Positions 1 through 55,499 of a stretch of 55,499 nucleotides of DNA are shown piece by piece. Positions within the stretch are counted from its first letter, which is position 1. Every line of letters starts with the position of its first letter. Location: the NCBI RefSeq assembly GCF_001650635.1, contig NZ_LWQU01000112.1, forward strand, positions 1-55,499, given 5' to 3'. A model generated the notes under the pieces. It searched no databases, was not told the DNA's origin, and was given only the letters and a program-made list of their open reading frames with translations. A program made the translations under genes and the position numbers. This DNA comes from Magnetospirillum moscoviense (GTDB lineage Bacteria; Pseudomonadota; Alphaproteobacteria; Rhodospirillales; Magnetospirillaceae).

Positions 1-912
1 CCGACCACCACCGGGGCTCCGACCCCGACCACGACCGGCGCACCGACTCCGACCACCACCGGGGCTCCGACCCCGACCACCACCGGGGCTCCGACCCCGA
101 CCACCACCGGGGCTCCGACCCCGACCACGACCGGCGCACCGACTCCGACCACCACCGGGGCTCCGACCCCGACCACGACCGGCGCACCGACTCCGACCAC
201 CACCGGGGCTCCGACCCCGACCACGACCGGCGCACCGACTCCGACCACCACCGGGGCTCCGACCCCGACCACCACCGGGGCTCCGACCCCGACCACCACC
301 GGGGCTCCGACCCCGACCACCACCGGGGCTCCGACTCCGACGACGACCGGGGCTCCGACCCCGACCACCACCGGGGCTCCGACCCCGACCACCACCGGGG
401 CTCCGACTCCGACCACCACCGGGGCTCCGACTCCGACCACCACCGGGGCTCCGACCCCGACCACGACCGGCGCACCGACCCCGACCACCACCGGGGCTCC
501 GACCCCGACCACGACCGGCGCTCCGACTCCGACCACCACCGGCGCTCCGACCCCGACCACGACCGGGGCTCCGACCCCGACCACGACGGGCGCTCCGACC
601 CCGACGACGACCGGTGCTCCGACTCCGACCACGACCGGTGCTCCGACCCCGACGACGACCGGTGCTCCGACCCCGACCACGACCGGCGCTCCGACCCCGA
701 CCACGACGGGTGCTCCGACCCCGACCACGACCGGGGCTCCGACTCCGACGACGACGGGTGCTCCGACCCCGACCACCACCGGCGCTCCGACTCCGACCAC
801 CACGGGTGCTCCGACCCCGACCACGACCGGTGCTCCGACTCCGACCACCACGGGCGCTCCGACTCCGACCACCACGGGCGCTCCGACTCCGACCACCACG
901 GGCGCTCCGAAG
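1..912 (+). repeat. 38 tandem 24-bp units encoding PTTTGAPT
   Basis: The unit is 24 bp (ccgaccaccaccggggctcc plus four bases) and starts at 1, 25, 49 and so on to 889, always in phase. Variation is nearly all synonymous third positions: ggg/ggc/ggt for Gly, gct/gca for Ala, acc/acg/act for Thr. Units on the left are close to identical, while units after about 590 use more varied Gly and Thr codons. The last unit ends in Lys instead of Thr. The array continues beyond the left edge of the window. Confidence 0.95.
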
Positions 913-1956
913 CCCACGCGCGGTCCGCATCCGACGACGACCGAGGCTCCGACTCCGACCACCACCGGTGCTCCGAAGCCCACGCGCGCTCCGCATCCGA
1001 CCACCACGGCGGCGCCGACCCCGACCACCACCGAGGCCGTCACCACCACCGAGGCTGTTCACACCACCGAGCATGTTCTGACGACCGTGCCGGTGACCAG
1101 CGCGCCCGTCGTGACCACCGAACCGGTGCACACCACCGAGACGGTGGTGACCACCCAGATGGTCGTCACCTCGGAAGTGGTCGTCACCTCGGATGTCGTG
1201 GTCACCTCGACCGAGGCGGTGACCACCACCGAAACCGTCGTCACCACCGATCCGCCCCAGGACGTCACCGACGAGCCGAAGAGCGAGGAAATGGCCGACG
1301 TGCCGTCCTTCGATCACGATCTGTCCAACGTCGTGCTGTACCTGGATGACGGCGACGAGATCATGAAAATCAAGATCGAGGACTTCCCCAGCGGCTCGGA
1401 CGGCGTCAAGGACGCCAACGTCCTGCCCATCGAGCAGTTCGTCGCCGAGAATTATCCCGACGCCGAACTGGTGGGCATCACCATCAAGGCCGGTACCAAC
1501 GCGGTCGATGGGTATGGTCCGGGCGAGGGCGAGCTGTTCATCCTGAAGGATGGCGTCACTCAGGCCGATCTGCCCATGGCCGACAAGGCCGACGAGACCT
1601 ATAGCTTCAACCAGGCCTTCGATGGCATGGAACTGGGCGAGGAAACGGCCGGGGCCACCGTCGAGCAGAATCTGGGCGTCACCATGGGCGACACCCAGGG
1701 GGTGGATGCCGCCCAGGACGCCTTCACCTTCGGCGACGCCCAGACCGCCAATGCCGCCGGTGGCGGCGAGAACCAGGACGGTTGGACCCAACTGGTGCTG
1801 GACGGCGATGCAGCGTTGTCGGCGGAAGGCGGCTGGAACAAGCCGGTCAAGGAAAACGTCGAGGTCAAGGACAACGGCGGCGACAAGGTATCCGATGCCG
1901 GCGCGGATCACGATCACAAGCACGTCGATACCAACCCGGACAGCGTCGGCTGGTAA
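1..1956 (+). CDS. Mucin-like Thr/Pro octapeptide-repeat protein with acidic C-terminal domain (5' end outside window)
   Basis: The reading frame is open from the first base to the stop at 1954-1956, so the true start lies upstream. The first 304 residues visible are 38 in-phase copies of the octapeptide PTTTGAPT. A degenerate Thr/Pro/Val/Glu zone follows (about residues 305-425), with pieces such as [12 protein letters not shown] and [13 protein letters not shown]. After that comes a non-repetitive acidic domain of about 225 residues ending in a His/Asp-rich tail. Such Thr/Pro arrays are typical of extended, O-glycosylated or stalk-like surface segments. I do not recognise the C-terminal domain as a named family. 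A hairpin terminator follows, then a glycosyltransferase gene, which suggests (inference) that the repeat may be a glycan acceptor. Highly Arg-rich alternative frames across the repeat are shadows. Confidence 0.8.
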
Positions 1957-1974
1957 CTGAAGTCCGTGGACTAA

Positions 1975-2013
1975 GGCTGCCGTTCCCAACACAATGGGGA
2001 CGGCAGCCGTTTC
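1975..2013 (+). terminator. Hairpin terminator after the repeat protein
   Basis: GGCTGCCGTTCCC (1975-1987) pairs with GGGGACGGCAGCC (1996-2008), with one G-T wobble and an 8-nt loop. A short gtttc tract follows. It separates the repeat-protein gene from the glycosyltransferase operon; the weak U tract may allow read-through. Confidence 0.7.
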
Positions 2014-2028
2014 ATGTGAGGAGGATGC

Positions 2029-3585
2029 ATGGCCAAGCGCCCGCGGATATTCGTCAGCATCGCGTCTTATCGCGATACCGAATGTCAATGGACGGTCCGC
2101 GACCTGTTTCTGAAGGCCCGCCATCCCGAGCGGGTCTTCGTCGGCATCTGCTGGCAGTTCGTCAAGGACGAGGACGAGGATTGCTTCTTGTTCCAGACCC
2201 GGCCCGAGCAGTGCCGGGTGATCGAGGTCAACGCCAACGAAAGCCTGGGGGCGTGCTGGGCGCGCTCGAAGGTGCAATCCCTGTGGGCCGGCGAGGAATA
2301 TTCGCTGCAGATCGACAGCCACATGCGCTTCATCCAGGATTGGGACGACGTGCTGCTGGACATGCTGAAGCTTTGTCCGTCCAAAAAGCCGATCCTGTCA
2401 TCCTATCCGCCGGGCTACGATCCGCCAGACCAATTGGCCGATCCGACGGTGGTCGAGATCATTCCCAACGAATACGACGCCCACGGCGTGCTGAAGCTGC
2501 GCTCTAACGCCTGGGCCGAGCCCAAGGACCCGCCGCCGCCCAAGCGCAATCCCTTCATCGCCGGCGGCTTGCTGTTCGGCCGGTCCTCGCTGATCACCGA
2601 TGTTCCCTACGATCCCTATCTTTATTTTCACGGCGAGGAGATCACCCTGGCGGTGCGCCTGTTCACCGCTGGCTACGACGTCTATGCCCCCAGCCGAACC
2701 ATCGCCTTCCACGATTATACCAACCGGCGCGGCCGCCATCGTCACTGGGACGATTTCGACTGGAAGCATCTGAACGACCTGTCGTTCAGCCGCATCCGCC
2801 ACCTGTTGGGGATGGAGGTCAGTTCCGACCCCGAAGTGATCCGCGAGCTGGATAAATACGGCCTGGGCACGGCGCGCACGCTGGCCGAGTACCAAGCCTT
2901 CGCCAACCTGGATTTCAAGAACCGGCTGATCGACGGCAAGACCGCCGAGCAGCGCGAGGCCGGACTGACCCTGGATCAGCGCCGCGAGAACGCCCGCAAG
3001 GCCTTCGGCGAGATCTATCGCCAGAATGGCTGGGGCGCGAAGGAAACCAAGTGCGGCTGGGGCTCGACCCTGGCCCAGACCGAGGTGCTGCGTCGCAAGC
3101 TGCCCGACCTGTTGCGCTTCCTGGGCGCCGATATCGTCATCGACGCCGGCTGCGGCGACGCCAACTGGATCTCGCAGATCAGTCAGGATTTCAGGCTGTA
3201 TCTCGGCTTCGACCTGGTCGAGGAGGCGATCATGGACATGCGCAAGCGCCATAACCGGCGCCTGTCCCATTCCTTCGCGGTGGCCGACATCACCCGCGAC
3301 GTCCTGCCCAAGGGCGATGTCATCGTGTGCCGCGACGTGCTGACCCATTTGCCGGCCGACATGACCCTGGAAGCTCTGGCCCGCTTCAAGCAAAGCGGTT
3401 CGGCCTATCTGCTGGCCACCACCTTCACCGACACCGCCAATTCCGACATCCGCATCGGCGGCTGGTATCCGTCGAACCTGACCGCCGCGCCCTTCAACCT
3501 GCCGCCGCCGCGCATCCTGCTGTCCGAGGACCTGTCCGGCACCACCAAATCCCTGGGCGTGTGGGCGATCGCCGACCTGCCATGA
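2029..3585 (+). CDS. Glycosyltransferase (Skp1-type GlcNAc transferase family) fused to a SAM methyltransferase
   Basis: This is a 518-residue two-domain protein. Residues 1 to about 300 resemble the GlcNAc-transferase family related to eukaryotic Skp1 hydroxyproline GlcNAc transferase: the start RPRIFVSIASYRD, the acceptor/metal-like QIDSHMRF near residue 100, a GGLLFG segment and HGEEI. Residues about 340-518 are a class I SAM-dependent methyltransferase with motif I DAGCGDANW near residue 372 and CRDVLTHLP. The start has an AGGAGG ribosome site. The stop overlaps the next start (ATGA at 3582-3585), so the two genes are coupled. The likely role (inference) is adding a sugar to, and methylating, a surface polymer or the upstream Thr/Pro protein. 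The exact donor and acceptor cannot be read from sequence. Confidence 0.8.
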   Translation: MAKRPRIFVSIASYRDTECQWTVRDLFLKARHPERVFVGICWQFVKDEDEDCFLFQTRPEQCRVIEVNANESLGACWARSKVQSLWAGEEYSLQIDSHMRFIQDWDDVLLDMLKLCPSKKPILSSYPPGYDPPDQLADPTVVEIIPNEYDAHGVLKLRSNAWAEPKDPPPPKRNPFIAGGLLFGRSSLITDVPYDPYLYFHGEEITLAVRLFTAGYDVYAPSRTIAFHDYTNRRGRHRHWDDFDWKHLNDLSFSRIRHLLGMEVSSDPEVIRELDKYGLGTARTLAEYQAFANLDFKNRLIDGKTAEQREAGLTLDQRRENARKAFGEIYRQNGWGAKETKCGWGSTLAQTEVLRRKLPDLLRFLGADIVIDAGCGDANWISQISQDFRLYLGFDLVEEAIMDMRKRHNRRLSHSFAVADITRDVLPKGDVIVCRDVLTHLPADMTLEALARFKQSGSAYLLATTFTDTANSDIRIGGWYPSNLTAAPFNLPPPRILLSEDLSGTTKSLGVWAIADLP

Positions 3586-4976
3586 CCGACGCCAGCGATT
3601 TCGCCGACACCCCTGTCCTGGCCCAACGCATCGCCTTGGCGACCCAGGCCGGTCGGATGGATCAGGCCGGCGAACTGGCGAAGGCCTTGGCGGTTCAGGG
3701 GCGCGCCCCGGTGCGGGTGGCCCGGGCCCTGCTGGACCAAGGCCTGGACAGCGCCGCCTGTCTGGTGCTGGACCACTTGATGGACCATGATTCCCACGTC
3801 CGGGGCGCGGCGGCGCTGCAGGCCAAGGCCTGCCTGGGCGTCGGCCGGGTCGAGGCCGGGCTGGAGGCGCTGGCCCTGGCCGCGGCCGAAAATCCCGACG
3901 ACCCGGCCGCCGCCGCTGCCCTGGCCCGTCTGCTGATCGATCTGGGCCGCTGGGCCGAGGCGGTGCCGTGGCTGCGCCGCTGGGTCGCGCTGGTGCCCGC
4001 CGAGCCCGAACCCGAGAGCCTGCTGGGTCAAGCCTTAAGCTTGCGCCGGCCGCCGCCGCCGGGTGCCGAGTTGGACGATGTGCGCCTGGCCGACGCCCTG
4101 TACCGGGTACCGGTGCTGGCCGCCCAGCCGTTCGACCGGTTGCGCCTGACCCGGCTGACCGGCGGCAATGTCAATGTTGTCTACCGGGTTGACGGCCCGT
4201 CGGGCAGTTTCGTCGTGCGCCTGGCCAAGTATCCGCGCCAGCGCTGGGATGCCTATATCGAGGAACGGGCCAACCTGCGCCAGGCCCACGCCCGCCGCCT
4301 GGCCCCGGAACCGCTGTACATGGACATCGCCGACGGGACCTTGGTCATGCCGTTCGTGGTGGGCAAGGCAGGCGGTAGCATGAATGATCCGGCCTTCCTG
4401 GCCCGGGTCGCCGATTTCTTTCGCCGCCTGCATGCCGGTCCGGACTTCAGGGGCCGCTTCGACCCGCTGGTGCCGCTGGACTGGCGGGAAGAACGGGTGG
4501 CAGGACTGGTGCCGGACTGGGTTCCCGACCTGGCGGCGTTGCGCGCCGCCATGGCCGAAATCCGCGCCGCCCTGGCCGCCACCGCGCCCGGTTTCGCGCC
4601 CTGTCACAACGACCCGATCATCGGCAATTTCATCGATTCCCGTGACGGCCTGGTGATGATCGACTGGCAGACGGCGGCGATGGCCGATCCCGACGGCGAA
4701 ATCGGCGCCTTCCTGGCCCGCATCTCGCGCGCCGGCACCTTGCGCGACGATTTCCTGGCTGCCTTCTATGGCCATGCCGACCATCCACGCGCCCACCGCG
4801 CCCGCCTGTGGGAATGCATGGCCCGCTATGTCGAGATCGTCGAGGCGGTGCAGATGGGAATCGACGACCCGGCCGATACCGGCTGGATCGATCACGGCAA
4901 GCTAGCACTGGACACCGTGCGTCTGCTGCAAGACGATGGAACGGTATCGAGGGGACTGGTTGGCGTGAAGGGGTAG
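3582..4976 (+). CDS. TPR-like protein fused to an aminoglycoside/choline-kinase type phosphotransferase
   Basis: 464 residues. Residues 1 to about 150 are Ala/Leu-rich helical pairs of TPR type. Residues about 175-440 form an APH/choline-kinase fold: LTGGNVNVVYRV as the nucleotide loop, VVRLAKYP with the ATP-binding Lys, the catalytic loop CHNDPIIGNF (His342, Asp344, Asn349) and the metal-binding Asp361 in MIDWQ. I chose the ATG at 3582, which overlaps the previous stop by four bases; longer in-frame extensions run through the upstream gene. In this family the substrate is a small hydroxyl compound or sugar. In this operon a phosphorylated surface sugar or choline-like group is plausible, but that is inference. 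Confidence 0.8.
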   Translation: MTDASDFADTPVLAQRIALATQAGRMDQAGELAKALAVQGRAPVRVARALLDQGLDSAACLVLDHLMDHDSHVRGAAALQAKACLGVGRVEAGLEALALAAAENPDDPAAAAALARLLIDLGRWAEAVPWLRRWVALVPAEPEPESLLGQALSLRRPPPPGAELDDVRLADALYRVPVLAAQPFDRLRLTRLTGGNVNVVYRVDGPSGSFVVRLAKYPRQRWDAYIEERANLRQAHARRLAPEPLYMDIADGTLVMPFVVGKAGGSMNDPAFLARVADFFRRLHAGPDFRGRFDPLVPLDWREERVAGLVPDWVPDLAALRAAMAEIRAALAATAPGFAPCHNDPIIGNFIDSRDGLVMIDWQTAAMADPDGEIGAFLARISRAGTLRDDFLAAFYGHADHPRAHRARLWECMARYVEIVEAVQMGIDDPADTGWIDHGKLALDTVRLLQDDGTVSRGLVGVKG

Positions 4977-4978
4977 GG

Positions 4979-6043
4979 ATGAGCAGCCCACCGATTATCG
5001 CGGTGTTCAATGCCAAGGGGGGCGTGGGCAAGACGACCACGGTGGTCAACCTGGCGGCGTGCCTGGCTGCCCTGGGGCGCCGGGTGCTGGTCATCGACAT
5101 GGATGCCCAGGGCAACGCCACCACCAGCTTCGCCACCACCGAACTGCCGCGCAAAGGCACCTATAATCTGGTCACCGGCTCGGCGGGAATCGCCGAAGTG
5201 GTGCACCCGACCCTGATCGATGGGGTGTCCTTGGTCGGCGCCACCGACGATCTGGGCATCATCGATGTCGAGCTGGCGGTGGGCTCGATGGGCAAGGGCC
5301 ATGTGCTGCGCGACCATATCAGCGACCTGCCCGACGATAGCTTCGACCTGGTGCTGGTCGATTGCCCGCCGGCCATCGGCGCGATGACGGTCAACGCCCT
5401 GGCCTCGGCCCATGCGGTGATCGTTCCGGCCAACCCGACGCCGTTCGCCCATGACGGATTGATGCGCACCTGGCGGATCGTCAAGCGCCTGGCCGCCACC
5501 ATCAACCCGGCCCTTTACATTCAAGGCGTGCTGCTGACCCTGGCCGAGCAGGACGCCGATTGGGGCGTCGAGGACGTGATGGCGGCCGAATTGGGCAGCC
5601 TGGTCTTTCCGTTGCGGGTTCCGCACGACCCCAAGGTGTTCGTCGAGGCGTCGGGCCATGGCTTGCCGGCGGCGGTGTTCGCCCCCAACAGCCCGGGCGC
5701 CCGGGTCTATCTGGATCTGGCCGAACTGGTGCTGGCCGACGAGAACCGGCTGTGGCGGGCAGCAAAGGGCGCCGCGACCGATCCGCCGGATTTGGCCCCG
5801 ACGCGCAGTCGGGCCGAGGCCGAGAACGCCCTGGCCGGCTGGAACGTCAAGGCCCGCGATCAGGGGCTGCTGGACCGGCGCGTCAATATCCCCGAATTGG
5901 GGCAGCCCTTGCCGCCGCCGATCTTCGTGGAGGAAGACGCGGCCCCGCCCGGCTGTTCTGTCGGCCGCCAGGCGCTGGTCGCCCTGCTGGGCCTGGTGAT
6001 CGGCGCCATCGGCACCGTCATGGTGCAAGGCTGGCTGCGATGA
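4979..6043 (+). CDS. ParA/MinD-family ATPase with C-terminal membrane anchor
   Basis: 354 residues starting at ATG 4979, two bases after the previous stop. Near the N terminus is the deviant Walker A motif NAKGGVGKTT, followed by VIDMDAQGNATTS (switch/Walker A') and LVDCPP (Walker B). This is the ParA/Soj group that forms dimers on DNA or membranes to position cargo. Unlike plasmid or chromosome ParA it has no ParB partner nearby, and it ends in a hydrophobic helix (about 330-351, ALVALLGLVIGAIGTVMV) followed by WLR. That suggests it works at the inner membrane, perhaps placing the glycosylation or signalling machinery of this operon (inference). Its stop overlaps the next start (ATGA, 6040-6043). 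Confidence 0.85.
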   Translation: MSSPPIIAVFNAKGGVGKTTTVVNLAACLAALGRRVLVIDMDAQGNATTSFATTELPRKGTYNLVTGSAGIAEVVHPTLIDGVSLVGATDDLGIIDVELAVGSMGKGHVLRDHISDLPDDSFDLVLVDCPPAIGAMTVNALASAHAVIVPANPTPFAHDGLMRTWRIVKRLAATINPALYIQGVLLTLAEQDADWGVEDVMAAELGSLVFPLRVPHDPKVFVEASGHGLPAAVFAPNSPGARVYLDLAELVLADENRLWRAAKGAATDPPDLAPTRSRAEAENALAGWNVKARDQGLLDRRVNIPELGQPLPPPIFVEEDAAPPGCSVGRQALVALLGLVIGAIGTVMVQGWLR

Positions 6044-8085
6044 TGATGCCGGCTGCGCTTGGTTCCGGACAGGATGGGCGCCCGGCTCTGCTCGCAGCCT
6101 TGGTCCTGACGGTGTTGTTCGCGGCGATGCCGGTGCTGCCGCAAATCACCTTGTTTCGCCAGCTCGACGATTACCTGGCCGCCCATCAGGCGATCGAGAC
6201 CTTCTCGGCGGTGGTGGCCATGCTGATCTTCGGCATCGGCTGGCACGCCCATCGCTATGACCGCCCCGCCAACTTCACCATCCTGGCGGTCAGTTTCCTG
6301 GGGGTGGCGGCGCTGACCGTCTGCCACAGCATGTCCTATACCGGCATGCCGGATTTCATCACCCCCAGCGGGCCGGAAAAGGGCATCGCCTTCTGGCTGT
6401 CGATGCGCTTCCTGGCGGTGGTCGGCCTGATCTCGGCCGCCTTGATGCCGTGGCGGCCGTTTCGCTGGGCGCGCTGGCACCGCTGGCTGCTGGCCTTCGC
6501 CCTGGCCTTCGTCGCCCTGGTGATCTGGGTGGTGTTGTGGCATCAGGACAAGCTGCCCCGCACCTTCATCCCCGGCCAGGGATTGACGCCCCTGAAGGTG
6601 GTGGTGGAAATCGGCCTGTCGGCGGCGTTCCTGGTCGCCGCCATCTTGTTCTGGCGGCGGCGCACTGTCAGTCATCGCCACTGGCTGGCGGGCGGTTCCT
6701 GGGTGATGGGGCTGTCGGGGGCCTTTTTCGTTCTCTACACCAACCCCTTCGACATCTACAACCAGATCGGCCACCTTTACGTGGTGGTGGGCTATGGCCT
6801 GCTGTATCAGGGCCTGTTCATCGGCACCATCCACGAGCCCTATGAACAGCTGAACGATTCGCGCAAATTGCTGGAACAAAGCCATGCCCAGCTGGAAGAG
6901 CGGGTGTCGCAGCGGACCGCCGAGTTGCGCGACGCGGTGGCGGCGGCCGACCGCGCCAACCAGGCCAAGTCCGACTTCCTGTCGTCGATGAGCCACGAGC
7001 TGCGCACGCCGCTGAACGCCGTCCTGGGCTTCGCCCAATTGCTGCAGACCGGGCGGTCCGGCCCGCTGACCGAAAAGCAAAGCCGCCAGCTCGACCACAT
7101 CGTCAAGGGCGGCCAGCATCTGTTGGATCTGATCAGCGAGGTCCTGGACCTGGCACGGATCGAGGCCGGCAAGCTGGCGCTGTCGCTCGAGCCGGTGGCT
7201 CCGGCGCAGCTGCTCGATGAATGCCTGGCCCTGGCGCGGGCCTCGGCCCAGCGGTCGGGGGTGACGGTCGGCGACTGGCAGGTCGAGGATCACCGCGCCG
7301 TGCTGATCGATTATACCCGCTTCAAGCAGGTGCTGCTGAACCTGATGTCGAACGCGGTGAAGTACAATCGGCCGCAAGGCTTGGTCACCCTGTCGGTCAA
7401 GCCGGGCACGCCCGGTTTCGTGCGCTTCGTCGTCACCGACACCGGCCCCTGCATTCCCGAAAGCGCCCGGGCCGAGCTGTTCCAGCCGTTCAGCCGCCTG
7501 GGCGCCGAACTGAGCGAGGTCGAGGGCACCGGCATCGGCCTGACCATCACCCGCCGTCTGATCGAGGCGATGGACGGACGGATCGATTTCAGCTCGGTGG
7601 TGGGCGAGGGGTCGTCGTTCTGGGTCGAGGTGCCGGCGGCCGGCGATCTGGCCGCCCCGGCCGACGAGTCCGGCCCGTCGCCGTCGCTGTCGGCGGAAAT
7701 CGGCCAGCCCTTCACCTTGCTGTATATCGAGGATAATCCGGCCAACCTGCACCTGATGCAGGAAATCCTGGCCGATGTCGCCCGCGCCCGGCTGGTGTCC
7801 GCCCACACCGCCGAACTGGGGCTGGAGCTGGCGGTTCGCGACCGGCCCGACATCATCGTCTTGGACATCAATCTGCCGGGCATGGACGGCTTCGCCGCGC
7901 TGGCGGCGCTAAGGGCAGAAGGGGCGGCGCCGCCGGTCCCGGTGATCGCCCTGACCGCCAATGCCAGCGTCACCGCGCAAAGGCGGGCCGAACAGGCCGG
8001 TTTCGACGCCTATCTCACCAAACCGCTGGATATTCCCCGGTTCTGGGCTACCCTGGCGGAATTGCTGTCCGTGTCGAAGGCCTGA
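6040..8085 (+). CDS. MASE3-type membrane hybrid histidine kinase with receiver domain
   Basis: 681 residues. About residues 18-265 hold multiple membrane helices of a MASE3-like sensor (HSMSYTGMPDF, FWLSMRF). A coiled-coil linker at about 270-310 follows, then a HisKA domain with the H-box SHELRTPLN (phospho-acceptor His319). The ATPase domain has N-box NLMSNAVKYN (Asn438), G1 box DTGPCIPE (467-474) and G2 box GTGIGL (496-501). The receiver domain has YIEDN, phospho-acceptor Asp609 in VLDINLPG, and Lys661. The G1 box is unusual: Cys471 replaces the second Gly of DTGxGI. The start is one of three consecutive ATGs, the first overlapping the ParA stop. It probably signals to the response regulator five bases downstream. 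Confidence 0.9.
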   Translation: MMMPAALGSGQDGRPALLAALVLTVLFAAMPVLPQITLFRQLDDYLAAHQAIETFSAVVAMLIFGIGWHAHRYDRPANFTILAVSFLGVAALTVCHSMSYTGMPDFITPSGPEKGIAFWLSMRFLAVVGLISAALMPWRPFRWARWHRWLLAFALAFVALVIWVVLWHQDKLPRTFIPGQGLTPLKVVVEIGLSAAFLVAAILFWRRRTVSHRHWLAGGSWVMGLSGAFFVLYTNPFDIYNQIGHLYVVVGYGLLYQGLFIGTIHEPYEQLNDSRKLLEQSHAQLEERVSQRTAELRDAVAAADRANQAKSDFLSSMSHELRTPLNAVLGFAQLLQTGRSGPLTEKQSRQLDHIVKGGQHLLDLISEVLDLARIEAGKLALSLEPVAPAQLLDECLALARASAQRSGVTVGDWQVEDHRAVLIDYTRFKQVLLNLMSNAVKYNRPQGLVTLSVKPGTPGFVRFVVTDTGPCIPESARAELFQPFSRLGAELSEVEGTGIGLTITRRLIEAMDGRIDFSSVVGEGSSFWVEVPAAGDLAAPADESGPSPSLSAEIGQPFTLLYIEDNPANLHLMQEILADVARARLVSAHTAELGLELAVRDRPDIIVLDINLPGMDGFAALAALRAEGAAPPVPVIALTANASVTAQRRAEQAGFDAYLTKPLDIPRFWATLAELLSVSKA

Positions 8086-8090
8086 TCGCG

Positions 8091-8486
8091 ATGAGTGTTC
8101 CCGCCGTCCTGATCGTTGACGACAACGCCGTCAACCTCGAGCTTTACGGTGAATTGCTGGATATGACCGATTACCGCGCCGTGCTGGTGGCCCGGGCCGA
8201 TCAGGTGGTGCCGACCGCCCTGGCCGAACGGCCCGGTCTGATCCTGCTGGACCTCAACCTGCCGGGCAGTTCCGGCCAATTGGTGGCCAGCGACCTGAAA
8301 TCGTGTCCCGAATTGGCCCCGGTGCCGATTCTGGCCCTGACCGCCATCCGCCGCGAAGGCCTGGCCGATGCGCTGGAACGGGCCGGTTTCGCCGGTCTGG
8401 TGTCGAAGCCCTGCGGCGTCGAGACCTTCCTGGCCGCCGTTCAATGGGGCATGGCCGGCGCCGGCGAATTCCGGGTGTTCGGATAA
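8091..8486 (+). CDS. Single-domain response regulator (CheY/DivK type)
   Basis: 131 residues consisting of a receiver domain alone: acidic pair Asp10-Asp11 in LIVDDN, phospho-acceptor Asp54 in LLDLNLPG, Thr84 in ALTA and Lys106 in SKP. There is no output domain, so it must act by protein contact or as a phosphotransfer intermediate. It begins five bases after the hybrid kinase and is the last gene of the operon. It ends one base before the convergent rimO stop codon, so the two transcripts converge without a spacer. Confidence 0.9.
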   Translation: MSVPAVLIVDDNAVNLELYGELLDMTDYRAVLVARADQVVPTALAERPGLILLDLNLPGSSGQLVASDLKSCPELAPVPILALTAIRREGLADALERAGFAGLVSKPCGVETFLAAVQWGMAGAGEFRVFG

Positions 8487-8487
8487 G

Positions 8488-9795
8488 CTATTCGACCACA
8501 TGCCCCCACAGGTCGAAATCTTCCGCATGGTCGATTTCGACGCGGACGATGTCGCCGGGTTCCAGGTCGGTCTCGCCGTTCAGGAAGACGTTGCCGTCGA
8601 CCTCGGGGCTGTCGGCCTTCGAGCGGGCGAAGGCGCCTTCGTCATCGACCTCGTCGATGATCACCTCGATGACCTTGCCGATCTTGGCCTGCGACATTTC
8701 GTCGGAAACCTGGCGGGCCACTTCCATCAGGCGGTTGTAGCGCTCTTCCTTGACCTCTTCCTCGACATGGTCGGCAAGCGCGTTGGACGGCGCGCCATTG
8801 ACGTTTTCGTACTTGAAGCAGCCGACGCGGTCGATGCGGGCTTCCTCCAGCCAGGCCAGAAGCTGCTCGAAATCCTCGTCGGTCTCGCCGGGGAAGCCGA
8901 CGATGAAGGTCGAGCGGATGGCCAGATCGGGGCAGGTCTGACGCCAGCCGCGAATGCGTTCCAGCAATTTCTCGTGGTCGGCCGGGCGGCGCATGGCGCG
9001 CAGCACCTTGGGCGAGGCGTGCTGGAACGGGATGTCGAGATAGGGAAGGATCTTGCCCTCGGCCATCAAGGGGATGACCTCATCGACATGGGGATAGGGA
9101 TAGACGTAATGCAGGCGCACCCACATCCCCAATTCACCCAGCGCGCCGGCCAGCTCGGTCATGCGGGCCTTGACCGGACGGCCGCGCCACAGCGCCTCGG
9201 CGTGGCGGATGTCCTGGCCATAGGCGCCGGTATCCTGGCTGATCACCAAAAGCTCGCGCACGCCGGCCAGGGCCAGACGCTCGGCTTCCTGCAGCACATC
9301 GTCGATCGGGCGGCTGACCAGATCGCCGCGGATGCCGGGGATGATGCAGAAGCTGCAGCGATGGTTGCAGCCCTCGGAAATCTTCAAATAGGCGTAATGG
9401 TGCGGCGTCAGGTGCAGCCCTTCCGGCGGCACCAGGCTCATCAGCGGGTCGGCCACCGGCGGCGCCACCGCGTGGACGGCGTTGACCACCTGTTGGTACT
9501 GATGCGGGCCGGTCACCGCCAGCACGCTGGGATGGGTGGCGCGGATGGTCGCCTCGTCCACGCCCATGCAACCGGTGACGATGACCTTGCCGTTCTCGGC
9601 CAGGGCCTCGCCGATGGCTTCCAGCGATTCGGCCCTGGCCGAGTCCAGGAAGCCGCAGGTATTGACGATGACCGCGTCGGCGCCGTCATAGGTGCCCGAG
9701 ATGTCGTAGCCCTCGGCCCGCAGCCGGGTCAGGATGCGTTCCGAATCCACCAACGCCTTGGCGCAGCCCAGGCTGACGATACCGATCTTGGGAAT
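8488..9795 (-). CDS. rimO: Ribosomal protein S12 methylthiotransferase RimO
   Basis: Radical-SAM enzyme that adds a methylthio group to an Asp of ribosomal protein S12. The N-terminal UPF0004 domain starts [20 protein letters not shown], with cluster cysteines also in NTCGF and TGCMG. The radical-SAM motif is [11 protein letters not shown], and a C-terminal TRAM domain follows. From the codon at 9795 the protein is 435 residues, the usual length. No ATG or GTG lies near the conserved start. An ATT codon at 9795-9793 sits seven bases after a good AAGGAG (9803-9808), which is the best-placed start; an in-frame TTG at 9825 (445 residues) has a weaker site. The frame stays open far upstream, but that part overlaps the divergent gene and is not conserved protein. 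Confidence 0.95.
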
Positions 9796-9854
9796 GGCCG
9801 TTCTCCTTCGCGAATCGGGCTTCAAGTAGCGCTTCTGGCCGGTCAAAGCAAGGT

Positions 9855-9876
9855 TTGCGCATGGGGGCATGCGCAA
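9855..9876. promoter_or_regulatory. Perfect inverted repeat in the rimO/YeeE divergent promoter region
   Basis: TTGCGCATG (9855-9863) and CATGCGCAA (9868-9876) form a perfect 9-bp dyad around gggg. A candidate -35 TTGACG (9884-9889) lies just downstream, towards the YeeE gene. The site could be an operator for a dimeric regulator acting on either divergent gene. No T-run follows, so a terminator is less likely. Confidence 0.4.
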
Positions 9877-9913
9877 TCGAGGCTTGACGATTCGCAATTC
9901 TTGGTAAATTAGT

Positions 9914-10384
9914 ATGTTGGAATGTTGCTTCGCAATATTGGGGGTTGCGGTGATTTCGGATTTCAATGCGGTGACGGCGCTGGTGGGCGGTTTGCTGATC
10001 GGGGCCGGTGCGGTGGTGCTGATGTTGACCAACGGCCGGATTCTGGGGGTTTCCGGGATCGTCGGCGGCGTGGTCGGCGAGCCCGGCTCGGAACAGACCC
10101 GTTGGCGGCTGGCCTTCATCGCCGGCATGGTGACGCCGGGCGCGGTGCTGGGCCTGATGGGCAAGCTGTCGCTGGCCGGGGCCGGGGTGGCGTTGCCGGT
10201 GCTGCTGGTGGCCGGCTTCCTGGTCGGCTTTGGCAGCCGCATGGGCAATGGCTGTACCTCGGGCCACGGCATCTGCGGGCTGTCGCGCCTGTCGAAGCGC
10301 TCGATGGCCGCGGTCGCCACCTTCATGGCGGTGTGCGCCATCACCGTCTTCGTCACCCGTCATCTGCTGTCTTTGGGGGTCTGA
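9914..10384 (+). CDS. YeeE/YedE-family sulfur transporter, N-terminal half subunit
   Basis: 156 residues from ATG 9914; a GTG at 9950, behind a G-rich site, would give 144 residues and fits the family start better. It has four to five hydrophobic helices and the family signature [17 protein letters not shown], whose Cys residues are implicated in thiosulfate or sulfane-sulfur handling in the TsuA/PmpA family. Full-length members carry two such halves in one chain. Here the second half is a separate gene two bases downstream, as in PmpA/PmpB-like pairs. The probable role is uptake of reduced sulfur across the inner membrane. Confidence 0.85.
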
Positions 10385-10386
10385 TC

Positions 10387-10821
10387 ATGCGGCAAGGCCT
10401 GTCTTCTTATATCGCCGGCCTGTTGTTCGGTGTCGGCCTGATCGTCTCGGGCATGGCCGATCCGGCCAACGTCATCGGCTTCTTCGATGTCTTCGGCACC
10501 TGGAACCCGACCTTGGCGCTGGTGATGGCCGGCGGGCTGGCGGTGACCTTCCTGGGCTATCGTTATTGCCTGAAGCGGTCCGGCCCCTTGTGCGCAGCCA
10601 CCTATCAATTGCCCGGCGGCACCCGGATCGATTCCCGCCTGATCACCGGTTCGGCCATCTTCGGGCTGGGCTGGGGGCTGGCCGGCTATTGCCCGGGTCC
10701 GGCCTTCGTGGCGGCGGCGGGCGGCATGGTCGAAGCGGCGGCCTTCGCGTCGGCCATGCTGGGCGGCATGCTGGCCTGGCGCATGGTCGAACTGGCCCGC
10801 GACCAGCGGGTCGGGGCGTAG
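10387..10821 (+). CDS. YeeE/YedE-family sulfur transporter, C-terminal half subunit
   Basis: 144 residues beginning at ATG 10387, two bases after the stop of the partner subunit. It has four predicted membrane helices and the family features SGMADPANVIGFFDVFGTWN near the N terminus and GLGWGLAGYCPGPA, with its conserved Cys, near residue 100. Together with the upstream gene it should make one transporter of the YeeE/YedE fold. Substrate specificity (thiosulfate or another sulfur species) is inferred from the family only. Confidence 0.85.
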   Translation: MRQGLSSYIAGLLFGVGLIVSGMADPANVIGFFDVFGTWNPTLALVMAGGLAVTFLGYRYCLKRSGPLCAATYQLPGGTRIDSRLITGSAIFGLGWGLAGYCPGPAFVAAAGGMVEAAAFASAMLGGMLAWRMVELARDQRVGA

Positions 10822-10822
10822 A

Positions 10823-10849
10823 GCGTGATGCGCGATATGCGCATCACGC
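10823..10849. repeat. 11-bp perfect palindromic element between convergent genes
   Basis: GCGTGATGCGC (10823-10833) and GCGCATCACGC (10839-10849) flank gatat. The element sits two bases after the YeeE stop and before the convergent mobA. It has no T-run. It could be a dispersed intergenic palindrome of the kind common in alphaproteobacteria, or a bidirectional RNA stem-loop end. Confidence 0.5.
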
Positions 10850-10929
10850 CTGCCGCCATTGCGGCGGCGGCCAAGGCTGCCTGAGGCAGCCGCCCGGCGA
10901 GGGCCTGATAGGGATGCAGGTTTCCTGCG

Positions 10930-11514
10930 TCACGATTCAAGCATTTCCGTCAGCCGGGCGACATCGTCGGCGGTGTTGACGTTGAAGAAGGGGTCGATCG
11001 GCCGATCGGGCCAATCGACCTGAACCGCGTTCCAGGCGGTGGTCAGGCCATTCAGGCGGCGTTCGCCGTCTTCGGCCACCGCGCGGCGTAACCGGGCCGC
11101 CAAGGACACATCCCACCAGCCGCAAGTCGGGTGGCGCCGCCCGCCCGAGGCGGCGACCGCCAGGACCGGGCTTGCCGTCGCCAGCCGGTCCACCAGATCG
11201 GCCGGGATCAGCGGATTGTCGCCGGCCACGGTGACCAGATGGGTGAAGCCTTGCGCGTGCGCCCAATCCAGCCCGGCCAGGATGCCGGCCAGCGGCCCGG
11301 CGAAACCTTCGATGTCGTCGGCGACCACCGGCAGGCCGAATGCGGCGAAGCGGGCCGGGTCGCCGTTGGCGTTGAGGACCAGGCGGTCCACCTGCGGGCC
11401 CAGGCCGGCGATGACGTGCGCCAGCAGGGTTCGGCCGCCGATCTCGATCAGCGGCTTGTCGGTGCCGCCCAGGCGGCGGCCCAAACCTCCGGCCAGGATC
11501 AGTCCGGCGATCAT
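10930..11514 (-). CDS. mobA: Molybdenum cofactor guanylyltransferase MobA
   Basis: 194 residues. The enzyme joins GMP to molybdopterin to make the MGD cofactor of DMSO-reductase-family enzymes such as formate dehydrogenase and nitrate reductase. The nucleotidyltransferase signature LILAGGLGRRLGGTDKPL is at the N terminus, followed by the family elements VADD and VAGDNPLIP (metal-binding Asp). It is transcribed divergently from the multi-cluster ferredoxin gene, a common pairing near formate dehydrogenase maturation genes. No molybdoenzyme itself is in the window. Confidence 0.93.
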   Translation of the reverse strand: MIAGLILAGGLGRRLGGTDKPLIEIGGRTLLAHVIAGLGPQVDRLVLNANGDPARFAAFGLPVVADDIEGFAGPLAGILAGLDWAHAQGFTHLVTVAGDNPLIPADLVDRLATASPVLAVAASGGRRHPTCGWWDVSLAARLRRAVAEDGERRLNGLTTAWNAVQVDWPDRPIDPFFNVNTADDVARLTEMLES

Positions 11515-11585
11515 GAAGTCCTTTCAGGCAATGCGGTCCGGACGCTACAGTGCAAGACCTGGGTGTGTCTGTGAAGAGGGCTGTC

Positions 11586-13448
11586 ATGAAGGTCGGCGGG
11601 CGGAACGTGTTGCTGTGCTCGTGCGAGGCGACCATGCCGGTGGATGCCGCCGCCGTCGCCGCCGCCCTGGGGGGCGAGCCCGGCCCGGTCCATCGCCAAC
11701 TGTGCCGGTCGGAATTGTCGGTCTTTCGTCAGGCTGTCGCCTGCGGGCCGGTGGTGGTGGCCTGCGGTCAGGAAGCGCCGTTATTTCGGGAACTGGCCCA
11801 GGATGTCGAGATGGAGGCGCCGCTGTGCGTCGATATCCGCGACCGCGCCGGCTGGTCGATCCAGGCTGACCAGGCCGCCGCCAAGATGGCTGCCCTGCTG
11901 GCCGATTCCATGGGGCCGAAGCCCGAGGGCGACAGCGTGTTGTTGAATTCGGCCGGGCGCATCCTGGTTCTGGGGGGCTGCGACCAGGCGCTTGAAGTGG
12001 CCCAGCGTCTGGCGGCCGACCGCGCCGTCCAATTGCTGCTGGCGCCGCTGGCGGCGCAATTGACCCCGCCCGACGAACGGGCCTTCACCCTGTGGCGGGG
12101 CAGGGCGGTGGCGGCGGCCGGCGGCCTGGGCAACTGGACCCTGACCGTCGAGGATCTGGCGGCGGCCAAGCCGTCGTCGCGGCGCCATCTGGAATTCGAG
12201 CCGGCCCGTTCCGGCGGCTCGCTGCTGCAGGCCGACGTGGTGGTGGACTTAAGCGGCGACAATTCGCTGGTCCGTGCCCGCGACGGCTGGATCATTGCCG
12301 ATTCGCGTTCGGCCCTGGCGGTCGAGCGGGCCATCCACGCCGCCCACGATCTGCTGGGCGAGTTCGAAAAGCCGCGTTACGTCACCGTCGATGCCGCCCT
12401 GTGCGCCCATGCCCGCAACGGCCAGGTCGGCTGCACCCGCTGCCTGGACGTCTGTCCCTGCGGCGCGCTGGTGGCCAAGGGCGATACGGTGGTTGTCGAT
12501 GCCCATGCGTGCTCGGGCCATGGCGGCTGCGCCAGCGTCTGTCCGACCGGGGCGATCCGTTTCCATCGCGATCCGCTGGATCGGGTGCGCACCCTGTTGT
12601 CGGTCTTTCAGGCCGGCGGCGGCACCGATCCGGTGCTGCTGATCCATGGCCCGTCCATGGCGCCGCTGTCGGCCCTGGCCCGCCATGGCGACGGCTTGCC
12701 TGCGCGGGTGCTGCCGCTGTCGGTGACGGCCGTCGGTTCGGTCGGCCCCGATCTGATGCTGGCCGCCCTGGCCCTGGGCGCGGCCGAGGTGACGGTGCTG
12801 GCCGAACCTGGCGACCATGGGCCGTTGGTCGGCACGGCCGAGTTCGTCAACCGCGCGCTGACGGGGCTGGGTGGCCCGGCCCGCATCCGTGTCATCCAGG
12901 GTGCCGATCCCGATCTGTTGGTCTGGCCCGATCATCTTTCGGCACCGTGTCCGCCCGCCGACATCCAGCCCGGGGCCAAGCGGTCGGTGATGCGCCAGGC
13001 GCTGGATCATCTGCGTGCGGCGTCGTCAACCATGGTTGACGCGGTGGCGTTGGGGGCGGGCGATCCGTTCGGCACCATCGCGGTGGATATCGGGCGCTGC
13101 ACGCTGTGCATGGCCTGCGCGGTGGTGTGTCCGTCGAAGGCGATCATCGGCAATCTGCGCGATCTGACCTTGCAGATCCGCGAAAGTGCCTGCACCCAGT
13201 GCGGCCTGTGCCGCGTCGCCTGTCCGGAAAAGGCGGTCGGCCTGGTGGCCCGGCTGGATTGGAGCGCGCCCGACCTGGCCTTGTTGAAGCAGGACGAGCC
13301 GGCCCTTTGCCTGTCTTGCGGCCGGCCCTTCGCGCCCAAATCCTCGATCGAGCGGATGGTCGAGCGCCTGACCGGCCATTCGATGTTCGATCAGCCGGGC
13401 AAGCTGGACCTGATCCGCACCTGCGAGGATTGTCGCGGGAAACGGTGA
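11586..13448 (+). CDS. Multi-cluster 4Fe-4S ferredoxin-type protein
   Basis: 620 residues from ATG 11586, which follows a GAGGG site; an upstream GTG at 11550 is less well placed. The N-terminal segment NVLLCSCE plus a second Cys-rich stretch is typical of ferredoxin-like proteins found beside mobA, TorD-like and formate dehydrogenase genes. Four 4Fe-4S motifs are visible: GCTRCLDVCPCGA, GCASVCPTGA, CTLCMACAVVCPSKA and CTQCGLCRVACPEKA. Near the C terminus, CLSCGRPF and CEDC could bind zinc or another cluster. It is probably an electron-transfer or assembly factor for an anaerobic redox enzyme. The specific partner is unknown. Confidence 0.8.
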   Translation: MKVGGRNVLLCSCEATMPVDAAAVAAALGGEPGPVHRQLCRSELSVFRQAVACGPVVVACGQEAPLFRELAQDVEMEAPLCVDIRDRAGWSIQADQAAAKMAALLADSMGPKPEGDSVLLNSAGRILVLGGCDQALEVAQRLAADRAVQLLLAPLAAQLTPPDERAFTLWRGRAVAAAGGLGNWTLTVEDLAAAKPSSRRHLEFEPARSGGSLLQADVVVDLSGDNSLVRARDGWIIADSRSALAVERAIHAAHDLLGEFEKPRYVTVDAALCAHARNGQVGCTRCLDVCPCGALVAKGDTVVVDAHACSGHGGCASVCPTGAIRFHRDPLDRVRTLLSVFQAGGGTDPVLLIHGPSMAPLSALARHGDGLPARVLPLSVTAVGSVGPDLMLAALALGAAEVTVLAEPGDHGPLVGTAEFVNRALTGLGGPARIRVIQGADPDLLVWPDHLSAPCPPADIQPGAKRSVMRQALDHLRAASSTMVDAVALGAGDPFGTIAVDIGRCTLCMACAVVCPSKAIIGNLRDLTLQIRESACTQCGLCRVACPEKAVGLVARLDWSAPDLALLKQDEPALCLSCGRPFAPKSSIERMVERLTGHSMFDQPGKLDLIRTCEDCRGKR

Positions 13449-13473
13449 TTCCGGCCGGTTATCGGCCGGAATC
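13447..13473. terminator. Bidirectional hairpin between convergent genes
   Basis: GATTCCGGCCG (13447-13457) and CGGCCGGAATC (13463-13473) pair perfectly over 11 bp with a 5-nt loop. It lies at the end of the ferredoxin gene and just before the end of the convergent hybE-like gene. Only a short T tract follows. Confidence 0.55.
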
Positions 13474-13497
13474 TTGCGCCCGGCGAGGGCAAAACAT

Positions 13498-13953
13498 CTA
13501 TGAACACTTCCTATCGCCGTGCTCGGGTTCCTCGACCTCGGGGACCTTGAAGAACTTCTCGACGGCAGCCCAGGCGGTGGTCACCGCCACGGCGTGGACG
13601 TCGAACCGGCCCATCGGCGAATAAAGCGACGACGCCAGATAGGGGCCGACCTCCTCGACCTCGCCGATATTGAAGGTCACCTCGCCGCACGGCATGTCCA
13701 GGCGGCGCTTGGTGCCGGTGACGTCGCCCTTCATCTGCGCCTCGTTGGTCGGCAGCAGGATCAGGTTCATGAACCACGGCGTCACCAGGATGCCGGCCAC
13801 CCAATCCTCCCAGCGGCGAAAGCCCACCGGCTCGACCGCCAAAGCGTGATTGTAAAGACCGATCTCCTTCATCCGCTCGTCGCCGATGGTGGTGAAAACC
13901 CGCGCCAGCTGGCCTACGCGGGCGGCGTCATCGGGGTAAAGCGGCTCGAACAT
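13498..13953 (-). CDS. [NiFe]-hydrogenase assembly chaperone, HybE/HupJ family
   Basis: 151 residues, the usual length for HybE/HupJ. The family core is visible: [17 protein letters not shown], then [14 protein letters not shown]-like sequence (here [14 protein letters not shown]), then [16 protein letters not shown] and [10 protein letters not shown]. Family members help fold or proofread hydrogenase large or small subunits. No hydrogenase structural gene is in the window, so this copy may be solitary or serve a distant cluster. The start has GGAG eight bases upstream. It is transcribed divergently from fbp. Confidence 0.82.
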
Positions 13954-14070
13954 CCAGGTCTCCCTACGCTAACGGGTAACCAGTGTAGCGGGTTGCATCC
14001 GACGCGCAAAAGGAATACCAACGTCCAAGAACAGCACCTACATTCAAAAAAGCTGATAAATGGAGGAACC

Positions 14071-15072
14071 ATGCCCTACAAGCGGATCACCCTGACGCAT
14101 TTCCTGCTGCAGGAGCAGCGTCGCCTTGGCCGGTCCGGCGTGTTCACCGCGCTGATGACCGACATCCTGACCGCTTGCAAGATGGTCTCGCACGAGGTCA
14201 ATCGCGGCGCGCTGGTCGGCAATCACGGCGTCGCCGGCAGCGAGAACGTCCAGGGCGAAGAGCAAAAGAAGCTGGATGTCCTGGCCAACGACATCTTCCT
14301 GCACATGAACGCGCTGGGCGGCAACTATGCCGCCATGGCGTCCGAGGAACTGGAAGACGTCCACGCCGTGCACGGCACCGCCGAGGGCCGCTATCTTTTG
14401 CTGTTCGATCCGCTGGACGGCTCGTCCAACATCGACGTCAATATCTCGGTCGGCTCGATCTTCTCGATCCTGCGCCTGCCCGAGGGCGCCGACGCCAGCA
14501 AGGCCGACGCCTTCCTGCAGCCCGGCGTGCAGCAGGTCTGCGCCGGCTATGCCCTTTACGGCTCGTCGACCATGCTGGTGCTGACCACCGGCTCGGGCGT
14601 GCACGGCTTCACGCTGGACCGCGATGTCGGCATGTTCTTCCTGACCCATCCGCACATGACCATCCCGGCCGATACCAAGGAATTCGCCATCAACGCCTCG
14701 CGCGCGCGCTTCTGGGAGCCGCCGGTCAAGCGCTATGTCGATGAATGCCTGGCCGGCAAGGAAGGCCCCAGGGGCAAGGATTTCAATATGCGCTGGGTCG
14801 CCTCGATGGTGGCCGAGGTGCACCGCATCCTGGTGCGCGGCGGCGTGTTCATGTACCCCAAGGATGTCGAGAACGCCAAGAAGGGCGGCAAGCTGCGCCT
14901 GATGTACGAGGCCAACCCGATGGCCTTCATCATCGAGCAGGCCGGCGGCGCCGCCACCACCGGCACCGAGCGCATCATGGAGGTCCAGCCCACCGACCTG
15001 CACCAGCGGATCGCGGTGATCCTGGGCTCGAAGAACGAGGTCGAACTGATCGAGAGCTACCACAAGGGCTGA
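14071..15072 (+). CDS. fbp: Fructose-1,6-bisphosphatase class 1
   Basis: 333 residues. It hydrolyses fructose 1,6-bisphosphate to fructose 6-phosphate in gluconeogenesis and the Calvin cycle. Metal- and substrate-binding motifs are present: SEELED and [13 protein letters not shown], with [20 protein letters not shown] and [15 protein letters not shown] towards the C terminus. The ATG at 14071 follows a good GGAGG. The gene is followed by a strong terminator and is therefore probably monocistronic. Confidence 0.97.
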
Positions 15073-15093
15073 TGATTCCCGACCGTGACATGG

Positions 15094-15128
15094 GGGCGCG
15101 TGGGACCAAGGTTCCGCGCGCCCTTTTT
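15094..15128 (+). terminator. Rho-independent terminator of fbp
   Basis: GGGCGCG (15094-15100) pairs with CGCGCCC (15117-15123), extended inwards by TGGGA/TTCCG with wobbles, followed by TTTTT (15124-15128). The convergent transporter gene ends 45 bases further on. Confidence 0.85.
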
Positions 15129-15172
15129 CGTGAGAGTGCCTTGAGCTGCGGCGCCCCGGCGAGGGGCAATCA

Positions 15173-16180
15173 TCAAAGCCAGCGCAGGCGGCGCAGCAGC
15201 ATCCACAGGGCCGGCAGCATGGCGGCGACCACCAGGCACACTTCCCAGAAGGCCACGGGATTGTCGCTGCCGGGGATGCCGCCGACATTGGCACCCAGCA
15301 GGCCGGCCACCAGGCTGGGCGGCAACAGCAGGGCGGCCAGGGCGGTGAACCGGTTGGAACTGACCGCGATCCGTTCGGAAATCTGCGCCGACAGATCCTC
15401 GTGCAGGATGGTGGCGCGGTCGCGCAGGGCGTCCAGATCCTCGATATGGCGGATCACCTTGTCGTTGACCTCACGCAGGCGCAGCTTGGCCTCGTCCGAC
15501 AGCCAACAGGCATCGTCGTGCTGGATGCGGTAAAGGGCGTCGCGCTGCGGCCCCAGATAGCGCCTGAGCTTGATGGTCTGGCGCCGCACCGAGGCCAGGC
15601 GGGCGCGGGTTTCGGTGCCGTCGACGTTTTCCAGCGAATCCTCTTCCAATTCGCCGACCTGATCCTCGAGTCCGTCCAGCAGCAGCTCCAGATGCTCGAC
15701 GATGCGTTCGGCGATCTGGGCCAGCAGGCCGCCCGGGCTGCGCGGCCCCTTGCCGGTCAGCAGGGCCAGGCGGATGTTTCTCAGCGCGTTCAGCTGATGG
15801 TTCTTGTCGCGCAGCGAGATCAGGCGGTCGGGCTCGGCCCAGATGTGGATCGGTACCATCTCGGTCTCGCCGGTGCTGTCATCGACGTTGACGCCGCGCA
15901 ATACCACCAGCAGGGAATCATCGACATCCTCGACGCGCGGGCGGGATTCCTCGGCCAGCAGGGCCAGGGCCGCCAGCGGATCGACCCGGCTTTCGCCCTG
16001 CAGCCAGGCCGCGGCGGTGGGATCGTCGCGTTCCAGATGGATCCACAAGAAGCCGTCGGTCGGGCGCCAGGCGCGCACGCCCGCCCAGTCAAGATCGCGG
16101 CAGCCGCCCTTGCGATCCAGCTGGGCGGCAAATCTCAGTCCCGGCTGCACTCCGGTCTGGATATCGGCGGCGACAGGCAT
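15173..16180 (-). CDS. zntB: ZntB/CorA-family zinc or divalent-cation transporter
   Basis: 335 residues from ATG 16180; a GTG directly before it could also start. There is a large cytoplasmic helical domain, rich in the long helix around KLRRYLGPQRDALYR, and two C-terminal membrane helices joined by the loop motif GANVGGIPG. That loop is the ZntB form (GxN...GGIPG) of the CorA GMN motif. The protein should form a pentameric channel or transporter for Zn2+ (ZntB) in the inner membrane. The ion assignment comes from the loop motif only. Confidence 0.85.
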   Translation of the reverse strand: MPVAADIQTGVQPGLRFAAQLDRKGGCRDLDWAGVRAWRPTDGFLWIHLERDDPTAAAWLQGESRVDPLAALALLAEESRPRVEDVDDSLLVVLRGVNVDDSTGETEMVPIHIWAEPDRLISLRDKNHQLNALRNIRLALLTGKGPRSPGGLLAQIAERIVEHLELLLDGLEDQVGELEEDSLENVDGTETRARLASVRRQTIKLRRYLGPQRDALYRIQHDDACWLSDEAKLRLREVNDKVIRHIEDLDALRDRATILHEDLSAQISERIAVSSNRFTALAALLLPPSLVAGLLGANVGGIPGSDNPVAFWEVCLVVAAMLPALWMLLRRLRWL

Positions 16181-16224
16181 CACCTTCCCCCTTTAGCGCG
16201 CGCGTTCGGACCCGATCCTAGCGC

Positions 16225-16238
16225 TTGACACCCGTCAA
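16225..16238 (+). promoter_or_regulatory. FNR/NnrR-type box upstream of nnrS
   Basis: TTGAC-ACCC-GTCAA is a perfect 5-4-5 dyad matching the Crp/Fnr-superfamily consensus TTGAY-N4-RTCAA. It lies 63 bases before the nnrS start. In other alphaproteobacteria nnrS is activated by the NO-sensing NnrR through such a box, which fits this position. FNR binding is equally possible from sequence alone. Confidence 0.75.
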
Positions 16239-16301
16239 GGCCAGTCGGCAAGCCAAATCCGACACTTCAGCCCACGGATCGAACCCAGGAGGAACCTTCA
16301 T

Positions 16302-17513
16302 ATGGCCACCATACCGCTGCAGGAACCCCGTCTGCGCCGCACCGGCGGGTCGGTGTTCTTCGCCGCCGGCTTTCGTCCGTTCTTCCTGTCGGCCGGCCTG
16401 GTGCCGCTGGTGATGCTGCCTTTGTGGCTGGTGGTCTATGCCGGCGGGCTGGATCTGGGCATCGCCACCGCCCCCTCGCTGTGGCACGGCCATGAAATGC
16501 TGTACGGCTTCGCCGGTGCCGCCATCGGTGGTTTCCTGCTGACGGCGGTGCCCAACTGGACCAACAGCCACCATGTCGAGGGCCGGCCGCTGATGGTCCT
16601 GTTCGCCTTGTGGCTGGCCGGTCGGGTCGGCTTCGCCTTGGCCGGCCTGCTGCCGCCGGCGCTGGTGGCGGTCATCGATCTTGCCTATCTTCCGCTGCTG
16701 GGCCTGATGGTCGGTCGTCCGCTGGTGGCCGCCGGCAAGTGGCGCAACATCTCGTTCCTGTTCATCCTGGCCGCGCTGTGGCTGTCGGACCTGGCCATCC
16801 ATGCCGACATCGTCTTTGGCCTGGGCGACGGATTGGCCGCCCTGTGGCTGGGGATCGGCCTGGTGCTGGTGATGATCGTCGTCGTCGGCGGCCGGATCGT
16901 GCCGTCCTTCACCATGAATTGGCTGCGCATGAACGGCCAGCCGGTGGAAATCGAGCCGATCGGCTGGATCGAGAAGGGGGGCGCTGCTGTCTCGGTGCTG
17001 GTGGGCATTTTCCTGGCCGCCCTGGCCCCGACCTCGCCGGCCGCCGGCATAGCCTTGCTGGTGGCGGCTTCCATCAACGGATTTCGTCTGTCGCGCTGGC
17101 ACGGCCACAAGACCCTGACCAACCCGATCCTGTGGGTGCTGCATCTGGGCTATTTGTGGCTGGTGATCGGCCTGGCCTTGCTGGGATTGTCGAGCTTCGT
17201 GCCGGCCCTGCCGCCCAGTGCCGCCGTGCATGCCCTGACCGCCGGCGCGGTCGGGACCATGGTGCTGGGCGTGATGAGCCGGGCCGCCCTGGGTCATGCC
17301 GGCCGCATGCTGGAAGTTTCCCCGTGGACGGTGGCGGCCTATGTGCTGTTGTCGCTCGGCACCTTGGCGCGGGTGGCCGCCCCCTTGGCCGGCGGCGCCC
17401 AGATGGGGCTGACCCATGCCGGCGGCACCTTGTGGACCTTGGCCTGGGGATTGTTTGTCGTGGTCTATTTCCCCATCGTCACCCGGCCGCGCGCCGACGG
17501 CCGCCCCGGTTGA
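16302..17513 (+). CDS. nnrS: NnrS family haem-copper membrane protein
   Basis: 403 residues almost wholly hydrophobic, with about 12 membrane helices. The NnrS signatures HGHEMLYGFAGAAIGGFLLTA and VPNWT, conserved His pairs (SHHVEG, RWHGHK) and GRIVPSFTMNWLR are seen. NnrS proteins relieve nitrosative stress during denitrification. The AGGAGG site lies nine bases before the ATG, and the promoter region carries the FNR/NnrR-type dyad, so induction by NO or low oxygen is likely. Confidence 0.93.
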   Translation: MATIPLQEPRLRRTGGSVFFAAGFRPFFLSAGLVPLVMLPLWLVVYAGGLDLGIATAPSLWHGHEMLYGFAGAAIGGFLLTAVPNWTNSHHVEGRPLMVLFALWLAGRVGFALAGLLPPALVAVIDLAYLPLLGLMVGRPLVAAGKWRNISFLFILAALWLSDLAIHADIVFGLGDGLAALWLGIGLVLVMIVVVGGRIVPSFTMNWLRMNGQPVEIEPIGWIEKGGAAVSVLVGIFLAALAPTSPAAGIALLVAASINGFRLSRWHGHKTLTNPILWVLHLGYLWLVIGLALLGLSSFVPALPPSAAVHALTAGAVGTMVLGVMSRAALGHAGRMLEVSPWTVAAYVLLSLGTLARVAAPLAGGAQMGLTHAGGTLWTLAWGLFVVVYFPIVTRPRADGRPG

Positions 17514-17575
17514 TGCCGCTTGCGCTGGGCCGCCCCCCGATGAAATAGTGGGGGAACGCCTGCATCGGGGGGGTC

Positions 17576-18028
17576 ATGATCGGTCTTTGGGTGAAGCGAG
17601 GCGCCGTGTTGGCGGCGATCGGACTGCTGGGCGCGTGCGCCTCGGTGGTGGGATCGACCGAATCGACGGTGCAGATCCGCACCAATCCCGACAAGGCCCG
17701 CTGCGAGCTGAAGGGCATGGACGGCTTTGAAGCCACCATCGAGACCCCGGCCGCCATCACCATCCCCAACCGTGCCTCGCCGGTGGCGGTGATGTGCCTG
17801 GCCCCGGGGTTCCGCCAGACCGCGCACACCCTGACCGCCTCGGCCGACGGCTGGATCTGGGGCAATTCCGCCTTCATGGTGGCGACCGGCGGCATCGCCG
17901 TGCTAGGCGCGCTGGTCGATGAAAGCCGGGGCGCCGGCAAGGCCTATGCCGAAGAGGTGGATTACACCCTGACGCCCGACCGGCCGCGACCGGTCAAGCT
18001 TCGGACCCGCGACGCCCCAGGACGCTGA
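17576..18028 (+). CDS. Small lipoprotein, unknown function
   Basis: 150 residues. A short basic N terminus, a hydrophobic stretch and the lipobox LLGAC (Cys21) mark a signal-peptidase II lipoprotein. The mature part has a compact domain with VQIRTNPDKARCELKG and VAVMCLAPGF, resembling the PEGA-like or translation-initiation-like beta domains often annotated only as lipoprotein. A second hydrophobic segment (WGNSAFMVATGGIAVLGAL) lies near residue 100. I cannot assign a function. It ends 17 bases before the convergent Sel1-protease stop codon. Confidence 0.75.
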   Translation: MIGLWVKRGAVLAAIGLLGACASVVGSTESTVQIRTNPDKARCELKGMDGFEATIETPAAITIPNRASPVAVMCLAPGFRQTAHTLTASADGWIWGNSAFMVATGGIAVLGALVDESRGAGKAYAEEVDYTLTPDRPRPVKLRTRDAPGR

Positions 18029-18045
18029 TCATACTTTGGCGCTGA

Positions 18046-19671
18046 TCATCCTTCGCATTCGATGAAGGCGGTGACCTTCCTGACCTTGTCGCCGACATCG
18101 GCCGCCGACATGGTGGGGGTGGCCGGCGCCGTCGAAAAGGTCAGGGAATTGTCGGTCAGGAACTTGCGGGCCAGGTCCGCCTTGATGGCGAAATTGACGT
18201 TCTGCGGGATGTCGCCGGTGCGCTCGGCAACGCGCGAGGCGTTCAGCTTCGACACCACCACGCCGACCACCGATCCGCTCATGTCGACGACCGGGCCGCC
18301 GGAATTGCCCGGCTGGATCGGCGCGGTCAGCTGGTAATGGCGCTTGTCGCCCTTGATGCCGGCCATGGCGCTGATGACGCCGTCGGTGATGTTGGGCTCT
18401 CGCGACAGCAGCGCCGACAGCGGAAAGCCCACCACCACCACCTGGTCACCCGAGCGGATCGGCTTGTCCTCGCGGAAGCGGGCGATGTCGGTGGGGCGCA
18501 ACGACGTCTTCAAGGCGGCCAGATCATTGGCGTCGTCGCGGGCGACCACCACGGCGGCCTCGGCCCGGCCGGTGTCGCCGATGGTGACGCGGATGTTGCG
18601 GCAGACCTTGACCACATGGGAATTGGTCAAGACGATGCCGTCGGCATTGACGGCGAAGCCCGAGCCCGACGATATTCTCGGCCGCTCCGGTGCCGCTGGC
18701 AGGGCCGTCTGGCCGCCGGCCGCCGCCGATTGCGGGCCAGAAACGGCTTCGCCGCCGCCGTCTCTGCCGGGCTTCCACTGGGCGGCCCGGGCGTTGGCCC
18801 GCTGTTCCTGGTCGGGGTTGGTGCTGGCCTTGGCCTTGTCGCGGGCCTCGGCGAAGCGGGCGATGTCCTGGGGCTTGGCCTGGCGCGCCGCCAGGCTCAG
18901 GAAGTAATAGCTTTTCTCGATGTCGCGCGGCACGCCGACCCCGTTCAGATAGGCCTGGCCGACATTGAACAGCGACGATCCGTCGCCCTGGTTGCCGGCG
19001 CGTTCGAACCACTTGACCGCCTCGGTCTGGTTCTTGGCGGTGCCGTTGCCGTTCCACAAGGCGGCGCCGTACAGGTTCTGGGCGGTCATCAGGCCCTTCT
19101 CGGCGGCCTTTTTCAGCCACGGGACCGCCTCGGCGGGGTTCTGGGGCACGCCGCGCCCGAACCAATGGGCGATGCCGATGGTTTCCCAACTGGCGGGAAT
19201 GCCCAGGTCGGCGGCGCGGCGCAGATAGGTCAGGCCCTTGGCCTCGTCCTTCGGCACGCCGACGCCCTGAAAGTGGATCTGGCCCAGATTGTTGAGCGCG
19301 TTGGGCTGGTTCTGGTCGGCGGCGCGCAGGAACATGATCAGGGCGCGGTCGCGGTCGGCGGTGATGCCCCTGCCGGCGAAATAGGCAGTGCCCAAGGCGA
19401 ACTGGGCCAAGGGATCGTTCTTGTCGGCGGCGATGCTCAGCAGGCGGACCGCCTCGGCCTCGTTGCGGGCGATTCCGATGCCGTTCAGCAGCATATAGCC
19501 CAGCCGGGCCTGGGCCTCGACATGGCCGCTTTGCGCCAGGGGCTGCAATTCGCGCAGCGTCACCGGCCAGTCCTGGCGCGAGAAGGCGGCCTTGGCCTCG
19601 TCCCAGCCGGCTTCGGCGGGGCCGGCGGCGACGGCCAGGGCCAGCAGGGCGGGGATCAGCAGGCGTTTCAT
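18046..19671 (-). CDS. Periplasmic Sel1-repeat protein fused to a trypsin-like serine protease
   Basis: 541 residues starting at ATG 19671, chosen because it gives a clean signal peptide (MKRLLIPALLALAVAAGPAEA) with AAGGA eight bases upstream; a longer frame to 19719 lacks this. Residues about 45-270 are six or so Sel1/TPR-like repeats (for example LGYMLLNGIGIARNEAEAVR). After a low-complexity linker, residues about 330-540 form a trypsin/HtrA-type protease with triad His352 (TNSHVV), Asp383 (ANDLAAL) and Ser457 (GNSGGP). No PDZ domain is evident. A periplasmic regulatory or quality-control protease whose Sel1 repeats bind partners is the natural reading. Confidence 0.85.
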   Translation of the reverse strand: MKRLLIPALLALAVAAGPAEAGWDEAKAAFSRQDWPVTLRELQPLAQSGHVEAQARLGYMLLNGIGIARNEAEAVRLLSIAADKNDPLAQFALGTAYFAGRGITADRDRALIMFLRAADQNQPNALNNLGQIHFQGVGVPKDEAKGLTYLRRAADLGIPASWETIGIAHWFGRGVPQNPAEAVPWLKKAAEKGLMTAQNLYGAALWNGNGTAKNQTEAVKWFERAGNQGDGSSLFNVGQAYLNGVGVPRDIEKSYYFLSLAARQAKPQDIARFAEARDKAKASTNPDQEQRANARAAQWKPGRDGGGEAVSGPQSAAAGGQTALPAAPERPRISSGSGFAVNADGIVLTNSHVVKVCRNIRVTIGDTGRAEAAVVVARDDANDLAALKTSLRPTDIARFREDKPIRSGDQVVVVGFPLSALLSREPNITDGVISAMAGIKGDKRHYQLTAPIQPGNSGGPVVDMSGSVVGVVVSKLNASRVAERTGDIPQNVNFAIKADLARKFLTDNSLTFSTAPATPTMSAADVGDKVRKVTAFIECEG

Positions 19672-19765
19672 GGATGGGTCCTTCGAACAGCGCAAGGAAT
19701 GGTGTCGGGCTTGGAACAACTATAATCACCGATGGATGAATGCACAAACGGGCCGATGACGGCTT

Positions 19766-21133
19766 CTAACGGACCTGGACGGCATGCCAGGTCCGCTCGA
19801 GCCGGGTGCGGGCGAAGCCGCGCTTGAACAGGGCGATGCCGGCATGCTTCGTGCCGAAGGCGGGGTCGATCTGCAGGGGCGCCATGTCGAACAGCTTCTG
19901 GCCGCGGGCCTTGGCGTCCTGAATGGCGGTCCAGACCAGGGCGTGGCTGAGCGGCCGGCGCTCGCCCGGGGCCGAGACGCTGGAGCTGTAGATGGTGGTG
20001 GTGCCGTGGTCGGCGGTCAGCACCGCCGAGATCGGCGTGGCTCCGTCATAGCCGACCCACAGATGGGTCCGCCCGGCGGCCAGGCTGTCGCGGATCGTGT
20101 CGATGGTGTCGAACGAAAATCGCCCGATCATCGCCTTGAGATGCAGGTAATCCTCGATCAACGCCCGGTCGTCGGCCGTCCAGGCACGAACGTCCATCAG
20201 GCGAAGGCCGCGCTTGGTGTCCTGGCGATGGGTCTCGCGGAAATCGGCGAAAATCGTCTCCTCGGGCCGGGCCAGGTCGATCTGGACATAATCCACCCGG
20301 CGCGACCAGGTGCGGTGGCTGTCGATCCATTGCCGTAGCGGCTCGGGCTCCAGGTCCAGGTCGGCGGCGGTCTCGACCATCACCAGATCGGCCCCGGACC
20401 AAATGGTCAGATAGCGAAGATGGTTGATGGCAAGCGCCGCCAGTTGGTCGTCGGGTCGCGCGCCCCGGGCCGAAAAGATCACCGGCACGCCGCCGAACTG
20501 GACCGAGGCGTTGCCGCGCACCCAGGCATCCAGCCGCATCGCCACCTGGCCGCCCTTGAGGACCAGGAAGGACAGGTCCTCGGCGGCGCCGATCGGGGTG
20601 TCCACCGCGTCCAGATCGACGGTGCGGGCCTCGTCGATCCATTGCGGAAACTCGTCCGTTGCGCAGGCGTGGCAATATTCGTCGAAGCGGGCGGGGGCGT
20701 TGCGGCGGGTCAGCGTGGTCAGGCCGTCGGCGCTGCTTTCCTCGACCGTTTCAGAGGCGTCGGGTTCGGAATAAAGCCGGCGGGCCACCCTAAGGCGGGG
20801 GGCGTCGGGCAATCCCAGCGCCCGCCACCACATGCTTTCCTCGCAATAAAGGTCGCCCAGCACGAAGCGGTCGGTGGTCGCCTGGCGGGCCAGGAACAAG
20901 GCCACCAGGGCCGAGCGGGGAAGATTGGCCTGGCCCAGTTGCCCGGCCAGACGCCGCCAGGCCTCGCCGTCGGCGGCGGGCACATCCAGAGCGGCGGCAA
21001 GATACGGCCACAGGGTCGGCCCCAGCACCCGTTCCCATTTCGCCATGCTTCCCGGCTGGGCCGACGGCAAAACGCGGGCCAACGCGCGATCGAGGCGTGG
21101 CGAGTGGATGGCCGGTGTTGCATTCACGGACAC
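19766..21133 (-). CDS. FemAB/BioF2-like GNAT-fold acyltransferase
   Basis: 455 residues from GTG 21133, with AGGA five bases upstream. The C-terminal half (about 260-455) has the FemAB/BioF2-like pattern DFRETHRQDTKRGL, HLWVGYDGATPISAVL and ALVWTAIQDAKARGQKLFDMAPL, typical of GNAT-fold enzymes that transfer acyl or aminoacyl groups to cell-surface or peptidoglycan precursors. The N-terminal half is not recognised. It is separated from the Sel1 protease by about 95 bases, so co-transcription is possible. The substrate is unknown. Confidence 0.65.
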   Translation of the reverse strand: MSVNATPAIHSPRLDRALARVLPSAQPGSMAKWERVLGPTLWPYLAAALDVPAADGEAWRRLAGQLGQANLPRSALVALFLARQATTDRFVLGDLYCEESMWWRALGLPDAPRLRVARRLYSEPDASETVEESSADGLTTLTRRNAPARFDEYCHACATDEFPQWIDEARTVDLDAVDTPIGAAEDLSFLVLKGGQVAMRLDAWVRGNASVQFGGVPVIFSARGARPDDQLAALAINHLRYLTIWSGADLVMVETAADLDLEPEPLRQWIDSHRTWSRRVDYVQIDLARPEETIFADFRETHRQDTKRGLRLMDVRAWTADDRALIEDYLHLKAMIGRFSFDTIDTIRDSLAAGRTHLWVGYDGATPISAVLTADHGTTTIYSSSVSAPGERRPLSHALVWTAIQDAKARGQKLFDMAPLQIDPAFGTKHAGIALFKRGFARTRLERTWHAVQVR

Positions 21134-21245
21134 AGAAATCCTGCCCAGAGAGTTCCGTCGGCACTGTCGGACGGGTTCTTCGAAAAGACAAGGGTGGATG
21201 AAAGCAAAAGGGCCGGCCGTCTTTTTCGGACGACCGGCCCTTGAT

Positions 21246-21320
21246 TGGCTCCGGAGGAGGGATTCGAACCCCCGACCAGCCGGTTAACAGCCGGCTGCTC
21301 TACCGCTGAGCTACTCCGGA
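21246..21320 (-). tRNA. tRNA-Asn (anticodon GTT)
   Basis: 75-nt cloverleaf on the minus strand. The acceptor stem TCCGGAG pairs with CTCCGGA and encoded CCA follows. The anticodon arm GCCGG-CTGTTAA-CCGGC carries anticodon GTT, and the T arm contains GGTTCGAATCC. Confidence 0.97.
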
Positions 21321-21370
21321 TCAGGGGGTCGTCGCGGTAGGGACCCACTGAAAACTGTTCTCACGAGCAC

Positions 21371-21444
21371 TGGAGGCCGGGGCCGGAATTGAACCGACGT
21401 ACGCGGATTTGCAGTCCGCTGCATCACCACTCTGCCACCCGGCC
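21371..21444 (-). tRNA. tRNA-Cys (anticodon GCA)
   Basis: 74-nt cloverleaf on the minus strand. The acceptor stem GGCCGGG pairs with CCCGGCC and CCA is encoded. The anticodon arm GCGGA-CTGCAAA-TCCGC carries anticodon GCA. It lies 50 bases upstream of tRNA-Asn in the same direction, so the two are probably one transcript. Confidence 0.97.
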
Positions 21445-21501
21445 CTCCGTCAGACCGGGCCAGAGGCTTGAAAGCGACCGGTGCCCGACGTGAGGACCGT
21501 G

Positions 21502-21530
21502 CTTATACGCGGGTTGGTCGGACTGGTCAA
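21502..21530 (-). promoter_or_regulatory. Sigma-70 promoter of the tRNA-Cys/tRNA-Asn unit
   Basis: On the minus strand, TTGACC (21530-21525), a 17-bp spacer and TATAAG (21507-21502) make a near-consensus promoter. The tRNA-Cys 5' end is about 57 bases downstream. Confidence 0.75.
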
Positions 21531-21570
21531 GCCGATGTTTATGGGCTTTCGACACTTCTTTGGAAAGGGT

Positions 21571-21599
21571 TTGAGTCGGCCATTTTCCGGCGGTATAAG
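21571..21599 (+). promoter_or_regulatory. Sigma-70 promoter upstream of the Pcm-like gene
   Basis: TTGAGT (21571-21576), a 17-bp spacer and TATAAG (21594-21599) lie 57 bases before the start at 21657. It diverges from the tRNA promoter about 40 bases away. Confidence 0.65.
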
Positions 21600-21656
21600 G
21601 CAGGCAGCGCCAGCTTTCAGGGCGGCGCCCCGTCACCAGACATCACGAGGGACCTC

Positions 21657-22310
21657 ATGGATTTCGCCGCCGCCCGCTTCAACATGGTCGAAAGCCAGAT
21701 TCGCACCAACCGGGTGATCGAGCCCAGGATCGTCCGGGCGCTGGGCGCCGTCCCGCGCGAGATGTTCGTTTCGAAGCCGATGCGCGCCTTCGCCTATGTC
21801 GATGAAGACCTGGATGTCGGCGCCGGCCGGGTGGTGATGAAGCCCTTGATCCTGGCCAAATTGCTGGAAGCCGCCGGTATCAAGGATAGCGACGTGGTCT
21901 TGAACATCGGCGATTGCACCGGCTACGTCACCGCCGTCCTGGCCCGGCTGGCCCAGACCGTGGTCTCGATCGAGGCCGATCCCGAAATGGTCGCCCGTTC
22001 GGGCCAGACCTTGACCTCGTTGGGGGTCGACAACGCCGTGGTGGTGCAGGGTCCCTACGGCGGCGGCTATCCCGCCCAGGCGCCGTTCGACGTGATCTTC
22101 CTGTCCGGCGCCATGGCCGAGATTCCCGTCGATCTGCGTCGCCAGCTGGCCGACGGCGGCCGCCTGGTCGGCGTGGTCGATGACGGCAAGGGCGTCGGGC
22201 GCGGCACCGTGCTGGTGCGGGTGGGTGACAGTTGGGGTAGTCGCGTGGTCTTCGACGGCACCACCGCCCGCCTGCCGATGCCGGCCGCCAAGCCGGTGTT
22301 CCGGTTCTAG
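21657..22310 (+). CDS. Protein-L-isoaspartate O-methyltransferase family protein
   Basis: 217 residues from ATG 21657, with GAGG upstream. The N-terminal family pattern NMVESQIRTNRVIEPRIVRAL and VPREMFV is clear. Motif I is NIGDCTGYVTAVLA instead of the usual EIGxGxGY, and SIEADPEM gives the acidic SAM-ribose contact. It may repair isoaspartyl residues, but the altered motif I and short length leave another methyl acceptor possible. It lies directly upstream of tolC, an order seen in other alphaproteobacteria. Confidence 0.85.
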   Translation: MDFAAARFNMVESQIRTNRVIEPRIVRALGAVPREMFVSKPMRAFAYVDEDLDVGAGRVVMKPLILAKLLEAAGIKDSDVVLNIGDCTGYVTAVLARLAQTVVSIEADPEMVARSGQTLTSLGVDNAVVVQGPYGGGYPAQAPFDVIFLSGAMAEIPVDLRRQLADGGRLVGVVDDGKGVGRGTVLVRVGDSWGSRVVFDGTTARLPMPAAKPVFRF

Positions 22311-22607
22311 GTCAAGGAACTTCCGAAACCGAAACTATCCAGGAAAATGGCGCTTCGCCGTCTTGCGTTTAAGACTTCGTAAATAACCTTGGTGATTAAT
22401 TGGCCTAGTCGGCCCAGCCCGGTTTCTGCCGAGGCTCCGGCGTATGCGGTCGATTGCGGCGATGTTTCTGATCCGCAACAATTGCTGCGCTGAAGCGTGG
22501 ACATGGGTGGATCGTTATTGATGGTGCGGGCGGTGGGGGAGAAGGTCCCGTTGTCTCTTTCGTCTGGACGAATTAGGACGGTCTCGAGCCTTGCAGGAAG
22601 GTGCGGT

Positions 22608-23996
22608 ATGAAAAAGAGCTTTTGGATGGCCGGTGTCGCGATGGCTGGATTGGTGGCGCTGGGCGCCCCGCCGGCCGCCGCCGAGACCTTGGAAGAGGTC
22701 CTGGCGATCGCCTATGCCACCAACCCGACCTTGCTGGCTCGGCGCGCCCAGTTGCGCGCCACCGACGAAGAAGTGCCGCAGGCGCTGTCCAAGTGGCGGC
22801 CGACCGTGACCTTCACCGACGAGTACGGGCGCGGCAAGTATGAATCCAATTCCTACACCGGCTCCTCGGCCCAGGGCCGCGAGCAGGGCCGTACCTCGGA
22901 CGACAAGACGCTGACCGTCACCCAGTACCTGTATCGCGGCGGCAAGACCGTCGCCGGCACCCGCCAGGCCGAGGCCAACGTACTGGCCGGCCGCGCCGAC
23001 TTGCAGTCCAAGGAACAGACCATCTTGCTGAACGCGGCCACCGCGTACCTGGATGTCGTGCGTGACGAATCGGTCCTGAAGCTCAACATCAACAACGAGC
23101 AGGTGCTGCGCCGTCAGCTGGAAGCCGCGCAGGAACGTTTCCGCGTCGGCGAGATCACCCGTACCGACGTCAGCCAGGCCGAGGCCCGCCTGTCGGGCGC
23201 CGTCGCCGAGCGCGCCGCCGCTGAGGGCGCGGTGCAGAATTCCCGCGCCAAGTTCATCACCCTGATCGGCCGTTCGCCGGAATCGCCGCAGGCTCCCAAG
23301 GCCCCGGCCGCGGTTCCCGCCAGCTTCGACGAGATCAAGGCAACGGCTCTGGCCAAGAACCCGCTGGTGATCTATTCCGACTGGACCGCCCAGTCGGCCA
23401 AGGAAGGAATCGACTTGGCGCGCGGCGATCTGCTGCCGTCGGTGACCTTGAACGGCGAACTCAGCCGCAAGCTGTCGACCTCCAGCCAGGGCAGCGAGTT
23501 GGAAACCGCCGAAGCGACGGTCAAGCTGTCGGTGCCGCTTTATGAGGGTGGCCAGTATTATTCGGCGCTGCGCGAAAGCAAGCACACCTATGGCCGGCGC
23601 AAGATCGAGGCCGACCAGGCCCGTCGCGACGCCCTGGAATCCGCCACCAAGGGCTGGGAAGACCTGCAATCGACCCGGGCCCGCATTTCGTCGATCGAGG
23701 CGCAGATCCGCGCCTCCGAGCTGGCCCTGGCCGGTGTCGAGGAAGAAGCCAAGGTCGGTTCGCGCACCGTGCTGGACGTGTTGGACGCCGAACAGGAACT
23801 GTTCCTGGCCCGTGTCAACCTGGTCAAGGCACAGCGCGACCAGATGGTTTCTGCCTTCACCTTGAAGTCGGCGCTGGGCGAAATGACCGCCACAGGTTTG
23901 GCGCTGAATGTCGAAACATATGATCCGCGCAAGAATTTCGACGACGTTCGTTATCAGTGGATCGGTTCGGGAATCAACGAGAAGTACGAGGATTGA
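22608..23996 (+). CDS. tolC: TolC-family outer membrane efflux protein
   Basis: 462 residues from ATG 22608, behind AGGAAGG. The signal peptide is cleaved after PPAAA. Two homologous halves of long coiled helices with strands follow, with TolC-type motifs such as QYLYRGGKTVAGTRQAEANVL in the first half and VPLYEGGQYYSALRESKH in the second, and GSRTVLDVLDAEQELF near the end. It forms the trimeric outer membrane duct for type I secretion and drug efflux; no inner membrane partner is encoded nearby. The 297 bases before it (22311-22607) hold no gene and are less G+C-rich; I see no clear promoter box there. Confidence 0.93.
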   Translation: MKKSFWMAGVAMAGLVALGAPPAAAETLEEVLAIAYATNPTLLARRAQLRATDEEVPQALSKWRPTVTFTDEYGRGKYESNSYTGSSAQGREQGRTSDDKTLTVTQYLYRGGKTVAGTRQAEANVLAGRADLQSKEQTILLNAATAYLDVVRDESVLKLNINNEQVLRRQLEAAQERFRVGEITRTDVSQAEARLSGAVAERAAAEGAVQNSRAKFITLIGRSPESPQAPKAPAAVPASFDEIKATALAKNPLVIYSDWTAQSAKEGIDLARGDLLPSVTLNGELSRKLSTSSQGSELETAEATVKLSVPLYEGGQYYSALRESKHTYGRRKIEADQARRDALESATKGWEDLQSTRARISSIEAQIRASELALAGVEEEAKVGSRTVLDVLDAEQELFLARVNLVKAQRDQMVSAFTLKSALGEMTATGLALNVETYDPRKNFDDVRYQWIGSGINEKYED

Positions 23997-24089
23997 CGGC
24001 GGGGGCCGCAATCTTCTTAATGATTTGTTCTAGGTCGTGCGGCATGATGTCCTGCATAGGACGCCGGGGGAGCATCGGATAGTCGAGCT

Positions 24090-24779
24090 ATGAGTGACGA
24101 CAAGGCACAACAGGAACCTTCAATGGAGGATATCCTTGCCTCGATCCGACGCATCCTGTCGGAAGACGAGGTCGAGGATAAGAGCGCCACTCCGGTCGCG
24201 GAGCAGCCGCTCGAGCCCGAGCCCGAGCCCGAGCCGGAACCCGCTCCGTTGCCGCAGGACGACATCGACGCGCTGTTCGCCCAGGCGGCTCCGGCGCCCG
24301 AGCCCGAGCCCGAGCCGGAACCGGTTTTCGAGCCGGAGCCGGTGTTCGAACCCGAGCCCGAGGAAGAGGAAGATGTCCTCGAGCTGACCGACGACATGGT
24401 GCTCGACGATAACGGGCCGGCCTTCGACATCAACGAATTCAAGCCCGATGTCGGCGAGTTCGATTTCGAGTCCGAACCCGAGCCGGAACCCGAGCCGATG
24501 CCGGTCCGGCGCATGCCGCCGATGGAATCGCCGGCCGAGCCGCTGATCTCGGATCCGGTGGCCCGTCATTCCACCTCGCTGCTGTCGGACCTGGCCCGCG
24601 AAATCGTGCGCCACCGCGGTATCGGGCTGGGCAATGGCGGCATCACCCTGGAAGACATGGTGCGCGAATTGCTGAAGCCGATCCTCAAGGAATGGCTTGA
24701 TGACAACCTGCCCTACATGATCGAGCGGCTCGTGAAGCAGGAAATCGAGAAGATGGTAAACCGCGCCGAGAATCTATAA
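24090..24779 (+). CDS. popZ: Polar organizing protein PopZ (DUF2497 family)
   Basis: 229 residues. The conserved N-terminal helix [17 protein letters not shown] is followed by a long acidic linker (about 40-145) made largely of Glu-Pro dipeptides. The C-terminal oligomerisation helices (about 165-225) contain [14 protein letters not shown] and [19 protein letters not shown]. PopZ forms a polar matrix that anchors the ParB-origin complex and recruits cell-cycle kinases in Caulobacter. Position immediately before valS is the usual alphaproteobacterial order. The Glu-Pro linker sets condensate properties in the family and looks longer in acidic repeats than average. Confidence 0.92.
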
Positions 24780-24805
24780 TCTCCGCCGGCCCGAGATTTC
24801 AAACA

Positions 24806-24839
24806 GGCGGCTCGGGGCTCTCCGGGCCGCCTTTCCTTT
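24806..24839 (+). terminator. Hairpin terminator between popZ and valS
   Basis: GGCGGCTCGG (24806-24815) pairs with CCGGGCCGCC (24822-24831), with one wobble, followed by tttccttt. Confidence 0.75.
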
Positions 24840-24883
24840 CCCACCCTTCGTTCATCGATCAAGCAACAGGAACAGCCCTGGTC

Positions 24884-27547
24884 ATGCTGGACAAGACCTA
24901 TCGCCCCGGGGATGTCGAATCCCACCATTACGGCCGCTGGGAACAGTCGGGCGCCTTCGCCGCCCGCCCGGATTCCAACAAGGTGCCCTATACCATCATG
25001 ATGCCGCCGCCGAACGTCACCGGCAGCCTGCACATGGGCCACGCGCTGACCTTCACGCTGCAAGACGTGTTGATCCGCTACAACCGCATGGCCGGGCGCG
25101 ACGCGCTGTGGCAGCCGGGCACCGACCATGCCGGCATCGCCACCCAGATGGTGGTCGAACGCCAGCTGGAAGCGCAAAAGATCACCCGCCACGATCTGGG
25201 CCGCGACAAGTTCATCGAGCGGGTGTGGGAATGGAAGGCCGAATCGGGCGGCACCATCACCCGCCAGCTGCGCCGCCTGGGCGCCTCGCCCGATTGGGCG
25301 CGCGAACGCTTCACCATGGATGACGGTCTGTCGGAAGCGGTGCGCAAGGTCTTCGTGACCCTTTACAAGCAGGACCTGATCTATCGCGACAAGCGCCTGG
25401 TCAATTGGGACCCCAAGCTGCACACCGCCATTTCCGACCTGGAGGTCGAGCAGCGGGAAGTGAAGGGCCATATGTGGCACTTCCGCTATCCGGTCGAGGG
25501 GATGGAAGACACCTTCATCACCGTGGCGACCACCCGGCCCGAGACCATGCTGGGCGACACCGCCGTCGCCGTCCATCCCGAGGACGAGCGTTACACCCAT
25601 CTGGTCGGCAAGCTGGTGCGCCTGCCCATCGTCGGCCGGCTGATCCCCATCGTCGCCGACGAATATTCCGACCCGACCAAGGGCACCGGCGCGGTCAAGA
25701 TCACGCCCGCCCACGATTTCAACGATTTCGAGGTCGGCAAGCGCCACGATTTGCCGATGATCAACATCCTGGATCGCGACGCCAAGTTGACCGGCGACGT
25801 GCCAGAGCGTTTCCAGGGCCTGGACCGCTATGACGCCCGCAAGCTGGTGGTGGCCGAGATCGAGGAACTGGGCCTGTTGGACAAGATCGACAACCACGTC
25901 CACATGGTCCCCTATGGCGACCGGTCCGGCGTGGTGATCGAGCCGTGGCTGACCGACCAATGGTTCGTCGACGCCGCCACCCTGGCCAAGCCGGCGCTGG
26001 AAGCGGTCGAGACCGGCAAGACCCGCTTCGTGCCCAAGCATTGGGAAAACACCTATTACGAATGGATGCGCAACATCCAGCCGTGGTGCATTTCGCGCCA
26101 GATATGGTGGGGCCATCAGGTTCCGGCCTGGTACGGCCCCGACGGCAAGGTCTTCGTCGAACTGACCGAGGCCGAGGCCCTGGCCGCCGCCGCCGCTCAT
26201 TACGGCCAGGCCGCCACCCTGACCCGCGACACCGACGTGCTGGATACCTGGTTCAGTTCGGCGCTGTGGCCGTTCTCGACGCTGGGCTGGCCGGAACAGA
26301 CGCCGGAACTGGCGCGCTATTACACCACCGACGTCCTGGTCACCGGCTTCGACATCATCTTCTTCTGGGTCGCCCGCATGATGATGATGGGCATCCATTT
26401 CATGGGTGAGGTGCCGTTCAAGGAAATCTACATCCACGCCCTGGTCCGCGACGAAAAGGGCCAGAAGATGTCGAAATCCAAGGGCAACATCATCGATCCC
26501 CTGGACCTGATCGACAAATATGGTTGCGACGCGCTTCGCTTCACCCTGACCGCCCTGGCGGCGCAGGGGCGCGACATCAAGCTGGCGGAAGGCCGGGTCG
26601 AGGGCTATCGCAACTTCGCCACCAAGCTGTGGAACGCTGCGCGCTTCTGCCAGATGAACGAATGCGCGCCCGTTGAAGGCTTCGACCCGACCAAGGTGAC
26701 CGGCACGGTCAGCCGGTGGATCGTCGGCAAGGCGGCCGAGACCGCCGACAAGGTGGCCCAAGCCCTGGCCGGCTATCGTTTCGACGCCGCCGCCAACGCC
26801 GCCTACCAGTTCGTCTGGGGCACCTTCTGCGACTGGCACCTGGAATTCGCCAAGCCGATCTTTGGCGGCACCGACGAAGCCGCCAAGGCCGAGACCCGCG
26901 CCGCCACCGCCTGGGTGCTGGACGTGATCTTGCACATCCTGCATCCCTTCATGCCCTTCATCACCGAAGAGCTGTGGGCCAAGCTGGGCGGGCGCACCGA
27001 CCAGCTGATGCTGCGCGATTGGCCCCGCCTGGACGGCGTCGCCAATCCGGCGGCCGAGCAGGAGATGGATTGGGTGGTCCGGGTCATCTCGACCATCCGT
27101 GGCGTGCGTTCGGAAATGAACGTGCCGGCCTCGGCCAAGACGGAGCTTTTGACCAGCGGCCTGGACGCGCGGACCCTGGAATGGGGCCGCACCCACCAGG
27201 ACCTGATCCTGCGCATGGCCCGCCTGGACGTGGTCGAGTGGGAGGCCAGCGCCGCCCGTTCGGTGGCGGTTCTGGCCGAGGGTGCGGTGCAGATGGTGGT
27301 CGATGGCGCCACCTTGATCATGCCGCTGGCCGGCATCATCGACATCGATAAGGAACGGGCCCGCCTGGAAAAGGAACTGGTCCGGGTCGAGGCGGAAGTG
27401 GTCAAGGTCGATCGCAAGCTGGGCAATCCCGACTTCGTCGCCAAGGCCGCCCCCGAGGTGGTCGAGGAAAACCGCGAGCGCCGCGAGGAATGGCTGGCCG
27501 CCAAGGCCAAGCTGCAAGAAGCGATCGCCTGCCTGTCGGGGGCGTGA
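24884..27547 (+). CDS. valS: Valyl-tRNA synthetase
   Basis: 887 residues. The class I aminoacyl-tRNA synthetase HIGH signature is in [15 protein letters not shown] (near residue 50) and KMSKSKGN is at about residue 528. The CP1 editing domain lies between ([17 protein letters not shown]). The C-terminal coiled coil (from [14 protein letters not shown]) that contacts tRNA is complete. It charges tRNA-Val and hydrolyses mischarged Thr-tRNA. Several very long opposite-strand frames across it are shadows of its codon bias. Confidence 0.98.
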
Positions 27548-27564
27548 GGGCAGGGGGGGCGGTC

Positions 27565-27609
27565 TTGCCCCTCGACACCAAGATGCCTACAATGTATTCG
27601 GTCGTATTC
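27565..27609 (+). promoter_or_regulatory. Promoter and direct-repeat operator of the toxin-antitoxin pair
   Basis: TTGCCC (27565-27570), a 17-bp spacer and TACAAT (27588-27593) form a good sigma-70 promoter. Immediately after it are two GTATTC repeats at 27594-27599 and 27604-27609, spaced ten bases (one helix turn), as expected for a ribbon-helix-helix antitoxin that represses its own operon. Confidence 0.6.
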
Positions 27610-27610
27610 C

Positions 27611-27874
27611 ATGGGACGTGCCGCCATGCGTAGAGATGTCACCATCACCGCGCGAATTGAGACCGATTTGTCAGACCGCTTGAACCGGCTTGCCGTGATG
27701 CAAGGCCGCAGCAAGTCGTGGGTGGTGGGCGCGGCCATCAAATCCTATCTTGATGCCGAACTGGCCTTCGTCGAGGCGGTCGAGGATGGACTTGCCGACC
27801 TGCGTCAGGGCCGTACCGTACCCCACGACGAGGTTGTTACCCGCTTCCGGTCCCGTTTCGGGAGTGGTGCTTGA
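27611..27874 (+). CDS. Ribbon-helix-helix antitoxin (CopG/ParD type)
   Basis: 87 residues from ATG 27611; ATG 27626 is an alternative that begins at the conserved part. The N-terminal ribbon VTITARIETDLSDRLNRLA and the helices MQGRSKSWVVGAAIKSYLD match the RHH DNA-binding domain. The C-terminal tail would wrap the toxin. It lies upstream of the ParE/RelE-like gene and shares a four-base overlap with it, the classic antitoxin-first arrangement. Confidence 0.87.
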   Translation: MGRAAMRRDVTITARIETDLSDRLNRLAVMQGRSKSWVVGAAIKSYLDAELAFVEAVEDGLADLRQGRTVPHDEVVTRFRSRFGSGA

Positions 27875-28158
27875 TCGTCCGCTGGACGAGACGGGCTGAA
27901 TCCGATCTGTTCGCCCAATGTGACCGGATTGCTCGGGACGATCCCAGACTTGCCGCCCGGATTGGCTTCGAGATTTTTACAATCGTCGATAGTTTGGGCG
28001 ATTTTCCCTATCGTGGCCGTTCTGGACGCGTGGGCGGCACCCGCGAATTGGTTTTGTCCAGATCGCCCTGGGTTGCGGTTTATACGATCAGCGATGACGC
28101 GGTGATCATTCTGCGCCTATTGCATGGCGCTCAGGCCTATCCAGCCCCCGATCAGTGA
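27871..28158 (+). CDS. ParE/RelE-superfamily toxin
   Basis: 95 residues. It begins at TTG 27871, which overlaps the antitoxin stop (TTGA), so translation is probably coupled and weak relative to the antitoxin. The ParE-type fold is indicated by VRWTRRAESDLFAQCDRIA, FPYRGRSGRVGGTRELVL, YTISDDAVIILRLLHGAQAYP. ParE-like members poison gyrase; RelE-like members cut mRNA. The local base composition is markedly lower in G+C (45% in the 60 bases from 27961) than the neighbours, which suggests transfer. Confidence 0.87.
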   Translation: MIVRWTRRAESDLFAQCDRIARDDPRLAARIGFEIFTIVDSLGDFPYRGRSGRVGGTRELVLSRSPWVAVYTISDDAVIILRLLHGAQAYPAPDQ

Positions 28159-28176
28159 CACCTGTTGAATATGGGA

Positions 28177-28947
28177 TCAATCGTGGTGCCACAGGCCCGA
28201 CAGCTTGTGGAAGCCGTGGCGGTGCACGGTATGGAACTCTTTGCCGTTCCATCCGCGCACCTCGACGGTGATTGCGGGCATGCCGACCCGGATCAGGGCA
28301 TAGCCGTTGGCATCCTCGCGCAGCCGGGTCGAGCAGGCGGTCGAGGCCTGCACCAGCACACACGAGTGGTGATGGCCGGCATGGATCAGCTCGATATGGG
28401 CATGGTGGACATGGCCGGCCAGCACCAGGTCGATACCGCGCTCGGCCAGGCTGGCGAAGGGGTGGCCGGCCTTGGCGGTCGAGGGCGGATGGTGCAGGAA
28501 GGCGATGCGGCAATGGCTGGCCGGCGTCTCGGCCAGCACCTGATCGACATGGTCCAGATGATGGTCGCGCAACTTGCCGCTTTTCCAGCGCAGATGACGG
28601 GTGCTGTCCAGCCCGACCACCACCAGGCGCTCGTCGGTCCAGACCGGGCTTTCGTCATGATCGGGAAGGTGGCGGGCGAACTTGGCGCGCGGCGCGAACA
28701 GGCGGGCCAGCGGGCGATAAAGCGGGGCCAGATCGTGGTTGCCCGGCACCACCAAGGACGGCGCAGGCAAGCTTTCCAGAAAGGCGCGGGCCTGGGCGAA
28801 CTGGGCGGTGCGGGCCCGCTGGGTCAAGTCGCCCGACACGATGACCAGATCGGGCCGGTGCTGTTTCAGGTCGTGACGCAGGGCGGCGACGACCTGATCG
28901 TCGGTGCGGCCGAAATGCAGGTCGGACAGATGGGCGATCAGTCTCAT
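28177..28947 (-). CDS. Metallophosphoesterase (CpdA-like)
   Basis: 256 residues of a calcineurin-like phosphoesterase with all metal-binding blocks: DLHFG at the N terminus, GDLT, GNHD, FLHHPP and GHVHHAH. The length and motif spacing resemble cyclic-nucleotide phosphodiesterase CpdA, but the substrate cannot be fixed. Its start overlaps the end of the upstream lipid kinase gene by four bases (28944-28947), so the pair is co-translated. Confidence 0.85.
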   Translation of the reverse strand: MRLIAHLSDLHFGRTDDQVVAALRHDLKQHRPDLVIVSGDLTQRARTAQFAQARAFLESLPAPSLVVPGNHDLAPLYRPLARLFAPRAKFARHLPDHDESPVWTDERLVVVGLDSTRHLRWKSGKLRDHHLDHVDQVLAETPASHCRIAFLHHPPSTAKAGHPFASLAERGIDLVLAGHVHHAHIELIHAGHHHSCVLVQASTACSTRLREDANGYALIRVGMPAITVEVRGWNGKEFHTVHRHGFHKLSGLWHHD

Positions 28948-29858
28948 GGAACGGCCTTGGGCGGGGCAGGGGGCGGCACCAGCATGCGCAAGGCCTTGGG
29001 ATTGACGCGAAACACCAAGGGCGAGGCCAGCACCGTGACCTCACCGTCCAGGGACAGCATGACCCGGCGCTTGCGCCCGGTCACCCGGACCTCGTGGGCG
29101 CTGAAGGTTTCCAGCAGGCTGCCGACCCGCCAGCGGCCGATCAGGGCGTTGAAGGCCAGCCACAGCAACGACAGGCGCGAATTGCACTTGGCGATGTGGA
29201 CCACCAACTCGCCCTGGTCCAGCGTCTGGCGTTTCAGCGGCAAAGGCTCTTCGCGCCAGGCATTGTTGGAAATGACCAGAAGCGGCGTCGATACCGTGGT
29301 GGTGTTGTCGCCGATGGCCAGCGTCACCGTCACCATCGGATAGCGGCGAAAGGCCCGAAGCGCCGCCAGGGCGAAGGCCGGCCACTTGGTCAATCCCTCG
29401 CGCTGCAGGCGGTCGCGGCGGCGCACCACCCGCGGATGCATGCCCAACGACGCCCAGATGGCGAAGGGCAGGCCGTTGACCTCGCCCAAATCGATCTCGG
29501 CCTCGTGGGCGCCGGCCAGCACCCGGGCCGCCTCGACCGGGTCCAGCGGCAGGCCGATGTCGCGGGCCAACAGGTTCAAGGTCCCCAGTGGCAACAGGCC
29601 CAGCGGCTTGGTGCGGCCGATGCCGGCCAGCACGGCGGTCAGGATGGTGCCGTCGCCGCCGCCGGCGATCACCGCGTCGATGTCGGACCGGGTCGCCAGC
29701 GCCGACAGCCGGGCGGCCAGGTCGCGTCGGCCGCAGACCTCGACCTCGACCGCGTGACCGGCGGCCTGGAACTGGTCGGCGATCGCCTCGACCGTCTGTT
29801 CCAACGGAAGGCGGCGGAAGGTGCCGGCGGCACGGTTGATGACCAGGGCAAGGCGCAT
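28944..29858 (-). CDS. Diacylglycerol kinase-like lipid kinase
   Basis: 304 residues of the DAGK catalytic family (YegS/DgkB/LCB5 type). The nucleotide-binding signature AGGGDGTI is near residue 67, preceded by INRAAG, and LPLGTLNLLARDIGLP follows. The C-terminal beta-sandwich carries SLDGEV. It phosphorylates a lipid alcohol such as diacylglycerol or a sphingoid-like base. It is first in a two-gene unit with the phosphoesterase and is transcribed divergently from the acyl-CoA synthetase. Confidence 0.9.
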   Translation of the reverse strand: MRLALVINRAAGTFRRLPLEQTVEAIADQFQAAGHAVEVEVCGRRDLAARLSALATRSDIDAVIAGGGDGTILTAVLAGIGRTKPLGLLPLGTLNLLARDIGLPLDPVEAARVLAGAHEAEIDLGEVNGLPFAIWASLGMHPRVVRRRDRLQREGLTKWPAFALAALRAFRRYPMVTVTLAIGDNTTTVSTPLLVISNNAWREEPLPLKRQTLDQGELVVHIAKCNSRLSLLWLAFNALIGRWRVGSLLETFSAHEVRVTGRKRRVMLSLDGEVTVLASPLVFRVNPKALRMLVPPPAPPKAVP

Positions 29859-29976
29859 GGGGAAATCCAGCCCGGCTTGAGCGCCGCTGTCAATTGCTGA
29901 AAAGGCGGGCGTTGAAAAAGGGGGGCGGGCGACGCATTCTCGTGCTCAAGCAAGCAGCGACCCAGGAGACCAGAAA

Positions 29977-31605
29977 ATGGCGCATCCCTACGACACCCAC
30001 CTGGACAAGAACCCGGCTAATTTCGTGGCGCTGACGCCGCTGCATTTCCTCGAGCGGGCCGCCAGCGTTTACCCGGCGCGGGTGGCGGTGATCCATGGCG
30101 AGTTGCGCTTCACCTGGGCCGAAATCTATGCCCGCGCGCGACGCCTGGGCTCGGCGCTGGCCAAGCGGGGCATCGGGGTGGGCGACACCGTGGCGGTGAT
30201 GGCCCCCAACGTGCCGGCGATCTTCGAGGCCCATTTCGGCGTGCCGATGATCGGCGCGGTGCTGAACGCCTTGAACATCCGCCTGGATGCCGAGGCCCTG
30301 GCCTTCATCCTTGACCATGGCGAGGCCCGTGTGCTGATCACCGACCGCGAATTCTCGGGCGTGATCAAGAAGGCGCTGACCATGACGGCGCGCAAGGACA
30401 TCCTGGTCATCGACATCGACGACCCGGCCTATAGCGGCGGCGAGCTGTTGGGCGAGATGACCTACGAGGCGTTCCTGGAAACCGGCGATTCCGATTTCGC
30501 CTGGCGCTGGCCCGCAGACGAATGGGAAGCCATCGCGCTCAATTACACCTCGGGCACCACCGGCAATCCCAAGGGCGTGGTCTACCACCATCGCGGCGCT
30601 TACTTGAACGCCATCGGCAATGCCATGACCTGGGGCATGAGCGGCCATCCGGTCTATCTGTGGACCCTGCCGATGTTCCATTGCAACGGCTGGTGCTTCC
30701 CGTGGACGGTGACCGCCCTGGCCGGCACCCATGTCTGCCTGCGCCGGGTCGATGCCGCCCACATGTTCGCCGCCATCGAGGCCCACAAGGTCACCCATCT
30801 GTGCGGTGCGCCCATCGTCATGGGGCTGTTGATCAACGCCTCGGACGCCGACCGCCGACCGCTGCCCCATCAGGTCGAGTTCATGACCGCCGCTGCGCCG
30901 CCGCCGGCCGCCGTGATCGGCCGGCTGGAAAGCCAGGGCTTCAAGATCACCCACGTCTACGGCCTGACCGAGGTCTATGGACCGGCCTCGGTCTGTTCGT
31001 GGCACGAGGAATGGGACGAACTGCCGCTGGACGAACGGGCCCGGCTGAAAGCCCGCCAGGGCGTGCGCTATGTGATGGAGGAAGGCCTGATGGTCGCCGA
31101 TCCCACCACGCTGGAACCATGCCCGAAGGACGGCGTCACCATGGGCGAGGTGTTCTTCCGCGGCAACGTGGTGATGAAGGGCTATCTGAAGAATCCCAAG
31201 GCCACCGACGAGGCCTTCGCCGGCGGCTGGTTCCACACCGGCGATCTGGGGGTGTGGCACGCCGACGGCTATCTGGAACTGAAGGACCGGTCCAAGGACA
31301 TCATCATCTCGGGCGGCGAGAACATCTCGACCATCGAGGTCGAGGGCGTGCTGTACCAGCACCCCGACGTGGTCGAGGCCGCCGTGGTGGCCCGGCCCGA
31401 CGAGAAGTGGGGCGAGACGCCCTGCGCCTTCGTGATGCTGAAGGACGGGGCCAGCGTGTCCGAAAAGGACATCATCGACTTCACCCGCCAGAAGCTGGCC
31501 CATTTCAAATGCCCGCGTACGGTGGTCTTCGGTCCCTTGCCCAAGACCTCGACCGGCAAGATCCAGAAGTTCATCCTGCGCGAGACCGCGAAGGGGCTGG
31601 GCTGA
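29977..31605 (+). CDS. AMP-dependent acyl-CoA synthetase
   Basis: 542 residues. The adenylate-forming motif YTSGTTGNPKGVVY (about residue 190), the YGLTEVYGP motif, GWFHTGDLGVWHADGY and the C-terminal hinge with catalytic Lys in PKTSTGKIQKF are all present. The sequence pattern NALNIRLDAEALAFIL is typical of the medium/long-chain acyl-CoA ligase branch that also includes DmdB-like methylmercaptopropionate-CoA ligases. It activates a carboxylic acid to its CoA thioester. Substrate is not decided by sequence. AGGAG lies before the ATG at 29977. Confidence 0.9.
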   Translation: MAHPYDTHLDKNPANFVALTPLHFLERAASVYPARVAVIHGELRFTWAEIYARARRLGSALAKRGIGVGDTVAVMAPNVPAIFEAHFGVPMIGAVLNALNIRLDAEALAFILDHGEARVLITDREFSGVIKKALTMTARKDILVIDIDDPAYSGGELLGEMTYEAFLETGDSDFAWRWPADEWEAIALNYTSGTTGNPKGVVYHHRGAYLNAIGNAMTWGMSGHPVYLWTLPMFHCNGWCFPWTVTALAGTHVCLRRVDAAHMFAAIEAHKVTHLCGAPIVMGLLINASDADRRPLPHQVEFMTAAAPPPAAVIGRLESQGFKITHVYGLTEVYGPASVCSWHEEWDELPLDERARLKARQGVRYVMEEGLMVADPTTLEPCPKDGVTMGEVFFRGNVVMKGYLKNPKATDEAFAGGWFHTGDLGVWHADGYLELKDRSKDIIISGGENISTIEVEGVLYQHPDVVEAAVVARPDEKWGETPCAFVMLKDGASVSEKDIIDFTRQKLAHFKCPRTVVFGPLPKTSTGKIQKFILRETAKGLG

Positions 31606-31625
31606 CCACCGGGGCCCGTGAGCGT

Positions 31626-31654
31626 TTGACCTGTCCAACCGGCCTCTGTTAGCA
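31626..31654 (+). promoter_or_regulatory. Sigma-70 promoter of the first HD-GYP gene
   Basis: TTGACC (31626-31631), a 17-bp spacer and TTAGCA (31649-31654), 29 bases before the TTG start at 31683. Confidence 0.55.
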
Positions 31655-31682
31655 TCTGCTCAGTTGGGGCAGGGGGGGCGCC

Positions 31683-32801
31683 TTGAACGAGGTCGACCAG
31701 GGGCTTTATCGTGGGGTCGCCGAACGCTTGATCTGTCTTCATGACGAGATCAAGACCGACGGGACGTTGGTGGCGCTGAACCGCGTCGCCATCGCCCTTT
31801 ACGATGCCAAGACAGATCTGCTCAAGACCTTCATCCATTCGTCCGACGGCGACAGCCCGCTGGTCAACCACACCAGCCGGCTGGCCGACGTGCCCAGCCT
31901 GCAGCAACTGGCCGGGACCGGGGCGCGGCGGATCATCCACGATCTGACCGAGGCGGCCGAGCGCGGTCAGGACCATGCCCGCCGCCTGATCGCCGCCGGC
32001 TATCGTTCCAGCTACACCATGCCGATCCAGCATCGCGGCATCCTGTACGGCTTCGTGTTCTTCAATTCGTTCCAGGCCGGATATTTCGCCCCGTCGGTGG
32101 TGCAGCGACTGCGGCCCTATGCCGAACTGATCGCGCTGTCGATCATGCGCGATCTCGACACCCTTCGGATGATGCAGGCGGCGGTCAAGACCATCCGCTC
32201 GGTCAGCTCGGCCCGCGACGAGGAAACCGGGGCGCATCTGGCCCGCATGGCCCGCTATGCCCAGGTGGTGGCACAGCGCCTTGCTGGCCCCAACGGGCTG
32301 ACCGACGAATATGTGGAATATCTGTTCCAGTTCTGCCCGCTGCACGATGTCGGCAAGATCGCCGTGGCCGACGCGATCCTGCTCAAGCCCGGCCGGCTGA
32401 CCGCCGACGAATTCACCGCCATGAAGGCCCATGTGGCCAAGGGCGTGGAAATCGTCGACGGCATGATCAACGATTTCGAGTTGCGCTCGCTTCCTCATTT
32501 CCAAGTCTTGCGCAACATTGTCGCTTACCATCACGAAGCCTTGGATGGATCGGGTTATCCCTATGGTTTATCTGGGGTGGACATTCCAATCGAGGCACGC
32601 ATCGCCGCCGTCGCCGACGTCTTCGACGCCCTGACCTCGACCCGGCCATACAAGGAGGCCTGGGACGTAGACCGGGCTCTGGGCCTGCTGCGAGACATGT
32701 CCGGCATCAAGTTCGCCCCTGATTGCGTTGCCGCCTTATGTGAAAGCGAAGCCGAGATCCGTGAAATCCAGGCGAAGTTCACCGAAACTGTTTTTGATTG
32801 A
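31683..32801 (+). CDS. GAF-like/HD-GYP domain protein (first of a tandem pair)
   Basis: 372 residues starting at TTG 31683 after a G-rich site. Residues 1 to about 160 form a GAF-like sensor (YRSSYTMPIQHRGILYGFVFFNS). Residues about 180-372 form an HD-GYP domain with RDEETGAHLARM, HDVGKIAV, HH at residues in AYHHEALDGSGYP, and DVFDALTS. HD-GYP enzymes hydrolyse cyclic di-GMP. All metal ligands I can identify are kept, so activity is likely. The sensor signal is unknown. It is closely similar along its length to the next gene. Confidence 0.9.
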   Translation: MNEVDQGLYRGVAERLICLHDEIKTDGTLVALNRVAIALYDAKTDLLKTFIHSSDGDSPLVNHTSRLADVPSLQQLAGTGARRIIHDLTEAAERGQDHARRLIAAGYRSSYTMPIQHRGILYGFVFFNSFQAGYFAPSVVQRLRPYAELIALSIMRDLDTLRMMQAAVKTIRSVSSARDEETGAHLARMARYAQVVAQRLAGPNGLTDEYVEYLFQFCPLHDVGKIAVADAILLKPGRLTADEFTAMKAHVAKGVEIVDGMINDFELRSLPHFQVLRNIVAYHHEALDGSGYPYGLSGVDIPIEARIAAVADVFDALTSTRPYKEAWDVDRALGLLRDMSGIKFAPDCVAALCESEAEIREIQAKFTETVFD

Positions 32802-32822
32802 CGGTTGCGTTACAACCTGTTT

Positions 32823-32852
32823 TTGACGCTGACGCAGAAATTAACGTATAGT
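32823..32852 (+). promoter_or_regulatory. Sigma-70 promoter of the second HD-GYP gene
   Basis: TTGACG (32823-32828), an 18-bp spacer and TATAGT (32847-32852), 35 bases before the ATG at 32887. The second gene can therefore be expressed separately from the first. Confidence 0.65.
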
Positions 32853-32886
32853 CCGCTCCAAGCAATATTGGATCGCGACACGCATC

Positions 32887-34026
32887 ATGGGGATCACGTC
32901 CGCTTCAGACTCGACGAAGGTGGCATATCGGCCGATCCAACAGGGTCTGGCCGAACGGCTGATGTGCCTGCATGACGAGATGAAGCGCGATTTCGACGGT
33001 GTCAACCGCATCGCCGTCGCCATCTACGAACAAAAGACCGACATCTTGCGGTCGTTCGTCCATTCCTCGGAAAGCGACAATCCGTTCGACCACACCGTCG
33101 CTCGGCTGGCCGACCTGAAATCGCTGGCGGAACTGGCCCGCACCGGGGCCAGGCGGGTGATCAACGATCTGACCGACCATGTCAGTTCGGCGCCGGCCCA
33201 TCGCCGCCGGCTGACCGGGGCGGGCTATCTGTCCAGCTACACCGTGCCGATCTTCCACAAGGGCGTGTTCTACGGTTTCGTGTTCTTCAATTCGTTCCGC
33301 AAGGGCTATTTCACCGGTCCGGTGGTGCGCGGCCTGAAGGCCATCGCCGAGGTGGTGTCGCTGCAGACCATCATGGAACTGGACGCGATCCGCATGATCC
33401 AGGCGGCGGTCAAGACGGTGCGCCAGATCAGCCGCGTCAGGGACGAGGAAACCGGCACCCACCTCGAGCGGATGTCGCGCTATACCCGGCTGATCGCGCT
33501 TCGGCTGGCGCCGCGCAAGGGCATGAGCGACGAATGGGTCGAGTTCCTGTTCCAGTTCTCGCCCTTGCACGATGTCGGCAAGATCGCCGTGCCCGACCAG
33601 ATCCTGTTCAAGCCCGGCCGGCTGACCACCGAAGAATTCGAGATCATGAAAAGCCATGTCGGGCGCGGCAACGAGATCGTCCAGGTGATGGCCGAGACCT
33701 TCCGCCTGACCCAGGCGCCCTATCTGCGGGTGCTGCGCAACGTGGTGGCTCATCACCATGAAGCGGTGGACGGGTCGGGCTATCCGGCCGGCCTGGCCGG
33801 CGACGAGGTGTCGCTGGAAGGCCGCATCGTCGCCGTCGCCGACGTGTTCGACGCCCTGACCAGCACGCGCCCCTACAAGAAGCCGTGGAGCGTTGAAGAC
33901 GCTCTGGGCTTCCTGACCGAGCAATCGGGCAAGAAGTTCGATCCGGAAGCGGTCGAGGTGCTGAAGCAAAGCCGATCGGCCATCGCCGACATCCAGCGCC
34001 AGTTCGCCGAAGCCCCGTTGGATTAA
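32887..34026 (+). CDS. GAF-like/HD-GYP domain protein (second of a tandem pair)
   Basis: 379 residues from ATG 32887. The architecture matches the preceding gene: GAF-like sensor with LSSYTVPIFHKGVFYGFVFF, then HD-GYP with RDEETGTHLERM, HDVGKIAV, HHHEAVDGSGYPAGL and DVFDALTS. The two proteins share long identical blocks, so they come from a tandem duplication with later divergence, mainly in the sensor and the C-terminal tail. Predicted cyclic di-GMP phosphodiesterase. It ends four bases before mepA. Confidence 0.92.
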   Translation: MGITSASDSTKVAYRPIQQGLAERLMCLHDEMKRDFDGVNRIAVAIYEQKTDILRSFVHSSESDNPFDHTVARLADLKSLAELARTGARRVINDLTDHVSSAPAHRRRLTGAGYLSSYTVPIFHKGVFYGFVFFNSFRKGYFTGPVVRGLKAIAEVVSLQTIMELDAIRMIQAAVKTVRQISRVRDEETGTHLERMSRYTRLIALRLAPRKGMSDEWVEFLFQFSPLHDVGKIAVPDQILFKPGRLTTEEFEIMKSHVGRGNEIVQVMAETFRLTQAPYLRVLRNVVAHHHEAVDGSGYPAGLAGDEVSLEGRIVAVADVFDALTSTRPYKKPWSVEDALGFLTEQSGKKFDPEAVEVLKQSRSAIADIQRQFAEAPLD

Positions 34027-34030
34027 GACC

Positions 34031-34882
34031 ATGCGGCGGTTGATGATCCTGGTGGCCTGCTTGATGTCTTCCGCGGCCGGGGCCTCGCCGGCCGATCGGT
34101 GGGCGGCGATCGGCCAGCCCTCGGCCGACGACCATCCGCGCGCCATCGGGGGCGCAGCGGCCGGCTGCATCGCAGGCGCGGTGGCGCTGCCGCCCGACGG
34201 AACCGGCTATCAGGTGCTGCGGCTCGAACGCAATCGCAACTGGTCCCATCCCCGCACCATCGCCTTCATCCAGGATCTGGGCCGCAAGGCGGCCGCCGAC
34301 GGGGCGGGGCCGTTGTTGATCGGCGATCTGTCGCAGCCGCGCGGCGGCCCGATGGCCTATGGCCACGGCAGCCACCAGAACGGGATCGATGTCGATATCT
34401 GGTTCCGGTTGCCCGGGCGGGCCTTGATGCCCGACGAGCGGTCGCGGCCGGTGCCGATGTCGATGGTCAAGGGTAAGGCGGTCGATGCCAAGACCTGGAC
34501 CCCACGGCACCTGAAATTGCTGGAACGCGCCGCCGGCCCGCCCGAGGTCGATCGCATCTTCGTCAACCCGGCCATCAAGGCCGCCGCCTGCCGCTCGGCC
34601 AAGGGCGACCGCGCCTGGCTGGCCAAGCTGCGGCCGTGGTGGGGCCATGACGAGCATTTCCACGTCCGCCTGTCCTGTCCGCCCGGCGATGGCGAGTGCG
34701 CCCCCCAGGCATCGGTTCCCGACGGCGACGGTTGTGGGGCGGAACTGCAATCCTGGTTGGCGCGTCCGACCATCCTGCCCGAGCTGGGCCGCGACAAGCC
34801 CAACACCCGCCGGCCGGTCCTGCCCGAGGCCTGCACCGCCATCCTGGACCGCCCAGCGCGGATTCCGGCGGCGGCACGCTGA
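34031..34882 (+). CDS. mepA: Penicillin-insensitive murein endopeptidase MepA
   Basis: 283 residues. An N-terminal signal peptide ends near ASSAAGAS-type sequence ([19 protein letters not shown]). The LAS-family zinc-peptidase ligands are in [14 protein letters not shown] (His and Asp) and [15 protein letters not shown] (His pair). Conserved Cys residues fit the periplasmic MepA pattern. It cuts the D-Ala-mesoDAP cross-link of peptidoglycan. It starts four bases after the second HD-GYP gene, so cell-wall cleavage may be co-expressed with cyclic di-GMP turnover. Confidence 0.93.
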
Positions 34883-34911
34883 TTTCCGCCCCCCGATAAC
34901 CCACGTCAGGC

Positions 34912-34940
34912 TTGCCAAGCCGGCCGAGAGGGAGTACAAG
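34912..34940 (+). promoter_or_regulatory. Promoter of rpsB
   Basis: TTGCCA (34912-34917), a 17-bp spacer and TACAAG (34935-34940). The start codon is 124 bases beyond the -10 box, leaving a long leader. Confidence 0.6.
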
Positions 34941-34946
34941 CCGCCG

Positions 34947-35063
34947 ATCAATCCGCACGCGGGTCCGCGGCGGCGTGCTAGTCGCGTCGTCGCTCCGGTG
35001 TCGGGGCTCGTCCCCGGCGACACCCGCGGAGGCTTAACCGGAGAATGGAAGGAATTTTCTCCA
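34947..35063 (+). promoter_or_regulatory. Structured 5' leader of rpsB
   Basis: The roughly 117-nt leader is rich in stems. The clearest has GGTGTC (34997-35002) pairing with GACACC (35019-35024) and GGGG (35003-35006) with CCCC (35012-35015). In many bacteria S2 represses its own mRNA through a leader structure; this leader is a candidate. I cannot match it to a named RNA family by eye. Confidence 0.35.
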
Positions 35064-35852
35064 ATGGCTCTGCCCACTTTCACCATGCGTCAACTCGTCG
35101 AAGCCGGCGTGCATTTCGGTCACAACACCCGCCGCTGGAACCCGAAGATGGCGCCGTACCTGTTCGGCATCCGCAACGGTATCCACATCATCGACCTGCA
35201 GCAGTCGGTCCCGATGCTGCATGCGGCGATGACCGCGGTGCGTAACGTCGTCGCCGGTGGCGGCCGCGTCCTGTTCGTCGGCACCAAGCGCGCAGCCTCG
35301 GACATCGTCGCCGAATCGGCCAAGAAGTGCGGCCAGTACTACGTCAACCATCGTTGGCTGGGCGGCATGCTGACCAACTGGAAGACCATCTCGCACTCGA
35401 TCAAGCGCCTGCGCGAGCTCGACGAGCAGCTGGCCTCGGGCGCCCTGTCGGCGCTGACCAAGAAGGAACAGCTGGTCCTGTCGCGCGAGAAGGAAAAGCT
35501 CGACCGCGCCCTGGGCGGCATCAAGGACATGGGCGGCCTGCCCGACATCCTGTTCATCATCGATACCAACAAGGAATCGCTGGCGGTTCAGGAAGCCAAC
35601 AAGCTGGGCATCCCGGTGGTGGCCATCCTGGATTCGAACTCGGATCCGGCCGGCATCACCTTCCCGGTTCCCGGCAATGACGACGCCATCCGCGCCATCC
35701 AGTCCTATTGTGATCTGGTTGCCGGCGCCGTGCTGGACGGCATCCAGGCCGAAATCGGCCGCGCCGGCGGCGACATCGGCGCCCAGGCCGAGGCCCCGGT
35801 CGAGGTGATCGCCGCCGAAGCCGAGCCCGAGGTTGTCGCTCAGGCCGAATAA
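35064..35852 (+). CDS. rpsB: 30S ribosomal protein S2
   Basis: 262 residues with classic S2 sequence: [47 protein letters not shown] and [12 protein letters not shown]. The C-terminal Ala/Glu-rich tail extends beyond the usual core. It begins the conserved rpsB-tsf-pyrH-frr run. The start ATG 35064 is preceded by AAGGAA. Confidence 0.98.
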
Positions 35853-35871
35853 GGCGTTGATTGACGATAGA

Positions 35872-35899
35872 CGGCGGCGACCTGCGTCGCCGCCGTTTT
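35872..35899 (+). terminator. Terminator or attenuator between rpsB and tsf
   Basis: CGGCGGCGAC (35872-35881) and GTCGCCGCCG (35886-35895) pair perfectly over 10 bp with a 4-nt loop, followed by TTTT. It may reduce read-through into tsf rather than stop it fully. Confidence 0.8.
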
Positions 35900-35960
35900 C
35901 GTAAGAAAATCAAGCTATTGAACGCAATATCTTAGACTGCACACGAAGAGGAAAGCTGAC

Positions 35961-36887
35961 ATGGCCGAGATTACCGCTGCGCTTGTCAAGGAGCTGCGCG
36001 AGAAGAGTGGCGCCGGCATGATGGACTGCAAGAAGGCGCTGGGCGAGACCGCCGGCGACGTCGAAGCGGCCATCGACTGGCTGCGCAAGAAGGGTCTGGC
36101 CGCCGCCGCCAAGAAGGCCGGCCGCGTCGCCGCCGAGGGTCTGGTCGCCGTTGCCGCCTCGGGCACCAAGGGCGTCGCCGTCGAAGTGAACGCCGAGACC
36201 GATTTCGTCGGCCGCAACGACCAGTTCCAGGGCTTCGTCAAGGCCGTCGCCCAGGTCGCCCTGGATGCCGGTTCGGACGTCGAGGCCATCAAGGCCGCCG
36301 CCTGCCCGGGCGCCGACAAGTCGGTCGCCGACCAGCTGACCGCCCTGATCGCCACCATCGGCGAGAACATGAACCTGCGCCGCGCCGTTCGCCTGGAAGT
36401 GTCGGCTGGATTGGTCGCCACCTACATGCACTCGGCCACCGCGCCGGGTCTGGGCAAGATCGGCGTGCTGGTCGCGCTGGAATCGACCGGTGACAAGGCC
36501 AAGCTGGAAGCGCTGGGCAAGCAGATCGCCATGCATGTCGCCGCAGCCAACCCGCTGTTCCTGGATGTCAGCTCGGTTGACACCACCGCCCTCGACCGCG
36601 AGCGCGACGTGCTGACCGAACAGGCCAAGGCCTCGGGCAAGCCGGCCGCCGTCATCGAGAAGATGGTCGAAGGCCGCGTGCGCAAGTACTACGAGGAAGT
36701 CTGCCTGCTCGAGCAGGTGTTCGTCATCGACCAGGAGACCAAGATCTCGAAGGTCGTCGAGAACGCCGCCAAGGATGTCGGCGCGCCCGTCAAGCTGACC
36801 GGCTTCGCCCGCTTCGCCCTGGGCGAGGGCATCGAGAAGGAAGAGAAGGACTTCGCCGCCGAAGTCGCCGCCCAACTGGGCGGCTGA
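35961..36887 (+). CDS. tsf: Elongation factor Ts
   Basis: 308 residues. The N-terminal UBA-like helix pair ([20 protein letters not shown]) and the EF-Tu contact motif [10 protein letters not shown] are present, and the core and dimerisation region end with the family pattern [10 protein letters not shown]. It exchanges GDP for GTP on EF-Tu. AGAGGAAAG lies before the ATG at 35961. Confidence 0.98.
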
Positions 36888-36902
36888 GGCGCGAAACCGA
36901 AA

Positions 36903-36937
36903 GGCCGCCGGATCCTTGGTCCGGCGGCCGTTTCTTT
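36903..36937 (+). terminator. Rho-independent terminator after tsf
   Basis: GGCCGCCGGA (36903-36912) pairs perfectly with TCCGGCGGCC (36920-36929), followed by gtttcttt. Confidence 0.85.
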
Positions 36938-37033
36938 ATCCTTTGGTGACGAAGGACGAGACAGATTGCCGGAATGGTGTATGATCGCGCCGTCCCGGCC
37001 GTCACCGGGTCCCATCCAGTTTTCGAGGGTATC

Positions 37034-37759
<726 letters not shown>

Positions 37760-37762
37760 ATC

Positions 37763-38335
37763 GTGTCCACGCCCACCAATTGGAACGATCTCAAGAAAGA
37801 CGTGAGCCACCGCATGGATAGCGCGGTGGACGTGCTGAAGAAGGAATTCGCCGGTCTGCGCACCGGCCGCGCCGCCGCGTCGCTGCTGGAGCCGGTGGTG
37901 GTCGAGGCCTATGGCCAGACCATGCCGATCACCCAGTGCGGCACCATCGGCGTGCCGGAGCCCCGCATGCTGACCGTGCAGGTGTGGGACAAGGGCCTGG
38001 TCAAGGCGGTCGAGAAGTCGATCCGCGACGCCGGCCTGGGCCTGAACCCGCAGACCGACGGCCAAGTGGTCCGCGTGCCGATCCCCGCCCTGAACGAGGA
38101 GCGCCGCAAGGAGCTGCAGAAGGTCGCCGGCAAGTATGCCGAGCAGGCCCGCATCGCCGTGCGCAACGTCCGCCGCGACGGCCTGGACATCCTGAAGAAG
38201 ATGGAAAAGGCCGGTCACGTCTCGGAAGACGAGACCAAGAAGCACGAGAAGGACATCCAGTCCATCACCGACGAGACGATCAAGAAGATCGACGAGGCGC
38301 TAAGCCACAAGGAAAAGGAAATCATCCAGGTCTGA
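37763..38335 (+). CDS. frr: Ribosome recycling factor
   Basis: 190 residues from GTG 37763. The three-helix bundle and small domain of RRF are recognised by [44 protein letters not shown] and AIRN-like AVRNVRRDG. It splits post-termination ribosomes together with EF-G. uppS follows after five bases. Confidence 0.97.
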
Positions 38336-38340
38336 CCCCG

Positions 38341-39075
38341 ATGGAAGCCGCCGCCAAGCCCGATCAAGGTCTGCCCGCACCGGTGCACGTCGCCATCATC
38401 ATGGATGGCAACGGCCGCTGGGCCAAGGCGCGCGGCTTGCCGCGCACCGCCGGCCACAAGAAGGGGGCGGAATCGGTGCGCCGCGCCGTCGAGACCGCCC
38501 GCGAGCTGGGCGTGTCGTACCTGACCCTTTACGCCTTCTCGTCCGAGAACTGGAAGCGCCCCGTGGGCGAGGTCACCGACCTGATGGGCCTGTTGCGCCT
38601 TTACTTACGCAACGAGGTCAACAGCCTGCACAAGAACGGCATTCGCCTGCGCATCATCGGCGACCGTTCCAAGCTGTCGGCCGACATCGTCACGCTGATC
38701 GAGGAATCCGAGGCCAAGACCCGGGACAACAATGCCCTGACCCTGGTGCTGGCGCTGTCCTATGGCGGCCGCCAGGAAATCGTCGAGGCGGCGCGGGCCG
38801 TCGCCCGCCAGGTGGCCGAAGGCCGTATCTCGGTCGATGCCATCGACGAGACAACGCTGGCCGGCAACCTGTTCACCGCCGACATCCCCGATCCCGATCT
38901 GGTGATCCGCACCTCGGGCGAGCAGCGCATCTCGAATTTCCTGCTGTGGCAGTGCGCCTATTCCGAACTGGTGTTCCTGGACGTGCTGTGGCCCGATTTC
39001 AGCCGTTCCGACTTCGAGGCGGCGATCCGCGACTATCACGGTCGCGACCGCCGCTTTGGCGCGGCCAACGGCTGA
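38341..39075 (+). CDS. uppS: Undecaprenyl diphosphate synthase (cis-prenyltransferase)
   Basis: 244 residues from ATG 38341. Family motifs: [17 protein letters not shown] with catalytic Asp22, the [11 protein letters not shown] block, [11 protein letters not shown], and the C-terminal [20 protein letters not shown]. It makes the C55 lipid carrier for peptidoglycan and LPS sugars. Downstream cdsA may start inside its last codons. Confidence 0.97.
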
Positions 39076-39082
39076 CGCCCCC

Positions 39083-39877
39083 GTGCTGGCCACTCGCATC
39101 GTCTCGGCTCTGGTCATGGCTCCCGCCGCATTGCTGGCGGCGTGGTGGGGCGGTTATGTCTTCGCCGTGCTGGCTGCCGTGGCGGCGGCGGTGATGGCGT
39201 GGGAATGGCACAAGATGGTTGCCGGCCGCTTCGGGGCTGCCGGGATGATTTCCGCCGTCGCGGGCGCGGCCGCCGCGCTGGGGGCGGTCGAAGTCCCCCA
39301 TCTGTCGGTGCTGGCGGTGGTGGCGGCTTGCCTGGCCGGCACCGCCCTGTCGCCGATCCATGCCGAACGCGGCCGCCTGTGGGTTGGCCTGGGCGCCCTT
39401 TATACCGGCCTGCCGGCGGTGGCCCTGGTGTGGCTGCGCCAGGATGGCGAGCTGGGCCTGTTGACCTTGTTGTGGCTTTTGTTGCTGGTGTGGGCCACCG
39501 ATACCGGGGCTTACGGCGCCGGCCGCGGCCTGGGCGGCCCGTTGCTGATGCCGCGCGTCAGCCCCAAGAAGACCTGGGCCGGCCTGATCGGCGGCGTGAT
39601 TTGCGCCGCGCTGGTGGGCGCCGGCATCGGCTTGTGGCTGCATGGGCAGCTATCCTTCGGTCTGGTCGCGGCCAGCGGCTTGCTGGCGGTGGTGGCGCAA
39701 GCCGGCGATTTGATGGAAAGCTGGGTCAAGCGCCGCTGTGGCGTCAAGGATTCCAGCACCATCATTCCCGGCCATGGCGGCGTGCTGGATCGTCTTGACG
39801 GCCTGCTGGCCGCCGCTCTGGCGGTGGCCTTCGCCGCCTGGGTGTCGGGCCAGCCGGTCCTGGCTTGGCACGGCTAG
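39083..39877 (+). CDS. cdsA: Phosphatidate cytidylyltransferase
   Basis: 264 residues from GTG 39083, which gives the usual family start LATRIVSALVMAP; an upstream TTG at 39056 (273 residues) overlaps uppS. About eight membrane helices and the C-terminal signature AGDLMESWVKRRCGVKDSS...PGHGGVLDRLDGL are seen. It forms CDP-diacylglycerol, the precursor of all phospholipids. No good ribosome site is visible, so translation may depend on coupling to uppS. Confidence 0.95.
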   Translation: MLATRIVSALVMAPAALLAAWWGGYVFAVLAAVAAAVMAWEWHKMVAGRFGAAGMISAVAGAAAALGAVEVPHLSVLAVVAACLAGTALSPIHAERGRLWVGLGALYTGLPAVALVWLRQDGELGLLTLLWLLLLVWATDTGAYGAGRGLGGPLLMPRVSPKKTWAGLIGGVICAALVGAGIGLWLHGQLSFGLVAASGLLAVVAQAGDLMESWVKRRCGVKDSSTIIPGHGGVLDRLDGLLAAALAVAFAAWVSGQPVLAWHG

Positions 39878-39885
39878 GGGGGGCG

Positions 39886-41058
39886 ATGAGCGATCAGCGC
39901 CGTTCCGTCACCATTCTGGGCTCGACCGGATCGATCGGCCGCAACACCGTCGAACTGGTGGAAGCCGACCCCGCGACCTATCGGGTCGAGGCACTGGTGG
40001 CCAACGGCAGCGTCGATCTGCTGGCCGACCAGGCCAAGCGGCTGAAGGCCCGCGTCGCGGTGGTGGCCGACGAGACCCGTCTGGCCGAACTGCGCGACCG
40101 CCTGAAGGGCAGCGGCATCGAGGCGGCCGGTGGTGCGACGGCGGTAATCGAGGCGGCGGCGCGGCCGGCCCAGTGGGTGATGGCCGCCATCGTCGGCGCT
40201 GCCGGCCTGGCGCCGACCCTGGAAGCGGTGCGGCGTGGCGCGGTGATCGGTTTGGCCAACAAGGAATGCATGGTTTCGGCCGGGCAGCTGATGATGGCCG
40301 AGGTCGAGCGCTGCGGCGCCACCCTGTTGCCGGTGGATTCCGAGCATTCGGCCATCTTCCAGGTGTTCGAGACCGACCAGCGCGACCAGATCGAGAAGAT
40401 CGTGCTGACCGCCTCGGGCGGGCCGTTCCGTTCGCGCAGCCTGGCCGAGATGGAAGCGGTGACGCCCGAACAGGCGGTGGCCCATCCCAACTGGTCGATG
40501 GGGGCCAAGATCAGCGTCGATTCGGCTTCGATGATGAACAAGGGCCTGGAACTGATCGAGGCCCACCACCTGTTCGCCATGCCGGAAAGTCAGATCGACA
40601 TCGTCGTGCATCCGCAATCGGTGATCCATTCTCTGGTGGCTTACCGCGACGGCTCGGTGCTGGCGCAGTTGGGCAGCCCGGACATGCGCACCCCCATCGC
40701 CTATGCCCTGGGCTGGCCCCGGCGGATTCCTGCGCCGTCGCCCCGCCTGGACCTGGCTGCGATCGGCCAGCTTACCTTCGAATCACCCGACTCGGTGCGC
40801 TTTCCCGCCCTGGCCTTGGCGCGGCGCGCCTTGCAAAGCGGCGGCGCCGCACCTACTGTTTTGAACGCCGCCAACGAGATCGCCGTCCAGGCCTTCCTGA
40901 CCGGCGCACTTTCGTTCCTGGGCATCGCCCGCCTGGTCGAGGACGCGCTGAATGCCATGGGGCCGCTGCCCCTGGACAGCCTGGACGACGTGATGGCAGC
41001 CGATGGGTGGGGACGCGCCCATGCCGCCGCCGCGTTGCGGGCCGGCCGGATTCGCTGA
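39886..41058 (+). CDS. dxr: 1-deoxy-D-xylulose 5-phosphate reductoisomerase
   Basis: 390 residues from ATG 39886. NADPH-binding ILGSTGSIGRNT is at the N terminus, and the metal/substrate motifs PVDSEHSAIFQ, LTASGGPFR, HPNWSMGAKISVDSASMMNK and GLELIEAHHLF follow. It commits to the MEP isoprenoid pathway, feeding UppS encoded two genes upstream. It has a G-rich ribosome site eight bases after cdsA. Confidence 0.97.
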   Translation: MSDQRRSVTILGSTGSIGRNTVELVEADPATYRVEALVANGSVDLLADQAKRLKARVAVVADETRLAELRDRLKGSGIEAAGGATAVIEAAARPAQWVMAAIVGAAGLAPTLEAVRRGAVIGLANKECMVSAGQLMMAEVERCGATLLPVDSEHSAIFQVFETDQRDQIEKIVLTASGGPFRSRSLAEMEAVTPEQAVAHPNWSMGAKISVDSASMMNKGLELIEAHHLFAMPESQIDIVVHPQSVIHSLVAYRDGSVLAQLGSPDMRTPIAYALGWPRRIPAPSPRLDLAAIGQLTFESPDSVRFPALALARRALQSGGAAPTVLNAANEIAVQAFLTGALSFLGIARLVEDALNAMGPLPLDSLDDVMAADGWGRAHAAAALRAGRIR

Positions 41059-41108
41059 ATGCCACCGCCGCCCGACGGGCGGCCTGATCTTGACCTGAAC
41101 GGATCGTC

Positions 41109-42233
41109 ATGGATTTCTTCTGGAACTATATCGTCGTCTTCCTGCTCATCCTGACCGTCGTGGTGTTCGTCCATGAGCTGGGCCATTACCTGGTCGCCCG
41201 CTGGAACGGCGTGAAGGTCGAGGTCTTTTCCATCGGCTTCGGGCCCGAGATCTGGGGCTTCAACGACAAGTCCGGCACCCGCTGGCGCTTCAGCCTGCTG
41301 CCCTTGGGCGGCTATGTGAAGATGTTCGGCGACGCCGACGAGGCCTCGGCCACCGCCGCCGACATTCCCATGACCGATGCCGAGAAGGAACAGAGCTTCC
41401 GCTATAAGAGGGTGGGCCAGCGCGCCGCCATCGTCTTTGCCGGCCCGGCGGCCAATTTCGTGTTCGCCATCGTCGGCCTGGCCTTGATGTTCATGGTCCT
41501 GGGCCAGCCGGTCACCGAGCCGGTGATCGGCCAGGTCCATCCCGACACCGCCGCCGCCGCCGCCGGCCTGAAGGTGGGCGACCGCATCCTGGTGGTCAAC
41601 GGCAAGGCGGTCGATCGCTTCCAGGAAATCCAGCGCATCGTCCGCCTGGATATCGACCGCCCGCTGGAAATGGACATCGACCGCGACGGCGCCATGATCT
41701 CCATCGTCGCCCAGCCGCGCGTGGTCGAGCGCAAGGGGCTGTTCGGCGACATGGAAAAGGTGCCGGTGCTGGGCATCTCGGCCGACACGCAGCGCACCAG
41801 TATCGTCCATTACGGCCCGGCCTCGGCCCTGTGGCAGGCGATCAAGGAAACCGGGCAGATGGTGTCGTCGACTTTCGTCGGCATCGGCCAGATGATTTCC
41901 GGCACCCGCGACAGCGACGAACTGGGCGGGCCGATCCGCATCGCCAAGGGCGCGGGCGAGGCGGCCCAGGTGGGATTCGCCAGCGTGGTTTTCTACACCA
42001 TTCTGCTTTCCCTTAACCTGGGCTTAATTAATCTGTTCCCCATTCCCGTTCTGGATGGTGGTCATCTGGTGTTCTATGCCGCCGAGGCCATCTTTGGTAG
42101 GCCGCTGGGCGAAAAGGCACAAGAATATGGTTTCCGAATCGGGCTGTTTCTGGTATTGGCCTTGATGGTATTTGCTACCCGTAACGACATCGTTTCTCTT
42201 CCAGTGTGGGACGCGGTCAAGCGGTTGCTATAA
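41109..42233 (+). CDS. rseP: Site-2 intramembrane zinc protease RseP (MmpA-like)
   Basis: 374 residues. HELGH (residues 22-26) in the first membrane helix and NLFPIPVLDGGH near residue 305 supply the zinc ligands. One PDZ domain lies at about 120-200, where E. coli RseP has two. Single-PDZ forms are known from other alphaproteobacteria such as Caulobacter MmpA. It cleaves anti-sigma factors and leftover signal peptides within the membrane. It sits in the usual place before bamA. Confidence 0.95.
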   Translation: MDFFWNYIVVFLLILTVVVFVHELGHYLVARWNGVKVEVFSIGFGPEIWGFNDKSGTRWRFSLLPLGGYVKMFGDADEASATAADIPMTDAEKEQSFRYKRVGQRAAIVFAGPAANFVFAIVGLALMFMVLGQPVTEPVIGQVHPDTAAAAAGLKVGDRILVVNGKAVDRFQEIQRIVRLDIDRPLEMDIDRDGAMISIVAQPRVVERKGLFGDMEKVPVLGISADTQRTSIVHYGPASALWQAIKETGQMVSSTFVGIGQMISGTRDSDELGGPIRIAKGAGEAAQVGFASVVFYTILLSLNLGLINLFPIPVLDGGHLVFYAAEAIFGRPLGEKAQEYGFRIGLFLVLALMVFATRNDIVSLPVWDAVKRLL

Positions 42234-42285
42234 ACAGACCAAGATCGTCGTCTTTTCCGGGCGGCTTTCTTCAGGGGGGCCTTAA

Positions 42286-44562
42286 ATGGGTTTGGTGCGA
42301 AAGACCGCGCTGGCGTTGGGGCTGATCGCCGCCGTTGCGCCGGCCATGGCGCAAGAATCTGGCCGGGTCCGGCAGATCGTGGTGCAGGGCACCCAGCGTG
42401 TCGAGGTCGAGACCGTCAAATCCTACATGGCCATCGCCGAGGGCGATCCCTACAATTCCGACCGCATCGACCGGTCGTTGAAGGCCTTGTTCAACACCGG
42501 CCTGTTCGCCGACGTCGCCATTCGGCGCGAGGGTGAAGCGGTGGTGGTCAAGGTGGTCGAGAACCCGATCATCAACCGCATCGCCTATGAGGGCAACAAG
42601 CGCGTCAAGGACGAGGAGCTGCAGCAGGAAACCCAGCTGCGCCCGCGCGTGGTCTATACCCGCACCAAGGTCCAGAACGACGTCAAGCGCATGCTGGACC
42701 TTTATCGGCGCCAGGGCCGCTTTGCCGCCACCGTCGAGCCGAAGATCATCCAGCTGGAACAGAACCGCGTCGATCTGGCCTACGAGATCAACGAGGGCGA
42801 GCCGACCTACGTCAAGCGCATCAATTTCGTCGGCAACAAGTTCTATAGCGATTCGCGCCTGCGCGAGGTGCTGTCGACCAAGGAAGAGCGCTGGTACCGG
42901 TTCCTGTCGTCGGACGACACCTACGATCCCGACCGCCTGACCTATGACCGCGAGCTGATGCGCCGTTACTACCTGAAGCACGGCTTTGCCGACTTCCGCG
43001 TGGTGTCGGGCGTGGCCGAGCTGACGCCCGACCGCGAGGGCTTCTTCATCACCTTCACGGTGGAAGAGGGTGATCGCTACAAGTTCGGCGCCTCCGACAT
43101 CAAGGTTGCCCTGAAGGACCTGACCGCCGACGAGCTGAAGGCCAACATCGATTCCCAGCCGGGCGAGTGGTACAACGCCGATCAGGTCGAAGACATCGTC
43201 CAGCGCCTGACCGACGCCGTCGGCACCAAGGGTTACGCCTTCGTCGACGTCAAGCCGCAGATCCAGCGCGACCGCGAGAACAAGGTCGTCAACGTCACCT
43301 ATGAAATCCAGGAAGGCCCGCGCGTCTATGTCGAGCGGATCGACATCACCGGCAACGTGCGCACCCTGGACAAGGTGATCCGCCGCGAATTCCGCCTGGT
43401 CGAGGGTGACGCCTTCAATACCGCCAAGGTTCGCCGCTCGCGTCAGCGCGTCAAGGATCTGGCCTTCTTCGAGAAGGTCGAGGTGACCAACGTGCCCTCC
43501 GAGACCTCGCCCGACAAGACCATCATCAAGGTCGATGTCGTCGAGAAGTCCACCGGCGAACTGATGTTCGGCATCGGTTGGTCCAGCCAGGCCGGCCCGC
43601 TGCTGGAAAGCTCGCTGCGCGAGCGCAACCTGCTGGGCAAGGGCCAGGACCTCAAGCTTTCCGGCCAGCTGGGCACGCGCCGCACCTCGGCCGAGCTGTC
43701 CTTCACCGAACCCTATTTCCTGGATCGCCAGCTGGCGGCCGGTTTCGACCTGTTCTCGATCACCCGCAAGATGCAGCGCGAAAGCTCGTACGATTCGAAT
43801 ACCGCCGGCACCGCGCTCAGGGCCGGCTACAGCATCCACGAGAATTTGCGCCAAGACATCAAGTACATGATCAAGCGCGACCAGGTCGAGAACATCAAAA
43901 GCACCGCCTCGACCTATGTGCAGGAGCAGTTGGGCTCGTCGATGATGTCGTCGATCCAGCAGACCTTGCTGTGGGATTATCGCGACAGCCGCATCGAGCC
44001 GACCGAAGGTCATTATTTCCGCATCAATAACGAGTTCGCCGGCCTGGGCGGCACCCAGAAGTTCATCCGCAACAATTTCGGTGCGGGTAAGTTCTTCCCG
44101 ATCGACGAAGGCGTGGTGTTCTCGCTGACCGGCAATGCCGGCTTCATGAATAACTGGGGCGACAACAAGATCCGCATCACCGAGCGCTACTATCTGGGTG
44201 GCGAGACCTTGCGCGGCTTCGAGCCGATGGGCGTCAGTCCGCGCGATTCCGGCAGCGGCGATGCCCTGGGCGGCCTGTGGCAATATCACGGCACCGCGCA
44301 ATTGAAATTCCCGCTGGGCCTGCCGCAGGAATTCGGCGTCGCCGGTCAGGTCTTCACCGACATCGGTTCGATCGGTGAGACCGAGTCCTACACCAACAAG
44401 AGCGGCATCAACCAGGCCAGCTCGGTGCGCGCCTCGGTCGGCACCGGCATCAGCTGGAAGTCGCCGATGGGGCCGGTGGCGGTCGATCTGGCGGTGCCGG
44501 TGATGAAGGAAAGTTTCGATAAGGACGAACTGTTCCGCTTCAGCTTCGGCACGAGGTTCTAG
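42286..44562 (+). CDS. bamA: Outer membrane protein assembly factor BamA
   Basis: 758 residues. A signal peptide (cleaved after AMA) is followed by five POTRA domains (about 25-345; for example VQGTQRVEVETVKSYM at the first) and the 16-strand barrel. The barrel includes ERYYLGGETLRGFE (the conserved lid VRGF-like motif) and a C-terminal Phe after FRFSFGTRF. It folds and inserts outer membrane proteins. skp follows after one base. Confidence 0.97.
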   Translation: MGLVRKTALALGLIAAVAPAMAQESGRVRQIVVQGTQRVEVETVKSYMAIAEGDPYNSDRIDRSLKALFNTGLFADVAIRREGEAVVVKVVENPIINRIAYEGNKRVKDEELQQETQLRPRVVYTRTKVQNDVKRMLDLYRRQGRFAATVEPKIIQLEQNRVDLAYEINEGEPTYVKRINFVGNKFYSDSRLREVLSTKEERWYRFLSSDDTYDPDRLTYDRELMRRYYLKHGFADFRVVSGVAELTPDREGFFITFTVEEGDRYKFGASDIKVALKDLTADELKANIDSQPGEWYNADQVEDIVQRLTDAVGTKGYAFVDVKPQIQRDRENKVVNVTYEIQEGPRVYVERIDITGNVRTLDKVIRREFRLVEGDAFNTAKVRRSRQRVKDLAFFEKVEVTNVPSETSPDKTIIKVDVVEKSTGELMFGIGWSSQAGPLLESSLRERNLLGKGQDLKLSGQLGTRRTSAELSFTEPYFLDRQLAAGFDLFSITRKMQRESSYDSNTAGTALRAGYSIHENLRQDIKYMIKRDQVENIKSTASTYVQEQLGSSMMSSIQQTLLWDYRDSRIEPTEGHYFRINNEFAGLGGTQKFIRNNFGAGKFFPIDEGVVFSLTGNAGFMNNWGDNKIRITERYYLGGETLRGFEPMGVSPRDSGSGDALGGLWQYHGTAQLKFPLGLPQEFGVAGQVFTDIGSIGETESYTNKSGINQASSVRASVGTGISWKSPMGPVAVDLAVPVMKESFDKDELFRFSFGTRF

Positions 44563-44563
44563 T

Positions 44564-45172
44564 ATGGCGATCCGGGCTGCACGCCGCCTTGGCGGCGTCA
44601 TTCTGGCCGCGATGACGTTGATACCCTTGGGGGTGTCGGCTCAGACGGCCAGCAAGGTGCCGGTTCCGGTGGTCATCGTGGTGGATGTTCAGGCAGCTTT
44701 GCAGCAATCCACCGCCGCCAAGGCGGTGCGGGCGCAGCGCGACCAGTTCGTCCAGACCTATCAGGCCGAGATGGAGGCCGCCCGCAAGAGCCTGAAGGAG
44801 GCCGAGGCCGAGCTGCTCAAGCAGAAGGCCGCCCTGCCGGCCGATGCCTGGCAGGCCAAGGCGCGGACCTTCGAACAGCAGGTCTATGAATTCAACCAGC
44901 GTTTCCAGAAGTCCAACCAGGCGGTGGAAAAGTCGTTCCGCGCCGCCATGGGCGACCTGTCGCAGGCCCTGGCCCAGGTCACCGAGGAAGTGGCCGGCGA
45001 GATGGGCGCCAATCTGGTACTGCACAAGATGCAGGTGTTCCTGCACGACCCCCGCATGGAAGTGACCCACACGGTGATCGAGCGGCTGAACCGCCGTTTC
45101 CCCTCGGTGACCTTCCCGCCGCCGGTCGAGGAGGGGGCCACCGCTCCCAAGCCGCAGCCCAAGAAGAAGTAA
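44564..45172 (+). CDS. OmpH/Skp-family periplasmic chaperone
   Basis: 202 residues with a signal peptide (about 1-26, ending VSAQ) and a long charged coiled coil (about 60-140), followed by a Pro/Lys-rich tail. The [14 protein letters not shown] start of the mature part and the tentacle helices match the Skp family, which holds unfolded outer membrane proteins for BamA. Gene order bamA-skp-lpxD supports the call. Confidence 0.9.
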
Positions 45173-45177
45173 CCATC

Positions 45178-46197
45178 ATGGCCGATTCCCGCTTTTTCAC
45201 CATCGCCGGGCCGTTCACCCTGGCCCAGCTCGCCGAACTGTCTGGCGCCGCCCTGGCCGATCCGGCCAGCGGATCGCTTCGTCTGGCCGACGTCGCCTCG
45301 CTGGAAAATGCTGGCGCCCAGCAGATCAGCTTCCTTGATAACCGCAAATACATCGCGGCCTTCCAGGCCAGTCGGGCCGGCGCCTGCATCGTCCATCCCG
45401 ACCTGGCCGACCGCGCTCCGGCCGGCATGGCGCTGTTGCTGTCGAAGGACCCCTATCGCACCTATGCCAAGGTGGCGCAGGCCTTCTATCCGCGCCCGGC
45501 GTTTCAGGCCGGGATCCATGCCTCGGCGGTGATCGACCCGACCGCCCGACTGGGCGAGGGCTGCCGGGTCGAGGCCAATGTGGTGATCGGAGCGGGTGTC
45601 GAGATCGGTGCTCGCTGCCACATCGCCCCCAACGTGGTGATCGGCGACGGCGTGGTGATCGGCGATGATTGCCTGATCGGGGCCAATTCCACCCTTCAAT
45701 GCGCCCTGATCGGCGCGCGGGTGATGCTTTATCCCGGCGTGCGCATCGGTCAGGACGGTTTCGGCTTCGCCATGGGGCCGCAAGGCCATCTGAAGGTGCC
45801 GCAATTGGGCCGGGTGGTGATCGGCAACGATGTCGAGGTGGGCGCCAACACCACCATCGATCGCGGCGCCGGTCCCGACACGGTGATCGGTGACGGCTGC
45901 ATGATTGATAACCTGGTCCAGATCGGGCACAACGTTCAACTGGGACGGGGCTGCGTCGTCGTCGCCCAGGTCGGCATTTCCGGTTCGACCCAGTTCGGCG
46001 ATTTCGTCGCCGCCGGCGGTCAGGCCGGGTTCGCCGGCCATCTCAAGGTGGGGACCGGGGCGCGCATCACCGCCCAGGCCGGCGTCACCCGCGACATCGG
46101 GGCCGGCGAAACGGTCGGCGGCACCCCGGCGGTGCCCAGGATCGAATGGCTGCGCCAGGCGGCGTTGCTGTCCAAGATGGTTCGGAACAAGGGTTAA
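45178..46197 (+). CDS. lpxD: UDP-3-O-acylglucosamine N-acyltransferase LpxD
   Basis: 339 residues. An N-terminal uridine-binding domain ([17 protein letters not shown]) is followed by a left-handed beta-helix of hexapeptide repeats (about 110-300) and a C-terminal helix. The catalytic His is in the [14 protein letters not shown] region, and [12 protein letters not shown] is typical. It adds the second acyl chain in lipid A synthesis. It is the first gene of the lpxD-fabZ-lpxA-lpxI-lpxB unit. Confidence 0.97.
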
Positions 46198-46211
46198 GAG
46201 GCAGAGGCAGG

Positions 46212-46682
46212 ATGAATACCATGGTGAGCGTGGGCGAGACCGGCAAGGTCATCGACATCAACCGGATCATGGAGATGATCCCGCACCGTTATCCCTTCCT
46301 GATGGTCGATAAGGTGGTCGATGTCTTCGCCGACGTCAGCGCCGTCGGCATCAAGAACGTCACCATCAACGAGCCGTTCTTTCAGGGGCATTTCCCCAGT
46401 CGGCCGGTGATGCCGGGCGTCTTGATCATCGAGGCGATGGCCCAGACCGCGGCCGTGCTGGTGGTCGAGACCCTGGGCCCGAGCGCCGAGGGCAAGCTGG
46501 TCTATTTCATGAGCGTCGACAGCGCCCGCTTCCGCAAGCCGGTCGGCCCGGGCGACCAGTTGGCCATTCACGTCTTCAAGGAACGTTCGCGCGGCAACGT
46601 CTGGAAGTTCCGCGCCGAGGCCAAGGTGGGCGACACCTTGATGGCCGAAGCCACCTATGCCGCGATGATTCTGGATAACTGA
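46212..46682 (+). CDS. fabZ: 3-hydroxyacyl-ACP dehydratase FabZ
   Basis: 156 residues from ATG 46212. Hot-dog fold with catalytic His in [14 protein letters not shown] and the [20 protein letters not shown] block carrying the catalytic Glu. It dehydrates 3-hydroxyacyl-ACP in fatty acid elongation, competing with LpxA/LpxD for that substrate. Its stop overlaps the lpxA start by one base (TGATG). Confidence 0.97.
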
Positions 46683-47482
46683 TGCCCACGATCCACCCCA
46701 CCGCCATCGTCGATCCCCAGGCCGAGATCGCCGCCACCGCCATCATCGGCCCCTATTGCGTGGTCGGCGCCAACGTCGTCCTGGGCGAGAGGGTCGAATT
46801 GCTGTCCCATGTGGTGGTCGAAGGCCGCACCACCATCGGCGACGACACCCGCATCTTCCCGTTCGCCTCGATCGGCCATCAGCCGCAGGACCTGAAGTAT
46901 CACGGCGAGCCGTCGACGCTGGAAGTCGGCAAGAACAACCAGATCCGCGAATACGTCACCATGCAGCCCGGCACCGAGGGCGGCGGCATGGTCACCCGCG
47001 TCGGCGACAATTGCCTGTTCATGGCCAGCGCCCACGTCGCCCATGACTGTATCCTGGGCGATCATGTCATCATGGCCAACAACGCCACCCTGGCCGGCCA
47101 TGTGCTGGTCGGCAACCATGCCTTCCTGGGCGGCCTGTCGGCGGTGCATCAGTTCGTGCGCATCGGCAAGCACGCCATGATCGGCGGCATGTCGGGCGTC
47201 GAGGCCGACGTCATCCCGTTTGGCATGGTGATCGGCAACCGCGCCCATCTGAACGGCCTGAACATCGTGGGCCTGCGCCGTCGCGGCTTCTCGCGCGACG
47301 AGATCCACACCTTGCGCAACGCCTATCGCCTGCTGTTCGCCCCCGAGGGCACGCTGCAGGAACGGGTCGCCGACGTCGCCGAGCAGTTCGAAAGCAACGC
47401 CGGAGTCATGGAGATCGTCGAGTTCATCCGTTCGGATTCCTCGCGCTCGCTGTGCACGCCCGGCTTCGAGGATGGCAAGTAA
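46682..47482 (+). CDS. lpxA: UDP-N-acetylglucosamine acyltransferase LpxA
   Basis: 266 residues. A hexapeptide beta-helix (about 1-190) contains the family block ASAHVAHDCILGDHVIMAN with the catalytic His, then GGLSAVHQFVRIGKHAMIGG, and a helical C-terminal domain (GLRRRGFSRDEI). First acylation step of lipid A. It overlaps lpxI by 11 bases. Confidence 0.97.
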   Translation: MPTIHPTAIVDPQAEIAATAIIGPYCVVGANVVLGERVELLSHVVVEGRTTIGDDTRIFPFASIGHQPQDLKYHGEPSTLEVGKNNQIREYVTMQPGTEGGGMVTRVGDNCLFMASAHVAHDCILGDHVIMANNATLAGHVLVGNHAFLGGLSAVHQFVRIGKHAMIGGMSGVEADVIPFGMVIGNRAHLNGLNIVGLRRRGFSRDEIHTLRNAYRLLFAPEGTLQERVADVAEQFESNAGVMEIVEFIRSDSSRSLCTPGFEDGK

Positions 47483-48293
47483 GCTCGGCATCATCGCCGG
47501 CGGCGGCGAGTTCCCCGGACTCGTCATCGCCGCCTGCCGTGCCGACGGCCGGCCTTTCCATGTCCTGGGCCTGACCGGCCATGCCGACCCCAAGATCATC
47601 GGCGACGCGCCCGCCGACTGGATCAGGCTGGGCGAGGCCGGCACCGGCTTCAAGCTGCTGAAGGAAGCCGGCGTCGCCGAGATCGTGATGATCGGCCCGG
47701 TCCGCCGTCCGACCCTCAAGGAACTGGCGCCCGACTGGCGTACCACCAAATTCTTCGCCCGCGTCGGCCTGAAGGCTTTGGGCGATGACGGCCTGTTGCG
47801 GGCGGTGGCCAAGGAAATCGAAAGCGAGGGTTTCACGGTGGTCGGCATCGATTCGGTGCTGGCCGATTGCCTGGCCGTCGCCGGTCCCTATGGCGGGCTG
47901 GTGCCCGACGACCAGGCCCAATCCGACATCCTTCGCGCCTGGGAAGTCGCCAAGGGCATCGGCGCCCTGGATGTCGGCCAGGCGGTGGTGGTGCAGCAGG
48001 GCATCGTGCTGGGGGTCGAGGCGGTCGAGGGCACCGATTCCCTGATCCGCCGCTGCGCCGAACTGAAGCGCGAAGGCCCCGGCGGCGTGCTGGTCAAGGT
48101 GCGAAAGCCCGGCCAGGATCGCCGCCTGGATTTGCCGACCATCGGGCTGGCCACATTGCGTGAGGCGGCGGCGGCCGGCTTGCGCGGCATCGTCGTCCAG
48201 GCCGGCGGCGCCCTGGTGCTGGGCCGCGAGGCCATTGGGGCCGAGGCCGACCGGCTGGGGCTGTTCGTCCTGGGCCGCGAGGATGCATGCTGA
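47472..48293 (+). CDS. lpxI: UDP-2,3-diacylglucosamine pyrophosphatase LpxI
   Basis: 273 residues of the DUF1009/LpxI family: KLGIIAGGGEFPGLVI at the start, MIGPVRRPTLKEL, GLKALGDDGLLRAVAKEIE, and the C-terminal KPGQDRRLDLPTIG with the metal-binding Asp. LpxI replaces LpxH in many alphaproteobacteria and cuts UDP-diacylglucosamine to lipid X. It overlaps lpxA upstream and lpxB downstream (seven bases), so translation is tightly coupled. Confidence 0.96.
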   Translation: MASKLGIIAGGGEFPGLVIAACRADGRPFHVLGLTGHADPKIIGDAPADWIRLGEAGTGFKLLKEAGVAEIVMIGPVRRPTLKELAPDWRTTKFFARVGLKALGDDGLLRAVAKEIESEGFTVVGIDSVLADCLAVAGPYGGLVPDDQAQSDILRAWEVAKGIGALDVGQAVVVQQGIVLGVEAVEGTDSLIRRCAELKREGPGGVLVKVRKPGQDRRLDLPTIGLATLREAAAAGLRGIVVQAGGALVLGREAIGAEADRLGLFVLGREDAC

Positions 48294-49453
48294 TCTATGT
48301 GATCGCCGGCGAGCCCTCGGGCGACATGCTAGGCGCCCGGCTGATGGCCGGCCTGACCGCCCGGACCCAGGGCCAGGTCCGTTTCGCCGGCATCGGCGGC
48401 GCCAACATGAAGGGCCTGGGGCTGGCCAGCCTGTTCCCCATGGCCGAACTGACCGTCATGGGCATCACCGAGGTCCTGCCGCGCATTCCCCGCATCCTGC
48501 GGCGCGTCAACCAGACCATTGACGATATCGGCCGGCTGCGGCCCGACGCCGTCGTCACCATCGATTCCTGGGGCTTTACCGGCCGGGTGCAGAAGGCCTG
48601 CCGCCAGCGTTTTCCCGACATTCCGCGCATCCATTACGTCGCGCCGATGGTGTGGGCGTGGAAGCCCAAGCGGGCCAAGAAGCTGGCCAAGGTGCTGGAT
48701 TTCCTGATGACGTTGTTGCCGTTCGAGCCGCCTTACTTCGAGAAGGAAGGCTTGCGGGCGGCCTGCGTCGGCCATCCGGTGGTGGAAAGCGGGGCCGAGA
48801 AAGGCGACGGTGTTGCTTTTCGCGCCCGTCACGGCATCGGGGCCATGGCGCCGGTGCTGGCGGTACTGCCCGGCTCGCGCCGGTCGGAAACCAACGTGCT
48901 GCTGCCGATCTTCGCCGAGGTGCTGACCCGCCTGAAGGCCCGCCATCCCGACCTGACCTTGGTGGTGCCGACGGTGGAAACCGTGGCCGAGCGGGTGCGC
49001 GCCGCCGCCCGGGACTGGCCGTTCCCGGCCATCGTGGTCGAAGGCATGGCCGAGAAGTATGATTGCCTGGCCGCCGCCGATGCCGGCCTGGCGGCATCGG
49101 GCACGGTGGCGCTGGAGCTGGCGCTGGCCGGTCTGCCGACGGTGATCTGTTACCGCCTGTCGGCGACCACCGCCTTCATCGCCCGGCGTTTCTTCGGCTT
49201 CAAGATCAAGTGGGCGACCCTGGTGAATATGGTGCAAGATCAGGCGGTGATGCCGGAATTCCTGCAAGAGGATTGCCGGGCCAAGCCGATCGCCACCGCT
49301 GTCGATGCCCTGCTGTCCGATCCGGCCGACCGCGACCGGCGCAAGGATTTGATGCGCGACGCCATGGCCCGCATGGGGTTCGGCACCGACAGCCCCAGCG
49401 ACCGGGCGGCGGCGGCCGTTCTGGATTTCATTGCCGAAAGGAAGCGGACATGA
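48287..49453 (+). CDS. lpxB: Lipid-A-disaccharide synthase LpxB
   Basis: 388 residues. GT-B glycosyltransferase with IAGEPSGDMLGARLM, FAGIGGANM, YVAPMVWAWKPKRAKKLAKV, VLPGSRRSE and ASGTVALELALAGLPTVICYR. It joins lipid X and UDP-diacylglucosamine to the lipid A disaccharide. The stop overlaps the next gene start (ATGA, 49450-49453). Confidence 0.97.
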   Translation: MLIYVIAGEPSGDMLGARLMAGLTARTQGQVRFAGIGGANMKGLGLASLFPMAELTVMGITEVLPRIPRILRRVNQTIDDIGRLRPDAVVTIDSWGFTGRVQKACRQRFPDIPRIHYVAPMVWAWKPKRAKKLAKVLDFLMTLLPFEPPYFEKEGLRAACVGHPVVESGAEKGDGVAFRARHGIGAMAPVLAVLPGSRRSETNVLLPIFAEVLTRLKARHPDLTLVVPTVETVAERVRAAARDWPFPAIVVEGMAEKYDCLAAADAGLAASGTVALELALAGLPTVICYRLSATTAFIARRFFGFKIKWATLVNMVQDQAVMPEFLQEDCRAKPIATAVDALLSDPADRDRRKDLMRDAMARMGFGTDSPSDRAAAAVLDFIAERKRT

Positions 49454-49848
49454 GCTTTCGCATGCTGCACACCATGATCCGGGTCGGCGATCTGGACCGC
49501 TCGATCGATTTCTATACCCGATTGCTGGGCATGAAAGTACTGCGGCGCCAGGATTACCCCGATGGCCGCTTCACCCTGGCCTTCGTCGGCTATGGCGACG
49601 AGCAGGCCAACAGCGTGATCGAGCTGACCCACAATTGGGACACGGCGTCCTACGATTTGGGGACCGGCTTCGGCCATATCGCCCTGGGGGTGCCCGATAT
49701 CTATGGCACCTGCGATGGTCTGGCGGCGGCGGGCGCCAAGATCACCCGTCCGCCCGGTCCGATGAAGCACGGCAAGACGGTGATCGCCTTTCTGGAAGAC
49801 CCCGACGGCTACAAGATCGAGCTGATCGAGCTAAGCCAAGGGGCGTAA
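49450..49848 (+). CDS. gloA: Lactoylglutathione lyase (glyoxalase I)
   Basis: 132 residues from ATG 49450. It shows the two VOC-fold modules of glyoxalase [28 protein letters not shown]-type start with a metal His, then [10 protein letters not shown] with a metal Glu, GFGHIALGV with the second His, and [12 protein letters not shown] with the second Glu. It detoxifies methylglyoxal. It is translationally coupled to lpxB, and its last 40 bases overlap the end of the convergent trmFO. Confidence 0.95.
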
Positions 49849-51158
49849 TCGGCGGCCGCCCGCACGGTGTAAAGCCGCTTGCGGTCGCGGCCCTTGACGC
49901 GCTTACCCCGTTCGTCGCGTTCCGGGGCCGGCGGGAACAGGCCGAAATTGACGTTCATCGGCTGATAGGTCTCGACCATGCCACCACCGGTGACATGGGC
50001 CAGGATGGCGCCCAGGGCGGTGGTGACCGGCGGCGCGGGGATGTCGCGCTCCAGCCGCTCGGCGGCGGCGAACAGCCCGGCCAGCAGGCCGATGGCGGTG
50101 CTTTCGACATAGCCCTCGCAGCCGGTGATCTGGCCGGCCAGACGGATGCGCGGGCTGGCCTTCAGCCGCAAGGACCCATCCAGCACCAGCGGACCCTTGA
50201 CGAAGGTGTTGCGGTGCATGCCGCCCAGGCGGGCGAACTCGGCCCCTTCCAGGCCGGGGATCATGCGGAATACCCGCACCTGATCGGCATGGCGCAGCTT
50301 GGTCTGGAAGCCCACCATGTTCCACAGCGTGCCCAGCGCGTTGTCCTGGCGTAACTGGATGATGGCGTGGGGCTTGGGGCCGTTGGGATCGGTCAGGCCG
50401 ACCGGCTTCATCGGCCCGAAGGCCAGGGTCTCGCGGCCGCGCTCGGCCATCACCTCGATGGGCAGGCAGCCCTCGAAATAGGGCGTGTCCTTTTCCCATT
50501 CGTGGAAGGCGACGCGCGCACCCTCCAGCAGGGCGTCGATGAAGCCGTGATATTGCTCTTTCGACAGCGGGCAATTGATGTAGTCGGTGCCGTCGCCCTT
50601 GTCATAGCGCGACTGGTACCACGCCTTGGAAAAATCGATGCTGTCCTTGTGGACGATGGGGGCGATGGCGTCGAAGAAGGACAGCTGCTCCTCGCCGGTC
50701 AGGCCGCCGATGGCCTGGGCCAGCGGTTCCGAGGTCAACGGGCCGGTGGCGATGACCACGCTGTCCCAGTCCGCCGGCGGCAGGCCCGCCACTTCCTCGC
50801 GGATCACCGTGACCTGGGGCAGGGCGGTCAGCTTTTGTCCGACCCGGACCGAAAAGCCCTCGCGGTCCACCGCCAGGGCTCCGCCGGCCGGCACCTTGCA
50901 CTCGTCGGCGGCTTGCATGATCAGCGAGCCGGCCTGGCGCAGCTCGGCATGCAGCAGGCCGACGGCGTTGTATTCGGCATCGTCCGACCGGAGCGAGTTC
51001 GAACAGACCAGCTCGGCCAGGCCGTCGGTCTGATGGGCGGGGGTGGTACGGTGGGGCCGCATCTCGTGCAGCACCACCGGGATATCGCGCCGCGCGATCT
51101 GCCAGGCTGCCTCGCAGCCGGCCAGACCGCCGCCGATGACGTGGATGGGTTGGCTCAT
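49809..51158 (-). CDS. trmFO: tRNA (uracil-5-)-methyltransferase TrmFO (folate/FAD-dependent)
   Basis: 449 residues. FAD-binding [17 protein letters not shown] at the N terminus, the conserved CSNSLRSDD block, and [28 protein letters not shown] characterise TrmFO. It methylates U54 of tRNA using methylenetetrahydrofolate. The C-terminal 13 codons overlap the gloA 3' end, an uncommon convergent overlap in this otherwise spaced region. Confidence 0.96.
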
Positions 51159-51201
51159 GGCCTGGACATAAGCCGGCTGTGCCGCCTATGTCCAGGATTA
51201 A

Positions 51202-51471
51202 TCAGGCCGTTTTCTGACCAGCCGAGCCCGATCCGGTTTCCTGCACCGCCGTCACCCATGACAGCGAGTGGGCCGACAGCATGTTCTGGCCCAGGCCGAT
51301 GCCGCTGATCGGCTTGGATTCTTTGGCCTTGCCGGGCTCGTCCAATGGCCCGAAGCCGTACGAGGCGAAGGCCGAGGCCGCGCCTTCCTCGGTCTTGCGG
51401 ACGCTGTGATTGTCCGCCTGTTCCTTCTTGTGCAGCAGAAGATGGGCGGGGGTGGCTGATACCGGTTCCAT
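51202..51471 (-). CDS. Small protein of unknown function
   Basis: 89 residues from ATG 51471, which follows AAGGA at good distance; a longer frame extending to 52077 has no support upstream of this start. The sequence is polar, with a Lys/Glu/His-rich N-terminal helix (LLLHKKEQADNHSVRKTEE) and a Ser/Gly-rich rest, no signal peptide and no membrane segment. I do not recognise a family. It lies 43 bases from trmFO (upstream of it on the same strand) and diverges from the DUF4170 gene. Confidence 0.55.
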   Translation of the reverse strand: MEPVSATPAHLLLHKKEQADNHSVRKTEEGAASAFASYGFGPLDEPGKAKESKPISGIGLGQNMLSAHSLSWVTAVQETGSGSAGQKTA

Positions 51472-51681
51472 GGCGTTCGTTCCTTGGAGAGAAAGTAACC
51501 GTGCCAAAACCAATGCACCGGCCGTGCCAGAAACTAAGTTGTTGAAAATCCACGAAACAGCCTTATACCCAATGGGCAAGATTTTCCGCCTTGGCCATCG
51601 CCAAGGAGGTTTCTTCCCGGCGCGGCTTGCGGTATAAGCAAGCACCGTCACGCCACCCAATCGAGTGGGGAAAGCCTGCCC

Positions 51682-52083
51682 ATGCCCAAGAAATACTTCG
51701 TTGTCGGCGGCGAATATGCCGACACCAGCTTCACCACCATCGCCGCCGGCCACAAGGAAGACCGCTTCGGTCCGTTCGACGAGAAGGACGCCCATGTGTG
51801 CTGGCGCGCGCTGACCGGCAAGACCGTCGACAACGCCATGGTGCGCTATTTCATCCGCACCGAGGGCGACGAGAATGCCGACCAGTGGTATGTGGTGGGC
51901 GGCGAATATGCCGACACCGATTTCGAGGTGATCGCCCCAGGCAAGAGCCTGGAAACCCACGGCCCCTTCACCCGCGCCGAGGCGATGGCCAAGTGGCGGG
52001 AACTGACCGGCAAGACCGTCGATAACGCCATGATCCGCTATGATCTGGCTACCGGCGCCGAATTGGCCGGCCGCCAAGGCTGA
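51682..52083 (+). CDS. Tandem DUF4170 domain protein
   Basis: 133 residues made of two similar units. Each starts with (K/Q)(Y/W)(F/Y)VVGGEYADT, about residues 4-66 and 69-128, and each ends with ALTGKTVDNAM or ELTGKTVDNAM followed by (V/I)RY. Single DUF4170 domains are common small alphaproteobacterial proteins of unknown function; an internal duplication is evident here. It is soluble with no signal peptide. TATAAG at 51632-51637 could be its -10 box. Confidence 0.85.
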   Translation: MPKKYFVVGGEYADTSFTTIAAGHKEDRFGPFDEKDAHVCWRALTGKTVDNAMVRYFIRTEGDENADQWYVVGGEYADTDFEVIAPGKSLETHGPFTRAEAMAKWRELTGKTVDNAMIRYDLATGAELAGRQG

Positions 52084-52164
52084 TTCTTCCCGCGTTAAGG
52101 CTGGTACCCACAGGAAAAATGGGGTATTTCCTTCCTTAGACTCATTTCAAAGAAGGGGTGACCG

Positions 52165-52488
52165 ATGTCCCACAAGTACCATGCCTTCATGTGCGTCCAG
52201 AGCCGTCCGCCGGGACATCCGCGCGGTTGCTGCACCAGCAAGGGCGGCGGTCAGCCGATGTTCGAGCGCCTGATGCAGAAGTTCCAGGAAGGCATGCTGT
52301 GGGAAAAGGGCGTGTCCGTCGCTCAGTCCAGCTGTCTGGGCTTTTGCAATCTGGGCCCGCTGATGGTGGTGTACCCCGAGGGCGTGTGGTACCAGCCGAA
52401 GGAAGCCGCCGACATCGACGAGATCGTCGCCTCGCATTTCGGCGAGGGCAAAGTGGTGGAACGCCTGCGGGTCACCCCGGCGAAGTAA
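52165..52488 (+). CDS. Thioredoxin-like [2Fe-2S] ferredoxin
   Basis: 107 residues. The start HKYHAFMCVQSRPPGHPRG-CC and later SSCLGFCNLGPLMVVYPEGVWY give the four Cys pattern (Cys10, Cys22 or Cys23, Cys57, Cys61) of Clostridium pasteurianum-type thioredoxin-fold 2Fe-2S ferredoxins. The double Cys at 22-23 leaves the exact ligand open. Probably a small electron carrier. It has a GGGGTG site and is followed by a terminator. Confidence 0.9.
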   Translation: MSHKYHAFMCVQSRPPGHPRGCCTSKGGGQPMFERLMQKFQEGMLWEKGVSVAQSSCLGFCNLGPLMVVYPEGVWYQPKEAADIDEIVASHFGEGKVVERLRVTPAK

Positions 52489-52490
52489 CG

Positions 52491-52515
52491 AAAGGGTCCC
52501 GCAAGGGGCCCTTTT
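52491..52515 (+). terminator. Rho-independent terminator of the ferredoxin gene
   Basis: AAAGGGTCCC (52491-52500), loop gcaa, GGGGCCCTTT (52505-52514), one wobble, then further T. Confidence 0.85.
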
Positions 52516-52567
52516 CCGTTATACCGCCCGGCCGAAGAAATGCCGTTGGGACGAAGTGTGTTTCGTC

Positions 52568-52597
52568 ATGGCCGGGCTTGACCCGGCCATCCACGCC
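52568..52597. repeat. Left palindromic repeat flanking the GIY-YIG gene
   Basis: ATGGCCGGG-cttga-CCCGGCCAT is a perfect 9-bp stem palindrome (52568-52590) followed by ccacgcc. It is matched in reverse orientation by the element at 52926-52955 (26 of 30 positions by hand alignment). Confidence 0.75.
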
Positions 52598-52638
52598 GCT
52601 GGGTGCAGATACTTAGCGCCGGCCGCATCATACGATGC

Positions 52639-52926
52639 ATGCAGGGCGGCTGGGTCTACATCATGACGAACCGACCGAATAGCACGCTGTACGTCGGTGT
52701 GACCAGCGATTTGGCACGTCGAGCTTGGGAGCACCAGGAAGGCGTCGCCGACGGCTTTACCAAGCGGTACGGGCTGAAGCGGTTGGTTTATGTCGAGCGA
52801 TACGAGGACATCCGCACCGCCATTCAGCGGGAAAAGAACCTCAAGCACTGGCCTGGGGCGTGGAAGGTCAAGCTTATCCTGGCCGACAATCCGAACTGGG
52901 ACGATCTCTACGAGCGGCTGGCGTAG
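52639..52926 (+). CDS. GIY-YIG nuclease domain protein
   Basis: 95 residues from ATG 52639; GTG 52603 gives a 107-residue version that runs into the left repeat. The single GIY-YIG domain is seen in WVYIMTNRPNSTLYVGVTSD, the catalytic Arg in LARRAWEHQEG, TKRYGLKRLVYVE and the Glu in AIQREKNLKHW. Proteins of this size (UvrC-nuclease-like, YhbQ group) have mostly unknown roles. The stop codon touches the right palindromic repeat, so the gene plus its two repeats form a compact cassette. Confidence 0.9.
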   Translation: MQGGWVYIMTNRPNSTLYVGVTSDLARRAWEHQEGVADGFTKRYGLKRLVYVERYEDIRTAIQREKNLKHWPGAWKVKLILADNPNWDDLYERLA

Positions 52927-52955
52927 CCGTGGATAGCCGGGTCAAGCCCCGCTAT
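52926..52955. repeat. Right palindromic repeat flanking the GIY-YIG gene
   Basis: This 30-bp segment (central gtggatagccgggtcaagcc) is an inverted copy of 52568-52597, differing at four positions. It begins on the last base of the GIY-YIG stop codon. Confidence 0.7.
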
Positions 52956-52986
52956 TGCCCGTTTGCCGACTCCTTCGGTTCTGACA

Positions 52987-53001
52987 TTCTCCACTGGAGA
53001 A
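52987..53001. promoter_or_regulatory. MerR-type operator-like dyad
   Basis: TTCTCC-act-GGAGAA is a perfect 6-3-6 dyad preceded by ctgaca, a -35-like hexamer. MerR-family operators have a dyad in a long spacer in this position, but no good -10 is present and the flanking gene is missing. It may be a relic of a promoter interrupted by the insertion-sequence material that follows. Confidence 0.25.
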
Positions 53002-53071
53002 AGATCGAGAGGTCAAGGTGTCGGCGTGAATTGGAGGTGACCATGAGGGACCTGATACCAAGTCCCATTGA

Positions 53072-53158
53072 TCAGAACCCATGCGCCCATTGGCGCAGCC
53101 CGATGGACATGATGGTCCAGGGCTGGTCGGTGAGTTTGTTCCAGGCGTAGCAGCCTGG
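53072..53158 (-). pseudogene. C-terminal fragment of an IS630-family transposase
   Basis: On the minus strand, the 27 codons before the TGA at 53074-53072 read CYAWNKLTDQPWTIMSIG and then LRQWAHGF. This matches the conserved C-terminal end of IS630-type transposases (AWN.L..QPW.I.SIG.R.WA). The frame is closed upstream by a TAA (53161-53159), so only a tail remains. It lies exactly where the core genome gives way to magnetosome genes. Confidence 0.7.
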
Positions 53159-53208
53159 TTAAGCTATCGCTTTGTTCAAATTATGCCGCCAGTGCGCTGG
53201 AGGACACC

Positions 53209-53775
53209 ATGTGCGGGGCATGCCCCATAGGTTGTATGATGCTTATGCCCGATGGTGATGAGGAAGGGGAGACGCGTTCCCACGGTTCTCGCTGCAAGGA
53301 TCTGAGGCGTTACCTGATACTGATGGGGGGGCTGGCTCTGATGGTTCTGTTGGGGGCCTTCGTTTACCGGCACCCCTCAGATGGTCTCAATCTGCCATGG
53401 GCTCGACGCTGGGCCAAAATGGAGGCGTTGCAGTCAATGCCTCGACCCTATCTGGGGAGAACCTAGCGCTACCGGTTTCCCAAGCTGCGGGTTTGGAATC
53501 GACATCGGTGGGGAGCGGAGGGCCGTTCTCCAGCGTCGTGACCCTTTTGCGCAATGACGGCTTCATCGTCACCAATTACCATGTGGTGCGCATTGAGACC
53601 TTTCAGCAGTCCCAAGCGTCGGACGAAATGGCCGATACATCGATCGCCGGGGTTCTAAACTCACGATCAAAGTGCAACGCCCATTATAAAGGCTGTTGCG
53701 GTGGGAACGCCCTATGGTCAGCAGATTTTGTTGCAGGTGGATCGCAATGGCCAGAAATTGCAGATTATGCTGTGA
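53209..53775 (+). pseudogene. mamE: Degenerate magnetosome protease gene mamE-like
   Basis: The N-terminal part (likely true start ATG 53236 or 53239) reads CKDLRRYLILMGGLALMVLL then GAFVYR, matching the MamE membrane anchor. It stops at 53464-53466. In the +2-shifted frame, GGPFSSVVTLLRN is joined directly to DGFIVTNYHVVR and then to IETFQ. These are three separate MamE segments, so the catalytic domain after the His, the haem-binding CXXCH motifs and most PDZ sequence are deleted. After another frame change, AVGTPYGQQILLQVDRNGQ and KLQIML match the MamE C terminus, ending at TGA 53773-53775. MamE normally processes magnetosome proteins and sorts them. This copy cannot encode an active protease. 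mamJ-like follows after 14 bases, the canonical mamE-mamJ order. Confidence 0.78.
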
Positions 53776-53789
53776 CGGAGGAGGTGTAG

Positions 53790-54695
53790 ATGACGAGTAA
53801 CCGACGGAACCGCGCCAAGGGGGCGCTTGATGAAAAGAAGTCAAGCTGGAAAGTCGCTGACTTAGCGGCGCCGCCTGTCGAGTCCGCACCCGCGCCTGAA
53901 CCTGCGGTCGCTCCGGCCGTGGCGGCGCCCAACCAGGGCAACGCATGGGCGGCGCTGCTGAAAACCTCGCCATGGTCCTCGAATCAAGCGGAGAACAAGC
54001 CGGACGAGCCGCAGGATATTCCCAAGCTTGCCGCGCTCGGCCCGCCTGAAACCGCCCCTGTCGGTGACCTTCTCGCCCAGTGGTCACCGCAGATATGGCG
54101 CCTTCCCGCGCAGGTCCATGATGATGGTGATGCCGCTGAAATTGAGCAGCGGCCCGAGCCGTTTGTTGATATGAACACGGAGCATGCGCCAAGCCAGGGG
54201 GCCGTATCTGAAATCCCGGCCGAGCCCGAGGCGGTGCATGACAATTCCATGACCGGTACTGAGGGAGATACCCAGATGATTTCAGTGGAAACCGAGGCTG
54301 AAATTGCCCTCGAATCGGAGGTTCTGGTTGCACCGGTGGTGGCCGAGCCGCTGCCTGAGTCCGAGACTGACGTCCCGCTGTCGGAGGCTTCCATGGCCGA
54401 TGACCATTTGACGATGATCTCTGACCCGTATGTCGTGGTGGACGAACCCATCGGCATACCGAACCCTGTCGAGGAGGCCTCTGTGGCCGCCTCCGCCGTA
54501 AGTTCAGTCAAGGAAGTTCCGGTAGAGGATATGTTTTCTGGAATTTTCAATGTGGCGAATGCGGCATTGCGCAGCGCCATCAGCCTGTCCACGGAGGTGG
54601 CCAACGATCCTAAGGCGGTGGGCGGCAAAATCGCCGCTCGCAGCCAAAGCCTTTTGGCCTCTTTCAAGGAACGTTGCGGTATCCGCCGGATTTAG
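53790..54695 (+). CDS. mamJ: MamJ-like (LimJ-like) acidic magnetosome-chain protein
   Basis: 301 residues behind a strong GGAGGAGG. Recognised by MamJ landmarks: the N-terminal SNRRNRAK, WAALLKTSPWSSNQ (residues 53-66; MamJ has WASLLESSPWSANQ) and PVGDLLAQWSPQIWR (90-104; MamJ PVADLVNRWSQPIWR). The middle (about 110-240) is acidic, Glu/Pro/Val-rich and low complexity, shorter than the repeats of MamJ. The C terminus (about 246-301) is helical (NVANAALRSAISLSTEVAND), where MamJ binds the actin-like MamK. MamJ ties magnetosomes to MamK filaments. No mamK follows, so this is probably a second copy like LimJ of M. magneticum. G+C is low (50% in the 60 bases from 54241). Confidence 0.82.
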   Translation: MTSNRRNRAKGALDEKKSSWKVADLAAPPVESAPAPEPAVAPAVAAPNQGNAWAALLKTSPWSSNQAENKPDEPQDIPKLAALGPPETAPVGDLLAQWSPQIWRLPAQVHDDGDAAEIEQRPEPFVDMNTEHAPSQGAVSEIPAEPEAVHDNSMTGTEGDTQMISVETEAEIALESEVLVAPVVAEPLPESETDVPLSEASMADDHLTMISDPYVVVDEPIGIPNPVEEASVAASAVSSVKEVPVEDMFSGIFNVANAALRSAISLSTEVANDPKAVGGKIAARSQSLLASFKERCGIRRI

Positions 54696-54940
54696 CTGCG
54701 GCGAGGGCGGGCGGCGGCAGAGCCAAAAATTAAGCCCGCCATCAAGCCGACAGCCACGGCGGCACCCAGTGGACCGCCAGCCAAAGCGCCAACCCCGACG
54801 CCAGCCATCTTGCCCATGGTCAGGAAACCCGCAGCCTTGGCGGTTCCCGCCGCGACAGCGCTACCAGCTCCGGCGACGGTGGAGCGAACGATAGTACGAG
54901 AACCCGCAGAGGAGGTGAACGCGGTGGGTTGACGGCTCAT
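54692..54940 (-). CDS. Small Gly/Ala-rich membrane protein, possibly magnetosome-associated
   Basis: 82 residues from ATG 54940, five bases after AGGTG; a 102-residue extension to 55000 would overlap the promoter. A Ser/Thr/Arg-rich N terminus is followed by a Gly/Ala/Val/Leu-rich hydrophobic hairpin (about 37-76, with GVGVGALAGGPLGAAVAVGL) and a basic tail RPRRS. Such small Gly-rich hydrophobic proteins are typical of magnetosome membranes (Mms6, MamD, MamG types), but I find no specific match. It is convergent with the mamJ-like gene and overlaps it by four bases. Confidence 0.55.
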   Translation of the reverse strand: MSRQPTAFTSSAGSRTIVRSTVAGAGSAVAAGTAKAAGFLTMGKMAGVGVGALAGGPLGAAVAVGLMAGLIFGSAAARPRRS

Positions 54941-54982
54941 GGGACACCTATCGGCTGTTTTTGAGAATAACTCTCGAACGCA

Positions 54983-55011
54983 GTTATGCCGCAACTGCAA
55001 CTCATTGTCAA
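54983..55011 (-). promoter_or_regulatory. Strong sigma-70 promoter for the small membrane protein gene
   Basis: On the minus strand, TTGACA (55011-55006), a 17-bp spacer and CATAAC (54988-54983). Downstream, between the start site and ATG, TTGAGAATAACTCTCGAA (54961-54978) is an imperfect dyad with GAGA/TCTC arms that could be an operator. Confidence 0.6.
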
Positions 55012-55049
55012 TTGAGTTTTTCTCGGCCGACGGCTTTTAGGGATTTCCG

Positions 55050-55430
55050 TCAGGAGTCATGCGGGGCAGCGAGTGATCCAATGATCTGGCATTCAGCGAC
55101 GACCTCGCCGCAGCAATTGGTCATCTTGCGTAATTCCTCTCGAAGCAGGACGAGATCGGCGATTTTCCGTTCCACCTCGCCGAGTTGGCGGGCAACCATC
55201 TGGTCCGCATCGGCACAAGGCAAATCTGGTCGCGCCGCCAATGCGAGCAGGGTGCGGATGGACTCGATGGAAAACCCAAGATCGCGGCCGCGCCGAATAA
55301 AGGTAAGCGATGTTCCGCCCCCACCCGTCCGCGCCTCGGCCAACCGCTCCACCCAGCCCCGCCGGCCGTCGCCGATGTCGGAGGCGCCCTGGGCTGTCAG
55401 TAGCGCCTTGATAGTGTTGATCGTAAGCAT
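55050..55430 (-). CDS. MerR-family regulator, C-terminal part; DNA-binding half not recognisable
   Basis: 126 residues from ATG 55430, although the frame stays open to the window edge. From residue 42, LTFIRRGRDLGFSIESIRTL and LALAARPDLPCADADQMVARQ are typical of MerR/CueR-type metal regulators: helix, dimerisation coil, Cys near residue 73. The C terminus has CCGEVVAECQIIGSL with metal-binding-like Cys. The N-terminal 41 residues lack the expected winged-helix (xIRYYExxGLL) pattern, which suggests replacement, frameshifts or decay of the DNA-binding half. Confidence 0.6.
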   Translation of the reverse strand: MLTINTIKALLTAQGASDIGDGRRGWVERLAEARTGGGGTSLTFIRRGRDLGFSIESIRTLLALAARPDLPCADADQMVARQLGEVERKIADLVLLREELRKMTNCCGEVVAECQIIGSLAAPHDS

Positions 55431-55499
55431 CCGGTGAGAACCGCAGGTGCAGGCAGCTTTGATCAGGCTGCCTGACTGTTGGCGACGCGCGGTAACGGA

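Follow-up and report, generated by a model that had tools for sequence, protein, structure and literature searches.

J2, an intact mamJ-like gene of Magnetospirillum moscoviense BB-1 beside the remains of a mamE-type gene, is probably this strain's LimJ-type mamJ paralogue, belonging to the second mamAB cluster, mamAB-2; this judgement covers its identity and origin only. J2 is ordinary in kind and adds one more case of an already known kind of gene. It is of note as a mamAB-2 fossil in progress and as an apparently recombinant adaptor gene. A mamAB-2 cluster with mamE, J, O, Q, R, and B has been published, with BB-1 named as a carrier in the accessible part of the paper (PMC12724286), and the strain is listed among genomes with mamAB duplications in the accessible part of another (PMC6819731). 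We found no description of the mamE2 wreck of BB-1 in the open-licence literature on LimJ/MamJ, the islet, BB-1, and mamJ pseudogenes, supplements aside.

The window, i.e., the whole stretch of 55,499 bases that was analyzed, is the complete contig C112 of the BB-1 genome (4,164,497 bases in 207 contigs), a short-read draft assembly (PMC4982287). The cassette with J2 spans 53.2 to 55.3 kb and stops about 0.2 kb short of the contig end. The genes checked to its left are non-magnetosome genes (lpxI, lpxB, a GidA-family gene, DUF4170, and GIY-YIG), and no plasmid match to positions 53200 to 55302 was found. The features are listed in Table 1.

Table 1. Features of the mamE2-J2 cassette and its flanks in the window
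Feature	Positions	Strand	Basis or remark
Fragment with 84% identity to the DNA separating mamL-like from mamJ-like in the AMB-1 islet	53055..53154	+	Sequence match
mamE2 (LimE-type) remnant	53236..53775	+	Alignment with intact G066 mamE2; tblastn pieces
Shine-Dalgarno-like GGAGGAGG	53777..53784	+	5 nt before the J2 ATG; sequence and comparison with 30 other J starts
J2 (LimJ-type mamJ paralogue, probable)	53790..54695	+	301 aa, ATG to TAG, intact; NF040987, identity to G066 C265, tree
N-terminal motif codons W53-S64 (WAALLKTSPWSS)	53946..53981	+	Conserved block
DLLAQWSPQIWR, codons 93-104	54066..54101	+	Conserved block
Acidic variable centre, codons 116-235	54135..54494	+	Without long repeats; part of J2 most diverged from the G066 copy
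C-terminal block starting at VPVED (codon 243), predicted to form two helices	54516..54692	+	Alignment, model, sequence
82-aa glycine-rich protein (Gly)	54692..54940	-	Beside LimJ-type loci too
Metal-type MerR regulator, C-terminal part (residues 52-136), N-terminal part missing	55050..55302	-	Domain and neighbour comparison
Repeat, probable mobile-element end	55422..55499	+	Recurs in terminal or near-terminal positions on four other BB-1 contigs; reaches the contig end

A sequence-only reading of this DNA had proposed a complete mamJ-like frame with a very strong ribosome site, both conserved motif blocks, a C-terminal helix, and an acidic centre lacking the long exact repeats of MamJ, and the analysis agrees with it on all these points. 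J2 matches NCBIfam NF040987 (MamJ) with 339.7 bits and an E value of 3.7e-101 (cut-off, 100 bits). Because of this score, chance similarity to MamJ is excluded, and the idea of an unrelated acidic protein was ruled out. Both pieces in the search of the BB-1 genome scored above the same cut-off, and a Pfam search of J2 gave no match. The nearest relative found is the copy on contig C265 of genome G066 (CACVCF010000279.1), with 67% protein identity. The exact GGAGGAGG site precedes only these two of the 31 J frames; most of the others are preceded by GGTGGAGC-like sites, with a strong GGGAGGA in G006. The search of positions 52900 to 55100 gave no sigma-70-like promoter, though shuffled sequence yields only 0.9.

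SPWSSNQ, DLLAQWSPQIWR, and VPVEDMFSGIFNVANAA are all present in J2. Compared with the MamJ motifs DXWX2LLEXSPWS and VPVEX4GXFX2AXSA, as given in the accessible part of PMC2818848, J2 has NAWAALLKTSPWS with two departures and VPVEDMFSGIFNVANAA with one; AMB-1 LimJ has one departure in the first motif. J2 keeps 16 of the 19 conserved N-terminal columns and 11 of the 14 C-terminal ones, with equal counts in the G066 C265 copy, so that each is short of three columns per block, while most rows miss 0 to 2. The longest exact repeat is 4 aa, compared with 20 aa in the main MamJ of BB-1. The structure model is poor (mean pLDDT of 47.7) and, at this low confidence, appears unstructured apart from short helices and the C-terminal ones at residues 245 to 272 and 274 to 296; the means over ten-residue blocks are 69 to 78 from residue 251 on and 58 for residues 241 to 250.

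J2 is the second J gene of BB-1, because intact mamE, J, K, and L of the main operon lie on contig C5, where the frames preceding them were read as mamH and mamI. The MamJ model search of the genome showed no third J. At an E value of 1e-5, this model matched in 19 of the 317 genomes of the order, 17 of which pass the cut-off, and these 19 are the same as the 19 found among the 55 genomes of the family. Scanning the genome contigs with the J2 protein as the sole query gave no matches; with an 8-row alignment, the scan gave seven named loci.

For phylogenetic analysis, we used the N- and C-terminal blocks of 28 (22 of them different) of the 31 extracted J proteins, omitting G076_C21, which has a cut frame, and the AMB-1 islet mamJ-like gene and G009_J, in which the block motif was unmatched. 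The MamJ matches G076:C77 and G015:C528 are outside the 31 extracted sequences. With midpoint rooting, a branch with 100/100 support splits the rows into 16 on the canonical side and 12 on the LimJ side. The phylogeny with MamJ and LimJ that the sequence-only reading had called for places J2 on the LimJ side, apart from canonical MamJ, in a 100/100 pair with the G066 C265 copy; J2 is named in the tree program's long-branch warning, as its long branch and those of the LimJ rows meet.

Gene order bears out LimJ as the right comparison. In AMB-1, G070, and G074, and likewise in the part of the G029 locus covered, the order is a mamE-type gene, LimJ, O, Q, B, Gly, MerR, and ZntA. G066 C265 has E2-J2-Gly-MerR-ZntA, and the window shows the same order as far as MerR, with E2 dead and MerR cut. 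The flanks that J2 has in common with the four LimJ loci are the mamE-type gene directly upstream, a remnant in the window and intact in G066, and Gly and MerR downstream; of the Gly-MerR-ZntA flank, the window holds Gly and part of MerR, and the ZntA tail is on BB-1 contig C166 instead. O-Q-B is absent directly downstream of J2, where Gly is next in both BB-1 and G066, and an additional LimJ-side copy is present on contig C354 of G066; together, these make one-to-one orthology of J2 and AMB-1 LimJ uncertain. Among the LimJ-side loci, seven have O next after J (L053, L054, L055, L061, L064, L070, and L071), two have L (L068 and L104), and two have Gly (the window and L056); the twelfth locus, SP-1 C86 (L067), ends too early to be informative. 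The lack of mamK, which had been put forward as a noteworthy trait, is the normal state: no mamK follows J2 within the window, but none directly follows J in any of the 11 informative LimJ-side loci, and BB-1 has an intact mamK on C5. Loss of a local mamK was dropped as an explanation on the same count.

The LimJ of AMB-1 (amb1003; genome G067, which we take to be M. magneticum AMB-1) resembles J2 in clade, length (313 aa), and short longest exact repeat (7 aa), and it has the mamE-type gene upstream and Gly and MerR, in AMB-1 also ZntA, downstream. It differs in that the two proteins are only 42% identical, O-Q-B follows LimJ, and the mamE-type neighbour appeared unbroken in the search, unlike mamE2 in the window. 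The MamJ proteins of the main mamAB operons (BB-1 C5, MSR-1, and AMB-1) share the N- and C-terminal motifs and the acidic centre with J2, but they have exact repeats of 20 to 44 aa and a Cys-containing tail, and mamK comes next after the gene in BB-1 and G066. The G066 C265 copy shares with J2 the ribosome site and the neighbours mamE2, Gly, and MerR. In contrast to the window, its mamE2, MerR, and ZntA are whole and joined to mamY-X-Z-ftsZ, and the centre and C-terminal part of its protein differ from those of J2. Its sequence record is titled Terasakiella sp. PR1, yet it groups with AMB-1's genus and is possibly mislabelled or mixed.

The AMB-1 islet also has a mamE-like gene adjoining a mamJ-like gene outside the main operon, as far as the accessible part of PMC2818848 describes it. 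Its MamJ-like protein, which has no role in chain maintenance (PMC9512821), found its best match from LimJ, with 30.6% identity over 98 residues, and motif pattern search detected no WS..IWR block in it. An origin of J2 from the islet was dropped, given the poor similarity and no mamK or mamL beside J2. The islet-like fragment left of mamE2 (Table 1) is possibly a transposon remnant. The own-genome search returned only the fragment itself, i.e., no further copies in BB-1. The accessible part of PMC2818848 places transposase amb0408 in the AMB-1 islet.

The downstream flank probably records a break of the island. G066 C265 carries mamY, mamX, mamZ, and ftsZ, followed by ZntA, MerR, Gly, J2, and E2. 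BB-1 contig C166 corresponds to the mamY-ftsZ half (95.2% identity over 5960 bp), followed by only the tail of ZntA and the contig end, and the other half, beginning within MerR, is found in the window. The last 78 bases of the window recur in contigs C37, C20, and C184, and 74 of the 78 in C33; this repeat is absent from C166. The terminal repeat is consistent with a mobile element at such a break. We infer an ancestor with mamE2-mamJ2-Gly-MerR-ZntA beside ftsZ-mamZ-X-Y, as in G066 today; in the BB-1 line, the island would have broken between ZntA and MerR, and the protease core of mamE2 would have been lost with J2 left whole. A whole ZntA relative on BB-1 C183, 80% identical to that of G066, is unexplained by this history. 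The 95.2% identity of mamY-X-Z-ftsZ (L121, BB-1 C166, against L056) is found between different genera and is consistent with island transfer between them. Gly itself is an unnamed island gene conserved at LimJ-type loci. It is 86 to 90% identical in AMB-1, G029, G070, G074, and G066, has a dN/dS of 0.19 against G066, and gave no Pfam or NCBIfam match.

The neighbour mamE2 is dead, as the sequence-only reading had recognized. Compared with the intact G066 copy (564 codons, with Trypsin and PDZ domains), it has deletions of 4, 147, and 945 bp and a replaced segment near its end (about 53657 to 53714), and the DNA before it differs from that of G066. Of the usual His-Asp-Ser catalytic triad of such a protease, only the His segment is left. 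The 144 surviving codons, counted in the G066 frame without the replaced segment and a 42-base stretch at 53550 to 53591 that is identical in G066, contain no stop and have a dS of 0.153, a dN of 0.074, and a ratio of 0.48; no long neutral period is therefore demonstrated. For canonical mamE, the ratio between BB-1 and G066 over 142 homologous codons is 0.23 (Fisher p of 0.19 for the difference from mamE2). The gene so appears to have died mainly by few events, without demonstrable point decay. It is very improbable that misassembly produced the wreck and that the organism has an intact mamE-J pair: the assembly is a draft from short reads, but there are several separate lesions, including the 945-bp deletion, at a distance of about 1.7 kb from the contig end. 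As for the intact mamE2 of G066 (L056, 10402 to 12096, minus strand), it has no cysteine, hence no CXXCH heme motif, of which the LimE of G029 has two and the main MamE of BB-1 three; its score of 762.5 bits is under the MamE cut-off of 800.

J2 itself appears to be a mosaic. Third-position differences from the G066 copy jump near codon 115 (maximum chi-square of 38.6, reached in 0 of 2000 shuffles). Up to this point the dS is 0.11, similar to mamY, X, Z, and ftsZ between the same genomes (0.11 to 0.18), and it then rises to 0.76 and later 0.50; beyond J2, it is 0.25 for Gly and 0.05 for the MerR part. Codons 1 to 115 thus look as old as the island, and the simplest reading of codons 116 to 301 is a recombination import from a divergent J2 allele, in either BB-1 or G066. 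A fast-changing centre could be a partial cause of the dS jump. Scheffel and Schuler reportedly found in 2007 that the MamJ centre is hypervariable in MSR-1. Another mosaic J was seen when G066 C354 (L104, J at 434 to 1549) was compared with SP-1 C79 (L068, J at 3304 to 4518): the first 150 or so residues are strongly different and the remainder is almost identical, with the halves reversed relative to J2.

Over all 301 codons, J2 and the G066 copy have a dS of 0.395, a dN of 0.192, and a ratio of 0.487 (bootstrap, 0.35 to 0.66), a comparison that lumps change on the BB-1 branch together with change on that of G066, which has an intact mamE2. By part, the ratio is 0.67 (0.28 to 1.85) for codons 1 to 115, 0.50 (0.30 to 0.82) for codons 116 to 235, and 0.24 (0.11 to 0.51) for codons 236 to 301. 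The ratio of the N-block is 0.72, compared with 0.24 for canonical MamJ in the same genomes (Fisher p of 0.10) and 0.47 and 0.43 for two LimJ pairs (p of 0.46 for the first). It exceeds that of mamX, mamZ, and ftsZ together (p of 2.4e-5; 0.010 with mamY added); mamY alone has a ratio of 0.43 (p of 0.50). A codon branch model with five LimJ-side outgroup genes assigns almost all changes to the G066 side; the window branch comes out with a length close to zero, and omega = 1 was not rejected for it (p of 0.97 for the N-block, 0.40 for the C-block, and 0.25 for both, the last two estimates being at the bound). These comparisons clearly indicate neither relaxed selection on J2 in BB-1 nor its maintenance.

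The sequence-only reading had taken the persistence of J2 beside a wreck to suggest that it is still useful. This argument fails: since dead mamE2 gives the same dN/dS as J2 (0.48 and 0.49), with no stop in its 144 codons, the intactness of J2 cannot be taken to show that it is still in use. More generally, an open frame next to a wrecked gene should not be read as a sign of use before the surviving codons of the wreck have been checked for neutral decay. J2 may be a pseudogene in waiting, useless after the recent destruction of mamE2 and simply unhit so far, which we regard as quite possible, if not quite probable. The stop-free remnant with its similar ratio, the near-zero length of the window branch, and the high N-block ratio all fit this, as does a simulation in which the probability that the J2 frame has no stop is 0.49, 0.33, and 0.12 after 30, 45, and 92 random changes. 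Against it, J2 has kept a strong ribosome site and its motifs, and the two internal length differences from G066 (6 and 18 bases) are both divisible by three, although there is another of 35 bases at the final codons and the stop.

The kept motifs also argue for maintenance of J2 in BB-1 as a second chain-alignment adaptor, a serious possibility that we hold just short of likely. So does the C-block ratio of 0.24, which equals that of canonical MamJ and is below those of the two LimJ pairs (0.70 and 0.59). However, the dS of the C-block, 0.46 to 0.50, exceeds that of the island, and because codons 116 to 301 look imported, this constraint may predate the recombination and have been recorded in the donor. 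Moreover, deletion of mamJ and limJ in AMB-1 has only a minor effect unless mcaA is lost too. A real current use of J2 in BB-1 is somewhat doubtful. In either case, mamAB-2 seems to have been caught eroding, with the protease gone and the linker frame outlasting it at least for now.

MamJ contacts MamK through its N- and C-terminal regions, and its acidic repeats are dispensable, according to the accessible part of PMC3905215. By analogy, J2, if expressed, would most likely be a redundant MamK-magnetosome linker. It would act in trans as a largely disordered protein, contacting canonical MamK and the magnetosome through its N- and C-terminal motifs, and it could plausibly bridge the C5-encoded MamK and magnetosomes. 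Such a linker would be redundant with the main MamJ and would need no local mamK or mamE. A broader proposal is that the LimJ-side adaptors are a recombining modular set, in which homologous recombination between strains swaps the acidic centre and C-terminal part with the frame remaining open, and that J2, a hybrid adaptor, was retained once the protease had been lost, to serve as a second linker for canonical MamK or to supply diversity. We consider this unlikely; if the mosaic reading were true, diversification of the chain linker between strains would become testable.

BB-1 has another short magnetosome cluster, which runs from the contig edge of C33 (46 to 2997) and contains a MamO-like protein of 288 aa and relatives of MamB and MamQ. 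The MamJ and mamE2 searches of BB-1 showed no E or J of its own in this cluster. At its start lies what we interpret as a mamM end, and the MamO-like frame scored 428.9 bits, below that model's cut-off of 800.
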